This document shows positions 1-64,000 of a DNA stretch of 64,000 nucleotides, in pieces. The notes under the pieces are model-generated. The model searched no databases. It saw nothing but the letters and a program-made list of their open reading frames with translations, and had not been told where the DNA came from. The stretch's first letter is position 1; the number at the start of each line of letters is the position of its first letter. Source of the stretch: Brachionus manjavacas (Eukaryota; Rotifera; Eurotatoria; Ploima; Brachionidae); NCBI GenBank assembly GCA_019054805.1, contig JAHQIY010000003.1, forward strand, positions 8,370,001-8,434,000, written 5' to 3'. The position numbers and the translations under genes are program-made.

Positions 1-2976
1 TTTATTAATTTGAAAAAAAAAAATTTAAATAAATAAAAAACATAAGAAAATTAATTTTGCAGATTTTTTTTCAACACTTTTTGACAACTAAGGTATCTAT
101 AGAACAAGACGAGTATTTCAAGTGTATTGAAAATAGAAAATATGCTCAATTTTGAAGAACTGAATCAGATAATATGAATTATGCTTTTTATTTAAAAAGA
201 CCAAGACTATGAAGAAATTAAAAAAATATTTTACTTAAAGTATTTATGAAGAAGTTTGTCCCATAAAAAAAATTAATAATGAGACGCGTTCAATTTGTTC
301 AAAAGTCTGAAAATTGCATTCATCTTATTAAATTTAATTTAATAAGATGAATGCAAATATTAGTTTCAATTTTACAGTTCAAAAGTTTCAAGTGATTAAA
401 AAAATGCTAAGGAAAGAGGTATAGTCAAAGTAGAAATGGCTTGGAGTAGCTAAAGAAATAAATTTAATATTTTTTTGACCTTTTGAAATTTTGAAAATAA
501 TTTAAGAACGTAATTTAGAACTTATCCTTAGATTTTTTGGGGAAACAGATTTTAATTTTTCACAATGAAATTGAAAAAATTAAGGAATTAAAAAAATTTT
601 GAAAAATAAAAGGTTAAAAATATCTAGTTTTTTTAACCATTTTTCGATTTAAATTTTCGATTTGTTTTAATGCACTAAATTTCATCATTGCCAAAAATTC
701 GAGAAAGACAAGGCCTACTTAAAAGTTTGTTTTTTAATTGTGTAATTTTAAGTATCTTTTTATTAAAAAAAATTTACATTCTTTTATGTTTATTCGAAAT
801 GAAAAAGCCCACAAATTTCTATGTTTACAGATGAATCGAAAAAGTGTTAAAAACTATGATTAAGAATCAAATGAGCTCTAAAATCTCTTTCAAAATTTGA
901 ATGTTTAAAAAAATGATTATTTTTTCGAATTTAAGAATGAAAAAAAAAGATTTCAAAAAAAAAATTTTATTTACCATAAATTTTTTTAATATTAAATATT
1001 TAGCTCAAAGCTGTGTAAAAATGGTAGCCCAGTCTTTTTGTTGAATACCTTAAGGGAAGCTAAAATTTTATTATTTTTTAAAATTCCTTGTTTTTGAATT
1101 TGAAATAATTTTTTTTGAATATTGAAAATAAAAAAATTCTTTTGCTGAATAAAAAACTTTCCAAAGAAATTAAAATAAACTTAAGAATCATAATATTGAA
1201 AACAAACTAACAGAAAAAGACTTGAAACTTTAATTTATAGGAAATAAAGTTTTAGAATTTTTAATAAACAAAATTAAATTTTATATATAAAAAAATGGTT
1301 AATTTCAATTGATTTTTTCATATTTTACGCAATTTTTTTCCAAGAAAGTTTAGACCAATTTTTATTTTAGAATTCTTAAATCTTGTCATCAATTTTCATG
1401 ACGTTAAAATCGACAAAATAAATTGAAATTCGAATATTAATAATGTTTGGCCAAATATTTAAATTTCTGAATTCAAGTTTAAATTAATCATGAAACTAAT
1501 TTTGATTGATAGCAAACTTCAATCAGCTGACAAAAGTAAATACATAGGTTGTTCTTAGGATTTCATTAATTTTATACTAATTTTCCTCCATAAAAGTACT
1601 AAAATTAATCACTACAACACAATTTGTTTGGTATCTAAGATATTCATACAATGGGAATTCAATGAAAATTAAGACTCAGTCAATATTTGGACAATGAACT
1701 ATTAAACTTGAACCGAAATTTTTTTTTTAAAGTCCGAATAAATATTTTTTGATTCTAAGGAATGAAATTAGAATTTAATTAAGTTCATCTAATATTTTTT
1801 ATTATTTGACTTTACTTTGTTGTGAAAAAAGGTCAATTAAATAGAAAAAAAATCTCATAATGTTAAATAAAATCTAAAAACAAGTTTTAATTTACTAAAC
1901 TTTAGATACTCGAGGCTAAAATTATTGATTTAATGGAAAAATGCTAACATATAATTTGGTTGAGAGATGTACCTTTTCTTTCGCTAAATTCGTCGTCTAG
2001 CATGTTACCCGAAAGCAAGCAGCCTGAAAATTTTCGAATTATTTTAATTTGAATAATTATTTTACTATTCAAAGATATTTAAATGCTGGCCTCTGGGTAA
2101 ATCATCGCTTAATTGAAACCGAAAATAGATTAAGAATTTTTTTAAATTTTTTTATTTAAATAAAAAATAGAAAATAAATTCTTATTGATATAAGATTATT
2201 GTTTTTGTAGAGTTGGATTATTTTGAAAATCAGAAATGTTTTAAAGTGATCTTTTTATTGAGTTGTTTTCAGATAAACCATGATCCAAATCTTCAGAATT
2301 AGTTGATAGTCAAGGAGATAATTTTCAAAAATTTTCAAATTTTAAACTTGGTCATACTTTTTAGGCCAAGTTTGTAAAGAGCCATTTCCCTTTATTTTCA
2401 ATTTTTCTTTCTGAAAATAAATCACATTCATCATTTTGTTTTTAAATAAATCAACAGTCAAGATCACATCTAATTACGATGAGATTTAATTACTTAAAGA
2501 GCGGAATGATAAGAAAAATGGTAACCATAGAGACAAAACGCTCTTAAATGTCGAAAAAAACATGTTTGTTAGATGAAAATATTAAGAAAAAAATGTAAAT
2601 TTGTTTAATAGTCAACAAACAATTTCGAGTATGTAGGAAAATTAGAAAAGATCATTTTTGGGCTCTAGAAATGAGAAACCAGCAAAAGTTTGAATTTTAA
2701 AACCGTATTTGTTCAAGGTAAGAAAATGATAAGTTGAATAAGATTCTTTGGCAAGAGATTTTGACAATAAAATCCAAAATTGCTAAAAAACACAAAACTA
2801 ATGTTGTCAAGACGACTTACACAAGGTATAATATTGCACGATTAGAGCAGTATTAACCAAAAAAATACTAAGCTTTTCTTGATTTTTAGCTGTAAATTTC
2901 AACAAATTTTAAAATAAATTAGCAGCAGTTGTTTTTAGATTTTTGTCCAAGAGATGATAATAAGCAACTTTTCGCA
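1..2976. other. AT-rich region with no recognised gene
   Basis: Low-complexity A/T-rich sequence in which no open frame with a recognisable protein or plausible exon structure was found. It holds one perfect hairpin (314-356). The last part is the upstream and 5'UTR region of the QRICH2-like gene. A 3' splice-site-like TTTTTAG at 2933-2938 lies about 40 bases before the chosen ATG. Confidence 0.6.
314..356. repeat. perfect 20-bp hairpin with 3-nt loop
   Basis: The left arm TTGCATTCATCTTATTAAAT is followed by TTA and then its exact reverse complement. A perfect 20-bp arm is not expected from base composition alone. It could be a short palindromic insertion or a small foldback element. Nothing supports a microRNA call beyond the stem itself. 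Confidence 0.8.
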
Positions 2977-5900
2977 ATGACCAGTATAAGCAAATCATCT
3001 GAGTTGAGCTTGAATCGCTTGGTTCATTTGGCACTCAATTCGTCACCTCAAGTCGGCATTGTTAATTTTAATCTTCTAAAAACATTTTTGTTAGAGCTGT
3101 TAAAAGCACTAAATTTACAGCAGTATGAGCCAAAATTTGGAGAAGACTCGGACATAAACACATTGGTAAGCGATGCCATTCAGAGCGAAGCGGATCGTGA
3201 CAAGTATGTGAATCTTTTGAGCGAGAAAAATGACAAAAAGGACTCTAAAAGTGACGGATTGGATTCCAAATCCGATTTTTCGCTACTCACTTCGGACCTT
3301 AAGCCTCTGAGCTTCGAGCGCTTTAAAAAACTCGAAGACAAATTAGCTCGCTTCGAGCAGCAGATGGCTGCACTGAATTCGCTGCCCTCAAATCAACAAA
3401 TAATTGACAAAAGTAAAGATTCCAAATCGGGACACATTCTCGAAATATGGCAGTACACTCAATTAAGCAAAAGACTTGAGTCCAATGAAGAAGGCATTAC
3501 AAAGGTAATGATTTAATTATGAATTTTGATTAGAATTTTTTTTTTGATTCAGAAGCCTGAATTGTAGATTTTTAGTTAATTTTTTTTTTCAAAGAATTTA
3601 ATTATTTAACTAATGGATTTAAGTTAAAACGACGAACGTCTGTACTTAAGTCTTGAGGAAAAACATCATTGCCATGAGCTAATGATGATTTGGAATAATT
3701 TATTGAATTTTTTTTTGTTTAAATTACTCAGATAAAAAATGATTATGTAATTTTTTTTATAATAAATTCAAGAGCTAAAATTGGCAACTACTCGAAATTT
3801 GGTTTTATTTTTGAGTGATTTTTTCTTTTTAATTTTAGTTAACTTCGCTAGTTCAGGACTTGATTAACGAAATAAATGAGCTGAGAGAGCATCAGAGCCG
3901 CAATGATGGTGATATAAAAAAATTGAATGATAAATACAACGAATTGCTCAGTCGAATAAATGCAGTGGACAAGACAATTAAATCATTGGTACTGTTATCT
4001 TCTTTTTTTTCCAAAATTAACTTTGCCATGTATTTTGCAGCCTTCTTCCGATCAATTGAAAGACCTTGAAAATGAGCTTGAAACATTGAAAAAGTTTATT
4101 GGTAAAATTGATAAGTTTGATGACAAGCTTAGGGACATCATGGACCAAATTGTAATTTTAGACAACAACAAAAAAATCTCCAAAATTTAATTTTTTTTTC
4201 TTTATACAGAAAACCATTGAATCTAAAATTGTCAATGTGGTCACGCATCCGGACCTTGATCTTTATGTCACTTGGCCCTCATTGGAAAATTCGCTCAAAG
4301 GCTTAAAAGACGCTTTGGATACAGCGATGAAACGAGAACCAGTTGTAAATGAAGAAACTCAGACTGTGTACACTAGGGAAAAATCGGCCAAGGCAAAAAC
4401 TCCTCTACCACCGACGCCACAGCCAACTGATACTTCTAAACAAAGTGGAAGTGAAAAAGTTGCTCTTAACGAGCAGAATTACATACGAACAAAGACACCT
4501 TCTACTCTATCACAATCGAGACCATCGTCTCATCACCCGAGTAAGGAATTACAAGAAATTCTTTCCAAATTGGGCACTCTCAATGAAAGACATGAACAAC
4601 TTAAAGATATTGTTGATCAAATAAGAGTATACTAAACAAAAAATTGTTCTCCAAAATAATCTTTTTTCATAGTTGGAACTTAACCGTAAACCAAGCAATC
4701 AATCCAGTCAGCAGTCATTCAAACTTCCGGATGATTTTGCGGAAAAGATAGACGACATAAGAGATTTTAAGTCTATTTTGGAAGATCTTAAGAAAAAATT
4801 CAGCGATGTACACCAATTTTTTTTTTGATTAAAATAATTTTTTTTACATAGGAGACAAATAAGCGGCTTGAATTAGAGGGGTTGATTGCCAACTTGAATA
4901 ATTCTTTGGACAATATTAGAGACTCATTAAAAGAATGCTTGAAAAATACACAATTGAATAGAGAAGATATAATGGTAAAAATTGAAAAAAAAAAAAATAA
5001 ATAGTTATTTAAAAGAATTAAAAAAAAGAATTTGAAAGAGGCGATTAGAATGCTTGATGAGACAAAAGCTGACAAAGACTGGGTCAGGTCTGAATTTGAG
5101 AGAGTAATTTTTTCTTTATAAATTTGAGGAAATTTTCTTTGACTTTTTTTTAAGAAAGCAGATAAACGAGATCTTGATCAAAAGGTTAATAAGAAAGCCT
5201 TTGACGATCATTTCAATGAAATTTCTCATTCAGTGAGTGATTGTAAGCAAAAAACTGACAATTTGGAAGAAGAATTCAGAAAAGGCAATGAAAGTATTTT
5301 CAAAGAGCTCGAGAATAAATTGGATAGACTTGAATTGGACGGACTCAAAGATCAAATTGAAAAACAATTGAAAAAATTGAGAAAGATACAAAAAGAGAGT
5401 GTACAGCCAGTACAGGCGCCAATGATTAATGCCGAAGACGATGCCGCGGGTTTACGAAAGCAACTATTGCGGTTCCATTGTATTTCATGTGACCGACCAA
5501 TTGATATGACTTCAGGCCAAGTGTAAGATAAATCTATCCTAATAGATAATTTTTTTTAAATATGCGTTTTTATTGAAAACTTAATAGTCCGATTCCAGCA
5601 CTTCCTGCAGAAAGAGGAATGAGACCAATTCAAACGCCAAGACCATACACAACTTATGAATTGGACCAAATTAGGCAGTTTCAAAAACAGTAAGCTTATA
5701 AATCGAATTAATTTTTAGATATTGTAAAATGTGTGAAAAATTATCTTTTATTTTTGATCAAGTACTTAGTTTATTTATTTGCTCACAAATTAAAGTGATT
5801 CCAAATTTAAATATTAGTTGAAAAATTTTTTTGAATGTTTTAGATTGAACTATTTTTTATTTAAAAAAATAATAAAATAAATCCTTTTTTCAACATTTTC

Positions 5901-7798
5901 ATAACAAATTCTTCAATATTTATTACAAAAATTTTTTTAAATTTTTGCTTTTTTTCAAGAAAGATAAAATTAACAAGCTAGAGTAGAGACTAATAATTAA
6001 AAACGTCTAATTCTTGACTTCAATTAGCGAAGGAAAATGTATTGATCTTTAATTTTAATGTAAATTCAAGATAGATTAATGACAAAGTTTTTTAAAGGGA
6101 AAGTAGAATTTTGTTTTTAAATCCATTTAAATCTTATTTTAAGAAAAATACCTCAGATAAATTCTTTAAAAATTTTAGTTATATCACTAGTTTTATTACA
6201 GCGAAAAAAACTCAATTTTTGTTTTAATAAACATCATTTAATGTAAAGCTCAAAATAAAAAAAAAAACTTTAGATAAAAATATTTTTTTCCATATAAACA
6301 ATTGAAAAATGAATTTTTTATTGTATTATTTCGATTTTTATACTCTTCTGTTAATGTCTCTCTGGATCATATAGTAACTAATAATCTTGATCTTAATAAA
6401 CGAATTAGAGTCATTTTAAATTGAAAAAGTATTCTTGGGAAACAGTTTTTTTTTGTTTAATATCGGTAGATATCGGTTACTTTTATAAAGCATATAGCAT
6501 TATGTTTAATTTTTAATTCAATTTATATCTTTGATATATTAGAATAATTTAAAATTTAATAATTAAATTCGTTCTTAAGACATTCAAAAGTTAGTCAAAA
6601 AAATTAAGAAATCTATTTCTTCAATTTCTTTTAAGCTGATAACTTATCACATTGAATTGAATTCAATGTGTCACTTAAAACAGCCTTTGCGTTAATATTC
6701 TACAATACTGGGTATTTTAATTTTAAATTTTTTAATTCAATGAAAAGGTTAGATTTAATTATAAAACATTGAATTAATCAACTGATTAATTCTTAGATTT
6801 CTAAACAAGGGATAAAGTTTTTTTTCACATTTTTACTAAAATTTTCACTGACAATTTAGTTATTTTTTCATTCAAAAAAATTTAATTAACAATGAAGTTA
6901 AAATTTAAATTAACTTAAAAATAAATGCATTTATGTAAAAATTAAATTTAGATATCCAAAATTTTCGTAAATAACCATTATTTTATTAATTCAATAAAGC
7001 TTTGTTCTTCATTTTTTTTTTCAATATTTCAAATTAAAATTCATTAAAATTTTTAAGTTGATAATTTTTATCTGTATTAAATGCTTTTATTTTAATTTTT
7101 TTAATACACATTATAAAATCAAATACATTCGTATTTGATTATTAAATTTTTTAAGTTCTTAATAAAAAAAATATTTTTGAAATTTTAATTTTTTAATCTT
7201 TCCGATAGAAATTTTTGTAATAAAATGATTAATGGGAATCCAATTTAAATAGGTAGACATCTATACCCCAAAACTACCCATTTTTCTTATATCTTAATAG
7301 GGAGTTTTAAATCAGTAGATTTTTATTCTATTTTATCTTTTGAAAATAGACATCAATCCCTGATATTTTCTTATTTTTAGTACTTTCAGATAAATTCTTC
7401 ACAAATTTTACAAGATTTAATTTTTTTAATTTTTATTACCAAGACAATTTTTAACCGAGCACAATTATGATTTATTTGCTTCTGTCCGTCAATGTGGTGG
7501 ACCACATACATTGACTGTGCCAAACAAAAAACTGGTCAAAGTGAATAATCCATTAGTGGAAGAGCCAGTAAGTCAACCCATTGTTACCCAGCGTAGCGAA
7601 GTTCAATTGCAGGGCCAAGACGGACACATTTACAAAGGTAGAATTGATGCGCGTTTGCCGGTAGAAATGAGACGGCAATATAAAACATCAAATCAGAAAA
7701 ATCCCTTGAACAATTCCTACCAGAATTTGAGATCGGTCAGTGATAAAGAAAATCAGGACGAAAATCCAGAAGATAAACTACCGGTTTTTACAAATTAA
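2977..7798 (+). CDS. QRICH2/C16orf96-like coiled-coil protein (DUF4795 family), 10 exons
   Basis: Proposed exons: 2977-3504, 3839-3988, 4041-4151, 4210-4626, 4673-4807, 4852-4974, 5029-5103, 5155-5522, 5588-5689 and 7444-7798. All have GT-AG borders and the phases join into one 787-residue frame. The N-terminus has the family's short helical module (LVHLALNSSPQVGIVNFNLL). The middle is a long heptad-rich coiled coil. The C-terminus has a CISCDRP cysteine motif, then PYTTYELDQIRQF, then RQCGGPHTLT, in the order I recall for the DUF4795 domain of QRICH2 and C16orf96. QRICH2 is known to be needed for building the sperm flagellum, so a ciliary or flagellar role is inferred. The ATG at 2977 is the first in frame. 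The acceptor before exon 7 is poor, with an A-run instead of a pyrimidine tract. The intron from 5690 to 7443 is far longer than the others. An AATAAA lies at 7881. Confidence 0.85.
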
Positions 7799-7957
7799 GC
7801 CATTTTTCTAAACTCCGAAAACATATAACAATTTATTTAGTATATATTTTATTTGCAATAATTAATTGGCTTTTTGTATTAATAAAAAATCACTTGAAAA
7901 AAAATGATAAAGTTTATTAAAGCTGAGAAATTAAAACACATCCAATTACTAATATTC
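7799..7957. promoter_or_regulatory. convergent 3' ends with facing poly(A) signals
   Basis: The stop codons of the QRICH2-like gene (+) and the four-TM gene (-) are only 159 bp apart. AATAAA at 7881-7886 serves the plus-strand gene. TTTATT at 7913-7918 reads AATAAA on the minus strand. The signals are so close that the two transcripts probably overlap at their 3' ends. Confidence 0.6.
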
Positions 7958-10121
7958 TTAGCAAGCGCATTCTTTTTTCTCACATGGATCACATGGATCA
8001 CATGAATCACATGGGTCGCAGCATGAATCGCAATCAGGATCGCTTTTGGTTACACTAAAATCATCATCGTAATAATCATCACCAACTGTAAGCTGAAAGC
8101 ATCTAGAAACTAGCAAATCGATTAGATAAAAAACTAGTGCAATTAGTCCAAAAATCTTAAATTTAAGTTAAATTCCGTGTTTCTTTTTATTTTTTAAATA
8201 ATATTACCCCAGATACCAAAAAAAAATATCGTTTAACATCTGATGAAAAATTGTTATTTGTGAATGTCTCTTCGCCCACAATCAAAGCAACAGAAATACC
8301 AACTATTGCCAATGCTATAAAAAAATCTAAAACCTTTTCGAAAAAGTTAAATTTAAAAATATTAAAACTGCAAAATTAGGTTTTGTACAATTCAGTACAA
8401 AGAATAGAACACAATGTTAAAAATTTAAGGGTCTGACTTAAAAAATACCTAGAAACCTTTTCAGCATACTTAAAATTCTTTTTGAATTTTTTTTAAAGTA
8501 AAAATTTTAAATAAAAAAAATCACCGGTTTTTACAAATTAAGCCATTTCCACTTTGTTTAATTATAATTTTTTTTACTAAAAACCATTCATTTGACAACA
8601 CTAGAAAATCCATTGTTTAAATTATTTTTTAGTTATCTTAACACTAACCCGAGAAGTTTTTTAGACTTTTTTTAATTATTAAAAGTTAAATTAAATAAAA
8701 TCCTAAAAAAAATTATTTAAATTTTTAAAAAGATTTAACCAAATAAATAACTAAACAGTATTAAAAAAAAATATTAACATAAATAAATACTCATGAAGTT
8801 TTCTAGACTTGTCAAAATTTTTTTAATGTTTTTACTAATTTTGTTCTAAGATTCAATAATTTCTAAAATATTTGAATTTTAATATTTTCATAATAACCAA
8901 AAATCGTACAATAAAAGATAAAAAAATAGACATAAAAACTTTTTGTTTTTTTTTAAATAAAAAGTTTAAACACTTTTTGGGTCTTAATGGCTAAAAAAAT
9001 TTTTTTTCTATTTGTACTTATTTTTTCCTAAGATTCAGTAGTTTTTTACGCTGTTTGAATTAATTTTTTAATTTAATTTTAATAATATCAAAAAATTATA
9101 AAATATAAGATATAAGATTTAGACAAAAACGACCAAATTAAAATATTTTTTTTTATTTTAATGTTATTAAAAAGTTTTACAGACTTCCCGGGTCCCGATA
9201 GTAAAAAAAATTGGATCTTCTAGTGTTAATGAATTTAAAAAAAATCAATGAAAGAAATTTTAAAAATTATTGTTCCCCGAAACTTTGTTATTAACATGAT
9301 TATTATATAGATTCAACATCTTTATTATATAAACATATTCCAAAATACCAAACAATCTTTAAACTATTCTTAATTTAATTCAGACTTAAGTTTTATTTTC
9401 TAAAGCTGTAATAAAACTTATTCAACAATCTGAAAATATAAGAATAGCTGTTTTACTTGGTTTTACTGATTTTTATTCCCTTAAGTAAAAAAAAAAAATT
9501 CTAGAGCACTTTTACGCGATAAATTAATAATAAGAGTTTATTTTTACGATTTTTTTGATTCCTTCTTAATGACCTCTCATAGTCTCCCTAATCTGGAGAC
9601 TAAAATAAAAGTAATGTCACCATTCGATCATTAATAAAACTTTATTAAAACTAAAACTTTTTTTTTCTTACGTTTATAAATATTGTTAAAAATCTATTCG
9701 TTGATAAAATAGCCAAATTGATTATTTGTACAATCATGGCAATAACTGAAGCAGCTATTGCAATTGAAAATATTACGATTGCAGCAACTCTTGCATTTCT
9801 CCATGTAGAAGAGATATTTGTTCCGAATGATGCTTTTGGAGCAAGGCAAATCAAAACCAAAGCTGTTGTTAGAACTAGCTAATAATTAATTTTTAAATCA
9901 CCGAAAAAAATTTTTTTAAGACTTTCACTTACAATCAAAAGAAATCGGAAACAAATTAAGGCACCCAGAATCGCTTGGCTCATGTTATAATATTGGGAAA
10001 ATTTTTCTAATTGAAATAATTGAAAAATTTTTCTAGGACTTTCAAGTTTATATTCAACCGAGTTATTTTTGTCTAATGACAAAAACATAAAATTTTTGGA
10101 ATTTTTCAACCATTTTTCCAT
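7958..10121 (-). CDS. four-transmembrane protein with Cys-rich acidic tail, 4 exons
   Basis: Minus-strand exons: 10121-9933, 9878-9672, 8333-8208 and 8155-7958. Every junction is phase 0 with GT-AG borders, giving about 239 residues. A hydrophilic N-terminus of about 40 residues is followed by four hydrophobic segments: around SQAILGALICFRFLLI running into LVLTTALVLICLAP; VAAIVIFSIAIAASVIAMIV; VLDFFIALAIVGISVALIVG; and IFGLIALVFYLIDLLV. The C-tail has an acidic DDYYDDD stretch followed by repeated CDPC/CDSC units and ends in ECAC. Four segments with short loops resemble MARVEL-type proteins. The CCG motif and large loop of tetraspanins are absent. No specific function can be assigned. The Cys-rich tail could be palmitoylated or bind metal, which is inference. 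Exons 1-2 and 3-4 are separated by a 1.3-kb intron. The chosen start is the first in-frame ATG. Confidence 0.7.
8523..8548 (+). repeat. 26-bp duplicate of the QRICH2-like gene's stop region
   Basis: Bases 8523-8548 match 7780-7805, the last codons, stop and first 3'UTR bases of the QRICH2-like gene. The duplicate lies in the large intron of the minus-strand four-TM gene. It starts ACCGGTTTTTACAAATTAAG in both places. Confidence 0.75.
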
Positions 10122-10644
10122 CCACAATGGTTGATTAATTAGTTTCTCCCAAACATAAAATTAATTTATTTTCCTACGACAAGTCAGCAACAAAGGAAAT
10201 GAAAGTGTTTCTTTCACTCTATAGTTATGAAGTTCTTTTCAGTTGTAAAATAGAGTCTATTAAGATAATGAATATTGAATGGAAAAATTTTAATTTTCAA
10301 CTGAAAGAAACAATTTTTAAAGAAATCAATTAGAACAAAAATCAGCTGATAAATTGAGATTTTAATTAAGTCTTTTGTATATAAATATAAAAGGAATATA
10401 TTTTTCGTAAAATCAAATAAGCTCTGAAGGTAAAGTATTAAATAACCAATCTTGTATTAATGGCATAAACTAATGAAATATACCATGAAATATTCAAAAA
10501 TATTGAAAAAAACATTAACTTTTGCATCTCCCTACCACCCAAAATAAATTAAATTTTGCACACAATCAATTTTGAGACTGCGAAATTTGGAAAAAACTCA
10601 TCATCTTATTATTCGTAATTATTTAACTAGAAAGACATAAAGCT
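10122..10644. other. intergenic, promoter side of the four-TM gene
   Basis: No coding frame is recognised. It contains the 5' flank of the minus-strand four-TM gene and runs up to the target-site duplication of a hAT-type element at 10645. Confidence 0.5.
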
Positions 10645-10652
10645 ACTGGAAA

Positions 10653-11200
10653 TAGGGTTGGTCGACCGGTTCCAAACCGAACCAAATTTTTGAAACCAGT
10701 TTTTTTTTCAAACCGGTTTTTGAGACCAGTTTTTTTTTCAAACCGGTTTTTGAAATCAGTTTTTTTTTCAAACCGGTTTTTGAAACCAGTTTTTTTTTCA
10801 GACCGGTATTTTAAAACTATCTTATTAAATTTAATTTCAACTTTAATTTTAAGCTTATTTACATTATTTTGATTCTTTTTTAGTAATTTAATGTAAAAAA
10901 TATTTATTTTTCAAAATTTTTTGTTTTTTAATTTGATATTTTCTTTATGGTATGATTTTTTTTAATCTTTAGAAGCTTTTTGAAATAAAATTTAATATTG
11001 ATCTATTAAATAATTGAATAAGTATAAACAGTTCAATTTAGATTAATAAAACAGTTTTAAAAAACCGGTTTGTAAAATAAACCGGTTTCAAAAACCGGTT
11101 TGAGAAAAAAAATGGTTTCAAAAACCGGTTTGAAGAATCGAACCAATTTGACCAGAAACCGGTTTGAAACCGTTTTTTTCAAAACGGTCGACCAACCCTA
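10653..11200. mobile_element. non-autonomous hAT-type element (MITE) with AACCGGTT repeats
   Basis: The element is 548 bp. Its ends are inverted: TAGGGTTGGTCGACCGGTT on the left and AACGGTCGACCAACCCTA on the right. It is flanked by an exact 8-bp target-site duplication, ACTGGAAA (10645-10652 and 11201-11208), the length made by hAT transposases. Inside the left end are about four tandem 30-bp units carrying AAACCGG and a T-run (10690-10806). The right end carries the same CCGGTTT units inverted (11060-11170). No transposase frame is present. The subterminal arrays probably act as transposase-binding sites, by analogy with other hAT elements. Confidence 0.88.
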
Positions 11201-11208
11201 ACTGGAAA

Positions 11209-11790
11209 TCGTTCAGAGGAGAGTTCCCAAACTAGTAACGAGAATTAAGAACTGGAACTGGACCGCCGTGCATGAGATGACATGATCCAACAGTTCAAGC
11301 TCATAAACGGCATCAAGAAGTGAGCTGGGCGAACCTCCAGGTCCACAACAGCTCACTCTCCCAGTTCGGGCAGACCAGAGGAATAAGAAGGCAAAAGAGA
11401 AAACTTTCCGGTCAGGCCTCAATGAAATGTACGCAGAGGGCTAATTTCTTTATGATCAGGGTTGTCAATGAGTGAATGCTCTCCCGCTGCGGTCACAGAT
11501 TCCGACTCAGTAAATCAATTCAAGAATCGCAACGATGCATTCATGACCGGCCACCAAGTTTTTGCCTAATAACTTCTTTTTTTTACAAACAATATTTACT
11601 ATATACCCCTCTCAGTTCCTTATAATTTACTTCTTACTTTTGTACTGTAAATAACGTCTATTGACTCTAAAAACTTTTACGTTCTTCTATCTCTGTAATT
11701 TTTCTTTGTATAGCGCAGTGTGCTGCCATAGGCGACCTCCTAGTAGGCCGCTTCCGCAAGCTTACTTGTCGTAGCTTTTTATTATTATTT
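11209..11790 (+). mobile_element. probable decayed retroelement 3' end, locally GC-rich
   Basis: This stretch is clearly less AT-rich than its surroundings. On the plus strand it holds short broken frames (for instance around 11480-11570) interrupted by stops. It ends near 11750-11790 in CTAGTAGGCCGC, AAGCTTACTTGTCGTAGC and a (TTATTA)-like tail, as many non-LTR retrotransposons do. The hAT-type element at 10653 abuts its left side and may have inserted into it. No diagnostic reverse transcriptase motif is visible, so the class is uncertain. Confidence 0.35.
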
Positions 11791-12984
11791 TTATTATTTG
11801 AAAAGTCCAAGTGTGAAAAAGTTATCTAACTTTCTAAACCTTCAAACGGATTTTGGAAGTAAAAAAAAATGACTTTGGAGAATTCCTTCAGAGAATTTAA
11901 CGCTTTTTCAAAGTCAATATTTAAGAGAACTAGAGGATTCATAAGTGAAAATGATTTAACTATAATATGGACTTAACTTAGTTGTAAAGAATATCAAACA
12001 TTTGTAATTAGTATCCAAATTTTTATTCAAAATTAATTCTTAATAATATATTAAAATAATTATTCAAAGTGCATAGTACTTTTTTTTTCTATAAAATCGA
12101 ATTTTTAAAGGTCAGCTTCGTTCATGGCCATTAACACTGAATTTTTTTGAACGTTCATAAACGATCACATCTATCATTTTTCACAAGTTTTCATTTTCTT
12201 TCACAAATTTTCACGATTTTTAAGTCAAAAATAAGATATTTATAGAAAAAATTTAATTCGATTTAAAAGATTATAAAGTGTGTTTTTTAGATCTGAAAAA
12301 ACTGAGAATATTATTAATTATTTTTGAAAATTTCCTAAATAAATAAAGGACATGATTAAGCTAACGAATGTAATAGCCGTTAATAGAATAAAAACAAAAT
12401 AGCGGTTCATTTTGAAATTTAACTACTTAAGAAATAAAATAATTGTTTTATTTTTTTATAATTTTTATTTTAAATTTAAGAAAAAGACTTCAACAAAAAA
12501 AACAGGTTGTTTTTTAGTAGAATACAAATTAAATTGCCCTAAATTCTTGCTAAAAAATGTCGATTTTTGTTTAAATATCGACTTTTTGAAATTAATTTTT
12601 TTGTTTTCCTGGAAAAAAGCATTTTTGCGTAATTTAAAATCAAGAAAATCAAGAAAATTTAGTTGATCATCTAAAATTTGTTAATTTAGACTAAAATGAC
12701 TAAGGGATCAGTGAAAATTTTCCTTATAAATCAAAGGTATTTAAAAGTCATAGCATGTTGAGATAACAATTATAAACAGTCGAAAATTAAAAATATTTTT
12801 AGTAAACATATTTGAATTAATCGAATTTTAAATATCAATAGTCTGGGAAAATACTAAAATTAAAAAATCTGAGTTTATCAAATTAAAATTAAAGCTACTT
12901 AGGCCACTGTTAAATAATAAATTGTTTCAGTGTATTTGATAATATTTGCAAAGGATTTAGAAAGGATTAAAATTTTTAATTTCA
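11791..12984. other. AT-rich intergenic, nothing recognised
   Basis: No exon, RNA gene or repeat with clear borders was found. The 84-codon open frame at 12412-12666 is low-complexity, rich in Phe and Lys, and looks like chance in AT-rich DNA. Confidence 0.5.
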
Positions 12985-12992
12985 ATTACTAG

Positions 12993-13815
12993 CAGTGGCG
13001 GCACCAGAAAGTTTAAAATGGTGTGGCGAACTTCTAGACCAAAGAAGAGGGGATAGAATTGGTGCGTTTAGAGGGGCTTTTTAACAAAATAATGAAATTT
13101 TAAAATCAGTCTTTTAAAAAATATTTTTTTTACAAAATACAAAGCATAGCAGAGCAAAAAATAAAATTTTTTGGAAAAATTTAACTAATTTAACAAAATT
13201 AAATAAAATATTTAAAAAAATTAATGTTTTCTATTCTTTTGCCTAGCAAAAATAGCAACAATTTTGTAAACGTCAATTTCTCGTAATTCAGATGACTCAT
13301 CATTTTCATTTAATCTTTCTTGACCTGTTCTGCTTCGGAGACAATTTATCATTCTTTTTAAAACAGAAAAAGTTCTCTCTGCCTCCGCATTTGAAATTAA
13401 CTTTATTGAAAAGCAGTTAAGTTAACAAAATACATTTTGTATCCGTCCAAAATATTGAGAAAACAGATAATTTTCAAGTCATGAAAAAGGAGCATTTAAA
13501 AAATACGTATTGCTTTATTGATCAAAAAAATTCGGCCGCTAGTTTCTCATTAAATAAAAAGTTTTAATCAAATATTACATAAATAATTTTATTTAGTATA
13601 CATGTACATGTATATTTAGATTTTCAAAATATCTAATAAATGAAGGTTTTTGTTTGTTAATTTTGTTTTATTTTTTTCTATAGTTTGTTGAGATTAAAAC
13701 AAATTTTTCTTTTTTAGTTTAAATTTTAAACAATTTTCTTCTATTGCGACGCCACAATATCTCAAAAGATGGTGTGGCGATCGCCACACTTCGCCATTAT
13801 GTAGTTCCACCACTG
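12993..13815 (-). mobile_element. hAT element remnant with 8-bp TSD
   Basis: The left end CAGTGGCGGCACCAG and the right end (minus-strand reading CAGTGGTGGAACTA) are inverted and begin CAGTGG, as hAT ends often do. An exact 8-bp duplication ATTACTAG flanks the element (12985-12992 and 13816-13823). The interior carries the C-terminal transposase dimerisation segment on the minus strand and little else, so it is an internally deleted, non-autonomous copy. GGTGTGGCG motifs near both ends may be transposase-binding repeats. Confidence 0.9.
13221..13420 (-). pseudogene. hAT transposase C-terminal dimerisation fragment
   Basis: The minus-strand frame reads SNAEAERTFSVLKRMINCLR followed by SRTGQERLNE, then a stop at 13221-13223. 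This is the typical hATC block (S-x-AEAERTFS-x-LKR...LRS...G-x-ERL) that ends hAT transposases. No catalytic core or BED zinc finger lies upstream inside the element, so it is a fragment. It lies within the 12993-13815 element and confirms its superfamily. Confidence 0.85.
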
Positions 13816-14046
13816 ATTACTAGCGAGTTGTTTTATCATCAAAAATCTGAAACTTAGCCATAAATGCATTTTAATTTAGTTATTTTGAAAAATTTATACA
13901 AAAACATCTAAAAATATTTTAATATCTGAACTTGTTAGATCATTTTATTATCAAACTGTTTTAGGTTGACTCGATTTTTAAGACCATTGTTAATTTAAAA
14001 TTAACAAACATATTATTTTGGCGTTTTTATATTTTTAATAATTATC

Positions 14047-14275
14047 CCTATTCTATCCTAGTGGATAATGGGGAGGCGCTCATCTCCTTTTCATATACCT
14101 TTTTTGACCAACGGCTCCGATCTGACACAGAGGCTACTACATTGAGATGATCATCTACACCGCAATTATTACCCAGTCGAAACTGTTCCCCCTTTTTTTA
14201 TGATGAAAGAGGTTAATTCATTCCCCTCGTATTGCAAAGATATTTTGAAGATTTTTTTCACTCTCTGGGGGTTTT
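14047..14275 (-). mobile_element. SINE-like dispersed repeat, copy 1 (inverted)
   Basis: Read on the minus strand, this matches the plus-strand sequence at about 59860-59990. Shared blocks include AAAAAATCTTCAAAATATCT, TTTCATCATAAAAAA, GACTGGGTAATAATT and CGGTGTAGATGATCA. It is much richer in G+C than its flanks. The other copy has a possible tRNA-like head, suggesting a SINE family with a conserved core. No target-site duplication was settled by eye. Confidence 0.6.
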
Positions 14276-14322
14276 ATTCTAATTCAATTAAAAATTTATA
14301 TTACAATAAAACATTAACAAAA

Positions 14323-14934
14323 TCAATAAAAAAAAACTTTATTTAATAAAAAATACTTAAAGAAAAGAATTTTTTTTATTTCATTAGCATTCGATTTCAC
14401 AATATCAATGTCTTTATTAAGCATTGGAGTTCTGCATTTTGGACAAACTTGTTGATCTTGACGCTCTTGGTATGGTAACTTTCTTACCAGAGTTGTTTAA
14501 AAGTCACAAGTCTCAAGTCAAGTCCAAGCCCGGACTTTTTTTTTCAAAAGTCCGAGTAAAAGACTTTTATTTTCTTTAAAAAAGTCCAAAAACTTTTCAA
14601 TATTTTAACGATGAATATCATGACTAGATAATTCTTAAAGTATTAAATTGTCTTAATCTTTATGACTCAAAGTTCCGAGATTCCAAAGTCAATTTTTTTT
14701 CCGGTTTTACAAATTAATCAAATAAATTTTCCTGATTTTCAATTTATGTAGTTTATAAAAGATCACGAAAATTTCCGCCTAATTCTCTGTTTAAGCATTT
14801 TTTCCAGTCATTTTTTAATGCTTAGCATGAACGTGGTATTTTTTTGCATTCAATTATGGGAGCCAAGCAAGTGTTGATTTTATTTTGGGACTTTTAAACA
14901 ACTCTGTTTCTTACCATCCATTTGATTTGCACGA
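14323..14934 (-). pseudogene. relic exon with CPKC motif, split by a hAT-type MITE
   Basis: The minus strand codes QVCPKCRTPML followed by NKDIDIVKSNANEIKK, from about 14479 down to a stop at 14323. Beyond the MITE at 14488-14906, the same frame is found in the flank at 14934-14915. Across the empty site (one copy of the 8-bp duplication, no MITE) the frame is open and reads through IKWMVRKLPYQERQ. An AG acceptor precedes 14934, and its phase would accept the donor that ends the small exon at 15522. It was therefore probably an exon of a gene read leftwards. The CPxC pair suggests a zinc-binding fold, but no family is recognised. Confidence 0.4.
14488..14906. mobile_element. hAT-type MITE, CAGAGTTGTTT family, copy 1
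   Basis: The element is 419 bp with perfect 18-bp inverted ends: CAGAGTTGTTTAAAAGTC and its complement. It is flanked by an exact 8-bp duplication TTTCTTAC (14480-14487 and 14907-14914). The subterminal part is rich in AAGTC/AAGTCAAGTC repeats. No coding frame is present. A related copy lies at 51968-52364. Confidence 0.9.
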
Positions 14935-15477
14935 CTGGTTATTCAAATATACTAAATTCCTTTATATTTCAAATACCGAAATATTTCTATTATTCTTTTG
15001 AAATAATTCTATAGCAAAAATAAAATAACTGGACTCGGCTAGACTTTGTATTTTTTAACGATTTTTATTAAGTTTTTATATTTTAAATCGATGCTTTTCA
15101 TATAAGAGTCTAATATTAGATTAACATTTGGCCAAAAACTGACGCTTTTTTCTACATTGAAGACTTGACTGGAGCCATTTTCAATTGAACAAGCATAGAA
15201 CTAATTTTTCCAGACACAAAAACTTAGATTTGGTCAAGTGGTCATTAGATTACTTTTTGTCTTGTGTTAAAGCTTTTTAATAATAAAATTCTTTAAAAAA
15301 TGAAAATTGAATTAAATATGTTTTTTAACTATGTTAAAGTCGGATCTTTTAACATGGTTCAAATTTAAACAAAATTAAAATTTAATTTGAGAAATGTCAT
15401 TAAAATTGATCCTTGCTCTTTTTAAAACCAGTGCTCATTTTACTGGACATGTCATTATTTGATTTAGTAACATGTCA

Positions 15478-15630
15478 CTAAATTGGGATAATTACGCTAT
15501 ATGATTCTCGAAAATTTTTACCAGGACCACACTCTTTATTTTTTGGAACAACATCTTCAAGTTCGTCTTTATCTGATGTATCATCAAATGCATCTTCGTT
15601 TTCAAGTCTTGTTTCCTGACTAGCCATCAT
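15478..15630 (-). CDS. small acidic protein or first exon, unrecognised
   Basis: The frame starts ATGATGGCTAGTCAGGAAAC and encodes MMASQETRLENEDAFDDTSD, then KDELEDVVPKNKECGPG. Read straight through, it ends after 50 residues at 15478. Alternatively a GTAAAA donor at 15521 ends the exon in phase 1, which would match the relic exon beginning at 14934. Composition is strongly acidic and unlike the A/T-driven chance frames nearby, so I take it as real coding sequence. A TTTAG acceptor-like site lies two bases before the first ATG. No family is recognised. Confidence 0.5.
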   Translation of the reverse strand: MMASQETRLENEDAFDDTSDKDELEDVVPKNKECGPGKNFRESYSVIIPI

Positions 15631-15639
15631 TGCTAAACT

Positions 15640-16690
15640 AAATGAAATTTTCTCAAAAATGACAAATAAATAAATAAACTTGATCTATTTAATAAAAAAA
15701 ATTTCAAAGCCTAAAAATCTAGCATGTCTATTTTTCATTCTTCATTTTAAAATGATGTATGATTTAGATAACAAAAGCTTTTTAATGTTTTTTGTGAAAA
15801 ATAAATTATTTTATTTTTAATTATTTCATAAAGTCTCAAGCTTCAATGTCGCATTAAATTAAAAGAACTTTATTTTAATACAGAAAAAGGCCTAAAACAC
15901 ATCTCGATTTTGGTTAAGAATGTTTTAACATAAGTGAAAATTTTGATTATTGCACCAAAGCTGTGTTTCGGTTTAAGGGGCTGCAATATTGAAGAAGGAA
16001 ATACTGTATCAGAAATTATCAAAATTTAAGTGAATTGAAAATTTGTTTAGTTAAAAATTAAGAAAAATCTTTTCGATAATTTTCTAAAAATTAGTTTCCA
16101 AAATTTTGACAGAAAACAAAAAAGCGTAATAAGGATTTAAATTTGTAAAAAGAGATATTTTGAATGTAAAAAAGATGCCATGTTAATTTGAGTGTCTATT
16201 GTCACAATATGTTACAATAAAATAATTTATTGACATATGAATAATGAATTTAGAAATTTCGCTTTAAATACCATAAATCTAAAAGAGAATGAAAATGGCT
16301 AAGTACAAATTTTAAATGAATATTTTTTATTCTATTTTTGCTCTCGTTTTTTTAAGACTACTTAAATTTTATATTTTACATAAATCGTCATTTTTAAAAT
16401 AAAAAAAAGAAAACCCAAGCGGTGAAATCGTTATAAAAACTCGCAATTTTGTTGTAATTCTAGTTTTAATTAATAGTTTCTTAGTTTCCATTTATAAATT
16501 TTTAAATAAACTTTTACTCTACACAAATCTAGTTTTGAAGTCAATTTTTGAAATTTCTATTGTAAAAAAATCTTTATTTAAAAAAAATTGGTAAAAAAAT
16601 TGATCACTTTTTTGAATTGCTAAATTACATAAAAAGCTCATTTTTGATCAAGTAAAAAATTAAATTAGTATTGCATAAAAACAACTTAAT
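15640..16690. other. AT-rich intergenic, nothing recognised
   Basis: No exon or bordered repeat was seen. It includes the 5' flank of the small acidic ORF and the 3' flank of the serine palmitoyltransferase small-subunit gene that ends at 16691. Confidence 0.5.
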
Positions 16691-16921
16691 TCAAAGTTCT
16701 ATAGCTGAGTCATTGATGTGGGTAATCCAGTCGAAAAAGCGGAACATTTGGCTTGGCAAAAAAATATAGGTTGAGTAAGCTGCAGTTACAAAAACGACCA
16801 AAATTATGAAATTAAACAATTTAATCTCTGGTGGCTCTAGCATATAAAGGGCTGTATTAAGAAGGTATTGCATGTATAGCCATCTTATGTAATTAATAAA
16901 TCGCTTAATTGCCGAAAACAT
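16691..16921 (-). CDS. serine palmitoyltransferase small subunit (ssSPT-like), copy 1
   Basis: The 76-residue protein contains WLYMQYLLNTALYMLEP, FNF, then a hydrophobic segment and YIFLPSQM. This is the ssSPT signature (W-x-Y-x-QYLL-x-T-x-LYMLEP-x-E...FN...FLP). In animals these small ER membrane subunits bind the SPTLC1/SPTLC2 dimer, raise its activity and influence acyl-CoA choice in the first step of sphingolipid synthesis. The length matches the family (about 70-80 residues). A second copy lies 925 bases upstream on the same strand, with one small ORF between. The ATG at 16921 is the only sensible start. It lies 84 bases after the stop of the preceding ORF, with a TTTTAG acceptor-like site in the gap. 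Confidence 0.93.
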   Translation of the reverse strand: MFSAIKRFINYIRWLYMQYLLNTALYMLEPPEIKLFNFIILVVFVTAAYSTYIFLPSQMFRFFDWITHINDSAIEL

Positions 16922-17005
16922 TGTTTATTAAAAAAACTAACAAATATTTAAAAACATAAAAAGTTGGGTTGCACCCACAATCAGTCAATCTAAAATTAAA
17001 AATTT

Positions 17006-17211
17006 TTAAGACTTTTTTTGCAAATTCTCTGAGTCAATTGCTTCTTTCCAAGCTTTTATCAACTCTGGATTTTCATTCTCAAGTTTTTGGGCATTATTTT
17101 CCCTGAGCCAATTGCTTGACTTTATTTGACCATGCAACTGCCTAAGCAAGTCCTCCACAGGATCTGACTCAGTCTGGCTATTTCCTTGAGCAAGCTTCTC
17201 ATTTTCACTCA
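17006..17211 (-). CDS. small hydrophilic protein exon between two ssSPT genes
   Basis: The exon encodes about 68 residues: SENEKLAQGNSQTESDPVED, then LLRQLHGQI, then a Trp-containing amphipathic stretch (SSNWLRENNAQKLENENPEL) and a Lys-rich end. There is no in-frame ATG. The exon opens right after a TTTAAG acceptor at 17212-17213 with the bases TG, so an upstream exon ending in A would make a split ATG just before SEN. It is helical by composition, without membrane segments. Base usage and position between two real genes on the same strand support it as coding. I do not recognise the family. The ssSPT copy 1 starts 84 bases downstream, an operon-like spacing. Confidence 0.6.
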
Positions 17212-17845
17212 CTTAAATCAAAATCTTAGAATTTTTTAAAGTTTTTTTTTTTAAATTGAAGAATGATTTGGTTATTATAATGAAAAAAATTTAAATAATG
17301 ATTTCTGTTTTTTTAATTTTGAAACAACAAAATATGTGTATGCGTGCTTGATTTTAATAAATTCGTCGCTTATTAGTTACCTCAACATAGAAATAATTCG
17401 AGAATAAATAAAAGCATAATAAATAAAACTTGAAAATTTTCAAATCTCTCTCGCTCTATATTACAATACTAATTTGCATTTTTTGGTCTTATTGTTAAAA
17501 TAATTTTAAATTAAAAATTCATTTACCAAAATTTTTGCATCGAATTTTTGACTTAAATAGGCTATGGCTCTGTATCAATTTTGAAAAATAAAATTTTACC
17601 AACTTTGGTAGCTGATATTTTATGATTTAAATAATTATTTTAAAATAAACCAAATAAACTTTTTTCTATCTGATCTGGAAGAAATTTTCATTGCTAATCA
17701 TTTATTTAAAAAATAAAACTTAAGGATTAAAAATTGTTAAAAGCTTTATTTTAAATCAGAATTATTGTAGATTAACATTAAAATTTAAGATACAAAAGTC
17801 AATGTGGAAAAAAATTCATTCTTTTTTTGACCATTTTAATAAGTT

Positions 17846-18076
17846 CTATATAAAAACTGTAACATTTTCATTCGTGAAAGCTTGAAAAATTCTCATCAGT
17901 TGGGACGGCAAAAAGAAATAAGCCGATACGGTCCAAGTAATTAATATGGCGATCAGTGTAAAGTTGAACATTTTGACTTCAAATGGCTCCAACATATAAA
18001 GTGCTGTATTTAATAAGTATTGCATATAAAGCCATTTTAAATAATTTACTATTTTGTTGTTTGACAAAGAAATCAT
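17846..18076 (-). CDS. serine palmitoyltransferase small subunit (ssSPT-like), copy 2
   Basis: The protein has 76 residues from the ATG at 18076. The core YLKWLYMQYLLNTALYMLEP is nearly the same as in copy 1, followed by FEVKMFNF, a membrane segment and YFFLPSQLMR. The role is as for copy 1: activation of serine palmitoyltransferase in the ER membrane. The two genes are tandem duplicates, still close in the core but diverged at both ends (the tail here ends NENVTVFI). An acceptor-like CATTTTAG lies 15 bases before the in-frame ACCAGAACTAAA leader, so a 5'UTR splice or trans-splice site is likely. Copy 3 at 45880 is more diverged. Confidence 0.93.
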   Translation of the reverse strand: MISLSNNKIVNYLKWLYMQYLLNTALYMLEPFEVKMFNFTLIAILITWTVSAYFFLPSQLMRIFQAFTNENVTVFI

Positions 18077-18091
18077 TTTAGTTCTGGTCAA

Positions 18092-19815
18092 TTTCTAAAA
18101 TGAAAAATAAAATTTAAAACTCAATTATAAGATCCAAGCATCAGTAGAGGAGGCTTTTCTATGAAATTTTTTTAATTTAACATTTGGCTGATTTAACTGA
18201 TGATTCGGGAACTGGATCATGCGATTATTCGATCTTTTTTTTTATTATTTTTTTAAAAATTATTAAGAGTGAATAATTTTTTTTCCAGCTTTAGCATAAA
18301 ATATAAAAGTATGAACATTTTTTATGTAAAAAAATAATACTACAATGCGAGTATTTGATCTAAAATTAATTTCTATAAAAAACTGAACAAAAGAATTTAT
18401 ATTATAATTTCGACAGGTATTTTGTCTATGTTTGAAAGTTTTCATTTAAAAAAAAACTCAATTTAATCAAACAAATTTTGAATATTTATAAATAATTCCA
18501 ATTTTTGATAATAAAAGACAAACATCAAATGTACAACAATTTTATTAAAAAATTATTTTTAAAATGTGGAAATTGATGAAATTATGTTCAAAAAATTATT
18601 TTCTTAATTTTGCAAAAAGCCAAAAAATTTCAAAGCTTCAAAGCTCAAAAAACTATCAAACTGAGAAAAATTTAATCAAAGCTGAGATATTTTTATTATT
18701 CATCAAAAATTCAAGTTAATTTAATTAAAAAAGCAAATTAATAAATGAATTATTATAATATTATTCTGCAAAAGATGTTATTTGTGAAATTGATTTTTAT
18801 TAAAAAAACTCATCAATAAACATTTGTCAAAAAAAATCATCTAAAATTTAATTTCATCGAAAAAATTCCAAAAGATTCGTTTGAATGCTTTCTTTAATGA
18901 ATCGAATAATTTCAAAGTTATCTATTTATTTTAAATTAGGAAGCACTGCTCCTAAAAAAATGTGCATTAAAAGTTGTGCCTGTCTTAAAACTATCAATTT
19001 TCCTCAATTTTTTTTGATATGTTTATTTTGCGAATTTTTTTAGATTAAAAATTAAATTCCCAAAAAAAAACTTCAGCTTCAAATATTTGAAATTTTGGAA
19101 AATTAGTTCTTGAGTCAGTATTTCGAAATATCTCTTTGTTTAAATAGTTCCATAATTTTTTTTCCTCAGCCAAACATAGCAGTGAATTTGACGCTTGCCA
19201 GAATTTAAAACTAGTCGCTTTATTTAATTTTTTTTAAAAATAATCACTACTTAAACGTAAACACAGTTTAGAGAAAAAAATTTATGTTGGCTTTATTTTA
19301 TTTTTTACTTAAAGCCCATAATTATATACTTGCATGCATGGATTTCTAGTTCTTTTTAATAATTTTTGTTCATAAACAAAATTATCGAAATTTCAATGCT
19401 CTAATTGAGAATAATATCTTTTTTTAAAATAAGTCAAGGAAGAGGGTTTATTGATCTTATATCTGAGATTTAACTCAGAGAAAATTTCGAAATTCAATTC
19501 TTTGTATCATGCTTTTAGCACTCAGTAATTAAGTGTAGGATTCGTTTAGTTTTAGTCTAAACTCAATGAAAAAAGCTTTAAAATTGAAATCACATTTGAA
19601 TTTTAACAGTCTCTGTTTTAATATAAAAGTTAAATAAATTCCAGAGAAACAATTATGCTGAATAATTCATTTTCCGAATACAATTGTGTTCCAATCTATG
19701 CTTATTTTTCATTTTTAAGTCTATAAGATAAATTTTGTTTAGATAAATTTGTTTTCTGATACCAGTGTGTTTTATTAGAATAATAAAGCTGATCGAATAA
19801 ATTTAGCTTGTGTAA
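18092..19815. other. AT-rich intergenic between ssSPT copy 2 and SLC22
   Basis: No coding exon is recognised. This stretch separates a minus-strand gene from a plus-strand gene and so contains both 5' flanks. A TTTAG acceptor-like site at 19803-19807 lies just before the SLC22 start codon. Confidence 0.5.
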
Positions 19816-22800
19816 ATGGCTGTAGTAAATAAGCGAATATTTGATACAGACAATGCTTTAAAAGGTTCATTCAATGGTCTGATCGGAAAGTGGCAGCTAA
19901 TCACATACGCCTCTCTAATCTTCGCTTATGCCATTATAGTCGGATGGGTTCATAATCTTCACGACTTTACACGTAAATATTTTTTTACTTTTTAATTAAT
20001 TACTTTTCAAACTAATTTGATTTTTCGACTTAGAAAAAATTGCTTTAAAATTGATTTAATGTATATTAATAAAAGATAATTCTTTTTATTCCGATAAATA
20101 AAATTAAAGATTTTCCATAAAAATAATCTGACTATCCTAAAATAATTATTTTACAAATAATTTGGAAATTGAAATTACCGATGACTATTTTCAAAAAATT
20201 TCACTTTTTTCTGTTCGTTTGCTCAAAACCTAAATTGAGTCAATCAAATATTTTTTTAAAAAAATCTTTAAATTTTGAGATTTTGATTAAAAAAATAATA
20301 AAATCGACTCACAGCATTAAGTAATAATAAGGTTTGAAAAGGTAGAGCTGGCTGTAGAGCTCAACCCGAAGGCTATGTCAGGATTTTGTAGAAAATTTTT
20401 AATGATTTTTAATTTAGATTATTTTCAGCAAAATGAAAAAAAAATTTAAAATATAATAAATTTAAATTCTGCATGTTTTTTTTTCAAAATTTGTAAAACA
20501 AGTAAAAAAAATGGGGTTTAGGATAAGATAATTTATTGAAAATAACTTTTTATTTTTCTACTTTTAAAATAATATTTTGTAAATCAATTTATTTATCGCA
20601 AATTATCGTAGATCTCGTTAAATAAAATATTTTGAGGAACCAAATTGTTAATTTTTTTTTAATTTATTTTGTGTTACGTATTCAAAATTCTCTTAAATTT
20701 AAATTTAAAAAACCATTTTGGAATACAGAATTTAGCTTTGTTTCGGAGTTCCCTAGAAAAAATTTTGGAAAGAAGCATTAAATTATTTTTTTAATTTTAG
20801 ATATCTGTTTTTAAAAAATTTTAATTTTGATTGTTCATTGATAAATCTATTCTTTTTGAACTAATTATTTTGTTCTATTCGAAAAAAGAACCCAACACCA
20901 AAAGATGATGACTAAATTTCTGACCTCTTGAAAAGTCCTACAAAATTTTCTTCTTTTTTTTTATAAATTTAATTAAAATTTTTTGCTTAGTACTGGTACC
21001 ATCAGAAGTGGAATGCAATTATTCAAAGACAGCAAACTCAACATACAGAAATAATTCGATAATTCAGCGTTTTGCCGGCAAAGGCAAATATTTGATAGAT
21101 GATGGATCTATAGAGTTTAAACTGAATTATTCGCTAGAGTATGGCGAGACTGTAGCGACCGAGTATGACATCTTGTGCGATTTGCAAAACTATACCACAG
21201 TGCCAAGATTTTCTCACTATCTCGGCTTCATTAGTGGAAGTTCGCTGCTCGGATTCACTTCTGATAGAGGAGGACGAAAAATGATAATCTTGGCATGTAT
21301 TTGGTCGACTGGAGTAATGTCCATATTTCAGCTGGTCGGTCACGATTTTATATCCTATGTTTTCTTTGAATTTTTTATCGGTCTCTTTATCGGCGGTGTT
21401 CAAGCTTCGTTTTTGCCAGCGATCATCGAAATGTTTCCGATAAGTTTTCGAACATTTTATGGTGTTTTTTTTCACATAGTTGTATGCTTTTTCCAGCTTC
21501 TCTTGCCCTGGCTGGCCAAAAGTTTTAAGTCATGGAAACTATTGCAAATTTTTGTCACTTCACCAATCTTGCTGACTGCAGCATTAAATTGGATTGCTTT
21601 CGAGTCCATTTTTTGGTACTTAGCTCACAAGGAATACGACAAAGCCATCCAGGTTTTGACAAAATTGGCAAAGCGGAACGGCATTTTGTTCGAGAGCAAA
21701 TTCAAAGAGGCCAAAGATTTTTTGCATGCCAAACACAGCAAAGCTACCCAAGTGGACATTCTACCGCTTTTAAGATTACAGGATCTTGAATCACTGGGCA
21801 AAAAATATCCACAAATTGACATGGCCGAGATACAGAAACAAAAATTAAACAATTCGAAATTGAGAAGATTTTTAAATTCACTCAAAGGGGAATCTTACAG
21901 AAGCACTAATACAATTTATCGGCCATTCGATTTCATTTACTCTCCAACTATGTTTGTCTATGTGCTTATTTTGTTCGGTTTGTGGTAAATTTAGACAAGA
22001 AAAATTTAGAAAAAAAAATTAATGATTTTATTATTCCTAGGTTCACGAATGGAATTACTGATTCAATTGAAGTTGTTAAGAAAAATTCAGAAATGGACAT
22101 TTATACCTTTAATGCAATGTCAACATTGACTCTAATGGTCGCTAGTATTTTATCTGCAGTCTTAGGTGTTTTTAAGTAATAAAAGAAGAAAAATTTATTT
22201 TATCTAACTTAATTTTTTTTCTAAATATTTAAAGAATTGGGCGTCGGTGGATGATATTTTTAGCCTATCTTGTAATTGAAGTTTGTTTGCTTGGTTTTTT
22301 GATAATTAGCCTTAATGGTGATCGTGATAACGATTCTCTGGTTACTTTGAATGTATTGTATTATCTTTGTAAATTTTCGGCTCAATTCGGATTCATATTC
22401 TTGCTCTTGATTACTGCTGAGTTGTTCCCGACCAGTCTGAGATGTCAAGGTATTGGTTTGTGCTTTGCAATGAAGATGATTGGCAGTGCAATCGCTTCAC
22501 CAGACTTGCTTGCCTACACATCCCAGAAGCCGCAATTGGGTTATTGTTTGCTGACACTATTTTTTGGGAGCATGACTCTTTTTTTGCCAGAGACAAAAAC
22601 TTTTCCTTTGCCAAGAAGTATCTTACAAATCGAGGCTATGCCAACTCCAATTAGCAAAATATTGAGAAGTCGAAAAGTGAAATACGCGTGCGAGAGACGC
22701 AAAAATCAAGAAAGAAAGTATAACTATACTCAAATGGATGGTATTTTTTGACAATTTTAATTTTTTGTTGTTGATATTTGTAATTTAATTTAAGGAGTAA

Positions 22801-23150
22801 ATACAAAAGTTGTTGCTGTAGCGTCATCAGCCAACGATTCACATATTTCTGATGCTGGTCATGTGCCCATAGATCCAAAAAGAAATCAAAACAATGGTAC
22901 CAGAAAGGACTTGAATGATGGCTCCAATAGTAGTCTGTACCAAGGGTCTTATGATACGGTCAATAGTGTCCATGATATAGAGCAAGATGATCATAATAAA
23001 TACTACAATAATAATGATAAGAAATTAATTGTTGAACAACCGTTGTTGCCTTATGAGAACAAATTAGGGAAAATAGTCGAAGTACCAAGCAAGAATATTA
23101 CTCGTAACAATTCAACCGAATTAAATGAAATTGCTAATTCTAAAGTTTAA
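19816..23150 (+). CDS. SLC22-family organic ion transporter, 5 exons
   Basis: Exons: 19816-19972, 20991-21984, 22041-22175, 22235-22740 and 22795-23150. The phases join into a 715-residue frame. The protein is a major facilitator of the organic cation/anion/carnitine transporter type. It has a first membrane segment (LITYASLIFAYAIIVGW) followed by a glycosylatable extracellular loop with several Asn-x-Ser/Thr sites. The loop between TM2 and TM3 carries the MFS signature SDRGGRK. Later come EMFPISFR, WLAHK-like FWYLAHKEYDKA, GRRW before the C-terminal half, and TAELFPTSLRCQGIG (the second signature). PETKTFPLPRS follows the last membrane segment. The C-tail of about 140 residues is hydrophilic, Asn-rich and longer than usual. 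The family moves organic ions across the plasma membrane, but the substrate cannot be read from sequence. Intron 1 (1 kb) is long and the others are 55-60 bases. The start is the first ATG. Confidence 0.92.
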
Positions 23151-24482
23151 ATTTCCATTATTTTTGTTTAAAATTGTCCTTTAAGGCATGTTTTTTGATT
23201 TATTTACATTAAAAATTTAGAATAGAGCCTTTTGGTTTATTAATTTCGTTAAGAAAATTTTTTTTAATTTTTTCCAAAATTGATGTCCATCAAGTTTTTT
23301 AAGAATACAGTCGACATTTAAATAATGATTTTTCAATTCTCAATTTTTTTGTTGGCGAAAAAATCGAATCGAATTGTTAATTTATTTGAAAATTTATTAG
23401 GATTAACAATTAAATCTAAATAAATAAAAATAATCTAAAATTTTGATTTTTTTAAATGAATATGCCTTTGAACATAAAATCATTTTATCATAGAATAAAT
23501 GGCAACTTTTTTTTATTTTTATTTTATTTTGGAATTATTTTTAATTAAAAGGCAAAGGAATATACTTTTTTAAACAAATTATTTGATTTAATTTGATCCA
23601 ACTTAATTGGAACTTCTAATCTTTGACATTTATGAGACAAAAATTTCAAACGAGAAAAAAAAAACTGCCAAATAAAGATTATATTTTTCCAGTTTAAATC
23701 AAAAATTGAACCATTTTTTTCTAAATTACTCAGATCGCATTAAAAATATATTCTATTTAATTAAAACGTCACGCAAGAGTTAAAGATAATTTATTTAATT
23801 GATAAATTCAATTTTGAGGCATTGGGAAATCAAAAAAAAAACAGAAAAAATTACAATTCCAATATCAAAATCTTTTGATTACATAAATGATAAACCAACC
23901 AAAAAATATAACTTTAATTTTGTTTCTGATGAACAAGCAAACAATTCTTGATATGTAAATGGAAACCTTGTGTTAATAGCCGAATTTAATATTTTGATTA
24001 AAATTCAAAATTCGGAAAAACTGAATACAAAAAGGGCTCGAAATGAAAATCAAATTTATTTAAATAATGAATAAGATTCATGTTAGAACTTGAAAAAATT
24101 AAAATAATAAGACAATTATTGACTAGAAAAAATAAAATTGAAGTTAAGTCGAATTTTTACTTATGATACAACGTAGACTCAAATAATTCAACTGTAATCT
24201 CATTTAAATAAAGCTATGTAATGAAACTTTATTTTTATTAATAAAATATCTTATCTTTTCGAAATTTAATTTTTTTTTAATTTTTTTAAATCTTTTTTAA
24301 ATCTTTTTTAATTTGATTATTCATAGATTTTTTTTCATTTTGAGATATTATAAAATAATTTTATCATCACCAAGTCATTATTTTATAAAAAGAATTATTT
24401 AAAAAAAAAACATTCAGAAATCGATTTCAAAAAATATCGAGCCTTGTGTAATTTCTGGACAATAATAATAAATAAAAAATAA
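23151..24482. other. AT-rich intergenic, nothing recognised
   Basis: 3' flank of the SLC22 gene followed by low-complexity sequence. No exon was found. Confidence 0.5.
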
Positions 24483-25922
24483 TTAGGTTTAATTTTTTTG
24501 TTTGAATTACAAAATGTATCCAAAGTTGAAATAACATTGAAAAAGTGCGATGTTTCAAATATTTTTTCAGTTTAAAAAAAAAATAATTTTAAGTTAATAT
24601 AGCAAAAAATAAATAAAATAATTTAATAAATTTTGACTTAAGGTTTATGGTATGATGATCCTTAAAGATAATTTGTAGTTTAAAAAATTATCTTCGCTCT
24701 GTTTTCCTTTTTTTTCATAAATTAAGTATTTGATAAAATGCACCAAACGAAAGTAAATTATCACTTAAGTAAAAATTTTATAAGAAGAAAACTCAGTTTT
24801 TCGGGTCTAGTCGCTTAGGTAAACTATGGTTCACCTTATGAACTATTAGTTGATCTAATCAAAAAATTGTTCACCTAATTATGAATTTTTTCATCTATAC
24901 AGAAAATAGCTAATGTAATGATAAAAAATAAGAAAGAAAAAATAATTACATAGAAAATTTTAAGTTGAACGGAGTAGGTAAATTTTGCGAAATAGATGAA
25001 TCTATGTTTCCCAAAGTCAAACACTTAAAGGGTGAAAAAATGATTTTTATTTTATTTAATTTTTATTATTTTATGCTGAAAGGCAAAGATTTAAGTAAAG
25101 AGAGCATTTGGGTATTTGGGATTGTTGAAAGAGTAATATCAAGTCATCTAGATCACAGCAAATGCTAAGCTATTTCTAAAGCTCCTTCAAATTAAAAATA
25201 AAATAATTATTAACTAATTTTCACATCAGTTTCGAGAATTAGGCATTCTATTAAACAGCTTTATTCAATTTGTTCACATAATCTAAAAATTGTTCGTCTA
25301 ATTCTATTTTGGTTTTGGTATTTAAAAAACTTAATATCATAAATCTAATCTAAAAATTAGGTTTTGATAAATCTAATTTTTTTAATTTTTAAAATTTAAA
25401 TTATATCGTTAGAATTAGCTTTAATTGAATACTAAATAAATAATTAAATAAATTATATTTTAAACAAAAATATTGGGTGAAACAATAGTTCACAAAACCT
25501 GAGAACAAGAATTTTTCGGATAATAAGTGAACTATGGTTCACCTAATCAACTAGACCCAGTTTTTCAACGATGGAATATAAACTTTAATCTTAATGAATT
25601 ATTTATCTATTTTTTTTCTTTATATTCATTTTTTTTTTTATTATTTAAACTTTATTTTTAGTTTTTTCATATGTTTTTATTCTAACTGAATTGTTTAAAC
25701 GTTAAGAATTTTCAATTTTTTTTGATGAAATTTCCAAATAAAAATTAAACTGATTCTATTTCACCAAAGAGTTTAATTTCAAATATGAAAATGCTTGCAA
25801 ATTTAACTTAAAACTATTTTTTTTTGAAACTGAAAAAAAATATTTGAAACATCGCACTTTTTCATTGTTATTTCAACATTGGATACATTTTTTAATTCAA
25901 ACACAAAAAATTAAACCATGTG
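24483..25922. repeat. long inverted repeat (about 120-bp arms), possible foldback or DNA element
   Basis: The left arm (24483-24605) and right arm (25797-25922) are inverted copies with few mismatches. Shared blocks include AAAAAGTGCGATGTTTCAAA, GTTGAAATAACA and TTTAAGTTAA. The arms enclose the 8-bp-TSD element at 24803-25558, suggesting insertion of one element into another. A third, direct copy of the right arm lies at 43440-43640, so this is a dispersed family. The outer borders and class are not resolved. Confidence 0.7.
24803..25558. mobile_element. DNA element with 8-bp TSD and GGGTCTAGT ends
   Basis: The ends are inverted: GGGTCTAGTCGCTTAGGTAA on the left and, read inward from the right, GGGTCTAGTTGATTAGGTGA. 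The terminal repeats stay similar for about 35 bases (...ATGGTTCACC / ...CATAGTTCAC). The exact 8-bp duplication AGTTTTTC flanks the element (24795-24802 and 25559-25566), which points to a hAT-like or other 8-bp-TSD superfamily. GTTCACCTAAT-like motifs recur inside both ends. The open frame at 24965-25168 shows no known domain, so the element is probably non-autonomous. Confidence 0.88.
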
Positions 25923-28900
25923 TAAAATCAGAGAAATTTTTGTTTAACTAAAACTCTTTAAAAAATGCATTTAATGATAAACTAAATATTTTAGAATAAG
26001 TTTGCTAATATTTTGAAGACTTTTATTACAAACAAACCTTTTCGTATTTTTAAATAATTTTTTTTATTTATTTCATTTTTTTAAATTTAATATTTAGTTG
26101 ATATTTAACTTAATGAGAAATGCGAAGTCTACAGATTTTACACCAATTTCGAATAAAATATTCAATTTTATTTTTTTTATTTTTTTTAATAATTCTTTTT
26201 AGACTTTTTGAGATTTCAAATCGTCAATTTGCAATTTTTAGCTAATAATATTTCGGAATTCAAAATCGAAATTAACTATTAACAATTAACAAAGTTGTTC
26301 AAATATTTTTCAAATTAAACATTCGAGAAAATCCTTGATATATTGATTTGATTATAAAAATTTAGTATTGCTGCTGAGAAAACGTGTCAAGTTAGAAAAT
26401 ATGTATTTAACACTTGTGATGATAAACAAATTTGTTTCATTTTAGTAAAAGCAAAGATTATAGCTTTATTTTTGACACATTCTCGTTTAAAATGCTTTTA
26501 TCCTAGACGTTATAATCTTGTCTTGAAAACAATTTTAATGTATAAAAAGACTCATGCCGATAAAATGTTATTTCATTTAGATTTAAAAAAATTTGAGTTT
26601 AATTGATGACTTATTCGAAAATAAGATTTATTTCTATTCACTCTTATTTAATATTCTCTAGATTAAAAAATTTAAGTTTTCTACTAAATTTTTGTATTTT
26701 TGAAGATTTGATTTTAAACCAAAACTTTCACTTACTGAATTTTAATCCTATTTTAGATTTTAAATTTTTTTAGATCAGATTATTTCATTTTTAGGTACAA
26801 TTGGTATGGTTTGGAATAATGATGAATTTTTTTTCATTAACAAAGCATTAAACTTTCAAACTTTTTCGATTATTATTGCTATATTTTGTCAATTAAAATG
26901 ATAAAAATTTATAACTTTATTCAAGTAGTTGATAATTTGATTTTTCTGAGATTTTTTCCGTGGTTAGCAGATTGGCAATTGACTTAACAATGCTTGTTGC
27001 ACCGTGCTACACTTTCAAAACAAATTTACAACTTTTAGAAAAAATTAAAAATATCATTTTGTAAAAATCATAATACCTTTTTCTTAAGAAAATTTCAAAT
27101 TGCTCAAGTGTATTGATCATTTATTATTTAAAAAAGGATTAGCACTGGTCATTTGATAAGCAAACTTGAACCTAGCTTTAAGTCATTGACTATTTATCAT
27201 TTAATCATTTAAAAAATGGGAAAAAAATTAAGTTTCCTTTAAGAATAAGACTACCATTATTTGATGAAAACTTTATTCTTTTTTTTTCTTCATCCAATTT
27301 CTATTTCCAGTATAAGAAAAAGGCATTCATGATTGTTATAAGTCATTTTTGATCTTCTTGCATTTCTCATTCTTTGAAGTGTTTCAATTTTATAATTTTT
27401 TGATTTTTTTTCTAAAATTTGAAAAGATATCAGTTTTAATATATAACATGGAAATTAGGAAATATTTTAAATGTCTTGATAAAATTTTCAAGCAGATTTT
27501 TTTTAATTTATTTTTTTTAGATTATCTATAATTAATGCCGAGGAAACTAGTCAAATTTTTTTTCTTATTTTAAAAACATATTTTAAAACCATCTGATTTT
27601 TTGACATCTAACTTAAATCCAAATTTAAAGGTAATTAATAAAGAATTTTTTATCAGATGGTCAAAATAGAATCTAAATTTTAATTCTAATATATTTTAAT
27701 TTTTTTGCAAGCTCTTCAAAAAACTCTAAAAAAATTTTGTGTACAATTTTTAATATTAAATTTACTTTGCCAAAATAGTTCTTATTTTAATAAATTTTAT
27801 TTTCTTAATTTTTCTTTTTCTCAGTTTAAAAAAAAGAATTCTGATAAAATTTGGTAGAAAATTCAAGACTCTAGTTTATGATTTAATAGCAAGTCATATT
27901 AAGTTAATTATAATAAGCTTGACCTTTAGAACTTCAAATAATTTTTAATAAAAAAACTTGTGAATAATGATTTTTGACTAAAATCTCCAACAGACTAGAC
28001 TCAGGTAAATTACCATTAATCAACATTTTTAAAATTTTATAAGAGTCTAGAGAATTGTTCAATTAATTTTAGAGTCTATTAGCTAAACAAAATAAGTTTG
28101 ATTAGGTTTTGCTTTTCAGTAAAAAGAAGTCCAATTTTAAAAATAAAAAATAATTAAATAAAATAACATCAATAAAAAAGACTTTTTTTTTAGATTCTCT
28201 TAAATTAATATTTGTTGCTAAAAAAAGCGATGATTTAAATTAAAAAATTTGTTTATAGGCAATTAGAATAAAATAAACATAGAAGGTTAAAATCTGAATT
28301 TCAAATGAAAAATGTTAGATTTTTAAATTCATCAGATTCAAAACAGCAATTAATACTGAAAAAACTAATTAAAATTAAAAATAACCAAATCTTAAAGTAT
28401 TCTTTTGCTGTATTAAGAATGTTTGTTTATTTAAATTTTGGAACATTTAAATAGAACACGAATATCAAATGCAAAACAGCATTAAAATTCTTAGCAACTT
28501 AACCTAAATAAAGCTGAAACTGGTTTCGAGTCCAACAACGACAATTTCTTAGATTTAAATGGCACTTTTTTCCCTTTTTCTATTTATTAGCAACTTTTTT
28601 TTGTTAAATAATAGCTCAGAATGTTATACAAGCGTAAGCTATCTCAAAAGCAAACTGACTTTATCCTAAGACAATGAGAGAATAAATTACATAATCTTTG
28701 CATAAAGGCTAAATATTTTTTTCTTAAATTTGACAGGAAATGTGATTGAATTAAATGAGCAATCTACTAAGGTAAAGTGTAAAGATAAACACTCAATTAA
28801 TTTTGACAGAAAAAAAACACTTCAGGAAACAAATTTTATTAAAAAATAAATAAGAGCTCATTTTTCAGACACAAATCTGTTTTCTTTTTCTTTCAGCTGA

Positions 28901-30619
28901 TATTTAGTTTATAAAAACAAAATTCATTTCTCATTTTTATTCTAAATGTTTAGAAACTTAGAAACAAAAATTAAGAGTTTTATTTTAAATTTTTCCTTAA
29001 GTGAGCCTTTGGAATTGAGGTTTTCTTCTAATTGGTATTTCTTTATTTTTCTAAGTTAATTGAAAAAATATTTGTTGATATATAAACGAAAAGCTTTCTT
29101 TACACCACGCTAAATACATAAACTCAAATGGCTTAGTATTTAAAAAGATCTTTGAAATTTAATTACCCTATAAAATAAACTAGCTTCATGATTATTTGGA
29201 TTCTTTATTTTTAAAAGTCTCATTTCTTGCTGCATATCGACATTGTTTTGTCATTTAGTTTATCCTTTTTCAATGGTAATTTCAGATAAAAAAATGTAAA
29301 TCCTAAAAGAATTTTGCAATTCCAATAACATTTACCATTTTTTGTCTCAGCTGACCCATTCAAGTGAAAACATCACACCATTTAAAATTAATGCGAGAAA
29401 ATCTAGTGATCAGTGTTTAGTTTTTAAGGTAGTAAGATTAATTTTTTTTCACCGCCAAATTTTATCTTAAAAAATTTATAATAAATTGTTGTATAATATT
29501 GTTATCCAAATGTGTTCTGTAAACATTTTATACCTATAAAAAATTTTATTTTTTTCAAATCAAAATCTCCACAGTGGTTCAAATTTTAGAAAATTTCAGA
29601 TGTCCAAAGCCATTAAGATTAAGTATTTTCCTTTAAAAGAGTAAATAAAATCAAAATATGGTTTTGCTAAATTTTATTAAATTATTAAAAATATTAAGTA
29701 AGTCTGAAAAAAAGGTAGCTTGATTAATTATTGCTTTTGATGGAAAAAATGTAAATGATTTTTCTTATTTTTTTAAAATTAATTCAGTACGAGTTTTCCA
29801 TAACTAAACCGGAACAAATGGCTAAAGATATTGATACTTTTTGAGTTATTTTAAGTTGTTTGATTTAGTCTAAAATTGCACCGTAATGCTATTTGATCAA
29901 TCGAAAATTGGAAATTTTTTTCGGGAGATTTTTTCTGACGTAAATGAACTAATATTTCTAATAGAAAAAAATTCTTTATTTTGTTCAATATTTCTCTTAG
30001 GAGCAAAAGCAGTTTTTAGACGAACTAAAATTCAAATGGGACAAGATTTAGAACCAACTTGTCGACAAGCATCAATCGAAAATGCAAATATGAATTTAAA
30101 ACAAGAAATATTCATTACTATTTGACTAAGTTGAACAATTGCGTAATTTAAAATTTATTAAATTACGTGCCACTTGTTTCCTTATATCGGATTAGTTCAA
30201 GATTAGCAAACTAAAATAACTACTTGAATTTTTGCTTGGAATTTTTGAAGTTACCATAGAAATCGCAATTATCATATGTTATTCTGATAATAGAGAGCCA
30301 AAATTCATTAAAAAAACAAAGTTTTGAATACTTTACCAAGATCAACTAGAAAAACCTATTGTAGGAACTCAATTAAGCAAGGGTTTATATTTTTAATTTC
30401 GAGCAAATTCACAGACTTTTAGAAAAGCTAAGCAAACAATTTTCTGGCGAAATCAATACAAGAAAAATTTATGTTTGTTTATGTAATAGAAGCAGTTTAT
30501 TAAAATTAGTGGAAAAATCGATTTAAACTTTTTCTTTATTTTTTCTTCCATTTAAATCGATACAAGAAATAAAACTTTTTTTAGACTTTTTTTTTTGTAG
30601 ATGAATGCAAGAATTTTAA
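25923..30619. other. 4.7-kb AT-rich region, no gene recognised
   Basis: Scattered short open frames (for example 27349-27531 and 29886-30125) are Phe/Ile/Lys-rich and have no acceptable exon structure or motif. The right edge is the 5' flank of the DYRK-type gene. Confidence 0.5.
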
Positions 30620-33600
30620 ATGTCGACTAGAGTGAACCAAGTCACGATGGTGCATCAGGTCGAGAGCAGCAATGCCGGATCTTTCGGAAGTCTGTGCAAC
30701 ATTGGTAAGAGCCTAATTTACCAACGAGCATTTGAAAAAGCTTTCTTCAAATATGATCTCCTTGTCAACGACTAGTCTTTTAAAATAACTTTGCTCAAAT
30801 TTCGCTTTAACTTGAATCTTTCGTGTTGAATCATAAATTTAGATATTTATTTGAATGTTAGATAAATTTTAGAAATATTTTTTATGAGTTTGTTAATTTT
30901 TAAACAATTTCCTAATGCCCAAAGTGTTTCAGCTTAATTACGACAGTATTGTCGAATTTGAAAAAGAATTATTAGGCGATGACAAAGGTAATGAACGAAA
31001 TATTTTTATTCTAAAAGTTTTAGTGTAGATCCCGTTACCCGTAATCAATCTAACACCCGCTTGGAATAATTGGCTTGAAAGCGGTTAATTCACATGCTGG
31101 CTTCCTATGTATTAGCTTAATCACATAACCTTCAAATTCTCTTTTTCTTTTTTTAGATCATTGCCTATTTTATCTATGGAAATTGAGAGCAATTTCTTTC
31201 CCAAACTCTAGCGCCGATTTTCTTTTGTTTAATTCAAATCTTTTAACCATTCTTCGAATTTTAGAACAAAAAAAAAACAGAAAAAAATGGAAAAATTTTG
31301 CACCTTTTTTTTTAAGGAACTAAGACCAATGTATCACCTTAAACCAATTTCTGCAATTACTTTGCAAACGAGTTTTCATGTTTTAAATGCAATTAAAAAT
31401 AAACATATTGATTAATTTTTTTAAGAACAATTTAAAGGAACCATTTTAGTCCTTTATAAAAAAATTTTAATCAAGTTTTACATTTTTGTTCTGTTTTTTC
31501 TTTTTGTTCTAAAATTCACAATTCCGTGTTTCAAAGAATTTAAAACTTTCAATTAGATAAATGGACTCGAAGTCTCTGGCTTCAACCAAATAAAACTATC
31601 AAGCCAAATTATTTCAATTTATTAATAAGTAAAAGCACAGTTTGTACATAATTCCGATTATATGTATGTATCATAAATGTAATCACGCTTTTATCAATTT
31701 CGTTAGGATAAGATTAAAATAAAAATTTTATTGTCATAAATTTTTAATTATTCATAGATTTTAAACTATCAAATTTAAAATTTTAATTGTCGAATAAATG
31801 AGACACTACTAAGAAAATAGTTGATTTTTTTTTGCTAAATTTTGGAAACATTGACATTTTGAAATGGAAAAGGGAAATATTTTTACAAGTTAAGATCAGA
31901 GTGTCTTATGAAATTGTTAAATAATTAATCACTTGTATATAATTATTTTAATTCAAAATTTTTGATGAATTAACTGTAATTACCTTCTTCCTGACAGTTT
32001 TTGCAAATGGTGCACTGACATAAAGGCTTCTCCAACTTATTCTTGGGGCGCTAAATTAAAATATGTGTTGAGAATGAAATGAAATAGTATAGCATAGTAA
32101 TTTAAACCGCTTAATTTGAGTTTAATAAAGCTAGCATACAAAGACGAAACTAATTATTAAGATTATGAGCACGCATGCCTTGCGTATAAAAAATGTTTTA
32201 ATATTTTTTTAATTAACACGACTGAGGGATTAAATTTTGCTGACCGAAATTCAACGAAACCTTTCGTTGCTGTAAATTTATATCCCGAACATAAAAAAAT
32301 CAATTAATTTGAGTGAATTAGTCAAGAGTTTGAAAGTCTACTGATATCAGAAATCTTAAAAATTCATTTTGTTTTTGAAAAGGTTCAAAAATAATAAAAA
32401 TTTTAAAGTAGTTTTATTTTTTTGGCTTTAATTTTTTAAAATAGAATTTTGAAAATTTTTAAATTTTTACAATTTTTAAATTGTAACCGCGGGCAACTAT
32501 GGTGCTAGTTCACATAAGAAAATACCACACAATAATTGATTTATATTTGTTCTAGTTATTAAGCTTTTTTTTCAAAGCTTTTTTGTTTTCTATTCGTTTG
32601 ACGCTTTTAATATAGGTACTTGAGCAAAAAAAATCAAAATAATTAATTTTAAGAAAATTATTTGTTTTCTTTTAAGAAGAAAAAAAAAGCCAAATCTACC
32701 CTAAAAACACATTTTAATTCTTTTATATAATTTTATTAAATTGATTCTTTTGTTTTTTTTTTTAAAGAAAACAATTTAGACATCTAATGTTGAGTTAAAT
32801 GAAAAATTTCCTAAAACGATTAAAGTTTTAAGAAATTAAATTTAAAAGCCACTTAAATGTTTTATGCCAAAATAAATTCAAAGCTACGACCTTTAGATGG
32901 TAAGATCAACAGTAATTTAAATGTAATATCACTAAATTTCTTTTAATATTCTTGGAAGTTTTTCAGAATTCGACAAATTTTCATTTTAAAGCTTCTTGTT
33001 CTTAAATAAAAAGATAAAAAATTGAAATAATTGTATTTATTTTTTCATAGAGCTTTAAATTAAAAATATTAATTATTAATTAAGATACTTAAAGTATATG
33101 GAATATTTTTTTTGCTTTTTTGTGGAACAAACTTTAGCTTTGATTAAATCGAGATTTCATATTAAAATTTATTTAGCTAAATTTTTTGTTCAACACAACG
33201 ACTGGAAAATTTTAAGGTTAAAAAGTACAGTTTGATGGTCTAATTTAATTGAAAAATTATAATTTAGTGTAAAGAGAATGACTCTAAGCTTAGTTAAAAA
33301 TATAGTATAAAAAATAGGCTTATTCTTAAAAAATTTCTCAAGGCAATACCAATTAATTTTGCTTTAATTTATTTTCCAACTAAAATACTTCTATTTATTG
33401 TCCAATATTTATTTTAAATTTACCAGCTTGATAGATAACAAGATGCACAAACAACATTCCTAAATATCTTAGGTCTACGATTTTCTTTTCAATTTTCAAA
33501 TAAGCATTTGACATTTTTTTGTTTTTTGATATTAAAAAACAATATTTTTCTTTCGAGATTTCTTTATTATTTTTTGAGAAAATGCTGCTTAATCAAGGGT

Positions 33601-36600
33601 AGTTATAGAATTTTTTGGCGCAAATTTACAACATTTACAATCAGGATCATTTTTAGATTCTATTTTCTTCCAATTCTTCAAAGGAATTTTTTTAAATCAG
33701 GATTGAATTTTTCATTGATTTTTAAAATTTTTTAACTTAAAATTAAATATGATTTTAACACAGCAGGATTTAATTTTATTTTAAATGCTTAATATTTTGA
33801 GAATGAATATTTATTTTTATTTTTCGACTTTGTAATTCCTTTACAACTATTAAATTAATCAAAAAAAATTACATAATATTCAAAAAACTGTAATAAGGAT
33901 TCCAATATTGAAAATTCAATGGAACATTTTTTTTTTGAAACCCTCTAAGCTGTTGAATTAATAGGTACCCTAGCTAGTATTTTAATTATCAATGAAATGC
34001 CATATTTTAATTTTTGACTAAAAGTATTTATTTGAGAAAAAATTGTGACAGATTTTAAATTTTGGGTTTATAAAGAAAAAAAAAAATATACAAATATAAA
34101 ATATCAATAATAAGTTTTTTCGAATTATTTATTTTTATCATATCAGTAGTAAAAATATATAAATTCTAAAAACTATTTTTATCGTTTTTTTTCTGAATTT
34201 GATACAAAAAGCACAGAAAAAATGTTGAAAATTTACATCATCAATTACTTCATTTACATCGTTGTAAATCTGTGAATACAACAAATTTATTGCAGAAGAC
34301 TTGCAGAACGAGCTAGGTATAGTCTAGTTTAGTTGCTTTATGTTTCTTTTAAATACTGAGAAAAAACTTTTCTCATTCTTAAATAAATTCTGCAAATTTA
34401 ATTGTAAATTTTAATTTCAATTTGTATCAGCATAGTTCATTTTGCAGAGTTTTTTCATGAGCAGAGATTAATGGTATTTAAAGAATTAATTTTTAACTCC
34501 TAGGAAAAAATTAAAAATAATTTTTTTTCTTTTCTTTTTCATCGAATTTCAATTTACTTCATTTGTTTAAAATTATTTTTAAAATAATCAAAAATGCTAA
34601 ATTTCAAAGTAGATTTATGAAATATAACGAGTGCTCTTGACGAAAATTAAAAAATTCCTGGTGATTGATTTTTTCTTGAAAACATGTTCTTTAAAGTTAT
34701 TTAACCTGTTAAGTTTTCTTAAAATAAAATAATGAATATTAATGTAAATTCCTTCAAGTATTTAAGTTTTTCTTTCTAAAGTAAAAACTATTTGAATTTC
34801 ATTAACCAAGGTGGCTAGCTTCGGAGAAAAAGTGAATAAAGTAAAATTAAAAAAATTTAAATAAATTTAAAAATTATGGCTTTTTTGATTAAATTAAACG
34901 CATGTTTCAAAAAAAAACCTCTGATTACCATTTAATGTATAAATTTTATCAGAGCTTCGCTCAGCACAAAAAAAATAAATTTCAAAAGGATTAGTGATTC
35001 TGTTCCAATACTGTAGTTTATTGTTTATTTAAATCAAATATTCTTTTAAATTTTCAAATTAAAAATTTTGAGGGTAATGTTTTTATTTTGATAAACGAAG
35101 CCCGCATAAATCAACAGCTAAATCAAATAAAACGACATTCATAATTTTTTTTAAAATAGCTTTCAACTGAGAAAAAATATTTCCATTTTGAGATATTATA
35201 TACATTTAAAAAATAAAAATTGAGCTTTTAAGAAAAAAAATGTACGACTGGGTATCTACGGCGCCTCATCTATATGAAAAATATACATATGGCTTGAAAA
35301 CAAGTCCAAGTAAATCGCTGAGCTCATTGCCCCCGACTCAGCCAAGAAAATCCATTGATAAATCGCAGAGTGTTCTCCAACGCAGACAAACCCTCAAGTC
35401 AATATCCAGGTATATTGGACAAGATGGTACCAAGAGACAGCCTGTTCCGTCAAAACGAGCCTCCTTAATTTACCAAAACCAGCCTGTCTTGGTCTCAGAC
35501 ATCAATAATATAGACCCCAATACTTACGAAATCCACTATCAAACAGAATACTACGTTCCTTTGGAACAAGCATTTGAGACTGTTCCTCAAGAAGAGGTGC
35601 CATCTGTGTACGCAAATGAGCCATATGAAATAAAAGATAACCTGGTCTATTACATTACTAATCCAGACGATTATGGTAATGAATTAATAAAAAAGAGAAT
35701 TCCTTTTTTACCATGGAAACTTGAGCTAAATTAAAAATTCTTAAAATTCTAAAAATAATCTTGTTTTTAATTAAGAAATGTGATCGAAAAGCAAGATAGA
35801 TTGTAAACATGTTAGCTTAAGAACTTTTAAAGAAAATAATCTTGTGCTATTTTAGAATAAATTTTGTCAAATGATAGTAGAATGAGGTAAATAAAAAAAA
35901 AATAAGGTCAAGTCTTCAATATTGACATTATTTTCGAATAAGGCTAAATAGTCTGACAAAAAACAGCTTTCATGGCTAAGGTAATTTCTATTTATTTGAG
36001 GAAAATAAAATTTACCGTGTGGGTTTTTGTTAGCAAAATATGCAATTAATAACTGTGTTAGAAAGGTATACAATAAAATTTTAAATCTAAACGATACATT
36101 TAAAAGTAATTTAATATTTTATTCAAAGTTTTTTTTCAATTTGGCTATTTTAAGCGGTTTTAAACTAATCTTGATATGTCATAGCTCAGTCATAAAAAAC
36201 AAGCTATAAGCTGTTTGTAATCCAATCGCAAATTAAATGAATATAAGATGAGCATAAATCATAAATTGCATTCTAAACTTTAGCCTAGACTAGAAAAAAT
36301 AGTAAATCTTGTCCCGGCCTGTCCCATTTTATAGCGAAATAAAGGACGTGATTAACCAAAGTTTTAGAATTATTAAGATTAAATTTTTAGTTTTTAAGAC
36401 ATTGTGAATTCTAGAAAAATGTGCCTAAACTAAGCTTCTGCAGATACTCTGTCATATAATTTTGGTGTACTTTAATGTGAGGGCATTTTTTAGAAATTTT
36501 TTTCAGTGGGAGGACTTAGGTGACACCTTGAATGAATCATCTGATAAAATTTACAGTTTGGCTCTTTTTTTTTAATTCTAAATGACGTTTTTGATCTGTT

Positions 36601-39600
36601 TCTATTAGAATATAATAAAAATTACCTGATAGTATAACTAGTATTAGTTACTATTCATGTGTAGTTATAATCAACAAAATCGAAGCCATAAAATATTCAC
36701 CAAGGTTATTAATTAAATGTGAAGCAAAATTATCGAAGACTTTAATTAGAATGAGATTTTTTGTCAGCTAATTTAACATTTATTTTTTTGAACTAAAATC
36801 TTCCCTTTTAAATTCGATCAAATTTTTTTAAATTCGATGAAATCGATAGAGTTATTTTATTAATTTTTTTATGCAAGTTTTTAAATTTATTTTTTTTTAA
36901 TCAAAAAAAATTGTTGTTGACTAAATCATCAATTTATTCGATCATAAAGTCCTACTCTATAAAGATATATTCAATCTACAGACTATGTATCTACAAATTG
37001 TGAAAAGCTATTTTTTTAATTCATAGAAAAAAAATATTGAATTTTATTTTTTTATAATATTAAAAGTTCATTTAAACTTTTTTTTTGCAAAAACTTAAAC
37101 AGTACATTTTTGTGCTGTTTATGAAAATCTTTTTCTATTACGTCCACAAACAAGTCAAAGTATAAACACTTATGTTTTTTATGCATTAAAAAAATTATTT
37201 AAACTATTTATTGATATTTTAAATTAAATAATAATTGTTTTATTTGATGCAAGAAGAAAAAACAAAAAATTTATATTTAAACAAAAAATTAAAGACATTT
37301 TTTTTATGAATCGTGTTGGTGAGACAGATCATGGCCGAATTGTTTAATTCGACATGAAGAACTCTTTTGAGTCTCATAACGAAAAAAATAGTACAAATGG
37401 CAGATGGAGTTTAGTTCATATTCTTATTTTCTTGCCAGAAAAAGCATCGGCTTCTTATAGTTCTACTCAAATATTATTTGGTATCTTTTGCAAAAAAGGG
37501 CATTTTTTTTTCAATTTGTTTGATAAAAAAGAAAAATTTGTATTAAAAAGCCAAATAATAGAAATTGATATTTTATTTTTAACAACAAAAATTTTTTTTT
37601 ATATTTATAAAAAGAGACTTGCCAAGTCAAATACTTATTTTTAAATAATATTAACACATGTGGTCATTAAGCAAATGAGCATTTAATGCTTGAATTAAAC
37701 AACTAATTTTTACTAGATTCGTTGGCGTTTCTAATTAAAACTAAAAGTACGATCATAGGATATCAGAAAAATAGAAATAAAAAATATTTAAATTTAATTA
37801 ATTACATAACAGTGATCTTATGTATTTTCAAACATGTTAAGCTACCTCGAGCTAAGGCCGACAGTGCTCCATAAGTATTCCTCTAGGTTTTGCTTAAATT
37901 CTTTTAATTAGAACCACTAGCGCCAAATGGATTCTACCATTCTCTCATTCATTTGAAAAATTCAATTTAAATTTCGTTTTCTTTAAGATCCAACCTTTCT
38001 ACAGGTATACAATTTTGGCAAAATTATGTGCCAACTGCTCATTTTATTTGTTTACTTGAAAATGCTTTTTAAAATTAAGCAAACCATAAAAAAAAACTAC
38101 ATTCTTAGAAAACTATTCAATAGGCGATAATATTTCCACAGAATTATAATATTATTATTCTGTAGCAACACGACTCTTTTTCGATGGCAACTATTTTTAT
38201 GTTTCGTTCTTAAATTCGAGCATAATTTTTAAAAAAAATTAATTAACTAATTAATCAAAATTAGTTTTATCTAAAATAATTTTTTTTTTGCTGTAAAGGA
38301 AGTGGCGACCAAACTTTATATTTGTCTGATATGAACTCGACTACACTGCCGCCGTTGAAACCACGTGCGAACAAGCTGTACGCGAGCACCGGTGGCATAA
38401 ACGCGAACACAAGCTCGAGCAATTTGAATGCGACAATAGCAACTTCGGGCGTGCGAAATGGTCGAAATTCAAGTTCAAGCAATGGCATCCAAGTCCAGCA
38501 GTTGTACGATAGCTCGACACTCCACAAAAGCTATCTGAACCACTCGCATCACCTTCACCACCACAACCCCCATAACCACAGCCTTAACACAACGAACCAG
38601 AAAGATGGACAGGACAAAATTGGACACAAAAGCCCTTCGGTTGACAGTCTGAACAGCAACAAATCACTGGCGAACAAAGCAAATGCCAACAATAACAATG
38701 CAAGTCATTTGAACGCCAATTCGTCTCTCTCGATCCAGCAACACCTGAACTCGACAAATATGAAGCGAACTGTGCAACCCATGACACCTGAGACAGCCAT
38801 GAAAAATTATATGCAAAAATTGACCCCCTTCGAACACCACGAAATATTCAACTATCCCGAGATTTATTTTCTTGGTCAAAATGCCAAGAAAATACACGGG
38901 GTCATTGGAGGTGCCAACAACAATGGCTTTGATGACGAAAATGGCAGTTATAAGCCTGTGCAGCACGATCATATATTGTACAGATTTGAAATTTTGAAAA
39001 TTTTAGGTATTTATTTTTTTTATGAAAATTTGATTTTAAAAATTTTTCGAGGGGATTAAGTTTAAGATTTATTGAATTAATAAAAAATTCAGACTAAGCT
39101 TTTAGTTCGCCTTAAAGCCCTAAAGATTTGCTTCAATGAATAATAGTTGAAAATTAGCTTGACAGTATAAGTTTATTTGAAAAAAAAGGTAAATGTCTAG
39201 TTTTAATTGGAAAATAAGAATAGGAAAAAATTTTACCGTCTAGTGATTGTCTATGAAAATGTGCAAAAAATTTAAGGATTTTTTTAAAGGTTTTGAGTCA
39301 ACAAAAAATGCATCTATTTACAAATTGAAATTAAATTTTATTTAGAAAATTTAAAATGACTAAAATATTTTGTTACCAGTTTCAAACTAGTAACAGCTGA
39401 CTTAGTCTGACTCGTTTAGACACTTGTAATATAAATTTGTTAGCTAAAAATAATTTTCAATTAATTTATTAGCTTTTGTTTAAAAATTTTCAAGTTTAAA
39501 TTTTGTTTAATTAAAATTGTTTAGTTTGCAATCCAAAATTTTGAAGCATATGGGTCAACTAAATTAATTAGGTCTTTTATAAACACTGATACATCAAAGT

Positions 39601-42322
39601 GGTGTACAATGTGATCCAGCTTAATTATTTGAAGTGCTTACGTATAGAATAAAATAAATTATGTGAAGTGAATCTAAATTGATTATTGTTAAATAACAAA
39701 ATTTTTTAAACTAAATAAAATTATGTTAAATTTGCTGAATTTTACAAATATTTTAGTGATAATAGAAATAACCTTGAAAAAAATTTTTTCTTCAAATTTT
39801 CACACTTTCACAATTCACTTTTCAATGTTCAGAAGTTTTTTATTTATGACACTTTATTAAATCTATGACCTTATGCTCCACAAGGAGTAAACTAGAAAAA
39901 AAAATTAAATCTTTTGAACACTTGTTAATTTTGCTTTTTTTAGCTTGATATTTCTATTAAAACACCACCCCATGGGATTCTGGTATAAAATGGGTGGGGT
40001 GTTAATTAAAAAATGTATTTTTTCGATTTTTTTGATGAATAGTAATATAAAAATTTGTTTAGTGAAAAATTACATAAAAAAATTACATAGTATTAGCTCA
40101 TGAGTGCAAATTCATGAATTTTTTTCAATTTTTTGATCCCATGAGACCATTTAGTTATAAAAATAAGCACACAAGAGTAATAGTGGAAATTATTTTTAAT
40201 AATCAAAAGGTAAGTTTTTAATTTTAATTTTTAGGATAGAAGTTAATAGAAAAAATCAGGTTTATAACCGAGTCTTGGGTACTGGGCTTGTGGCTATTTA
40301 TACACCAGAACCCGGGATAATTAGCAAGGATTTACGGTAGGTCTCTTAATTCAGAAATCATCAAAAAAATCTTATAGAAATTTAACAAAAATTTATACCA
40401 TTTTTAAATAAAATTTTACAAATGGAAATGAATTTTTTTTATGACATTTAAAAATTATTCTTTTTCATTTTAAATAACATTATGCATTTAACTGTACCAA
40501 TTTTTAGGTATAAATATTTATATCAAAATTTAACGAGTTAAAATAGTTGGAAATATTTTTTATCGCAAAAAAAATATATTTATTCATAATTTAATAATTT
40601 CAAGATAAATGGGTTAAAAAAACTGAATTAGCAGTTTAATTATTTACTAGACAAATGATGATAGATTAACTAATTTGATATTTTTTATATTACAGTTATT
40701 AAAATATTTTCACATTTAAGGCTTAATTTTGTTATATTGTTTTATTAATACTGTTTATACAAAAAGTCTAGCTTGATAATATCTAGACTTGATTGATAAA
40801 ATTAACTAGTCGAAACTTTTACTAGAAGGAACTTTTTTTTTTAGTTTCTTTTTAAAAAATAAAAAAACAACAATAGACAATGCTTATTTTTCAGAAAAAG
40901 TCTAAAATTTTGCAAAGAAACAATTTTATTAACAGAAAAAAATCAAAAAAAAATTATCTAGAAAAATATCAACTTGCCTAAATGTTTAAAAAAAAAAGTA
41001 TTTAAATCATGAATTAAAGATTAAAAATTAATAATTCAATATATTAAAGAAATTTAATTAAAATAAAAGGTCACATTATTGTGGCTATTAATTCGAAATT
41101 TATTTAAAAATTTAAATTTCTATTAAATGATTTTTTGAATTATTTTTCTTTTCTCAAAAATAAAGGTAAAGGAAGTTTTGGCCAAGTATTAAAATGCTAT
41201 GATCACAAACTTGGTAATCATATAGCCGTAAAATTAGTACGCAACGAGAAGCGCTTTCATCGGCAAGCTCAAGAAGAAATTCGCATTTTGGAACACTTGC
41301 GTAGACAAGACAAGGACAATACATTCAACAGTATACACATGTACGAGTCGTTCACGTTCCGCAACCACATTTGCATTACCTTTGAACTATTGTCAATGAA
41401 TTTGTACGAACTTATCAAAAAAAACAAGTTTGCTGGTTTCTCGTTGCAATTGGTGCGCAAATTTACTCATTCCATTCTTCAGTGCTTGGACGCCTTGACC
41501 AAAAATAAAATAATTCACTGTGATCTAAAGCCAGAGAATATACTGCTCAAACAACAGGGCAGAAGTGGCATTAAAGTTATTGATTTTGGTTCAAGCTGCT
41601 ATGAACATCAACGAATTTACACTTACATTCAATCAAGGTTTTATCGAGCACCGGAAGTGATACTGGGTGCGAAGTACGGTATGCCCATTGATATGTGGAG
41701 TCTTGGTTGCATCATAGCCGAGCTGTTGACAGGCTATCCGCTATTTCCTGGCGAGGACGAGGCAGACCAATTGGCATGTATTATTGAGCTAGTTGGTATG
41801 CCGCCGCAAAAAATCTTGGATCAATCAAAGCGGGCCCGAAATTTCATCAGCTCAAAGGGCTATCCACGATATTGTACTATGGTTTCTTTGCCTGATGGGT
41901 CGACTGGACTACAGGGCGGAAGATCAAGACGCGGCAAGCCCAGAGGCGTTCCTGGATCCAAAGACTGGTCTTCGGCCCTCAAAGGATGTGATGACCAGCT
42001 TTTCATTGACTTTTTGAAGAAATGTCTTGACTGGGACCCTGCCACTCGGATGACGCCTTCTCAAGCGCTTCGACACGCTTGGCTACGACGAAGACTTCCC
42101 AAACCTCCCAGTGAGAATCCGCCACCATCGCGTAGATCTTCAGCAGCCTATCGAAATAACCTAGGTCCCAAGATTGGCCACGGAAGTCAAAATATTCTCA
42201 ACAATACAGCGAATACTACGGTGAATATAAGCACGAGAAATGACTCTGATTATCAGACTGGTAATAAGCATACCAAGTTGCCTAAAATTGGTTCAACTAA
42301 CAACTTGAGAACAAACTCGTAA
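30620..42322 (+). CDS. DYRK2-class dual-specificity kinase, 5 proposed exons
   Basis: The two 3' exons are certain: 38299-39006 and 41166-42322. They carry the class-II DYRK N-terminal features IQVQQLYD and [20 protein letters not shown], then [16 protein letters not shown]. The kinase domain follows: GKGSFGQV loop, AVKLV lysine, HCDLKPEN catalytic loop, DFGSSC, the YTY activation motif in [20 protein letters not shown], and [11 protein letters not shown] near the C-lobe. DYRKs autophosphorylate the second Tyr of YxY while folding, then phosphorylate Ser/Thr. DYRK2 acts in cytoplasm and nucleus. I propose three upstream exons: 30620-30704, 30925-30987 (alternative acceptor at 30933) and a 21-base microexon at 34296-34316. 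All phases then agree and give 677 residues. These three are inference. The gene is spread over nearly 12 kb because of long introns. The C-tail after LRRRLPKPP is Asn/Ser-rich. AATAAA lies at 42514. Confidence 0.85.
35240..35734 (+). CDS. unrecognised 164-residue protein, nested in DYRK intron
   Basis: A single open frame runs from an ATG at 35240 to a stop at 35734. Its codon and residue use are normal: Pro, Ser, Gln and Tyr are well represented, unlike chance A/T frames. It starts [20 protein letters not shown], has a basic Ser-rich middle ([29 protein letters not shown]), an acidic Tyr-rich part ([20 protein letters not shown]) and ends FLPWKLELN. There is no membrane segment or known domain. 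It lies on the same strand as the DYRK gene, between the proposed microexon and the main exons. Its phase does not fit splicing from the microexon, so it is either a nested gene or the last exon of an alternative transcript. AATAAA follows near 35857. An AG acceptor lies 7 bases before the ATG. Confidence 0.65.
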   Translation: MYDWVSTAPHLYEKYTYGLKTSPSKSLSSLPPTQPRKSIDKSQSVLQRRQTLKSISRYIGQDGTKRQPVPSKRASLIYQNQPVLVSDINNIDPNTYEIHYQTEYYVPLEQAFETVPQEEVPSVYANEPYEIKDNLVYYITNPDDYGNELIKKRIPFLPWKLELN

Positions 42323-44480
42323 AAAAAATTCGTGAGAGTGTAAATTAGGATTTTGTTAAATTTTTGAGATTCAAAATTTTTAGTTTTTATTTTAAACCGA
42401 GTTCCGAATCGACTAAAAATATCCCAATCATCAAGGATGATTGTTTCATTTATTTATTGAATTCCATTATGTTTTTTCTATATTTTTTTTGTTATGAATC
42501 GATTTTAACAGTGAATAAAATATTTTCAACTATTTGAAAACTCAAACAGGTGATTTGCATTTAAACTCGAAAAAAATACTTAAAAAATGAATTAAACGAT
42601 CGCTTTGGACATTTGTTCTATTTTTAAAATGAATAAAATAATTTATAAATTCCAAAGCTCTCCTTCCGTCCTAATGATCCAATTTATTATTCAAAATGGT
42701 CTGTTGATTAACCTTTATTTAATTAATTTTTTTGATAATTTTTTATTGATTAATCTTAAATATTATTTTTTTAATAAAATAAACGAGTTTATAAAATTAA
42801 TTTTAAAAAATACTTTATACAAAATACAACCGCATTTTTACACAGAAGTGATTTGCCTCATGCATTTAAAAAAAAAGTTATAAACGGCTCTTTTCACATC
42901 TACGGCCAGTTTGCCAAGCCAAGTGTGACAATTTCAATACTGGTCAAGATTCATAAAACTAATTGTCTATGTAATTTTTAAATTTAATTATATTTTTTTG
43001 TATTTTATAACACAATCATTCAATCTTACCTGAATGAATTAAGTTAAGAATAAAATCGTACTTTTTAGTTGGTTATAAAGCTTTGAAATGGTGAAAACCT
43101 TGATTTTGCTTCATCCTCTTACACAAAATCAGTAATTTTAAACCACTTGAAAGCAAAATTTGGAATAAAATGAATTATTTATGATTTAAAATTCAAACAA
43201 AAGGTAAACGAAATCAAAATGGTTTAAATGGTTTATTGATTTTGTGATGAAGAAGACTCAAGGGGATGAAGCCGGATTGGGTTCTTGATGGCTAATTTTT
43301 TGAGTTGTTTTACTTAAGATTTTAAAAACATTGCAAATTTATTCATCAATGAATTAATTATCAATCATTCAATCGATGATTAAATTTATATTTCTTAATT
43401 AAAGTTCAAAGTTTACAAAAGAATTTTTAAGTTTTTTTTCAAATTTTTTAAATAAAAATTAAACTCGTTCTATTTCGCCAAAAAGTTTAATTTAAATTAT
43501 TGCAATAGACACTTAAAATTATTTTTTTATTTGAACCTGAAAAAATATTTAAAACATAGCACTTTAACTATGTTATTTCAACAGACGATATATTTTTTAA
43601 TTCAAACACAAAAAATTATACCAAATACATTAAAAATTAAAAAAAAAACAAAAGAAAATTTATAAAAATCAGAAATAGTCAAAATAATGGAATGTGCAAA
43701 CATTTTTAAATAAGATCTTGGTTAAAAAAATATTCTATTTATTTATTTATTTGTTTGTTTGTTTTCTGTACCGAGCGAGAGCTCCTTCAAAATAAAATAT
43801 AAAATAATATAAAAAAATTTAATAAAAACGGCTTATATTTCTTAAAGTTTTCATATTTTTTTTCGAGAGCTAATATATTTCGATATGTAATTAATTTAAA
43901 TATTATAAAGTGGAAGGCAGCATAAATACAAATTCTTTTAGAAAATAATATTTTAAATATAGGACAGATGGAGCTTTCATTTGAAAAAAAATAGTCTAAC
44001 CTGTAAGCCGCTTCATGGTTCCCCAGGACCCCCCAATCATAGGGATAAATTTCGATATTTTGGACGATGAAACTTTGAAAAGATAATTTTAACCTTTTCT
44101 GGGTAATCGAGGACGCTCAATAAAAATATCTGCTAAATTTCAAGCATTTGTGTTGTGTTTTTCACGATATCGTTAAAAAACCATTTTTTTCTGTATCTTA
44201 AGTTTAAAGCGTTATAACTCCTCAACCGAATTATCAGATGGTTCGATAAATACATCATTTTGCAGAGAATTAAATTTAGAAAAAATGGCTAGAGACATTT
44301 TCTTGATATTGAGCTTAGTTTTTTATATAGTTTCAGTTATATTCATGCTACCTTGCACTTTACCAGCTAGCTTGATAAGAGCTAATTAAATTGATTTTTT
44401 AGTTAAATACCTTCTGAAAATAACTAATTCGGAGAAAAAATATTTAAGAAGCTTGATGAAATAAAAGCCTAAAAAAAACC
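42323..44480. other. intergenic region with repeat fragments
   Basis: It begins with the DYRK 3'UTR. A direct copy of the 25.8-kb repeat arm lies at 43440-43640. A short microsatellite of ATTT then GTTT units lies at 43737-43765, next to CCGAGCGAGAGCTCC, possibly a retroelement tail. The stretch 43990-44350 is less AT-rich and may be an old repeat. No gene was found. Confidence 0.5.
43440..43640 (+). repeat. third copy of the 24.5/25.8-kb repeat arm
   Basis: It matches 25725-25922 in the same orientation. Shared segments include AAATAAAAATTAAACT, AAAGTTTAATTT, GAAAAAATATTTAAAACAT (with changes), TGTTATTTCAACA and TTTTTTAATTCAAACACAAA. Identity is clearly lower than between the 24.5- and 25.8-kb arms, so this copy looks older. 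Confidence 0.65.
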
Positions 44481-44499
44481 TGAGTCTCTTTTTTTTAAA

Positions 44500-45250
44500 A
44501 AAAATTAAATCAATCTTGACCTTAAAATTAATGGTAACAATTTAAATAATGAGGAAAAAGTCAAATTCTTAGGCATCACATTGGACTCAAAACTTCCCTT
44601 TGGTTCAATGTGATGCCTAATGGTAGATGAATTAAAGGAGCACTGTAATTCAAGACTTAATAAAGTAAAATATCTTCCAAATAGAAAATGGGGTCTAAAA
44701 CCAAAAATATTAGGTAATCTTTACAAATCTTTGATTGAATCAATCTTGAATTATTCCATTCCTTTTTTTAATTTCCTTCTCAAAAAACTTGCTTTAAAAA
44801 TACAAAATATTCAAAATTCAGCAGTTCGATCTATTTTGAAGCTATAATATGATCCCTCCAATATTATCCACCAAGAGGTCTTCTTAATAAACTAAAACTA
44901 CTAACAGTCTCAAATCGACTTTTTGAGCTGAGTGAGAGATATGTCAGAGCAGGATTAAGTCCATCTGTTCCATTGGTCGTCAGACTGGTGGAAGAATATA
45001 GAGAAGGTTTCAAATCAGGATAAATCGAATATCCAAATCCATTCTGTAATTGCTAACTTACAATTTTTTCTTTTTTTCTTGAACTATCAAATATTTAATT
45101 TGTCTAACCTCTACCTATTTCAATTTATCGTTTATTATTTTCTTTTTATTACTAACACTTGCTTATCTTTTTTTTTTTCATTTTTTTATTTAATTTTATT
45201 TTTTTATATTTTAATTCTGAAGGGGAATTATTAGCTAGGTACAGATAAAT
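44500..45250 (+). mobile_element. broken non-LTR retrotransposon (LINE) 3' fragment
   Basis: The plus strand encodes KFLGITLDSKLPFG, then (after a disruption) MVDELKEHCNSRLNKVKYL, KILGNLYKSLIESILNYSIP and IQNIQNSAVRSILKL. This order (FLGI...D, R-x-N-L/K, LY-x-S-L-x-S-x-L-Y, Q-N-x-A-x-R) is the thumb/C-terminal region found after the catalytic box in LINE reverse transcriptases. Further remnants follow (RLFELSERYVRAGL and similar). The catalytic part is missing and the frame is broken, so it is 5'-truncated and dead. A small inverted insertion sits at about 44606-44620. Confidence 0.8.
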
Positions 45251-45401
45251 TAATTAATAGAAGAAAAATATACAAAAAAAGAAGCACAATATTTTATAAA
45301 ATTACCACAGTAGTGTTTTGCGTAATTTTACATAGAATTACGTAAAATGACTTTTAAATTTTTCACAATTTATTTTTTTGAAGATTAAATTTTTACCATC
45401 A

Positions 45402-45488
45402 AAATTTAGCTTATGTAAAGGTACGTTGCGTTTTTTATTTCGTTTTTTTTCGTAATCAAACGTATCTTTACGTATATAAGCTAAATTT
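45402..45488. repeat. short foldback element
   Basis: The 87-bp segment has inverted ends AAATTTAGCTTAT and ATAAGCTAAATTT, with further matching GTAAAGGTACG / CGTATCTTTAC inside. It looks like a small palindromic MITE. The neighbouring sequence (45315-45350) has TTACGTAA-type motifs like those in the element at 55558-55959. Confidence 0.6.
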
Positions 45489-45879
45489 GTTGAATTATTT
45501 ATATGTCTTTGAAATTTTAAAACCATTTTTTCAAAACTTTTAATTTAAAAAAATTTTGTTTCAAACTTAGACCTATATTTCAAAGATTACAAAAATTGAA
45601 AAATTTGTTTTGTCCTTAGTTAATTATCATGCAAAGTAAAAATTAATTTAAAAAAAATTTTAATCGATTTATTTTATTCCTTTAATCAAAAAGACTTTTA
45701 TTTAACTCAAAAATCTTTAGAAAATTAAAAACATAATTCTTTTGAGATTTATTTTAATATCATGATGACTTAATTTTTTCGGGCACCTAATTTTTCCTAT
45801 TTTTAAACACGAAAATTTAAGAATTCAAATTTCGAAAAAAAAATCACAAAATCTTTTTTAAGCATTGAATTTCAAACTA

Positions 45880-46119
45880 ATGGAAAGAATAGCCGAGGTT
45901 TTTTGCAAGATCAAGACAAATTTATCGTGGATTTATCTACAATATTCCTTGATGACAACTTTGTATGTAATGGAGCCTGTTGAAAGAGCAATATTTAATT
46001 TTTTTACAATTTTATTCACTTTACTGATCATATATTCGGGAATCTCATTCTTGCCTCAGCAAATAAATAGAATTAATAATGCTTTGAAGCATATTTATAT
46101 ATATTTAAACTATCAATAA
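45880..46119 (+). CDS. serine palmitoyltransferase small subunit (ssSPT-like), copy 3
   Basis: The 79-residue protein starts at the ATG at 45880. The signature is kept but diverged: LSWIYLQYSLMTTLYVMEPV, ERAIFNF, a long hydrophobic segment and SGISFLPQQI. Conserved points are W-x-Y-x-QY, TLY-MEP, E, FN and FLP. It is predicted to activate serine palmitoyltransferase in the ER membrane, as the family does. It lies about 28 kb from the tandem pair and on the other strand, so it is an older or transposed duplicate. It may have a different acyl-CoA preference, as human ssSPTa and ssSPTb do, but that is inference. A TTTTTTAAG acceptor-like site lies about 17 bases before the ATG. Confidence 0.88.
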   Translation: MERIAEVFCKIKTNLSWIYLQYSLMTTLYVMEPVERAIFNFFTILFTLLIIYSGISFLPQQINRINNALKHIYIYLNYQ

Positions 46120-46628
46120 ACTCATTTAATTATTCTTTTTAATTATAAAAGTCAAAAGCATATTTTTTTTTTCAAACCTATTTTACCATTAAAAAATTAG
46201 GCTAAAAAACTAGTTTGATTTTTATATTTAAAAACTTAATAAAAGCTATCACAGCGAGGAATTAAATCGAATTTAATAAAATTTAGTTAATGCTTTACTT
46301 TAGGTCCATTTCATCTTTATTACTGGGTTAGAAAATTATCTAAAAATATTTGATTTATTTTTTTATTGAACAATTTAATATAAATATTCTATTTATATAT
46401 AATCTTAATATAAATAGAATATATAAACACATTTTTTATAGTTAAAATTTCACAGAATCAATAAGAATCTACAATAAAAATATTTTCTTTAATCTTTTTA
46501 AAAAAAAAAATAGAGTAAAAATACCAAAAATTAAAAAATGAGATTCTATTTTTGCCTATTATTATTTTAAATCATTTAATTACAAAAAAATTGAAAAAAA
46601 ATCAACCCTGAATTATTTTATTTTAAAT

Positions 46629-47531
46629 TTAAGAATCGATAGCTTCCTCATTTTCATCTTCTTCATCGTTTTCTACAAAGCTCTCCTCTTCTTCGTAGTC
46701 ATCATCCTCAAAATTTGTCTCCGCATCACCGAAATTTGTCATTCTATAGAAATTTCGTCGAAATTTTACCAAATCCCCCCACATTAAATGAACTTTACAT
46801 TTTAAACAATCGCCATCGACTGGCAACAATTCTGATCCAGTCAAAATAATAAAGTTATTAGACAAGCAAATAGTATGATATGGTACCAAACAATTAATGC
46901 ATTTTAAACCAGCTAAATTTTTATTTAAAACATCCTGACTCGATTCCAGAATATTCTTTTTACAAATAAAGCAAACATCACTCAGACTCTGAACCTGTGA
47001 CATGTGAATTTGTTCGTTCTCTATAGCTAGTAGTTTTTTGCTTTTGGACTTGGGTACAATTTGAACCAAGCCGAATTCTACCGGCATATGAGCAGGAGGG
47101 AGTTTATTTAGAGGAAACTCTTTTTTGTATTCTTGTCTGAGCCATCTAACTGTGAGCGGAAGTCTACACCAAGGTCCTAAACGCAACATTTCGCAAACCA
47201 CATTAAATTTGGAAATAAAATTATATTGCTTGGTCGTGGGTACCAAATGCTTTAATCTTAAGGATTTTTCAGGATTTTGCCAAGCCCACTCAAAACGCAG
47301 CGCTGATATTTCATTTGGAAATCCGTGTATTATAAGGACCATATCCCATGGACCTTTACCACTTGTCCTTTTGGCACCACCCTTAGCATATCCTGAATTG
47401 TGTTGATTAATACGACGATTCGGATTGACTGTGAATCCTATGTAAGTTCGACCTTTATATTTTGGATTTGTACTGCATAGCAAATAACAACCAAAAAATT
47501 TTCCTTCTTCAAATATATGAGAATTTGTCAT
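46629..47531 (-). CDS. SLX1: structure-specific endonuclease subunit SLX1
   Basis: The intronless gene encodes 300 residues from the ATG at 47531. The N-terminal GIY-YIG nuclease domain (about residues 8-95) shows GCYLLCS (the GIY position), TYIGFTV (YIG), the catalytic Arg region in NPNRRINQHN, GGAKRTSGKGPWDMVL, and the metal-binding Glu in LRFEWAWQNP. A C-terminal RING/PHD-like zinc finger (about residues 185-255) has CFIC, CINC, YHTICL and CLKC, followed by WGDLV. A strongly acidic tail ends the protein. SLX1 with its partner SLX4 cuts branched DNA, including Holliday junctions, in the nucleus. The length is near that of animal orthologues (about 275). BLM-type helicase genes lie just upstream. 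An ATTTTAG acceptor-like site is 17 bases before the ATG. Confidence 0.96.
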   Translation of the reverse strand: MTNSHIFEEGKFFGCYLLCSTNPKYKGRTYIGFTVNPNRRINQHNSGYAKGGAKRTSGKGPWDMVLIIHGFPNEISALRFEWAWQNPEKSLRLKHLVPTTKQYNFISKFNVVCEMLRLGPWCRLPLTVRWLRQEYKKEFPLNKLPPAHMPVEFGLVQIVPKSKSKKLLAIENEQIHMSQVQSLSDVCFICKKNILESSQDVLNKNLAGLKCINCLVPYHTICLSNNFIILTGSELLPVDGDCLKCKVHLMWGDLVKFRRNFYRMTNFGDAETNFEDDDYEEEESFVENDEEDENEEAIDS

Positions 47532-48142
47532 TTTTATCAAAATTACTAAAATTTGTAAAATGATTTAAAAACGAGTTAATTTTTTCCAATCCTAAAATAA
47601 AAAATATTAATTCACAATTTGAAAAAAAATATTCTTTAGAAAAAAAATTTAATTCTTCAAATCGGAAATTAAATTTTCAATTATAATTTTTCTTATTTTA
47701 AAAACATTTAAGGAAATAATTCTTGAAGATTTAGTATCATTCAGTTTTGAGAATGTTAAAGGATAAGTTAAAATTTTTTTCATGAGTTAAATATTCAGGG
47801 ATTTTAATTTTATAGAAAAGTATTAATCAGTGTAAATAAGATTTTAATTTTAAAAAGAAGTCATTTATTTATTTTTATCTAACAAATCATTTTTTGGCTA
47901 AAATTATATTAAAAATGTCACAAAATATTTTTTTTTTAATTCTTTATTTTTTTCAAAGGTCTTTTATCTATGTATTTCAAATAAAAGATTTGAAAAAAGA
48001 CTTAAATTAACTTGAATTTTACAAAATTCTGATTTAATAAAAAAAGCTTTCTTTTTCAGTTTTTAATTCTCAAAAATTCTTGTTTTCAATGAAATTTACA
48101 TTAAAAAATGAAAAAATGTTACTTTAAACTTAAACTTTTGAT

Positions 48143-48444
48143 AAAATTCTTACATTTTTGATAAATTAAAATTAAATATAATAGAAAATATTTAAAAAAT
48201 ACTTCAACAAAGAGCAAAAAACTTTTTTGCACCTTTTGAACCTAAAAAACATTTTCTAATGTTAAAATAATACAAAAATTAAACTACAATTAGACTTATT
48301 TGATTACTGATTTGATTTACTTAAAAAATAAGAAAATAAAGTTTTTTTTAGGTTCAATAGAAAAGTTTGCTGCTCTTTGTTGAAGTATTTTTTAAATATT
48401 TTCCATTATATTTAATTTTAATTTATCAAAAATGTAAGAATTTT
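48143..48444. repeat. 302-bp foldback element with about 105-bp arms
   Basis: The left arm (48143-48250) and right arm (48341-48444) are near-perfect inverted copies. Both contain AAAATTCTTACATTTTTGAT, AATACTTCAACAAAGAGCA and GAACCTAAAAAA. The spacer is about 90 bp. It would form a long hairpin and is probably a palindromic MITE. No clear target-site duplication was seen. Confidence 0.85.
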
Positions 48445-49715
48445 AGTTCAATTTGTTTTTAAATTCCACAATACCATTAAACAATAGACTGAGACAATAG
48501 AATTAAAAAGTATTAAAATCAAATTAATTAAAGAAATTAAACTGCTTGCTTTTATAATAGACGAAAATCTTAACTTTCTTAAATTACCAGCCAGTGTTTT
48601 TCTTTCAGTAAATATAAAACTCTTCGATTAAAAGACTCTTTTATTTATGTACTTCGGTAAAAATCCAATATTTTTAAACTTTTATTCTGCCACACTTTTA
48701 TTTTTACTTTACTTTGTTATTTCTCTAAAGAAGCAACATTAAAGTTGTCAAATTGCTTTTATATCTCTATTAATAAGCTTCTGAAAATAAAATTAAACAC
48801 GGATAATTTTAAATGAAATAAATAATATTTTAGAAAAATTCGGTCTCTTCTCTTTTCAGCCCCGTTCGCTTGAAAGGATGTTCACTTTCTCTTATAAAAT
48901 AGCACACTTTTCAAATTGTCCTCCTTTGTTGAGAGAGAAGTTTACGAATTATCAACTTATAAATATGGACAATATCATTGAAACTGGAGCTAGCACAAAA
49001 AGTGGTGAAAAAAAGTTTGGATATATTTTTACTTGACTTATGACTTTCAAACAAATTCGTATTTAAATGAATCTGTAAAAAATTTTCACAAATTAAAATT
49101 ATATTTTCAAATATAATTTTTAAAATTTAATTTTTTGTATTGTGAAATTTTTATTTGAATTTGAAGATTGTATTTTAACTTTGAAGGCAAATTTTGTTTA
49201 TTATTAAAAAAATTTTAATTTGAAATAAATGAAGTTTTAATGTCTCGTAAAGAGATAAGGACACTAGCCTGTTGATTAATCTTGAATCAATACCGATAGA
49301 AAATTAAAAATAAAATCAATGAACAGAGCAGTAATAATTAAACTATGGGTGATTTGAAAAATCCGAAATCAAAATTAAACTCAGAGAACATTATTGAACC
49401 TAAATCGATTTTTTCTTATTTTTTCAATCAATTAAACAAATTTAATTTTTTACTTTTAAATCAAACAATTCAATATTAATTAAAAATATTTTCTGTTTAC
49501 AATTTTCATATTTCGTCTGTTCTTTCAGTTTAGTGCCTAATCACAAAGCACTTAGAAAAAAAATATTCTAAAAAAATATTTAATTAATATTTGAAAAGAA
49601 TTTTATTGAACAAAAAAAAAGAGGAATAAAAATTTACAATTGACTGATTTATTAAATTTTCATTTACTTTTAAATTTGGATCGATTTTTGACCCTTAAAA
49701 AACAATTAAAAAACA
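48445..49715. other. AT-rich intergenic, nothing recognised
   Basis: No exon was found between the foldback element and the last exon of the RecQ gene. TTTATT at 49648-49653 reads AATAAA on the minus strand and is the likely poly(A) signal of that gene. A less AT-rich patch at 48860-48960 has no open frame of note. Confidence 0.5.
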
Positions 49716-52700
49716 TCAAAACTTTTTCTTAAACTTGGCTTTATTTTTGAAGTAAAATTTCTTTTTTTGATTCGAATTAAAATAATTGCTCGTATTCTCA
49801 TCATTTGCATCGTACGAGGTCTTAGCTTTTTTATTGCTTGGATAATTCTTGGAAAAATTCTTGCGCTTATAATTCGTTTCCTTATATTCTGAATTACTGG
49901 ACTTGCTATTCAGCCACTTTGATGAATCAAAATCTATGTCTCTCACCTGATTCTCGTCAATTAATCCATAAGTTTTGTTATTTCTGTAGCAAGCTTGAGA
50001 TTGAACGGCTCGGGCTTTGGCTTTTTCTATTTGTTTTTGTTCCATTTTTTTAATTTCCTCTTGCTGAATTTCTCTTTTTATCTTGGCATAGTGTTGAAAT
50101 ATGGTCAAAAACTCTTCTCCCTTATAGTTATTGAATACAGAGTGAGTGTAGCCAGTGATGCCCAAGAGATCTTCCTTGGTCTCTGGCAAACGCGTCAACA
50201 TTTCACTCAACATTTTTGGCGTAAACAAGCTGCTCATGTTCTTGACACCTTTTTCGTTACCAACTGTTTTTATGAGACGTTTTATGTCACTTTGGCATCT
50301 GATCAAAATTCGATTAATCGCTGATGAATCGCTAAGTTTGGTGTTTTTCTTAGCTTTTGATGTGTTTTGGCCATCGTCCGATTCTGAATCATCAACTACA
50401 CTGCACTTTTTGGGCACTTTTGTTTCATCATCGATTAGCTCAAATTCAACTTTAGTACCTGAATTATTGAAAAGCTGTGTTGCTTTGGGTCCTAGTTTTA
50501 TATAAGAAGCCATTGTGTCTGAATGTTTTAAAATTTTTACATCCTCCTTTAAAAATCCTAAAAAAACTAATTTTCTGACTATTCTTTCAATGTCATTTTT
50601 TTTGTATTTAGACAGTTTAGCATGCATTTCCAAATTTTGATGACCTTTTTCTGTTATTTTGGCGTTCATTGAGCCTTTGAGTATTTCGGATAAATGGAGC
50701 AAAGTAATGTCATTCTTGACCGAAAGTTGCTGAACTCCTCTGCATATGATGGTTGCATCGGATGTAATATCGACCAGAGAACACTTATTTCCCTCAAATA
50801 ATAGACAATTGTCACAGATGGTTTTCATTTTTGACTCGATGCATTTTCTTCTGTCAAACTTTTCACCAAAATACTCGAGTATTTGAGCTCTACGACAGTC
50901 TGTGCGATTGTCACAATACTGAGCCATTCGGTAAATATTGTCGATATGGGTTTTGTGAGCAACAGGGTTGTAATTGGGCTCTTTTTGTATATTCTGCATT
51001 AAACGCAGCCATTTGTGTCTGTCTTGATTGTTGTAGAATAGCAAGCATAAAGAAACAGCACCATCTCTGCCCGCTCTGCCTGATTCTTGATAATAGCCCT
51101 CTAAAGACTTTGGAAGTCCTAAATGGACAACATAACGAACATCTCTTGTAAACAAAAAATTATTCAAAGTAATTTAGATGGTTTTGTGATATAAAGAAAA
51201 AATTCAAATAAAATAAACAATCTTTTATGCTTTTACAATTTTTATTTTTCTTTTTCAAGCAATATTTCAAGAATATTTAATTTAATTAATTCAAAATTAT
51301 TCAATTCTTTTGTTTAACATTTACTTTTTGCTCTAATTTATGTGTTTTTTCAATTTTTAAAATAATCAAAAATAACTTTTACAAATTCCGAAATTAACGC
51401 TAATGTGGCTGAAAGGGAGAATTAATATTCATTCCAAACAGCCAGGGAATTTTCCCAAATTATTTTTTAAATAAATAAATAAATAGATGGTTTTGTGAAA
51501 TTCAGTAAAGAGAATAGAACAGAATGATGAAAATTTTTTTTCTAGGCATCGTGAATTTTGATTCATAAAACAAAAATAAAAAATAAAAATTTCCAAAGCT
51601 TAAGTTCTGTTAATTTTAGGAACTGATACATCCTCTGTACCATCAATATACTAATTCTGAAAAGTTCTGCAAAATTTATAATATCTCAAATTCGTAATGA
51701 ACTGAATTCTACAAATTTAATTGTAGAGTTCTGCAGAATTGGTATTTTGGTGCTTCAGAGTATGTATCAGTTTCCACAACATATCGGGCATGGTTTTGTC
51801 AGTCAGGACCTTTAGCTTTGGAATTTTTTAAATCCTGTTTTTGCTTCCAAAATTCAAAATGATGTAAGTTTATTTAGCAAATTAAAAAAAAAAAATTAAA
51901 AGATGAAAATAATGACTGAATTCTAAAAAGCAATATAATGATAAAGCCAAAGCAAGTTCGATTTTTACAGACTTGTTTTTAAGTCACAAGTCTTAAGTCA
52001 AGTCAATTCAATGGCCTAAAATTTTTTTTTAATGAAATAAATTTCTAAATAAACCATGATCTTAAAATTATATCGGTCAGAGTTATCTGCATTTATCCAT
52101 AAGGTTAAGCCTTCAGACAAAAATATATTTCGTTGAATAACACACATTTATTAATAGGTGATAGATTTCTTAAAGAAATAGAAATCAATTTTTTAATATT
52201 CTATGATTTTTGTGATTGCTAATTATAAAAAAAAATTTAGTTCAAGTAATAATTTTGACTTAAAAAAATTAAAAAAAAATTTTGTTAAAAAAAAATTTAA
52301 GTCAAGTCATAACTTTGACTTAAATTTTTGTGAATTAGAAAACTGTGACTTAAAAACAAGTCTGGATTTTTAAAATTTAAAGCTACGTCAAGGTTTTTCT
52401 TAAAATCGATCCCAAAAGAATCTTTAATTATTAGAAAAAAGTCTCTAAAATTCTGAAAATTCGAGCCAATACTTTATTAAACTCTGATTATGAAATATTC
52501 AAAGCAATGGAACAAAAAATTCTAAAAACATAAAAAAAATAAAATGATTAAAAATTTTTGGGTATAGAATTAGCAAAAAAGTTGTTTTTGGAAATTAGTG
52601 AAAATTAGAAAAAAGATTATTTAGCGTCGATCAACAGTAAATTCAGCCACGCTGATCAAATTTAATTGGATTCAAAAGGTAAATTTTTTTACTTAAAAAA

Positions 52701-55700
52701 TCATTATTTCTAAAATTATATTAGCTATTTAAAAAAAATTATTCAATTTTTAGTTTAAAGCAGAGAAAGGTATTGAAATTTTTTACATATGTTTCTGAGA
52801 AAAAAGCCGATTTGTTTAATAAAATATAAAATTTTTAAATCGACTCGTAAAATAAGTGATTGTAAAAATTAAAAAAAATAATGTAAACTCATGCACTGTA
52901 AATCAATAATCAAGTCGTATAAAATATTTAAAAACCAAGGAATTGGAAAAATAAAAAAACTCACGGTTTATCAATGCCCATTCCGAAAGCAATAGTTGCA
53001 CAAACTACTTTACAATCAATATTATTTGTCCATTTGTGCTGAATTTGCTGACGTTTCTGGTCATCCATTCCAGCATGGTACGGCAGCGCTTTTATTTGTT
53101 TTTTCCTCAAATACTCGCTCACTTGTTCACACTCATTTCTCGAAATGCAATAGACAATTCCACTTTTGTTCGCATATTTGCTTTTGATCAGCTCAGATAT
53201 TTTCTCCAAAGCAGCTGGATTGCTAGTCTTGTATTCGACCTGATACTGCAGATTTTCTCTATTAAAACTTTGCATGAAAAAAACACACTTTTGGTTATTT
53301 GTGGGCAAAGTGTTCATGCTTACTGACATGTACTGTCTATTGTTCAGCTTATTCTCCAATTTGTTCATCTGATTATTCTGAACATTTGTCACAAACGCAC
53401 TCTTGAAGGCCGAGCTCTTTAGCGAAGCTGTTTCGCTCACGCTCAACTTCATCTGCATCAAAATGTCGTTTCGCACTCTTGGTGTCGCAGTGGCTGTCAA
53501 CAGCATACATGGAACATTTGGCATCAGTGTGAATCTCAACTCGCCCATTTTCTTGTAATCTGTGCGAAAGTCATGACCCCATTGGGACACACAATGAGCT
53601 TCGTCAATTACCAATCTTGCTATCATGCCTCGATTGTACAAGTTTGTTACCACATTTCTCAATTTTGTGCTGTTGTTCAACTTTTCCGGTGTAATGTAAA
53701 CAAGTTTGTACACTGGCTCTTGTTTGACCAATTCCTTGTAAACATTATCACATTCGGACGAGTCAACGTCACTCAGCATGTGACATGCACTCAGTCCCAG
53801 AGCGTTCAACTTTTGCACTTGGTCAATGATCAAACTTTTCAGTGGTGATACCACAAATGTCACACCTTTGGATATGACTGCAGGCAACTGGTAGCACAGT
53901 GACTTACCGCCTCCAGTTGGCATCAAAATAAACACATTCATTCCCAGCAAAGCTGCATTTACTGCCTCGAATTGTTGCGGACGAAAGTGCTTTAGACCGA
54001 ATGAGTTGCGGAATTTGGTCAGCATTTCGTCTGTATGCTCGTATTCCACTGATCTAAACTCATACGAGCAATCTTTGATATCATTAAACAGCCAGTTTAT
54101 TTTTTCATATTTTTCTATTTCAGGTATATAGACACCTTTTGTTTGCTTAGTATTTGACATTAGATCATTTTTGTTTCCAGGATCAATTGAATCAAAATCA
54201 AAATCTTCGATGACGCATAAATCGTCATCATCTTCATCATCATTGATTTCGCCATTATACTCTTTATAATGTCTGCTTCCATCTTTTTTTTCAATGGGTA
54301 TTTGTGTTGATGTATTATTCAATGAGTTGAAATCCTGTTCAAGTTCTAAAACTTCAATGTCATTATTTATCTTTCTTTCTTCTTTTTTAAATTCTTTTGA
54401 TATTTTTTCAGCATTTTCGAATTCTTTAAAACTTGATTTTACTTTTATTGGTTTTAAGTCATCAAGTTGATCTTCATCAGAGTTAAACGATGCATTTTTT
54501 TTTCTCGATGACAGTATGATCGGTGAATCAGGTATTATATCAGGCATTTTCTTTATTGGAGTTTCCAAAATGCTTTCCATTACGTGTTTAGAAAGACCAG
54601 TTTCTTTTATTATCGTTTCTTCACAAACAACGCATTTCACTTGCTTCATTACGCAACTGAAACAAGCTCCGTGACCACAAGCATCTATGAGACGTCTTTT
54701 AGGTCCATTGGTATATTTGAATTTACATGATGGACAGAATTCTTTGTGATCAATTGATGACTCAAGTGGTTGAATATTTTCAATTGGAATCTTTTCATTT
54801 TTTATTTTTTTGAAATTTTTTGAAGGTGATGGTTTTTGGCCATAAGTTGATTTTTCAGGCTGATGTAAATTTTTGTTTATTGCTTTGCAAAAATCCTTTT
54901 CATCCTCTGGTTCAAATTCCAAATTTTCAAACTCAGATTTTACAGTTTTGTTTTTAATTTCAAAAAATGGATGCAAATTTTGTGATTTACCATTCGTTTG
55001 ACATGTTTTTTTCTTTAATGTATTTTGATCTTCATTTTCCAAATTTGATATCAACTCGGACCCAGATTTGTTGCTACTTTTACTAATTAGAATATTTATC
55101 AATTAAATTTAATTTTTGTTTGAGAAATAATGCAATTAATTTTTGATATTCTAAAATATTTTAAAAATATTTTATTTTAAATTGATTGAAAATGAAATCA
55201 AGACCATTTATGAATTTGTGTTTGTAATGAGTTCGCTTAAAAACTTAGAGGTGCAAAAAATGATACAAAAGTTGAAAATTGGATTTTACTTTCTATACTT
55301 TTTTTTAATTTATCGTTAAGATTTAGGTAAGGAAGGACATTCTTTCCGTACTTAAACTGTACTTTAATTGTACTTTTTGTACTTTTTAAAAATAATTTTA
55401 TTAAAAAAGAAAACACATCCTTTCTGTTCTTTTGTAAACAGGGTTCGGGCGGAGCCCTGGTTTAGGGATTAGGGGATGTTAAAGATAAGATAAGTATTTA
55501 TTTAATTGAAATTAATGTTTAAAATATAAATAAATATGAAAAAGAACAGAAAGCCTACAGTCCTGCTATGATTTTATGTTTTTACGTAGTTTCACGTAAA
55601 TTACATTTATTAATTTTGAGTTTTTGTTTATTGTTTAAAATGTACTTTTTTAAAACATGTTCAAAATTTACTTTTTTTTACTAAAAATTACCATTTTCAT

Positions 55701-57348
55701 ATAAAATTCCACGTAAAATTACGTAAAAAAAAGTAATTTTTTCTTTCCGAATTCAGGCACAAAAAATTTTAAACAAGTCAAAAAATGTCAAAAAAATGTA
55801 GTTTTTTTTTCGAATTTTTACTTTTTACAAAAATTTACGTAATTTCCGGAAATTTTTCGTTAATTCAGGTAAAATATACTTTTTTTTACTTTGTTATTTT
55901 ACGTAATTTACGGAATGTCACGTAAAATTACGTAAAAACAGAAAATCATAGCCCTACTGTAAAAACCAATAAATTTAGATAAATTTCTTATTAACAAAAA
56001 TCTTGTCTACAAAAGAACTTTAATTTAATATTTTTCAAATTTTTACATATTTTAATGACCAAAGAAATCAATTGCTGAACGCGATTTCAATATGATCTTT
56101 TTTGATCATAAAATTTACTATCAAAAATAAACCGATGAAGTAATAAGATCAGTGGGTCATAAATTTGACTGGTCTCAAATTTCAATTTATTGTTGATTTA
56201 TTTTTTAAATTTAAATTCTTTTTTTTCTTTTCATTCTTATTAGACTGGGACGGTAATAATAAAAATCCTTCTCATAATCTTAGCTGTTCATCTCTCCATA
56301 ATCTCTAAAATTTTCAGAAAACAATTATAAATATAAATAAGTTCTAGAGAAACAAGTATTTTTAAAAAATCCTGAACTTTACAATAGTTGAGCTCAACGA
56401 GATTTGTATAATATTTAATTTAAATAAATTATATAAATTCAAATTAAACTCTGGAAGTCGCTTTTAGTGGTTTCAACATTATCTTTTAAAATAATTAGCT
56501 TTTAATATTTTTTGATATCTTTATCAGGAAATATTCTTCCGTTATAAATATAGGCGCAACTAATCCTTGCGATAGTTAAAAGATTACTAATGATCATCTT
56601 TATTCTATAACCTTATTAAATTTTTTTTTATAATTAATATTTTTAAAGTTATCAGTTATTTTTTATTTTACTTTATTTAATAAAATATAAATGAATATTT
56701 GTTTTATATATTTTAATTTATTCCAGAAAAAATTTTAATTAAATTTAAATTCCAATTGCTTTTTACTGTATTCTAAAGATGATAATTTTAAAAGCTAACA
56801 TTTAAAACTGGATACAAAAAAGAGGAAAAAAGAACTGTATAATTGGTTATGTTGATTGAATCAGCTGATAAATTCATATTATCATCTAAAATTTTGCTTT
56901 TAAAAAAATTCCATAAAATACACTTGCACAAAATAAGAATTCTTCTTATTTATTTAATTTTATTGCTGTTTTAGATTCTAAAACTCAAAAACCAATTTTT
57001 TTTTTTGAGTTTTTGTTAAAAATTATTTTAGATTAGCAAATTTTCAAAAACTCAAAAAAAATTTTCAATAAAGAATCTAGAGACTATCAAAAATATTATT
57101 TATATCGTTTAAAATGTAAATTTTACTTACCTTGAATGAAAACCGTTATCTGAAGAGTATGTATTAAGCAAATTAGGCGTACTTGATGCTGATTGAGAAC
57201 AATTTTTATCATTTGTTTTGGTCAAAATGTTGTTATTGGTAATGCTAGGGGTTGTAATAGCCGAAAGAGAACAAGACGACAAGAAAAAATTCTTCGAAGT
57301 CTCTGTGGCAGATTTTCCCGGTTTTTTAAAAGTAAATTTTCTTTCCAT
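49716..57348 (-). CDS. BLM-type RecQ helicase with N-terminal RING finger (intact copy), 3 exons
   Basis: Exons 57348-57131, 55082-52965 and 51144-49716 join in phase to 1254 residues. The N-terminus MERKFTFKK resembles that of the paralogue. A C3HC4 RING-like finger follows (about residues 189-226: CPSC, CGHGACFSC, CVVC). An acidic, Ser-rich linker leads to the RecQ core: FRPQQ (motif 0, about 439), MPTGGGKS (Walker A, about 460), DEAH (about 566), LTATATPR (about 601), then GIVYCISRNE and the [19 protein letters not shown] and QESGRAGRDG motifs. An insert of about 45 Asn/Ser-rich residues separates the helicase lobes. The RQC zinc site (CRRAQILEYFGE, CDNC) and an HRDC-like domain (LLGITGYTHSVFNNYKGEEF) are present, and the tail is Lys-rich. 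BLM unwinds recombination intermediates and dissolves Holliday junctions in the nucleus. The core 52930-54229 duplicates the other copy. Confidence 0.92.
51619..51775. repeat. 157-bp element with imperfect inverted ends, in RecQ intron 2
   Basis: The ends GGAACTGATACAT and ATGTATCAGTTTCC are inverted, and further blocks (CTAATTCTG / CAGAATTGG, GTTCTGCA / TGCAGAA-like) pair inside. Its size and structure fit a small MITE. No flanking duplication is evident. It lies in the intron between exons 2 and 3 of the minus-strand RecQ gene. Confidence 0.65.
51968..52364. mobile_element. hAT-type MITE, CAGA-TTGTTT family, copy 2
   Basis: The 397-bp element has inverted ends CAGACTTGTTTTTAAGTCAC and its near complement (GTGACTTAAAAACAAGTCTG). 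An exact 8-bp duplication GATTTTTA flanks it (51960-51967 and 52365-52372). It shares the AAGTCACAAGTCT/AAGTCAAGTC subterminal block with the element at 14488, so both belong to one family. It sits in an intron of the RecQ gene and has no coding capacity. Confidence 0.9.
52930..54229 (-). repeat. inverted 1.3-kb identical tract, arm A (RecQ intact copy)
   Basis: This segment is the inverted copy of 58365-59663. By eye every compared stretch is identical, including synonymous positions and about 35 bases of the following intron. The exception is six A's here against five in the other arm, at about 53095-53100. Identity starts at GATGACGATTTATGCGTC and ends at CTTGGTTTTT. Outside, the two genes differ strongly. 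Confidence 0.9.
55083..57130 (-). other. intron 1 of the intact RecQ gene
   Basis: A 2-kb intron with GT-AG borders (donor GTAAGT at 57130-57125 and acceptor CTAATTAG before 55082). It holds the TA-flanked MITE at 55558-55959. Near 55320-55550 are GTACTTTT repeats and a GC-rich GGGTTCGGGCGGAGCCCT hairpin of unknown origin. No other exon is recognised. Confidence 0.6.
55558..55959. mobile_element. MITE with TA duplication, TTACGTAA-rich
   Basis: The 402-bp element has inverted ends: CAGTCCTGCTATGATTTT on the left and, read inward from the right, CAGTAGGGCTATGATTTTCT. Both continue into TGTTTTTACGTA. Flanking TA on both sides (55556-55557 and 55960-55961) suggests a Tc1/mariner-type target site, though two bases can match by chance. 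The interior repeats ACGTAA motifs. It lies in intron 1 of the minus-strand RecQ gene. Confidence 0.7.
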
Positions 57349-57605
57349 TTAAAAGGAAAATATTTACAAATATTGACTAAAATTTATTAAAAAAGTATCA
57401 AATAATTTTTATTTTTGTTCTGAAATAATTTTCTAAAATTTTTGAATTATGAATAGTTAATTGTGCTAAGACCAGAGCTTTATTTATTTGAAGATTAAAT
57501 TTTTTTGAAAATAATCTAAAAAATTAGCAAAATTTTAAATTATCTATTAATCCAAAATTAATTAAATGAATTAGCATTCGAATTTTATCCAAATAATTTT
57601 TACCA
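57349..57605. promoter_or_regulatory. shared 257-bp divergent promoter region of two RecQ genes
   Basis: The start codons at 57348 (-) and 57606 (+) face away from each other over 257 bp. Any core promoter for both genes must lie here or overlap their first exons. An AATTTTAG acceptor-like site on the minus strand at about 57380 lies some 30 bases before the minus-strand ATG. No TATA box or palindromic factor site stands out. Confidence 0.6.
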
Positions 57606-58364
57606 ATGGATCGTAAATTCAAATTCAAAATATCGACTTCAAATAAAAGTTCAATTGTATCAGATTTAAAAGAAGATTCAAAAACAAATGGTTCGCAAAG
57701 AAAAAATTTGTCGAATGACTCCATGTTGGGAAACAATTTTATCAAAAAAAATGAAAATTGCAAAAATGATAAAATAAATGACAATTGTCTAAAAATAATT
57801 GATCAAAACATTATAAATCGGGATCAAAAAGAGCCAAAAATTAATGAGAAAGGCAATTTCGATGATGATTGGAATGGGGCTAAATTTAACATTAATGAAA
57901 ACATTCTTCCAAAACCAATTGCCACAGTTAAACCATTTATGTAATTAAAAAAAATCTAAAATTAAAATAACTAAAATTCTCGTTTAAGAAAAGTGAAAAA
58001 TTTTAAAAGTGATTTCTTAACAAATGACACGCAACAACAAAATGAAGATGATGATAAATTAATATGTCCTTCATGCAAATGTAGCTACAGTTCGAGAAGT
58101 ACAAAACGAAGATTAGTAGATGAATGTGGACATGCTTCGTGTTACAGTTGTATAGTGAAAAAAGTACCATGCAAAAAATGTACCTTGGAAGCAAACGACT
58201 CAGATGAGTTGGAAATAGATTTTCGTCGAATTGACGAAATTGAAAGAAAAGCAATTGAAAATAAAAGAAATGATAAAATATATGAAAAAATGGAAGAAAA
58301 AAATGTGAATAAAATAGAGAAGCTATCAAAATTAAAATTAATGAATTCTGTAAATGACAAAAAC

Positions 58365-59663
<1,299 letters not shown>

Positions 59664-59793
59664 TTAAAGAAAATATTTATTGACTATATAAAGATTTAGC
59701 CATATTTTTTCTTTGATCTCTAATTTTTTGCAATTTTTTAATTCATTCTTCTTCTATTTTAAAATTTAATTATTTGTTTTCAATCTTAAATTA

Positions 59794-59990
59794 GAGCCCG
59801 AGCCGAAATGTTGGCGTGTTAGTCATTCAAGCAGAGGATCGAGGGTCCAAAACCCGCTGAGGGTGAAAAAATCTTCAAAATATCTCTGTAATTCTGACGA
59901 ATGTTTAAACCCCTTTCATCATAAAAAATAGGGAGATCGGTTGAGACTGGGTAATAATTCCGGTGTAGATGATCAACTCTATGCAGGAAC
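59794..59990 (+). mobile_element. SINE-like dispersed repeat, copy 2, in RecQ intron
   Basis: It lies in the intron between 59628 and 60185 and is clearly richer in G+C than its flanks. The head (59794-59865) has TTGGCGTGTTAGTC and GAGGATCGAGGGTCC, which loosely recall the A and B boxes of a tRNA promoter. The body from 59860 matches the minus-strand reading of 14047-14275 (AAAAATCTTCAAAATATCTC, CTTTCATCATAAAAAA, GACTGGGTAATAATT, GGTGTAGATGATCA). Two separate copies with such a head fit a tRNA-derived SINE. Confidence 0.6.
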
Positions 59991-61448
59991 TTTAATTAAG
60001 TTTCAGGAAAACTAAGATGGTCCCTTTAAGTGACAAGTTAATTACTGTTTTGCAATTAAAATTTATTCTTATTTTGTTCTTTGTTTTTTTATAAATATGA
60101 AAATTTTTCTGTTCGTAAATCATTGAAAAAAAAATATTTTTTTAAACATTTAATGAAAAAATTAATTTTATTTTAATTTTCTAGAGATGTTCGATACGTA
60201 ATTCACCTTAGTCTTCCCAAATCATTAGAAGGCTATTATCAAGAGTCCGGCAGAGCTGGCCGTGACGGGTCAAAGGCTTTTTGTGTCTTATTTTACAATA
60301 ACCAAGATAGACAAAGATGGCTTCGTATTATTTCATCTGAATTCCAGAACAAAAACTTATCAGCTTTTCAAACACATGTAGATAACATTCATCGTATGGC
60401 TCAATACTGTGACAATAAGACAGATTGTAGGCGAACCCAAATTTTGGAATATTTTGGTGAAATTTTTGACCGTGTTAAATGTATTCGTTCCAATATGAAC
60501 ACAATATGCGACAATTGCAAGCTCCTTGAGACCAAAAAATCAAAAACAATCGATATGACTGAAAAAATAAAACTAATTTGTAATTCAATCAAAACAGTCT
60601 GTTCTCGTGAGGACCTTACATTGCTCCATTTGGCAGACATACTAAAAGGTTCATTTAACTCCAAGATAATTGAAAAAAATCATCACATCCTGGAATTTCA
60701 TTCTAAAATGGATGAATTTAAAAAATGTGATATTGAAAGACTTCTAAGAAAGCTTATTTTCTTAGGATATCTTAAAGAAGAGCTTAAAGTAATTAAAAAT
60801 CCGGACACTGTTGCGTGTTATGTTAGACCTGGTCCAAAAATGTCACAAGTTTTTAGTGGCAAAAATTTTAAATTTATGTTCGAGCTGATAGAAGATGAAA
60901 TAAAACCTAAAAAAAATGCTGAATCTAGAATGAAATCTGATAAAAAGGATTCTGATGATAGTGATGTTGAAGAAATATTATATGATAATGAGCCAAAAAG
61001 TAAACAAAAATGTTCAGAAGAGTTAAATTCAATTTTGAACAAATGCAAAAGTGATCTAAGACGATTGATAAAATCCCTTGGTGTCGAGCATAAAATAGAT
61101 AATGTCAATTTAATTTTTACAAGAAAAATGATCTTAGAGATGCTCTCTCAGTTGCCTACTGACAAAGAGACCTTGCTAGGTATCACAGGCTATACCGAAG
61201 CAATATTTAATAATTATAAGGGAAATGATTTTCTGAAAATATTTCAACACTATTCCAATTTAAAGGCTTCAATTGAGACCAAAAATGAGGCTAGTTTTAA
61301 TGTTCGTTCAAATGTAGTTAATGAATGCCAAGAAAACTTCGGGTCTAATCAATGGTTGAATAGCAAAGATAAATCAAAGTATAAAAGAAAAACTGGCTCA
61401 AATGATCAATCAGTAAAAAAATCAAAAATTAAAAGTTTTTTTAGGTAA

Positions 61449-61752
61449 ACTGTTTATAGTAAAATTGTTTAAATTTTTTACTACGTTTGTTTTTGATTAA
61501 GTTTGTAAAGTTTATTCTAATCTTTTCGCATATTTATAATTTAAAATAAATAAAATTTACTAATTTTGTCGACTTTTTAATGGAATTCTCCACTTTTTTA
61601 TATTTTAAATGCACACAAATCCCATGCAAATTTGAATTAAAAATATTAAAAATTGTTTCAATTTTAATTTAAATTTTTGAATTTAACCAACTCCAGGTTC
61701 TAAACATTGAAAGTAAACATTCTCATTAAAGCTTACTTTTTTTTGACTATAT
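61449..61752. other. 3' flank of the plus-strand RecQ gene
   Basis: AT-rich sequence with AATAAA-type poly(A) signals around 61541-61550. No other feature is recognised. Confidence 0.5.
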
Positions 61753-61870
61753 AAATTCAAAGTACACTTTGTATTATTCAATATTGCCTATTTCAATAAG
61801 GCTAACATTCTAAAATATAAATAAAAATTTTTGAAATTATTATTTATTATTTAACTTTCTTTTTTTTTTG
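61753..61870 (+). repeat. 118-bp direct repeat, left copy (LINE target-site duplication)
   Basis: It runs from AAATTCAAAGTACACTTTGT to the T10-G at 61870 and is repeated exactly, by eye, at 63444-63561. The two copies lie immediately on either side of the LINE insert. Confidence 0.9.
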
Positions 61871-63443
61871 ACGACGTATTTGCTAATCTATACGAAAGCG
61901 TGTTACTTCAACAAATAAGAAAAGAATACGAAAACCACGAAAACCAGTTTGGGTTCAAAAAAGCATCGTCTTGTCAGCACGCAGTGTATACACTAAAGCA
62001 TGCTATTGATACCTCAAAAGAACAGGGAAAGCGATTGTATATATGTGCAGTAGACGCATCCAAAGCTTTTGACAAAGTCAATAGAAATATACTCTGGCAT
62101 AGAATGTTGAAGTGTGGAATACACCCAGCCGTAGTATTTGCCACAATGATTTATTATGACGAATCAGGTATGATAGTTGTAAATGACAACGAATATTCAG
62201 ACATTTTTGGAACTGACGTAGGTGTAAGACAAGGAGGACCTCTATCCCTGAACTGTTCTCAATATACATTGAAAAATTAATTAATAGAGTAAAAAGCTCT
62301 AATTTTGGGTTAAAATTTAAGTTTGGCAAACTAGAGATAATAGGCTGCGGACGATATATTGATTATCAGTCAAACAAAGAGTGAACTGCAGAAGCTACTC
62401 AAAATAGTAGAAAAGGCTGGGCAAGAGCTAGAAATCAAGTTTAATGCAAAGAAGACGAACATCATGATTTTCAACCAAAAAATTAAAAGGACCGCAGAGA
62501 CCAAAAGAGAAGATGCATGGCAGGGAGATTTAATCCTAGATGGTGAAGTTGTACACCAAGTAAATGAAATGAAATACTTAGGCATTGAAATAAATGAGAA
62601 CAATAAAAACAAGACGCACCTAGACAAAAGGAAAAGGCTAGCCATGGGTGCAGTGATAAAGCTTAAATCAATTGGAGTATGGTCTGAGCACACAAACCCC
62701 TATCTTAAGGCGCACATCTATAAAACGTACATCAGGTCTGTATTAATGTATGGACTTGAAACAATTGACTTGAACAAAACAGAGACTAACGATATCAGGC
62801 GAACAGAAGGAAACATGATTAAGTCAATGATTGGCATATCTAATCGTTGTAGAACAACAAATCTCTTACTAGCACTCAACATCACGGATACCACCACACA
62901 TATGGAAAACCAAAAAACGGAATTCACAAAACGACTATGTGAAAATGATCTTACTAAAAAAATAATATCCGACATAATAGAGGGAGATACGATAAAAGAC
63001 ATGTGGAAATGTACAGAGCTCATATTCGATGAAGAAGTAAACACATTAAGCGAACTAATACTCATTTGTAATATATCCAAATATATCAATGACACCGAGG
63101 TTAAAGCTAAAAAGTCAAACGAAGTAGTAAAACGCATAAAAATTACATTCAAAGAGAAGAACCAACAAAAGATGACAGAGAATCTGTTTGAGTTAATTAA
63201 GTTTAAATAGAAGGATAAAAACCACTCGCGCCAAGAACGATGAACTTAAGTACTTAATTTTAACCGCTTTTTATTAATTTACTCAATTTTCCTATTAATT
63301 TAGTTATTTCATTACTCAATTTATACATATTTTTTATCTGTAAATTAATTTTTAAATTTAAATTCGAAGGGGCTATACTTTATTTAACGGGATAGTCCGA
63401 CAAGTGGTCGGTTGAGCGACCTTTTAACCAATAAATAAATATG
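61871..63443 (+). mobile_element. 5'-truncated LINE (non-LTR retrotransposon) with frameshifts
   Basis: The 1573-bp insert encodes reverse transcriptase from the QFGFKKASSCQHAVYTLKHA block through VDASKAFDKVNR (first catalytic Asp) to GVRQGGPLS. Just after GGPLS a base is lost. About 120 bases later two more bases are missing at the start of the catalytic ADD box, which restores the frame (62359-63210: ISQTKSELQKLLKIVEKAGQ, MKYLGIEINEN, SVLMYGLETI). With two frameshifts the copy cannot make an active enzyme. The 3'UTR contains a GGTCG-GTTGAG-CGACC hairpin (about 63409-63424) of the kind some LINE enzymes recognise, then an (AAAT)-like tail. A 118-bp direct repeat flanks the insert. Confidence 0.88.
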
Positions 63444-63561
63444 AAATTCAAAGTACACTTTGTATTATTCAATATTGCCTATTTCAATAAGGCTAACATT
63501 CTAAAATATAAATAAAAATTTTTGAAATTATTATTTATTATTTAACTTTCTTTTTTTTTTG
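63444..63561 (+). repeat. 118-bp direct repeat, right copy (LINE target-site duplication)
   Basis: It repeats 61753-61870 without a visible mismatch. It follows directly on the LINE's AATAAATAAATATG tail and diverges from the left copy after the G at 63561. Confidence 0.9.
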
Positions 63562-63720
63562 GTTTTTTAATTTCTAAAGATGAATAATTAAAAATTACTT
63601 TTTGCTTTTTTTAAAAAAAATTTTAACATAATTTTCATTTTTTTATTCTGTCCAAAAGTTGTTTTCTTTTAAAAAATAAACATATAAACAATACTATTTT
63701 AAAGTTATTGGCAATTTAAG

Positions 63721-63849
63721 GAAATCAATCCAAACAATCTCAATATCGCCGAGGAAATTGGTAATATAGCCGTAACAAGGCCAGATTATAGATCTGTTAC
63801 AGAAAATGGGGCTTATAAAAAGCAGGACAAAATCCAAAAGCTTTTGTGA
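63721..63849 (+). CDS. possible terminal exon or coding remnant, unrecognised
   Basis: After a TTTAAG acceptor-like site, an open frame reads EINPNNLNIAEEIGNIAVTR, then PDYRSVTENGAYKKQDKIQK and LL before a TGA. Base composition is less AT-rich than the surroundings and the residues look like real protein. No family is recognised. The stretch is close to the window's right edge, so an upstream or host gene cannot be judged. It could also be a transposon remnant. Confidence 0.3.
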   Translation, partial: EINPNNLNIAEEIGNIAVTRPDYRSVTENGAYKKQDKIQKLL

Positions 63850-64000
63850 ATGTTTCCAAAATGTATCTATTAAGAGAAAATTGGTTTGGAGAAACTGTTT
63901 CTGAATGACTGAGACCGCTCTAATGAGACTATTTTTTAGGGATGAAAATAGTAAATAATAGTCTTTTTTTGCTTTTTGTTTTTTTTTTTTGATAGATCTG

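Follow-up and report, generated by a model that had tools for sequence, protein, structure and literature searches.

A RING-type finger on the N-terminal arm of two head-to-head BLM-type helicase genes in the rotifer Brachionus manjavacas: a docking module rather than a ubiquitin ligase?

In the rotifer Brachionus manjavacas, two neighboring genes appear to place a RING-type zinc finger and a BLM-type RecQ helicase in one polypeptide. This raises the question of whether the finger is a RING and of what it could bring to the helicase. The window analysed here is a stretch of 64,000 nucleotides (assembly GCA_019054805.1, contig JAHQIY010000003.1, positions 8,370,001 to 8,434,000 of the forward strand), and all coordinates refer to it. 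All six target and amplicon oligonucleotides published for B. manjavacas vasa and mlh3 (PMC10395877) have exact matches in this genome, arranged as the amplicons require, the two guide targets being compared with their synthesis tails removed; the DNA is therefore that of this rotifer or of a very close one. Both genes of the pair, arranged head to head, encode BLM-type RecQ helicases, with start codons at 57348 (minus strand) and 57606 (plus strand); the gap between them is a possible two-way promoter shared by the pair. With exon models derived from sequence alone for both genes (Table 1), the three exons of the minus gene join into a single open product of 1254 amino acids. The plus gene follows the same plan, with an additional upstream intron of 48 nucleotides (57941-57988) that the minus gene does not have. 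Upstream of a tract that is near-identical between the genes, exon 2 is open over 284 codons in the minus gene and 125 codons in the plus gene, and base shuffles of these stretches were open in 0 of 20,000 cases each.

Table 1. Features of the BLM-type gene pair (window coordinates).
Feature	Position	Strand	Basis or remark
Minus BLM gene, exon 1, start MERKFTFKK...	57131..57348	-	ATG; GTAAGT donor; in phase with exon 2
Minus BLM gene, exon 2: linker, RING-type array, acidic/SIM-like stretch, RecA lobes	52965..55082	-	713-aa open stop-to-stop frame; DEAD and Helicase_C; RecQ family TIGR00614
Minus BLM gene, exon 3: helicase core end, RecQ zinc-binding, RQC, HRDC-like	49716..51144	-	Pfam; human BLM best PDB match, 150 bits
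Gap between start codons, 257 bp	57349..57605		Start positions
Plus BLM gene, exon 1, start MDRKFKFK...	57606..57940	+	First 8 residues resemble minus copy, 6/8 identical, E 0.27
Plus BLM gene, exon 2: array and helicase core	57989..59628	+	Frame broken at 59490-59501
Plus BLM gene, exon 3: helicase core end, RecQ zinc-binding, RQC, HRDC-like; open	60185..61448	+	dN/dS about 0.24 vs minus copy
RING-type array, minus copy, C-x2-C-x15-C-x-H-x2-C-x2-C-x6-C-x2-C	54623..54736	-	Pfam RING models below cut-off; 22/28 PDB profile hits RING proteins
RING-type array, plus copy, C-x2-C-x16-C-x-H-x2-C-x2-C-x6-C-x2-C	58065..58181	+	Residues 138-176
Near-identical helicase-core tract, minus side	52930..54229	-	Reaches 35 bases into intron 2
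Near-identical helicase-core tract, plus side	58365..59663	+	
A-run one base shorter than in minus copy, then in-frame TAA	59490..59501	+	A-run 59490-59494, stop 59499-59501

Other elements lie close to the pair. An SLX1-like endonuclease gene (46629-47564, minus strand; GIY-YIG and SLX1_C above cut-off) is found about 2 kb past the end of the minus BLM gene, so that two enzymes of branched DNA are adjacent. Intron 2 of the plus copy contains a dispersed repeat (59796-60035) with 87 to 90 percent identity to 39 other places, among the 40 scored of 815 candidates; given its tRNA-like box, it may be a SINE. Just downstream of the plus gene, reverse-transcriptase frames (RVT_1) in two pieces (61855-63210) perhaps belong to a non-LTR element.

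The assignment of the helicase to the BLM type, made in a previous sequence-only reading of this DNA, was borne out. In a PDB comparison of the minus gene, human BLM was the best match of the front half (352.6 bits, the next RecQ reaching 241) as well as of the back half (150 bits, against 77 for the next other RecQ). The helicase frames of the pair match RecQ family models (TIGR00614, 362 bits for the minus gene), and the RecQ zinc-binding (PF16124, 54 bits) and RQC (PF09382, 65 and 72 bits) domains are above the Pfam cut-off in both genes. HRDC (PF00570) scores 20.1 bits in the plus gene and 16.3 bits in the minus gene, under the cut-off of 23.8; in the minus copy, the alignment to BLM continues through the HRDC region. 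The RMI1_N_C domain (PF08585) is found above cut-off at two loci of the same genome, a count in which RMI1 and relatives sharing the domain are not distinguished. The minus gene has some 60 extra amino acids between its RecA lobes (53267-53440 on the minus strand; in the 713-aa frame, about residues 555-612), and the matches of this gene to solved RecQ helicases are split in two around this stretch.

On the 1254-aa product, the cysteine-histidine array sits at residues 189-226, where the sequence-only reading had placed it, and in both genes it shares an open frame and an exon with the helicase core, as had also been claimed. When either N-terminal region was shuffled 100,000 times, a C3HC4 pattern never arose, and the array is thus not due to chance. 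It has moreover been kept while the surrounding linker diverged, as previously noted: 21 of its 38 residues are identical between the copies, against 56 of 193 in the remaining N-terminus. When the two N-termini were compared by blastp, the array was recovered with an E value of 2e-14, the first eight residues with 0.27, and three further pieces with 2.2 to 9.3. No other segment of the N-terminus is clearly common to both copies. A nonsynonymous difference as low as that of the array was seen in 55 of 2000 randomly placed 38-codon windows, which overlap the array itself; synonymous sites between the copies are saturated. A six-frame protein search of the 114,169,980-bp genome, which is no proof of absence, gave no other clear match to the array beyond the two BLM genes, the third place having an E value of 0.108.

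Is the finger a RING? Both copies have eight ligands with the spacing of a C3HC4 RING. No curated Pfam RING model scored above its cut-off, either with the isolated minus array (best 20.4 bits, against 25.2) or with longer queries of either copy. A profile made from the two array sequences and run against the PDB retrieved RING proteins in 22 of 28 hits, by our own sorting on molecule names and domain content, the best being MAT1 (E 0.0043); the RING of RNF4 is also among the hits. AlphaFold models of the array are of low confidence (pLDDT 66 and pTM 0.46 for the first, pLDDT 54.6 for the second). The best Foldseek match of the first low-confidence model is the RING of TRIM32 (E 0.24), and in the structure searches (Foldseek, VIA), FYVE, PHD and ribosomal zinc folds score close to RINGs, the nearest rows being RING, FYVE and TFIIH p34/p44.

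Alternatively, the array could form another kind of two-zinc or treble-clef finger, similar to FYVE, PHD or ribosomal zinc folds, which would bind DNA, lipid, histone or protein and would only look like a RING. Such a finger would agree with the sub-threshold RING scores, with the FYVE and TFIIH p34/p44 rows that rank level with RINGs by structure, and with a basic KRRL stretch that both copies have between C2 and C3. It is less easily reconciled with the C3HC4 spacing, which fits the RING pattern, with the predominance of RING proteins among the PDB profile hits, and with the name RING-Ubox superfamily given in print to the domain of Adineta vaga Blm (PMC6264785). We consider a non-RING finger improbable. 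The array is best read as a RING-type finger, on evidence that is modest given the Pfam scores and the weak AlphaFold models. The earlier proposal that both copies have kept a RING-type array in frame with the helicase stands as to spacing, frame and conservation; the array is RING-type by pattern only, with Pfam scores below cut-off.

Would such a finger act as a ubiquitin ligase? In active RINGs, E2~ubiquitin is contacted by a hydrophobic residue before C2 and by a proline after C7. A basic linchpin residue after C8 makes a further contact (PMC12326332; PMC11992055). None of the three marks is present in either array, the minus copy having S, V and E at these positions and the plus copy S, K and T; a fourth position, C6+4, outside this count, is occupied by Q and K in the two arrays. 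Among 26 control RINGs from the same genome, a set biased toward the top-scoring hits of one Pfam model and including some near-identical copies, 20 carry all three marks, five carry two and one carries none (hydrophobic before C2 in 24, proline after C7 in 23, basic residue after C8 in 23). The set derives from the first 43 of 99 listed PF13445 hits: two with internal stops and one near neighbor were left out, and of the 40 regions fetched, the 14 that did not have the full pattern were dropped. The RINGs of RNF4 and RNF111 possess the E2-binding residues. In RNF38, a charge-swapped Glu linchpin is reported to have severely disrupted E2 binding, while XIAP is described as an active RING with a Tyr linchpin, in which Glu was weaker than wild type, not called dead (PMC12326332). 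TRIM32 is likewise described as active with Ser at this position, and TRIM6 and TRIM22 as RING pseudoligases that have lost E2~ubiquitin contacts including the linchpin (PMC11992055). The rotifer finger resembles the latter two as a RING without these contacts; they are TRIM proteins whose inactivity was measured, and the rotifer finger is likened to them by its residues.

It could nevertheless be imagined that an active ubiquitin ligase has been fused to BLM, the finger recruiting an E2 and a nearby SIM-like stretch making of the protein a built-in SUMO-targeted ligase, acting on BLM itself or on its neighbors at branched DNA. In human cells BLM is ubiquitinated by the RING ligases RNF4 (PMC8633118) and RNF111 (PMC10542384), which are separate proteins, unlike the fused rotifer finger. 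The RNF4 hit in the PDB would also agree with an active ligase, as would the SIM-like stretches that a simple uncalibrated pattern of our own detects in the minus copy (e.g., DDDDLCVIED from residue 361). Active RINGs without a basic linchpin do exist, as the TRIM32 and XIAP examples indicate, and TRIM32 is among the nearest matches of the array. Against this stand the absence of all three marks from both copies and the presence, in the minus array, of the residue that was so damaging in RNF38. In addition, the SIM-like stretch sits at the edge of the converted tract (see below), so that its identity between the copies shows nothing, and the same uncalibrated pattern detects no SIM-like stretch in the plus N-terminus outside the tract. 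A fused active ligase is therefore possible but rather unlikely. Ubiquitin ligase activity of the array is unsupported and the residues lean against it; with the usual E2-binding residues absent, a pseudo-RING is the more probable reading of the finger, ahead of an active ligase. The idea of the sequence-only reading that the fusion may couple helicase loading to ubiquitin signaling is accordingly weakened, with no E2 mark in either copy and Glu or Thr after the last cysteine, and the absent contacts are a warning against annotating the finger as a ubiquitin ligase.

The two genes had been described as divergent copies. This holds outside a tract of about 1300 bp covering the helicase core but not inside it, where the copies differ by two substitutions, both of which leave the protein unchanged, and one A; the tract ends were set where mismatches become dense, and the array lies outside. 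In exon 3, 217 of 414 residues are identical (dN 0.43, dS 1.81), which indicates that, as judged from substitutions, the copies are old outside the tract and that exon 3 has long been under purifying selection. A whole-genome DNA search found the tract at these two places only. The occurrence of a near-identical 1.3-kb tract amid old, diverged copies indicates recent gene conversion of the helicase core as the simplest cause. It may be observed that this conversion would have occurred inside a gene whose own product controls recombination. As to its direction, GC at four-fold third positions is 57/142 in the tract, close to minus exon 3 (55/146, p 0.72) and different from plus exon 3 (31/126, p 0.009), making the minus copy the likelier donor; the direction is only suggested, the minus N-terminus (23/108, p 0.0017) differing from the tract and the plus N-terminus (15/53, p 0.14) not. 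Alternatively, the identical core could be an artefact of assembly, favored by arms that form inverted repeats 4.1 kb apart. Such a collapse would require real identity beforehand, two silent substitutions separate the copies, and the contig number (61 for 114 Mb, this one measuring 9.76 Mb) suggests a long-read-style assembly. We regard an artefact as quite improbable, and gene conversion is retained.

The single A that differs in the tract has a consequence for the plus copy, the product of which, as assembled, stops short of completing the second RecA lobe. This one-base change in an A-run, with the premature stop that it creates, would fit a plus copy that is a decaying pseudogene, leaving one working RING-BLM. 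Exon 3 past the break is open over 423 amino acids, and its dN and dS values relative to the minus copy argue against decay. Because the break lies within a tract that shows only three differences from the other copy, the frameshift is a young lesion or an assembly error. A decaying plus copy is a serious possibility to which we give somewhat less than even weight.

What, then, would the finger do? For a finger that lacks E2 contacts and yet is kept on an otherwise poorly conserved arm, a role in docking or pairing is the best reading. It can be proposed that the array binds two zincs and forms a zinc-stabilised module for docking or pairing (homo- or hetero-dimer) of the BLM complex. Vertebrate BLM has an N-terminal dimerisation region, the role of which the finger would fill, while the DNA-processing part would work together with RMI1-type partners, as it does in BLM proteins generally. 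For this reading as a whole, a RING-type finger on the poorly conserved N-terminal arm of two old head-to-head BLM copies that serves docking or pairing rather than ligation, we see the chances as evenly balanced. A broader version, which we advance as a quite speculative and improbable extension, is that a BLM pseudo-RING replaces the vertebrate dimerisation region as a pairing or docking module throughout rotifers. In this version, repeated gene conversion would keep the helicase cores of the gene pair alike as the RING and RQC/HRDC ends drift apart, and the pair would form mixed complexes with a common motor and different ends. CRISPR editing has been published for B. manjavacas (PMC10395877), and the function of the finger is thus testable in an animal.

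This architecture can be compared with several known systems. With human BLM and yeast Sgs1 (RecQ, RQC, HRDC), the rotifer proteins share the helicase core and the RecQ zinc-binding and RQC domains, along with an HRDC-like region that scores below the Pfam cut-off; we know of no RING in human BLM or Sgs1. In Rad5, a RING and a DNA translocase are found in one polypeptide. The same combination is described for HLTF, with a HIRAN domain and a SWI/SNF helicase (PMC4666394). HLTF and Rad5 are SWI/SNF rather than RecQ enzymes and their RING is a PCNA poly-ubiquitin ligase, so the likeness is one of way of working only. The closest precedent is the bdelloid rotifer Adineta vaga, whose five Blm copies are all reported to have an N-terminal RING-Ubox domain (Hecox-Lea and Mark Welch, 2018; PMC6264785). 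The sequence-only reading had known of no BLM protein with such a finger; this novelty did not hold, the fusion having been in print for A. vaga since 2018. In the same report, copies C1 and C2 are described as having a conserved RING and fast-changing flanks, and a figure legend names Bloom-like helicases from Dictyostelium, Triticum, Symbiodinium, Stentor and Daldinia (PMC6264785). B. manjavacas shows the rotifer RING-BLM architecture, its array being RING-type by pattern and likened to A. vaga through the published description, and this extends the architecture from a bdelloid to a monogonont rotifer. The fusion may predate the split between the two groups and may have been kept in sexual and asexual rotifers alike. 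In both species an N-terminal RING-type domain is carried by a BLM-type helicase present in several copies; A. vaga has five, with HRDC detected in only one (PMC6264785), whereas B. manjavacas has two head-to-head copies with RQC in both, an HRDC-like region below cut-off, a converted core and a frameshift.
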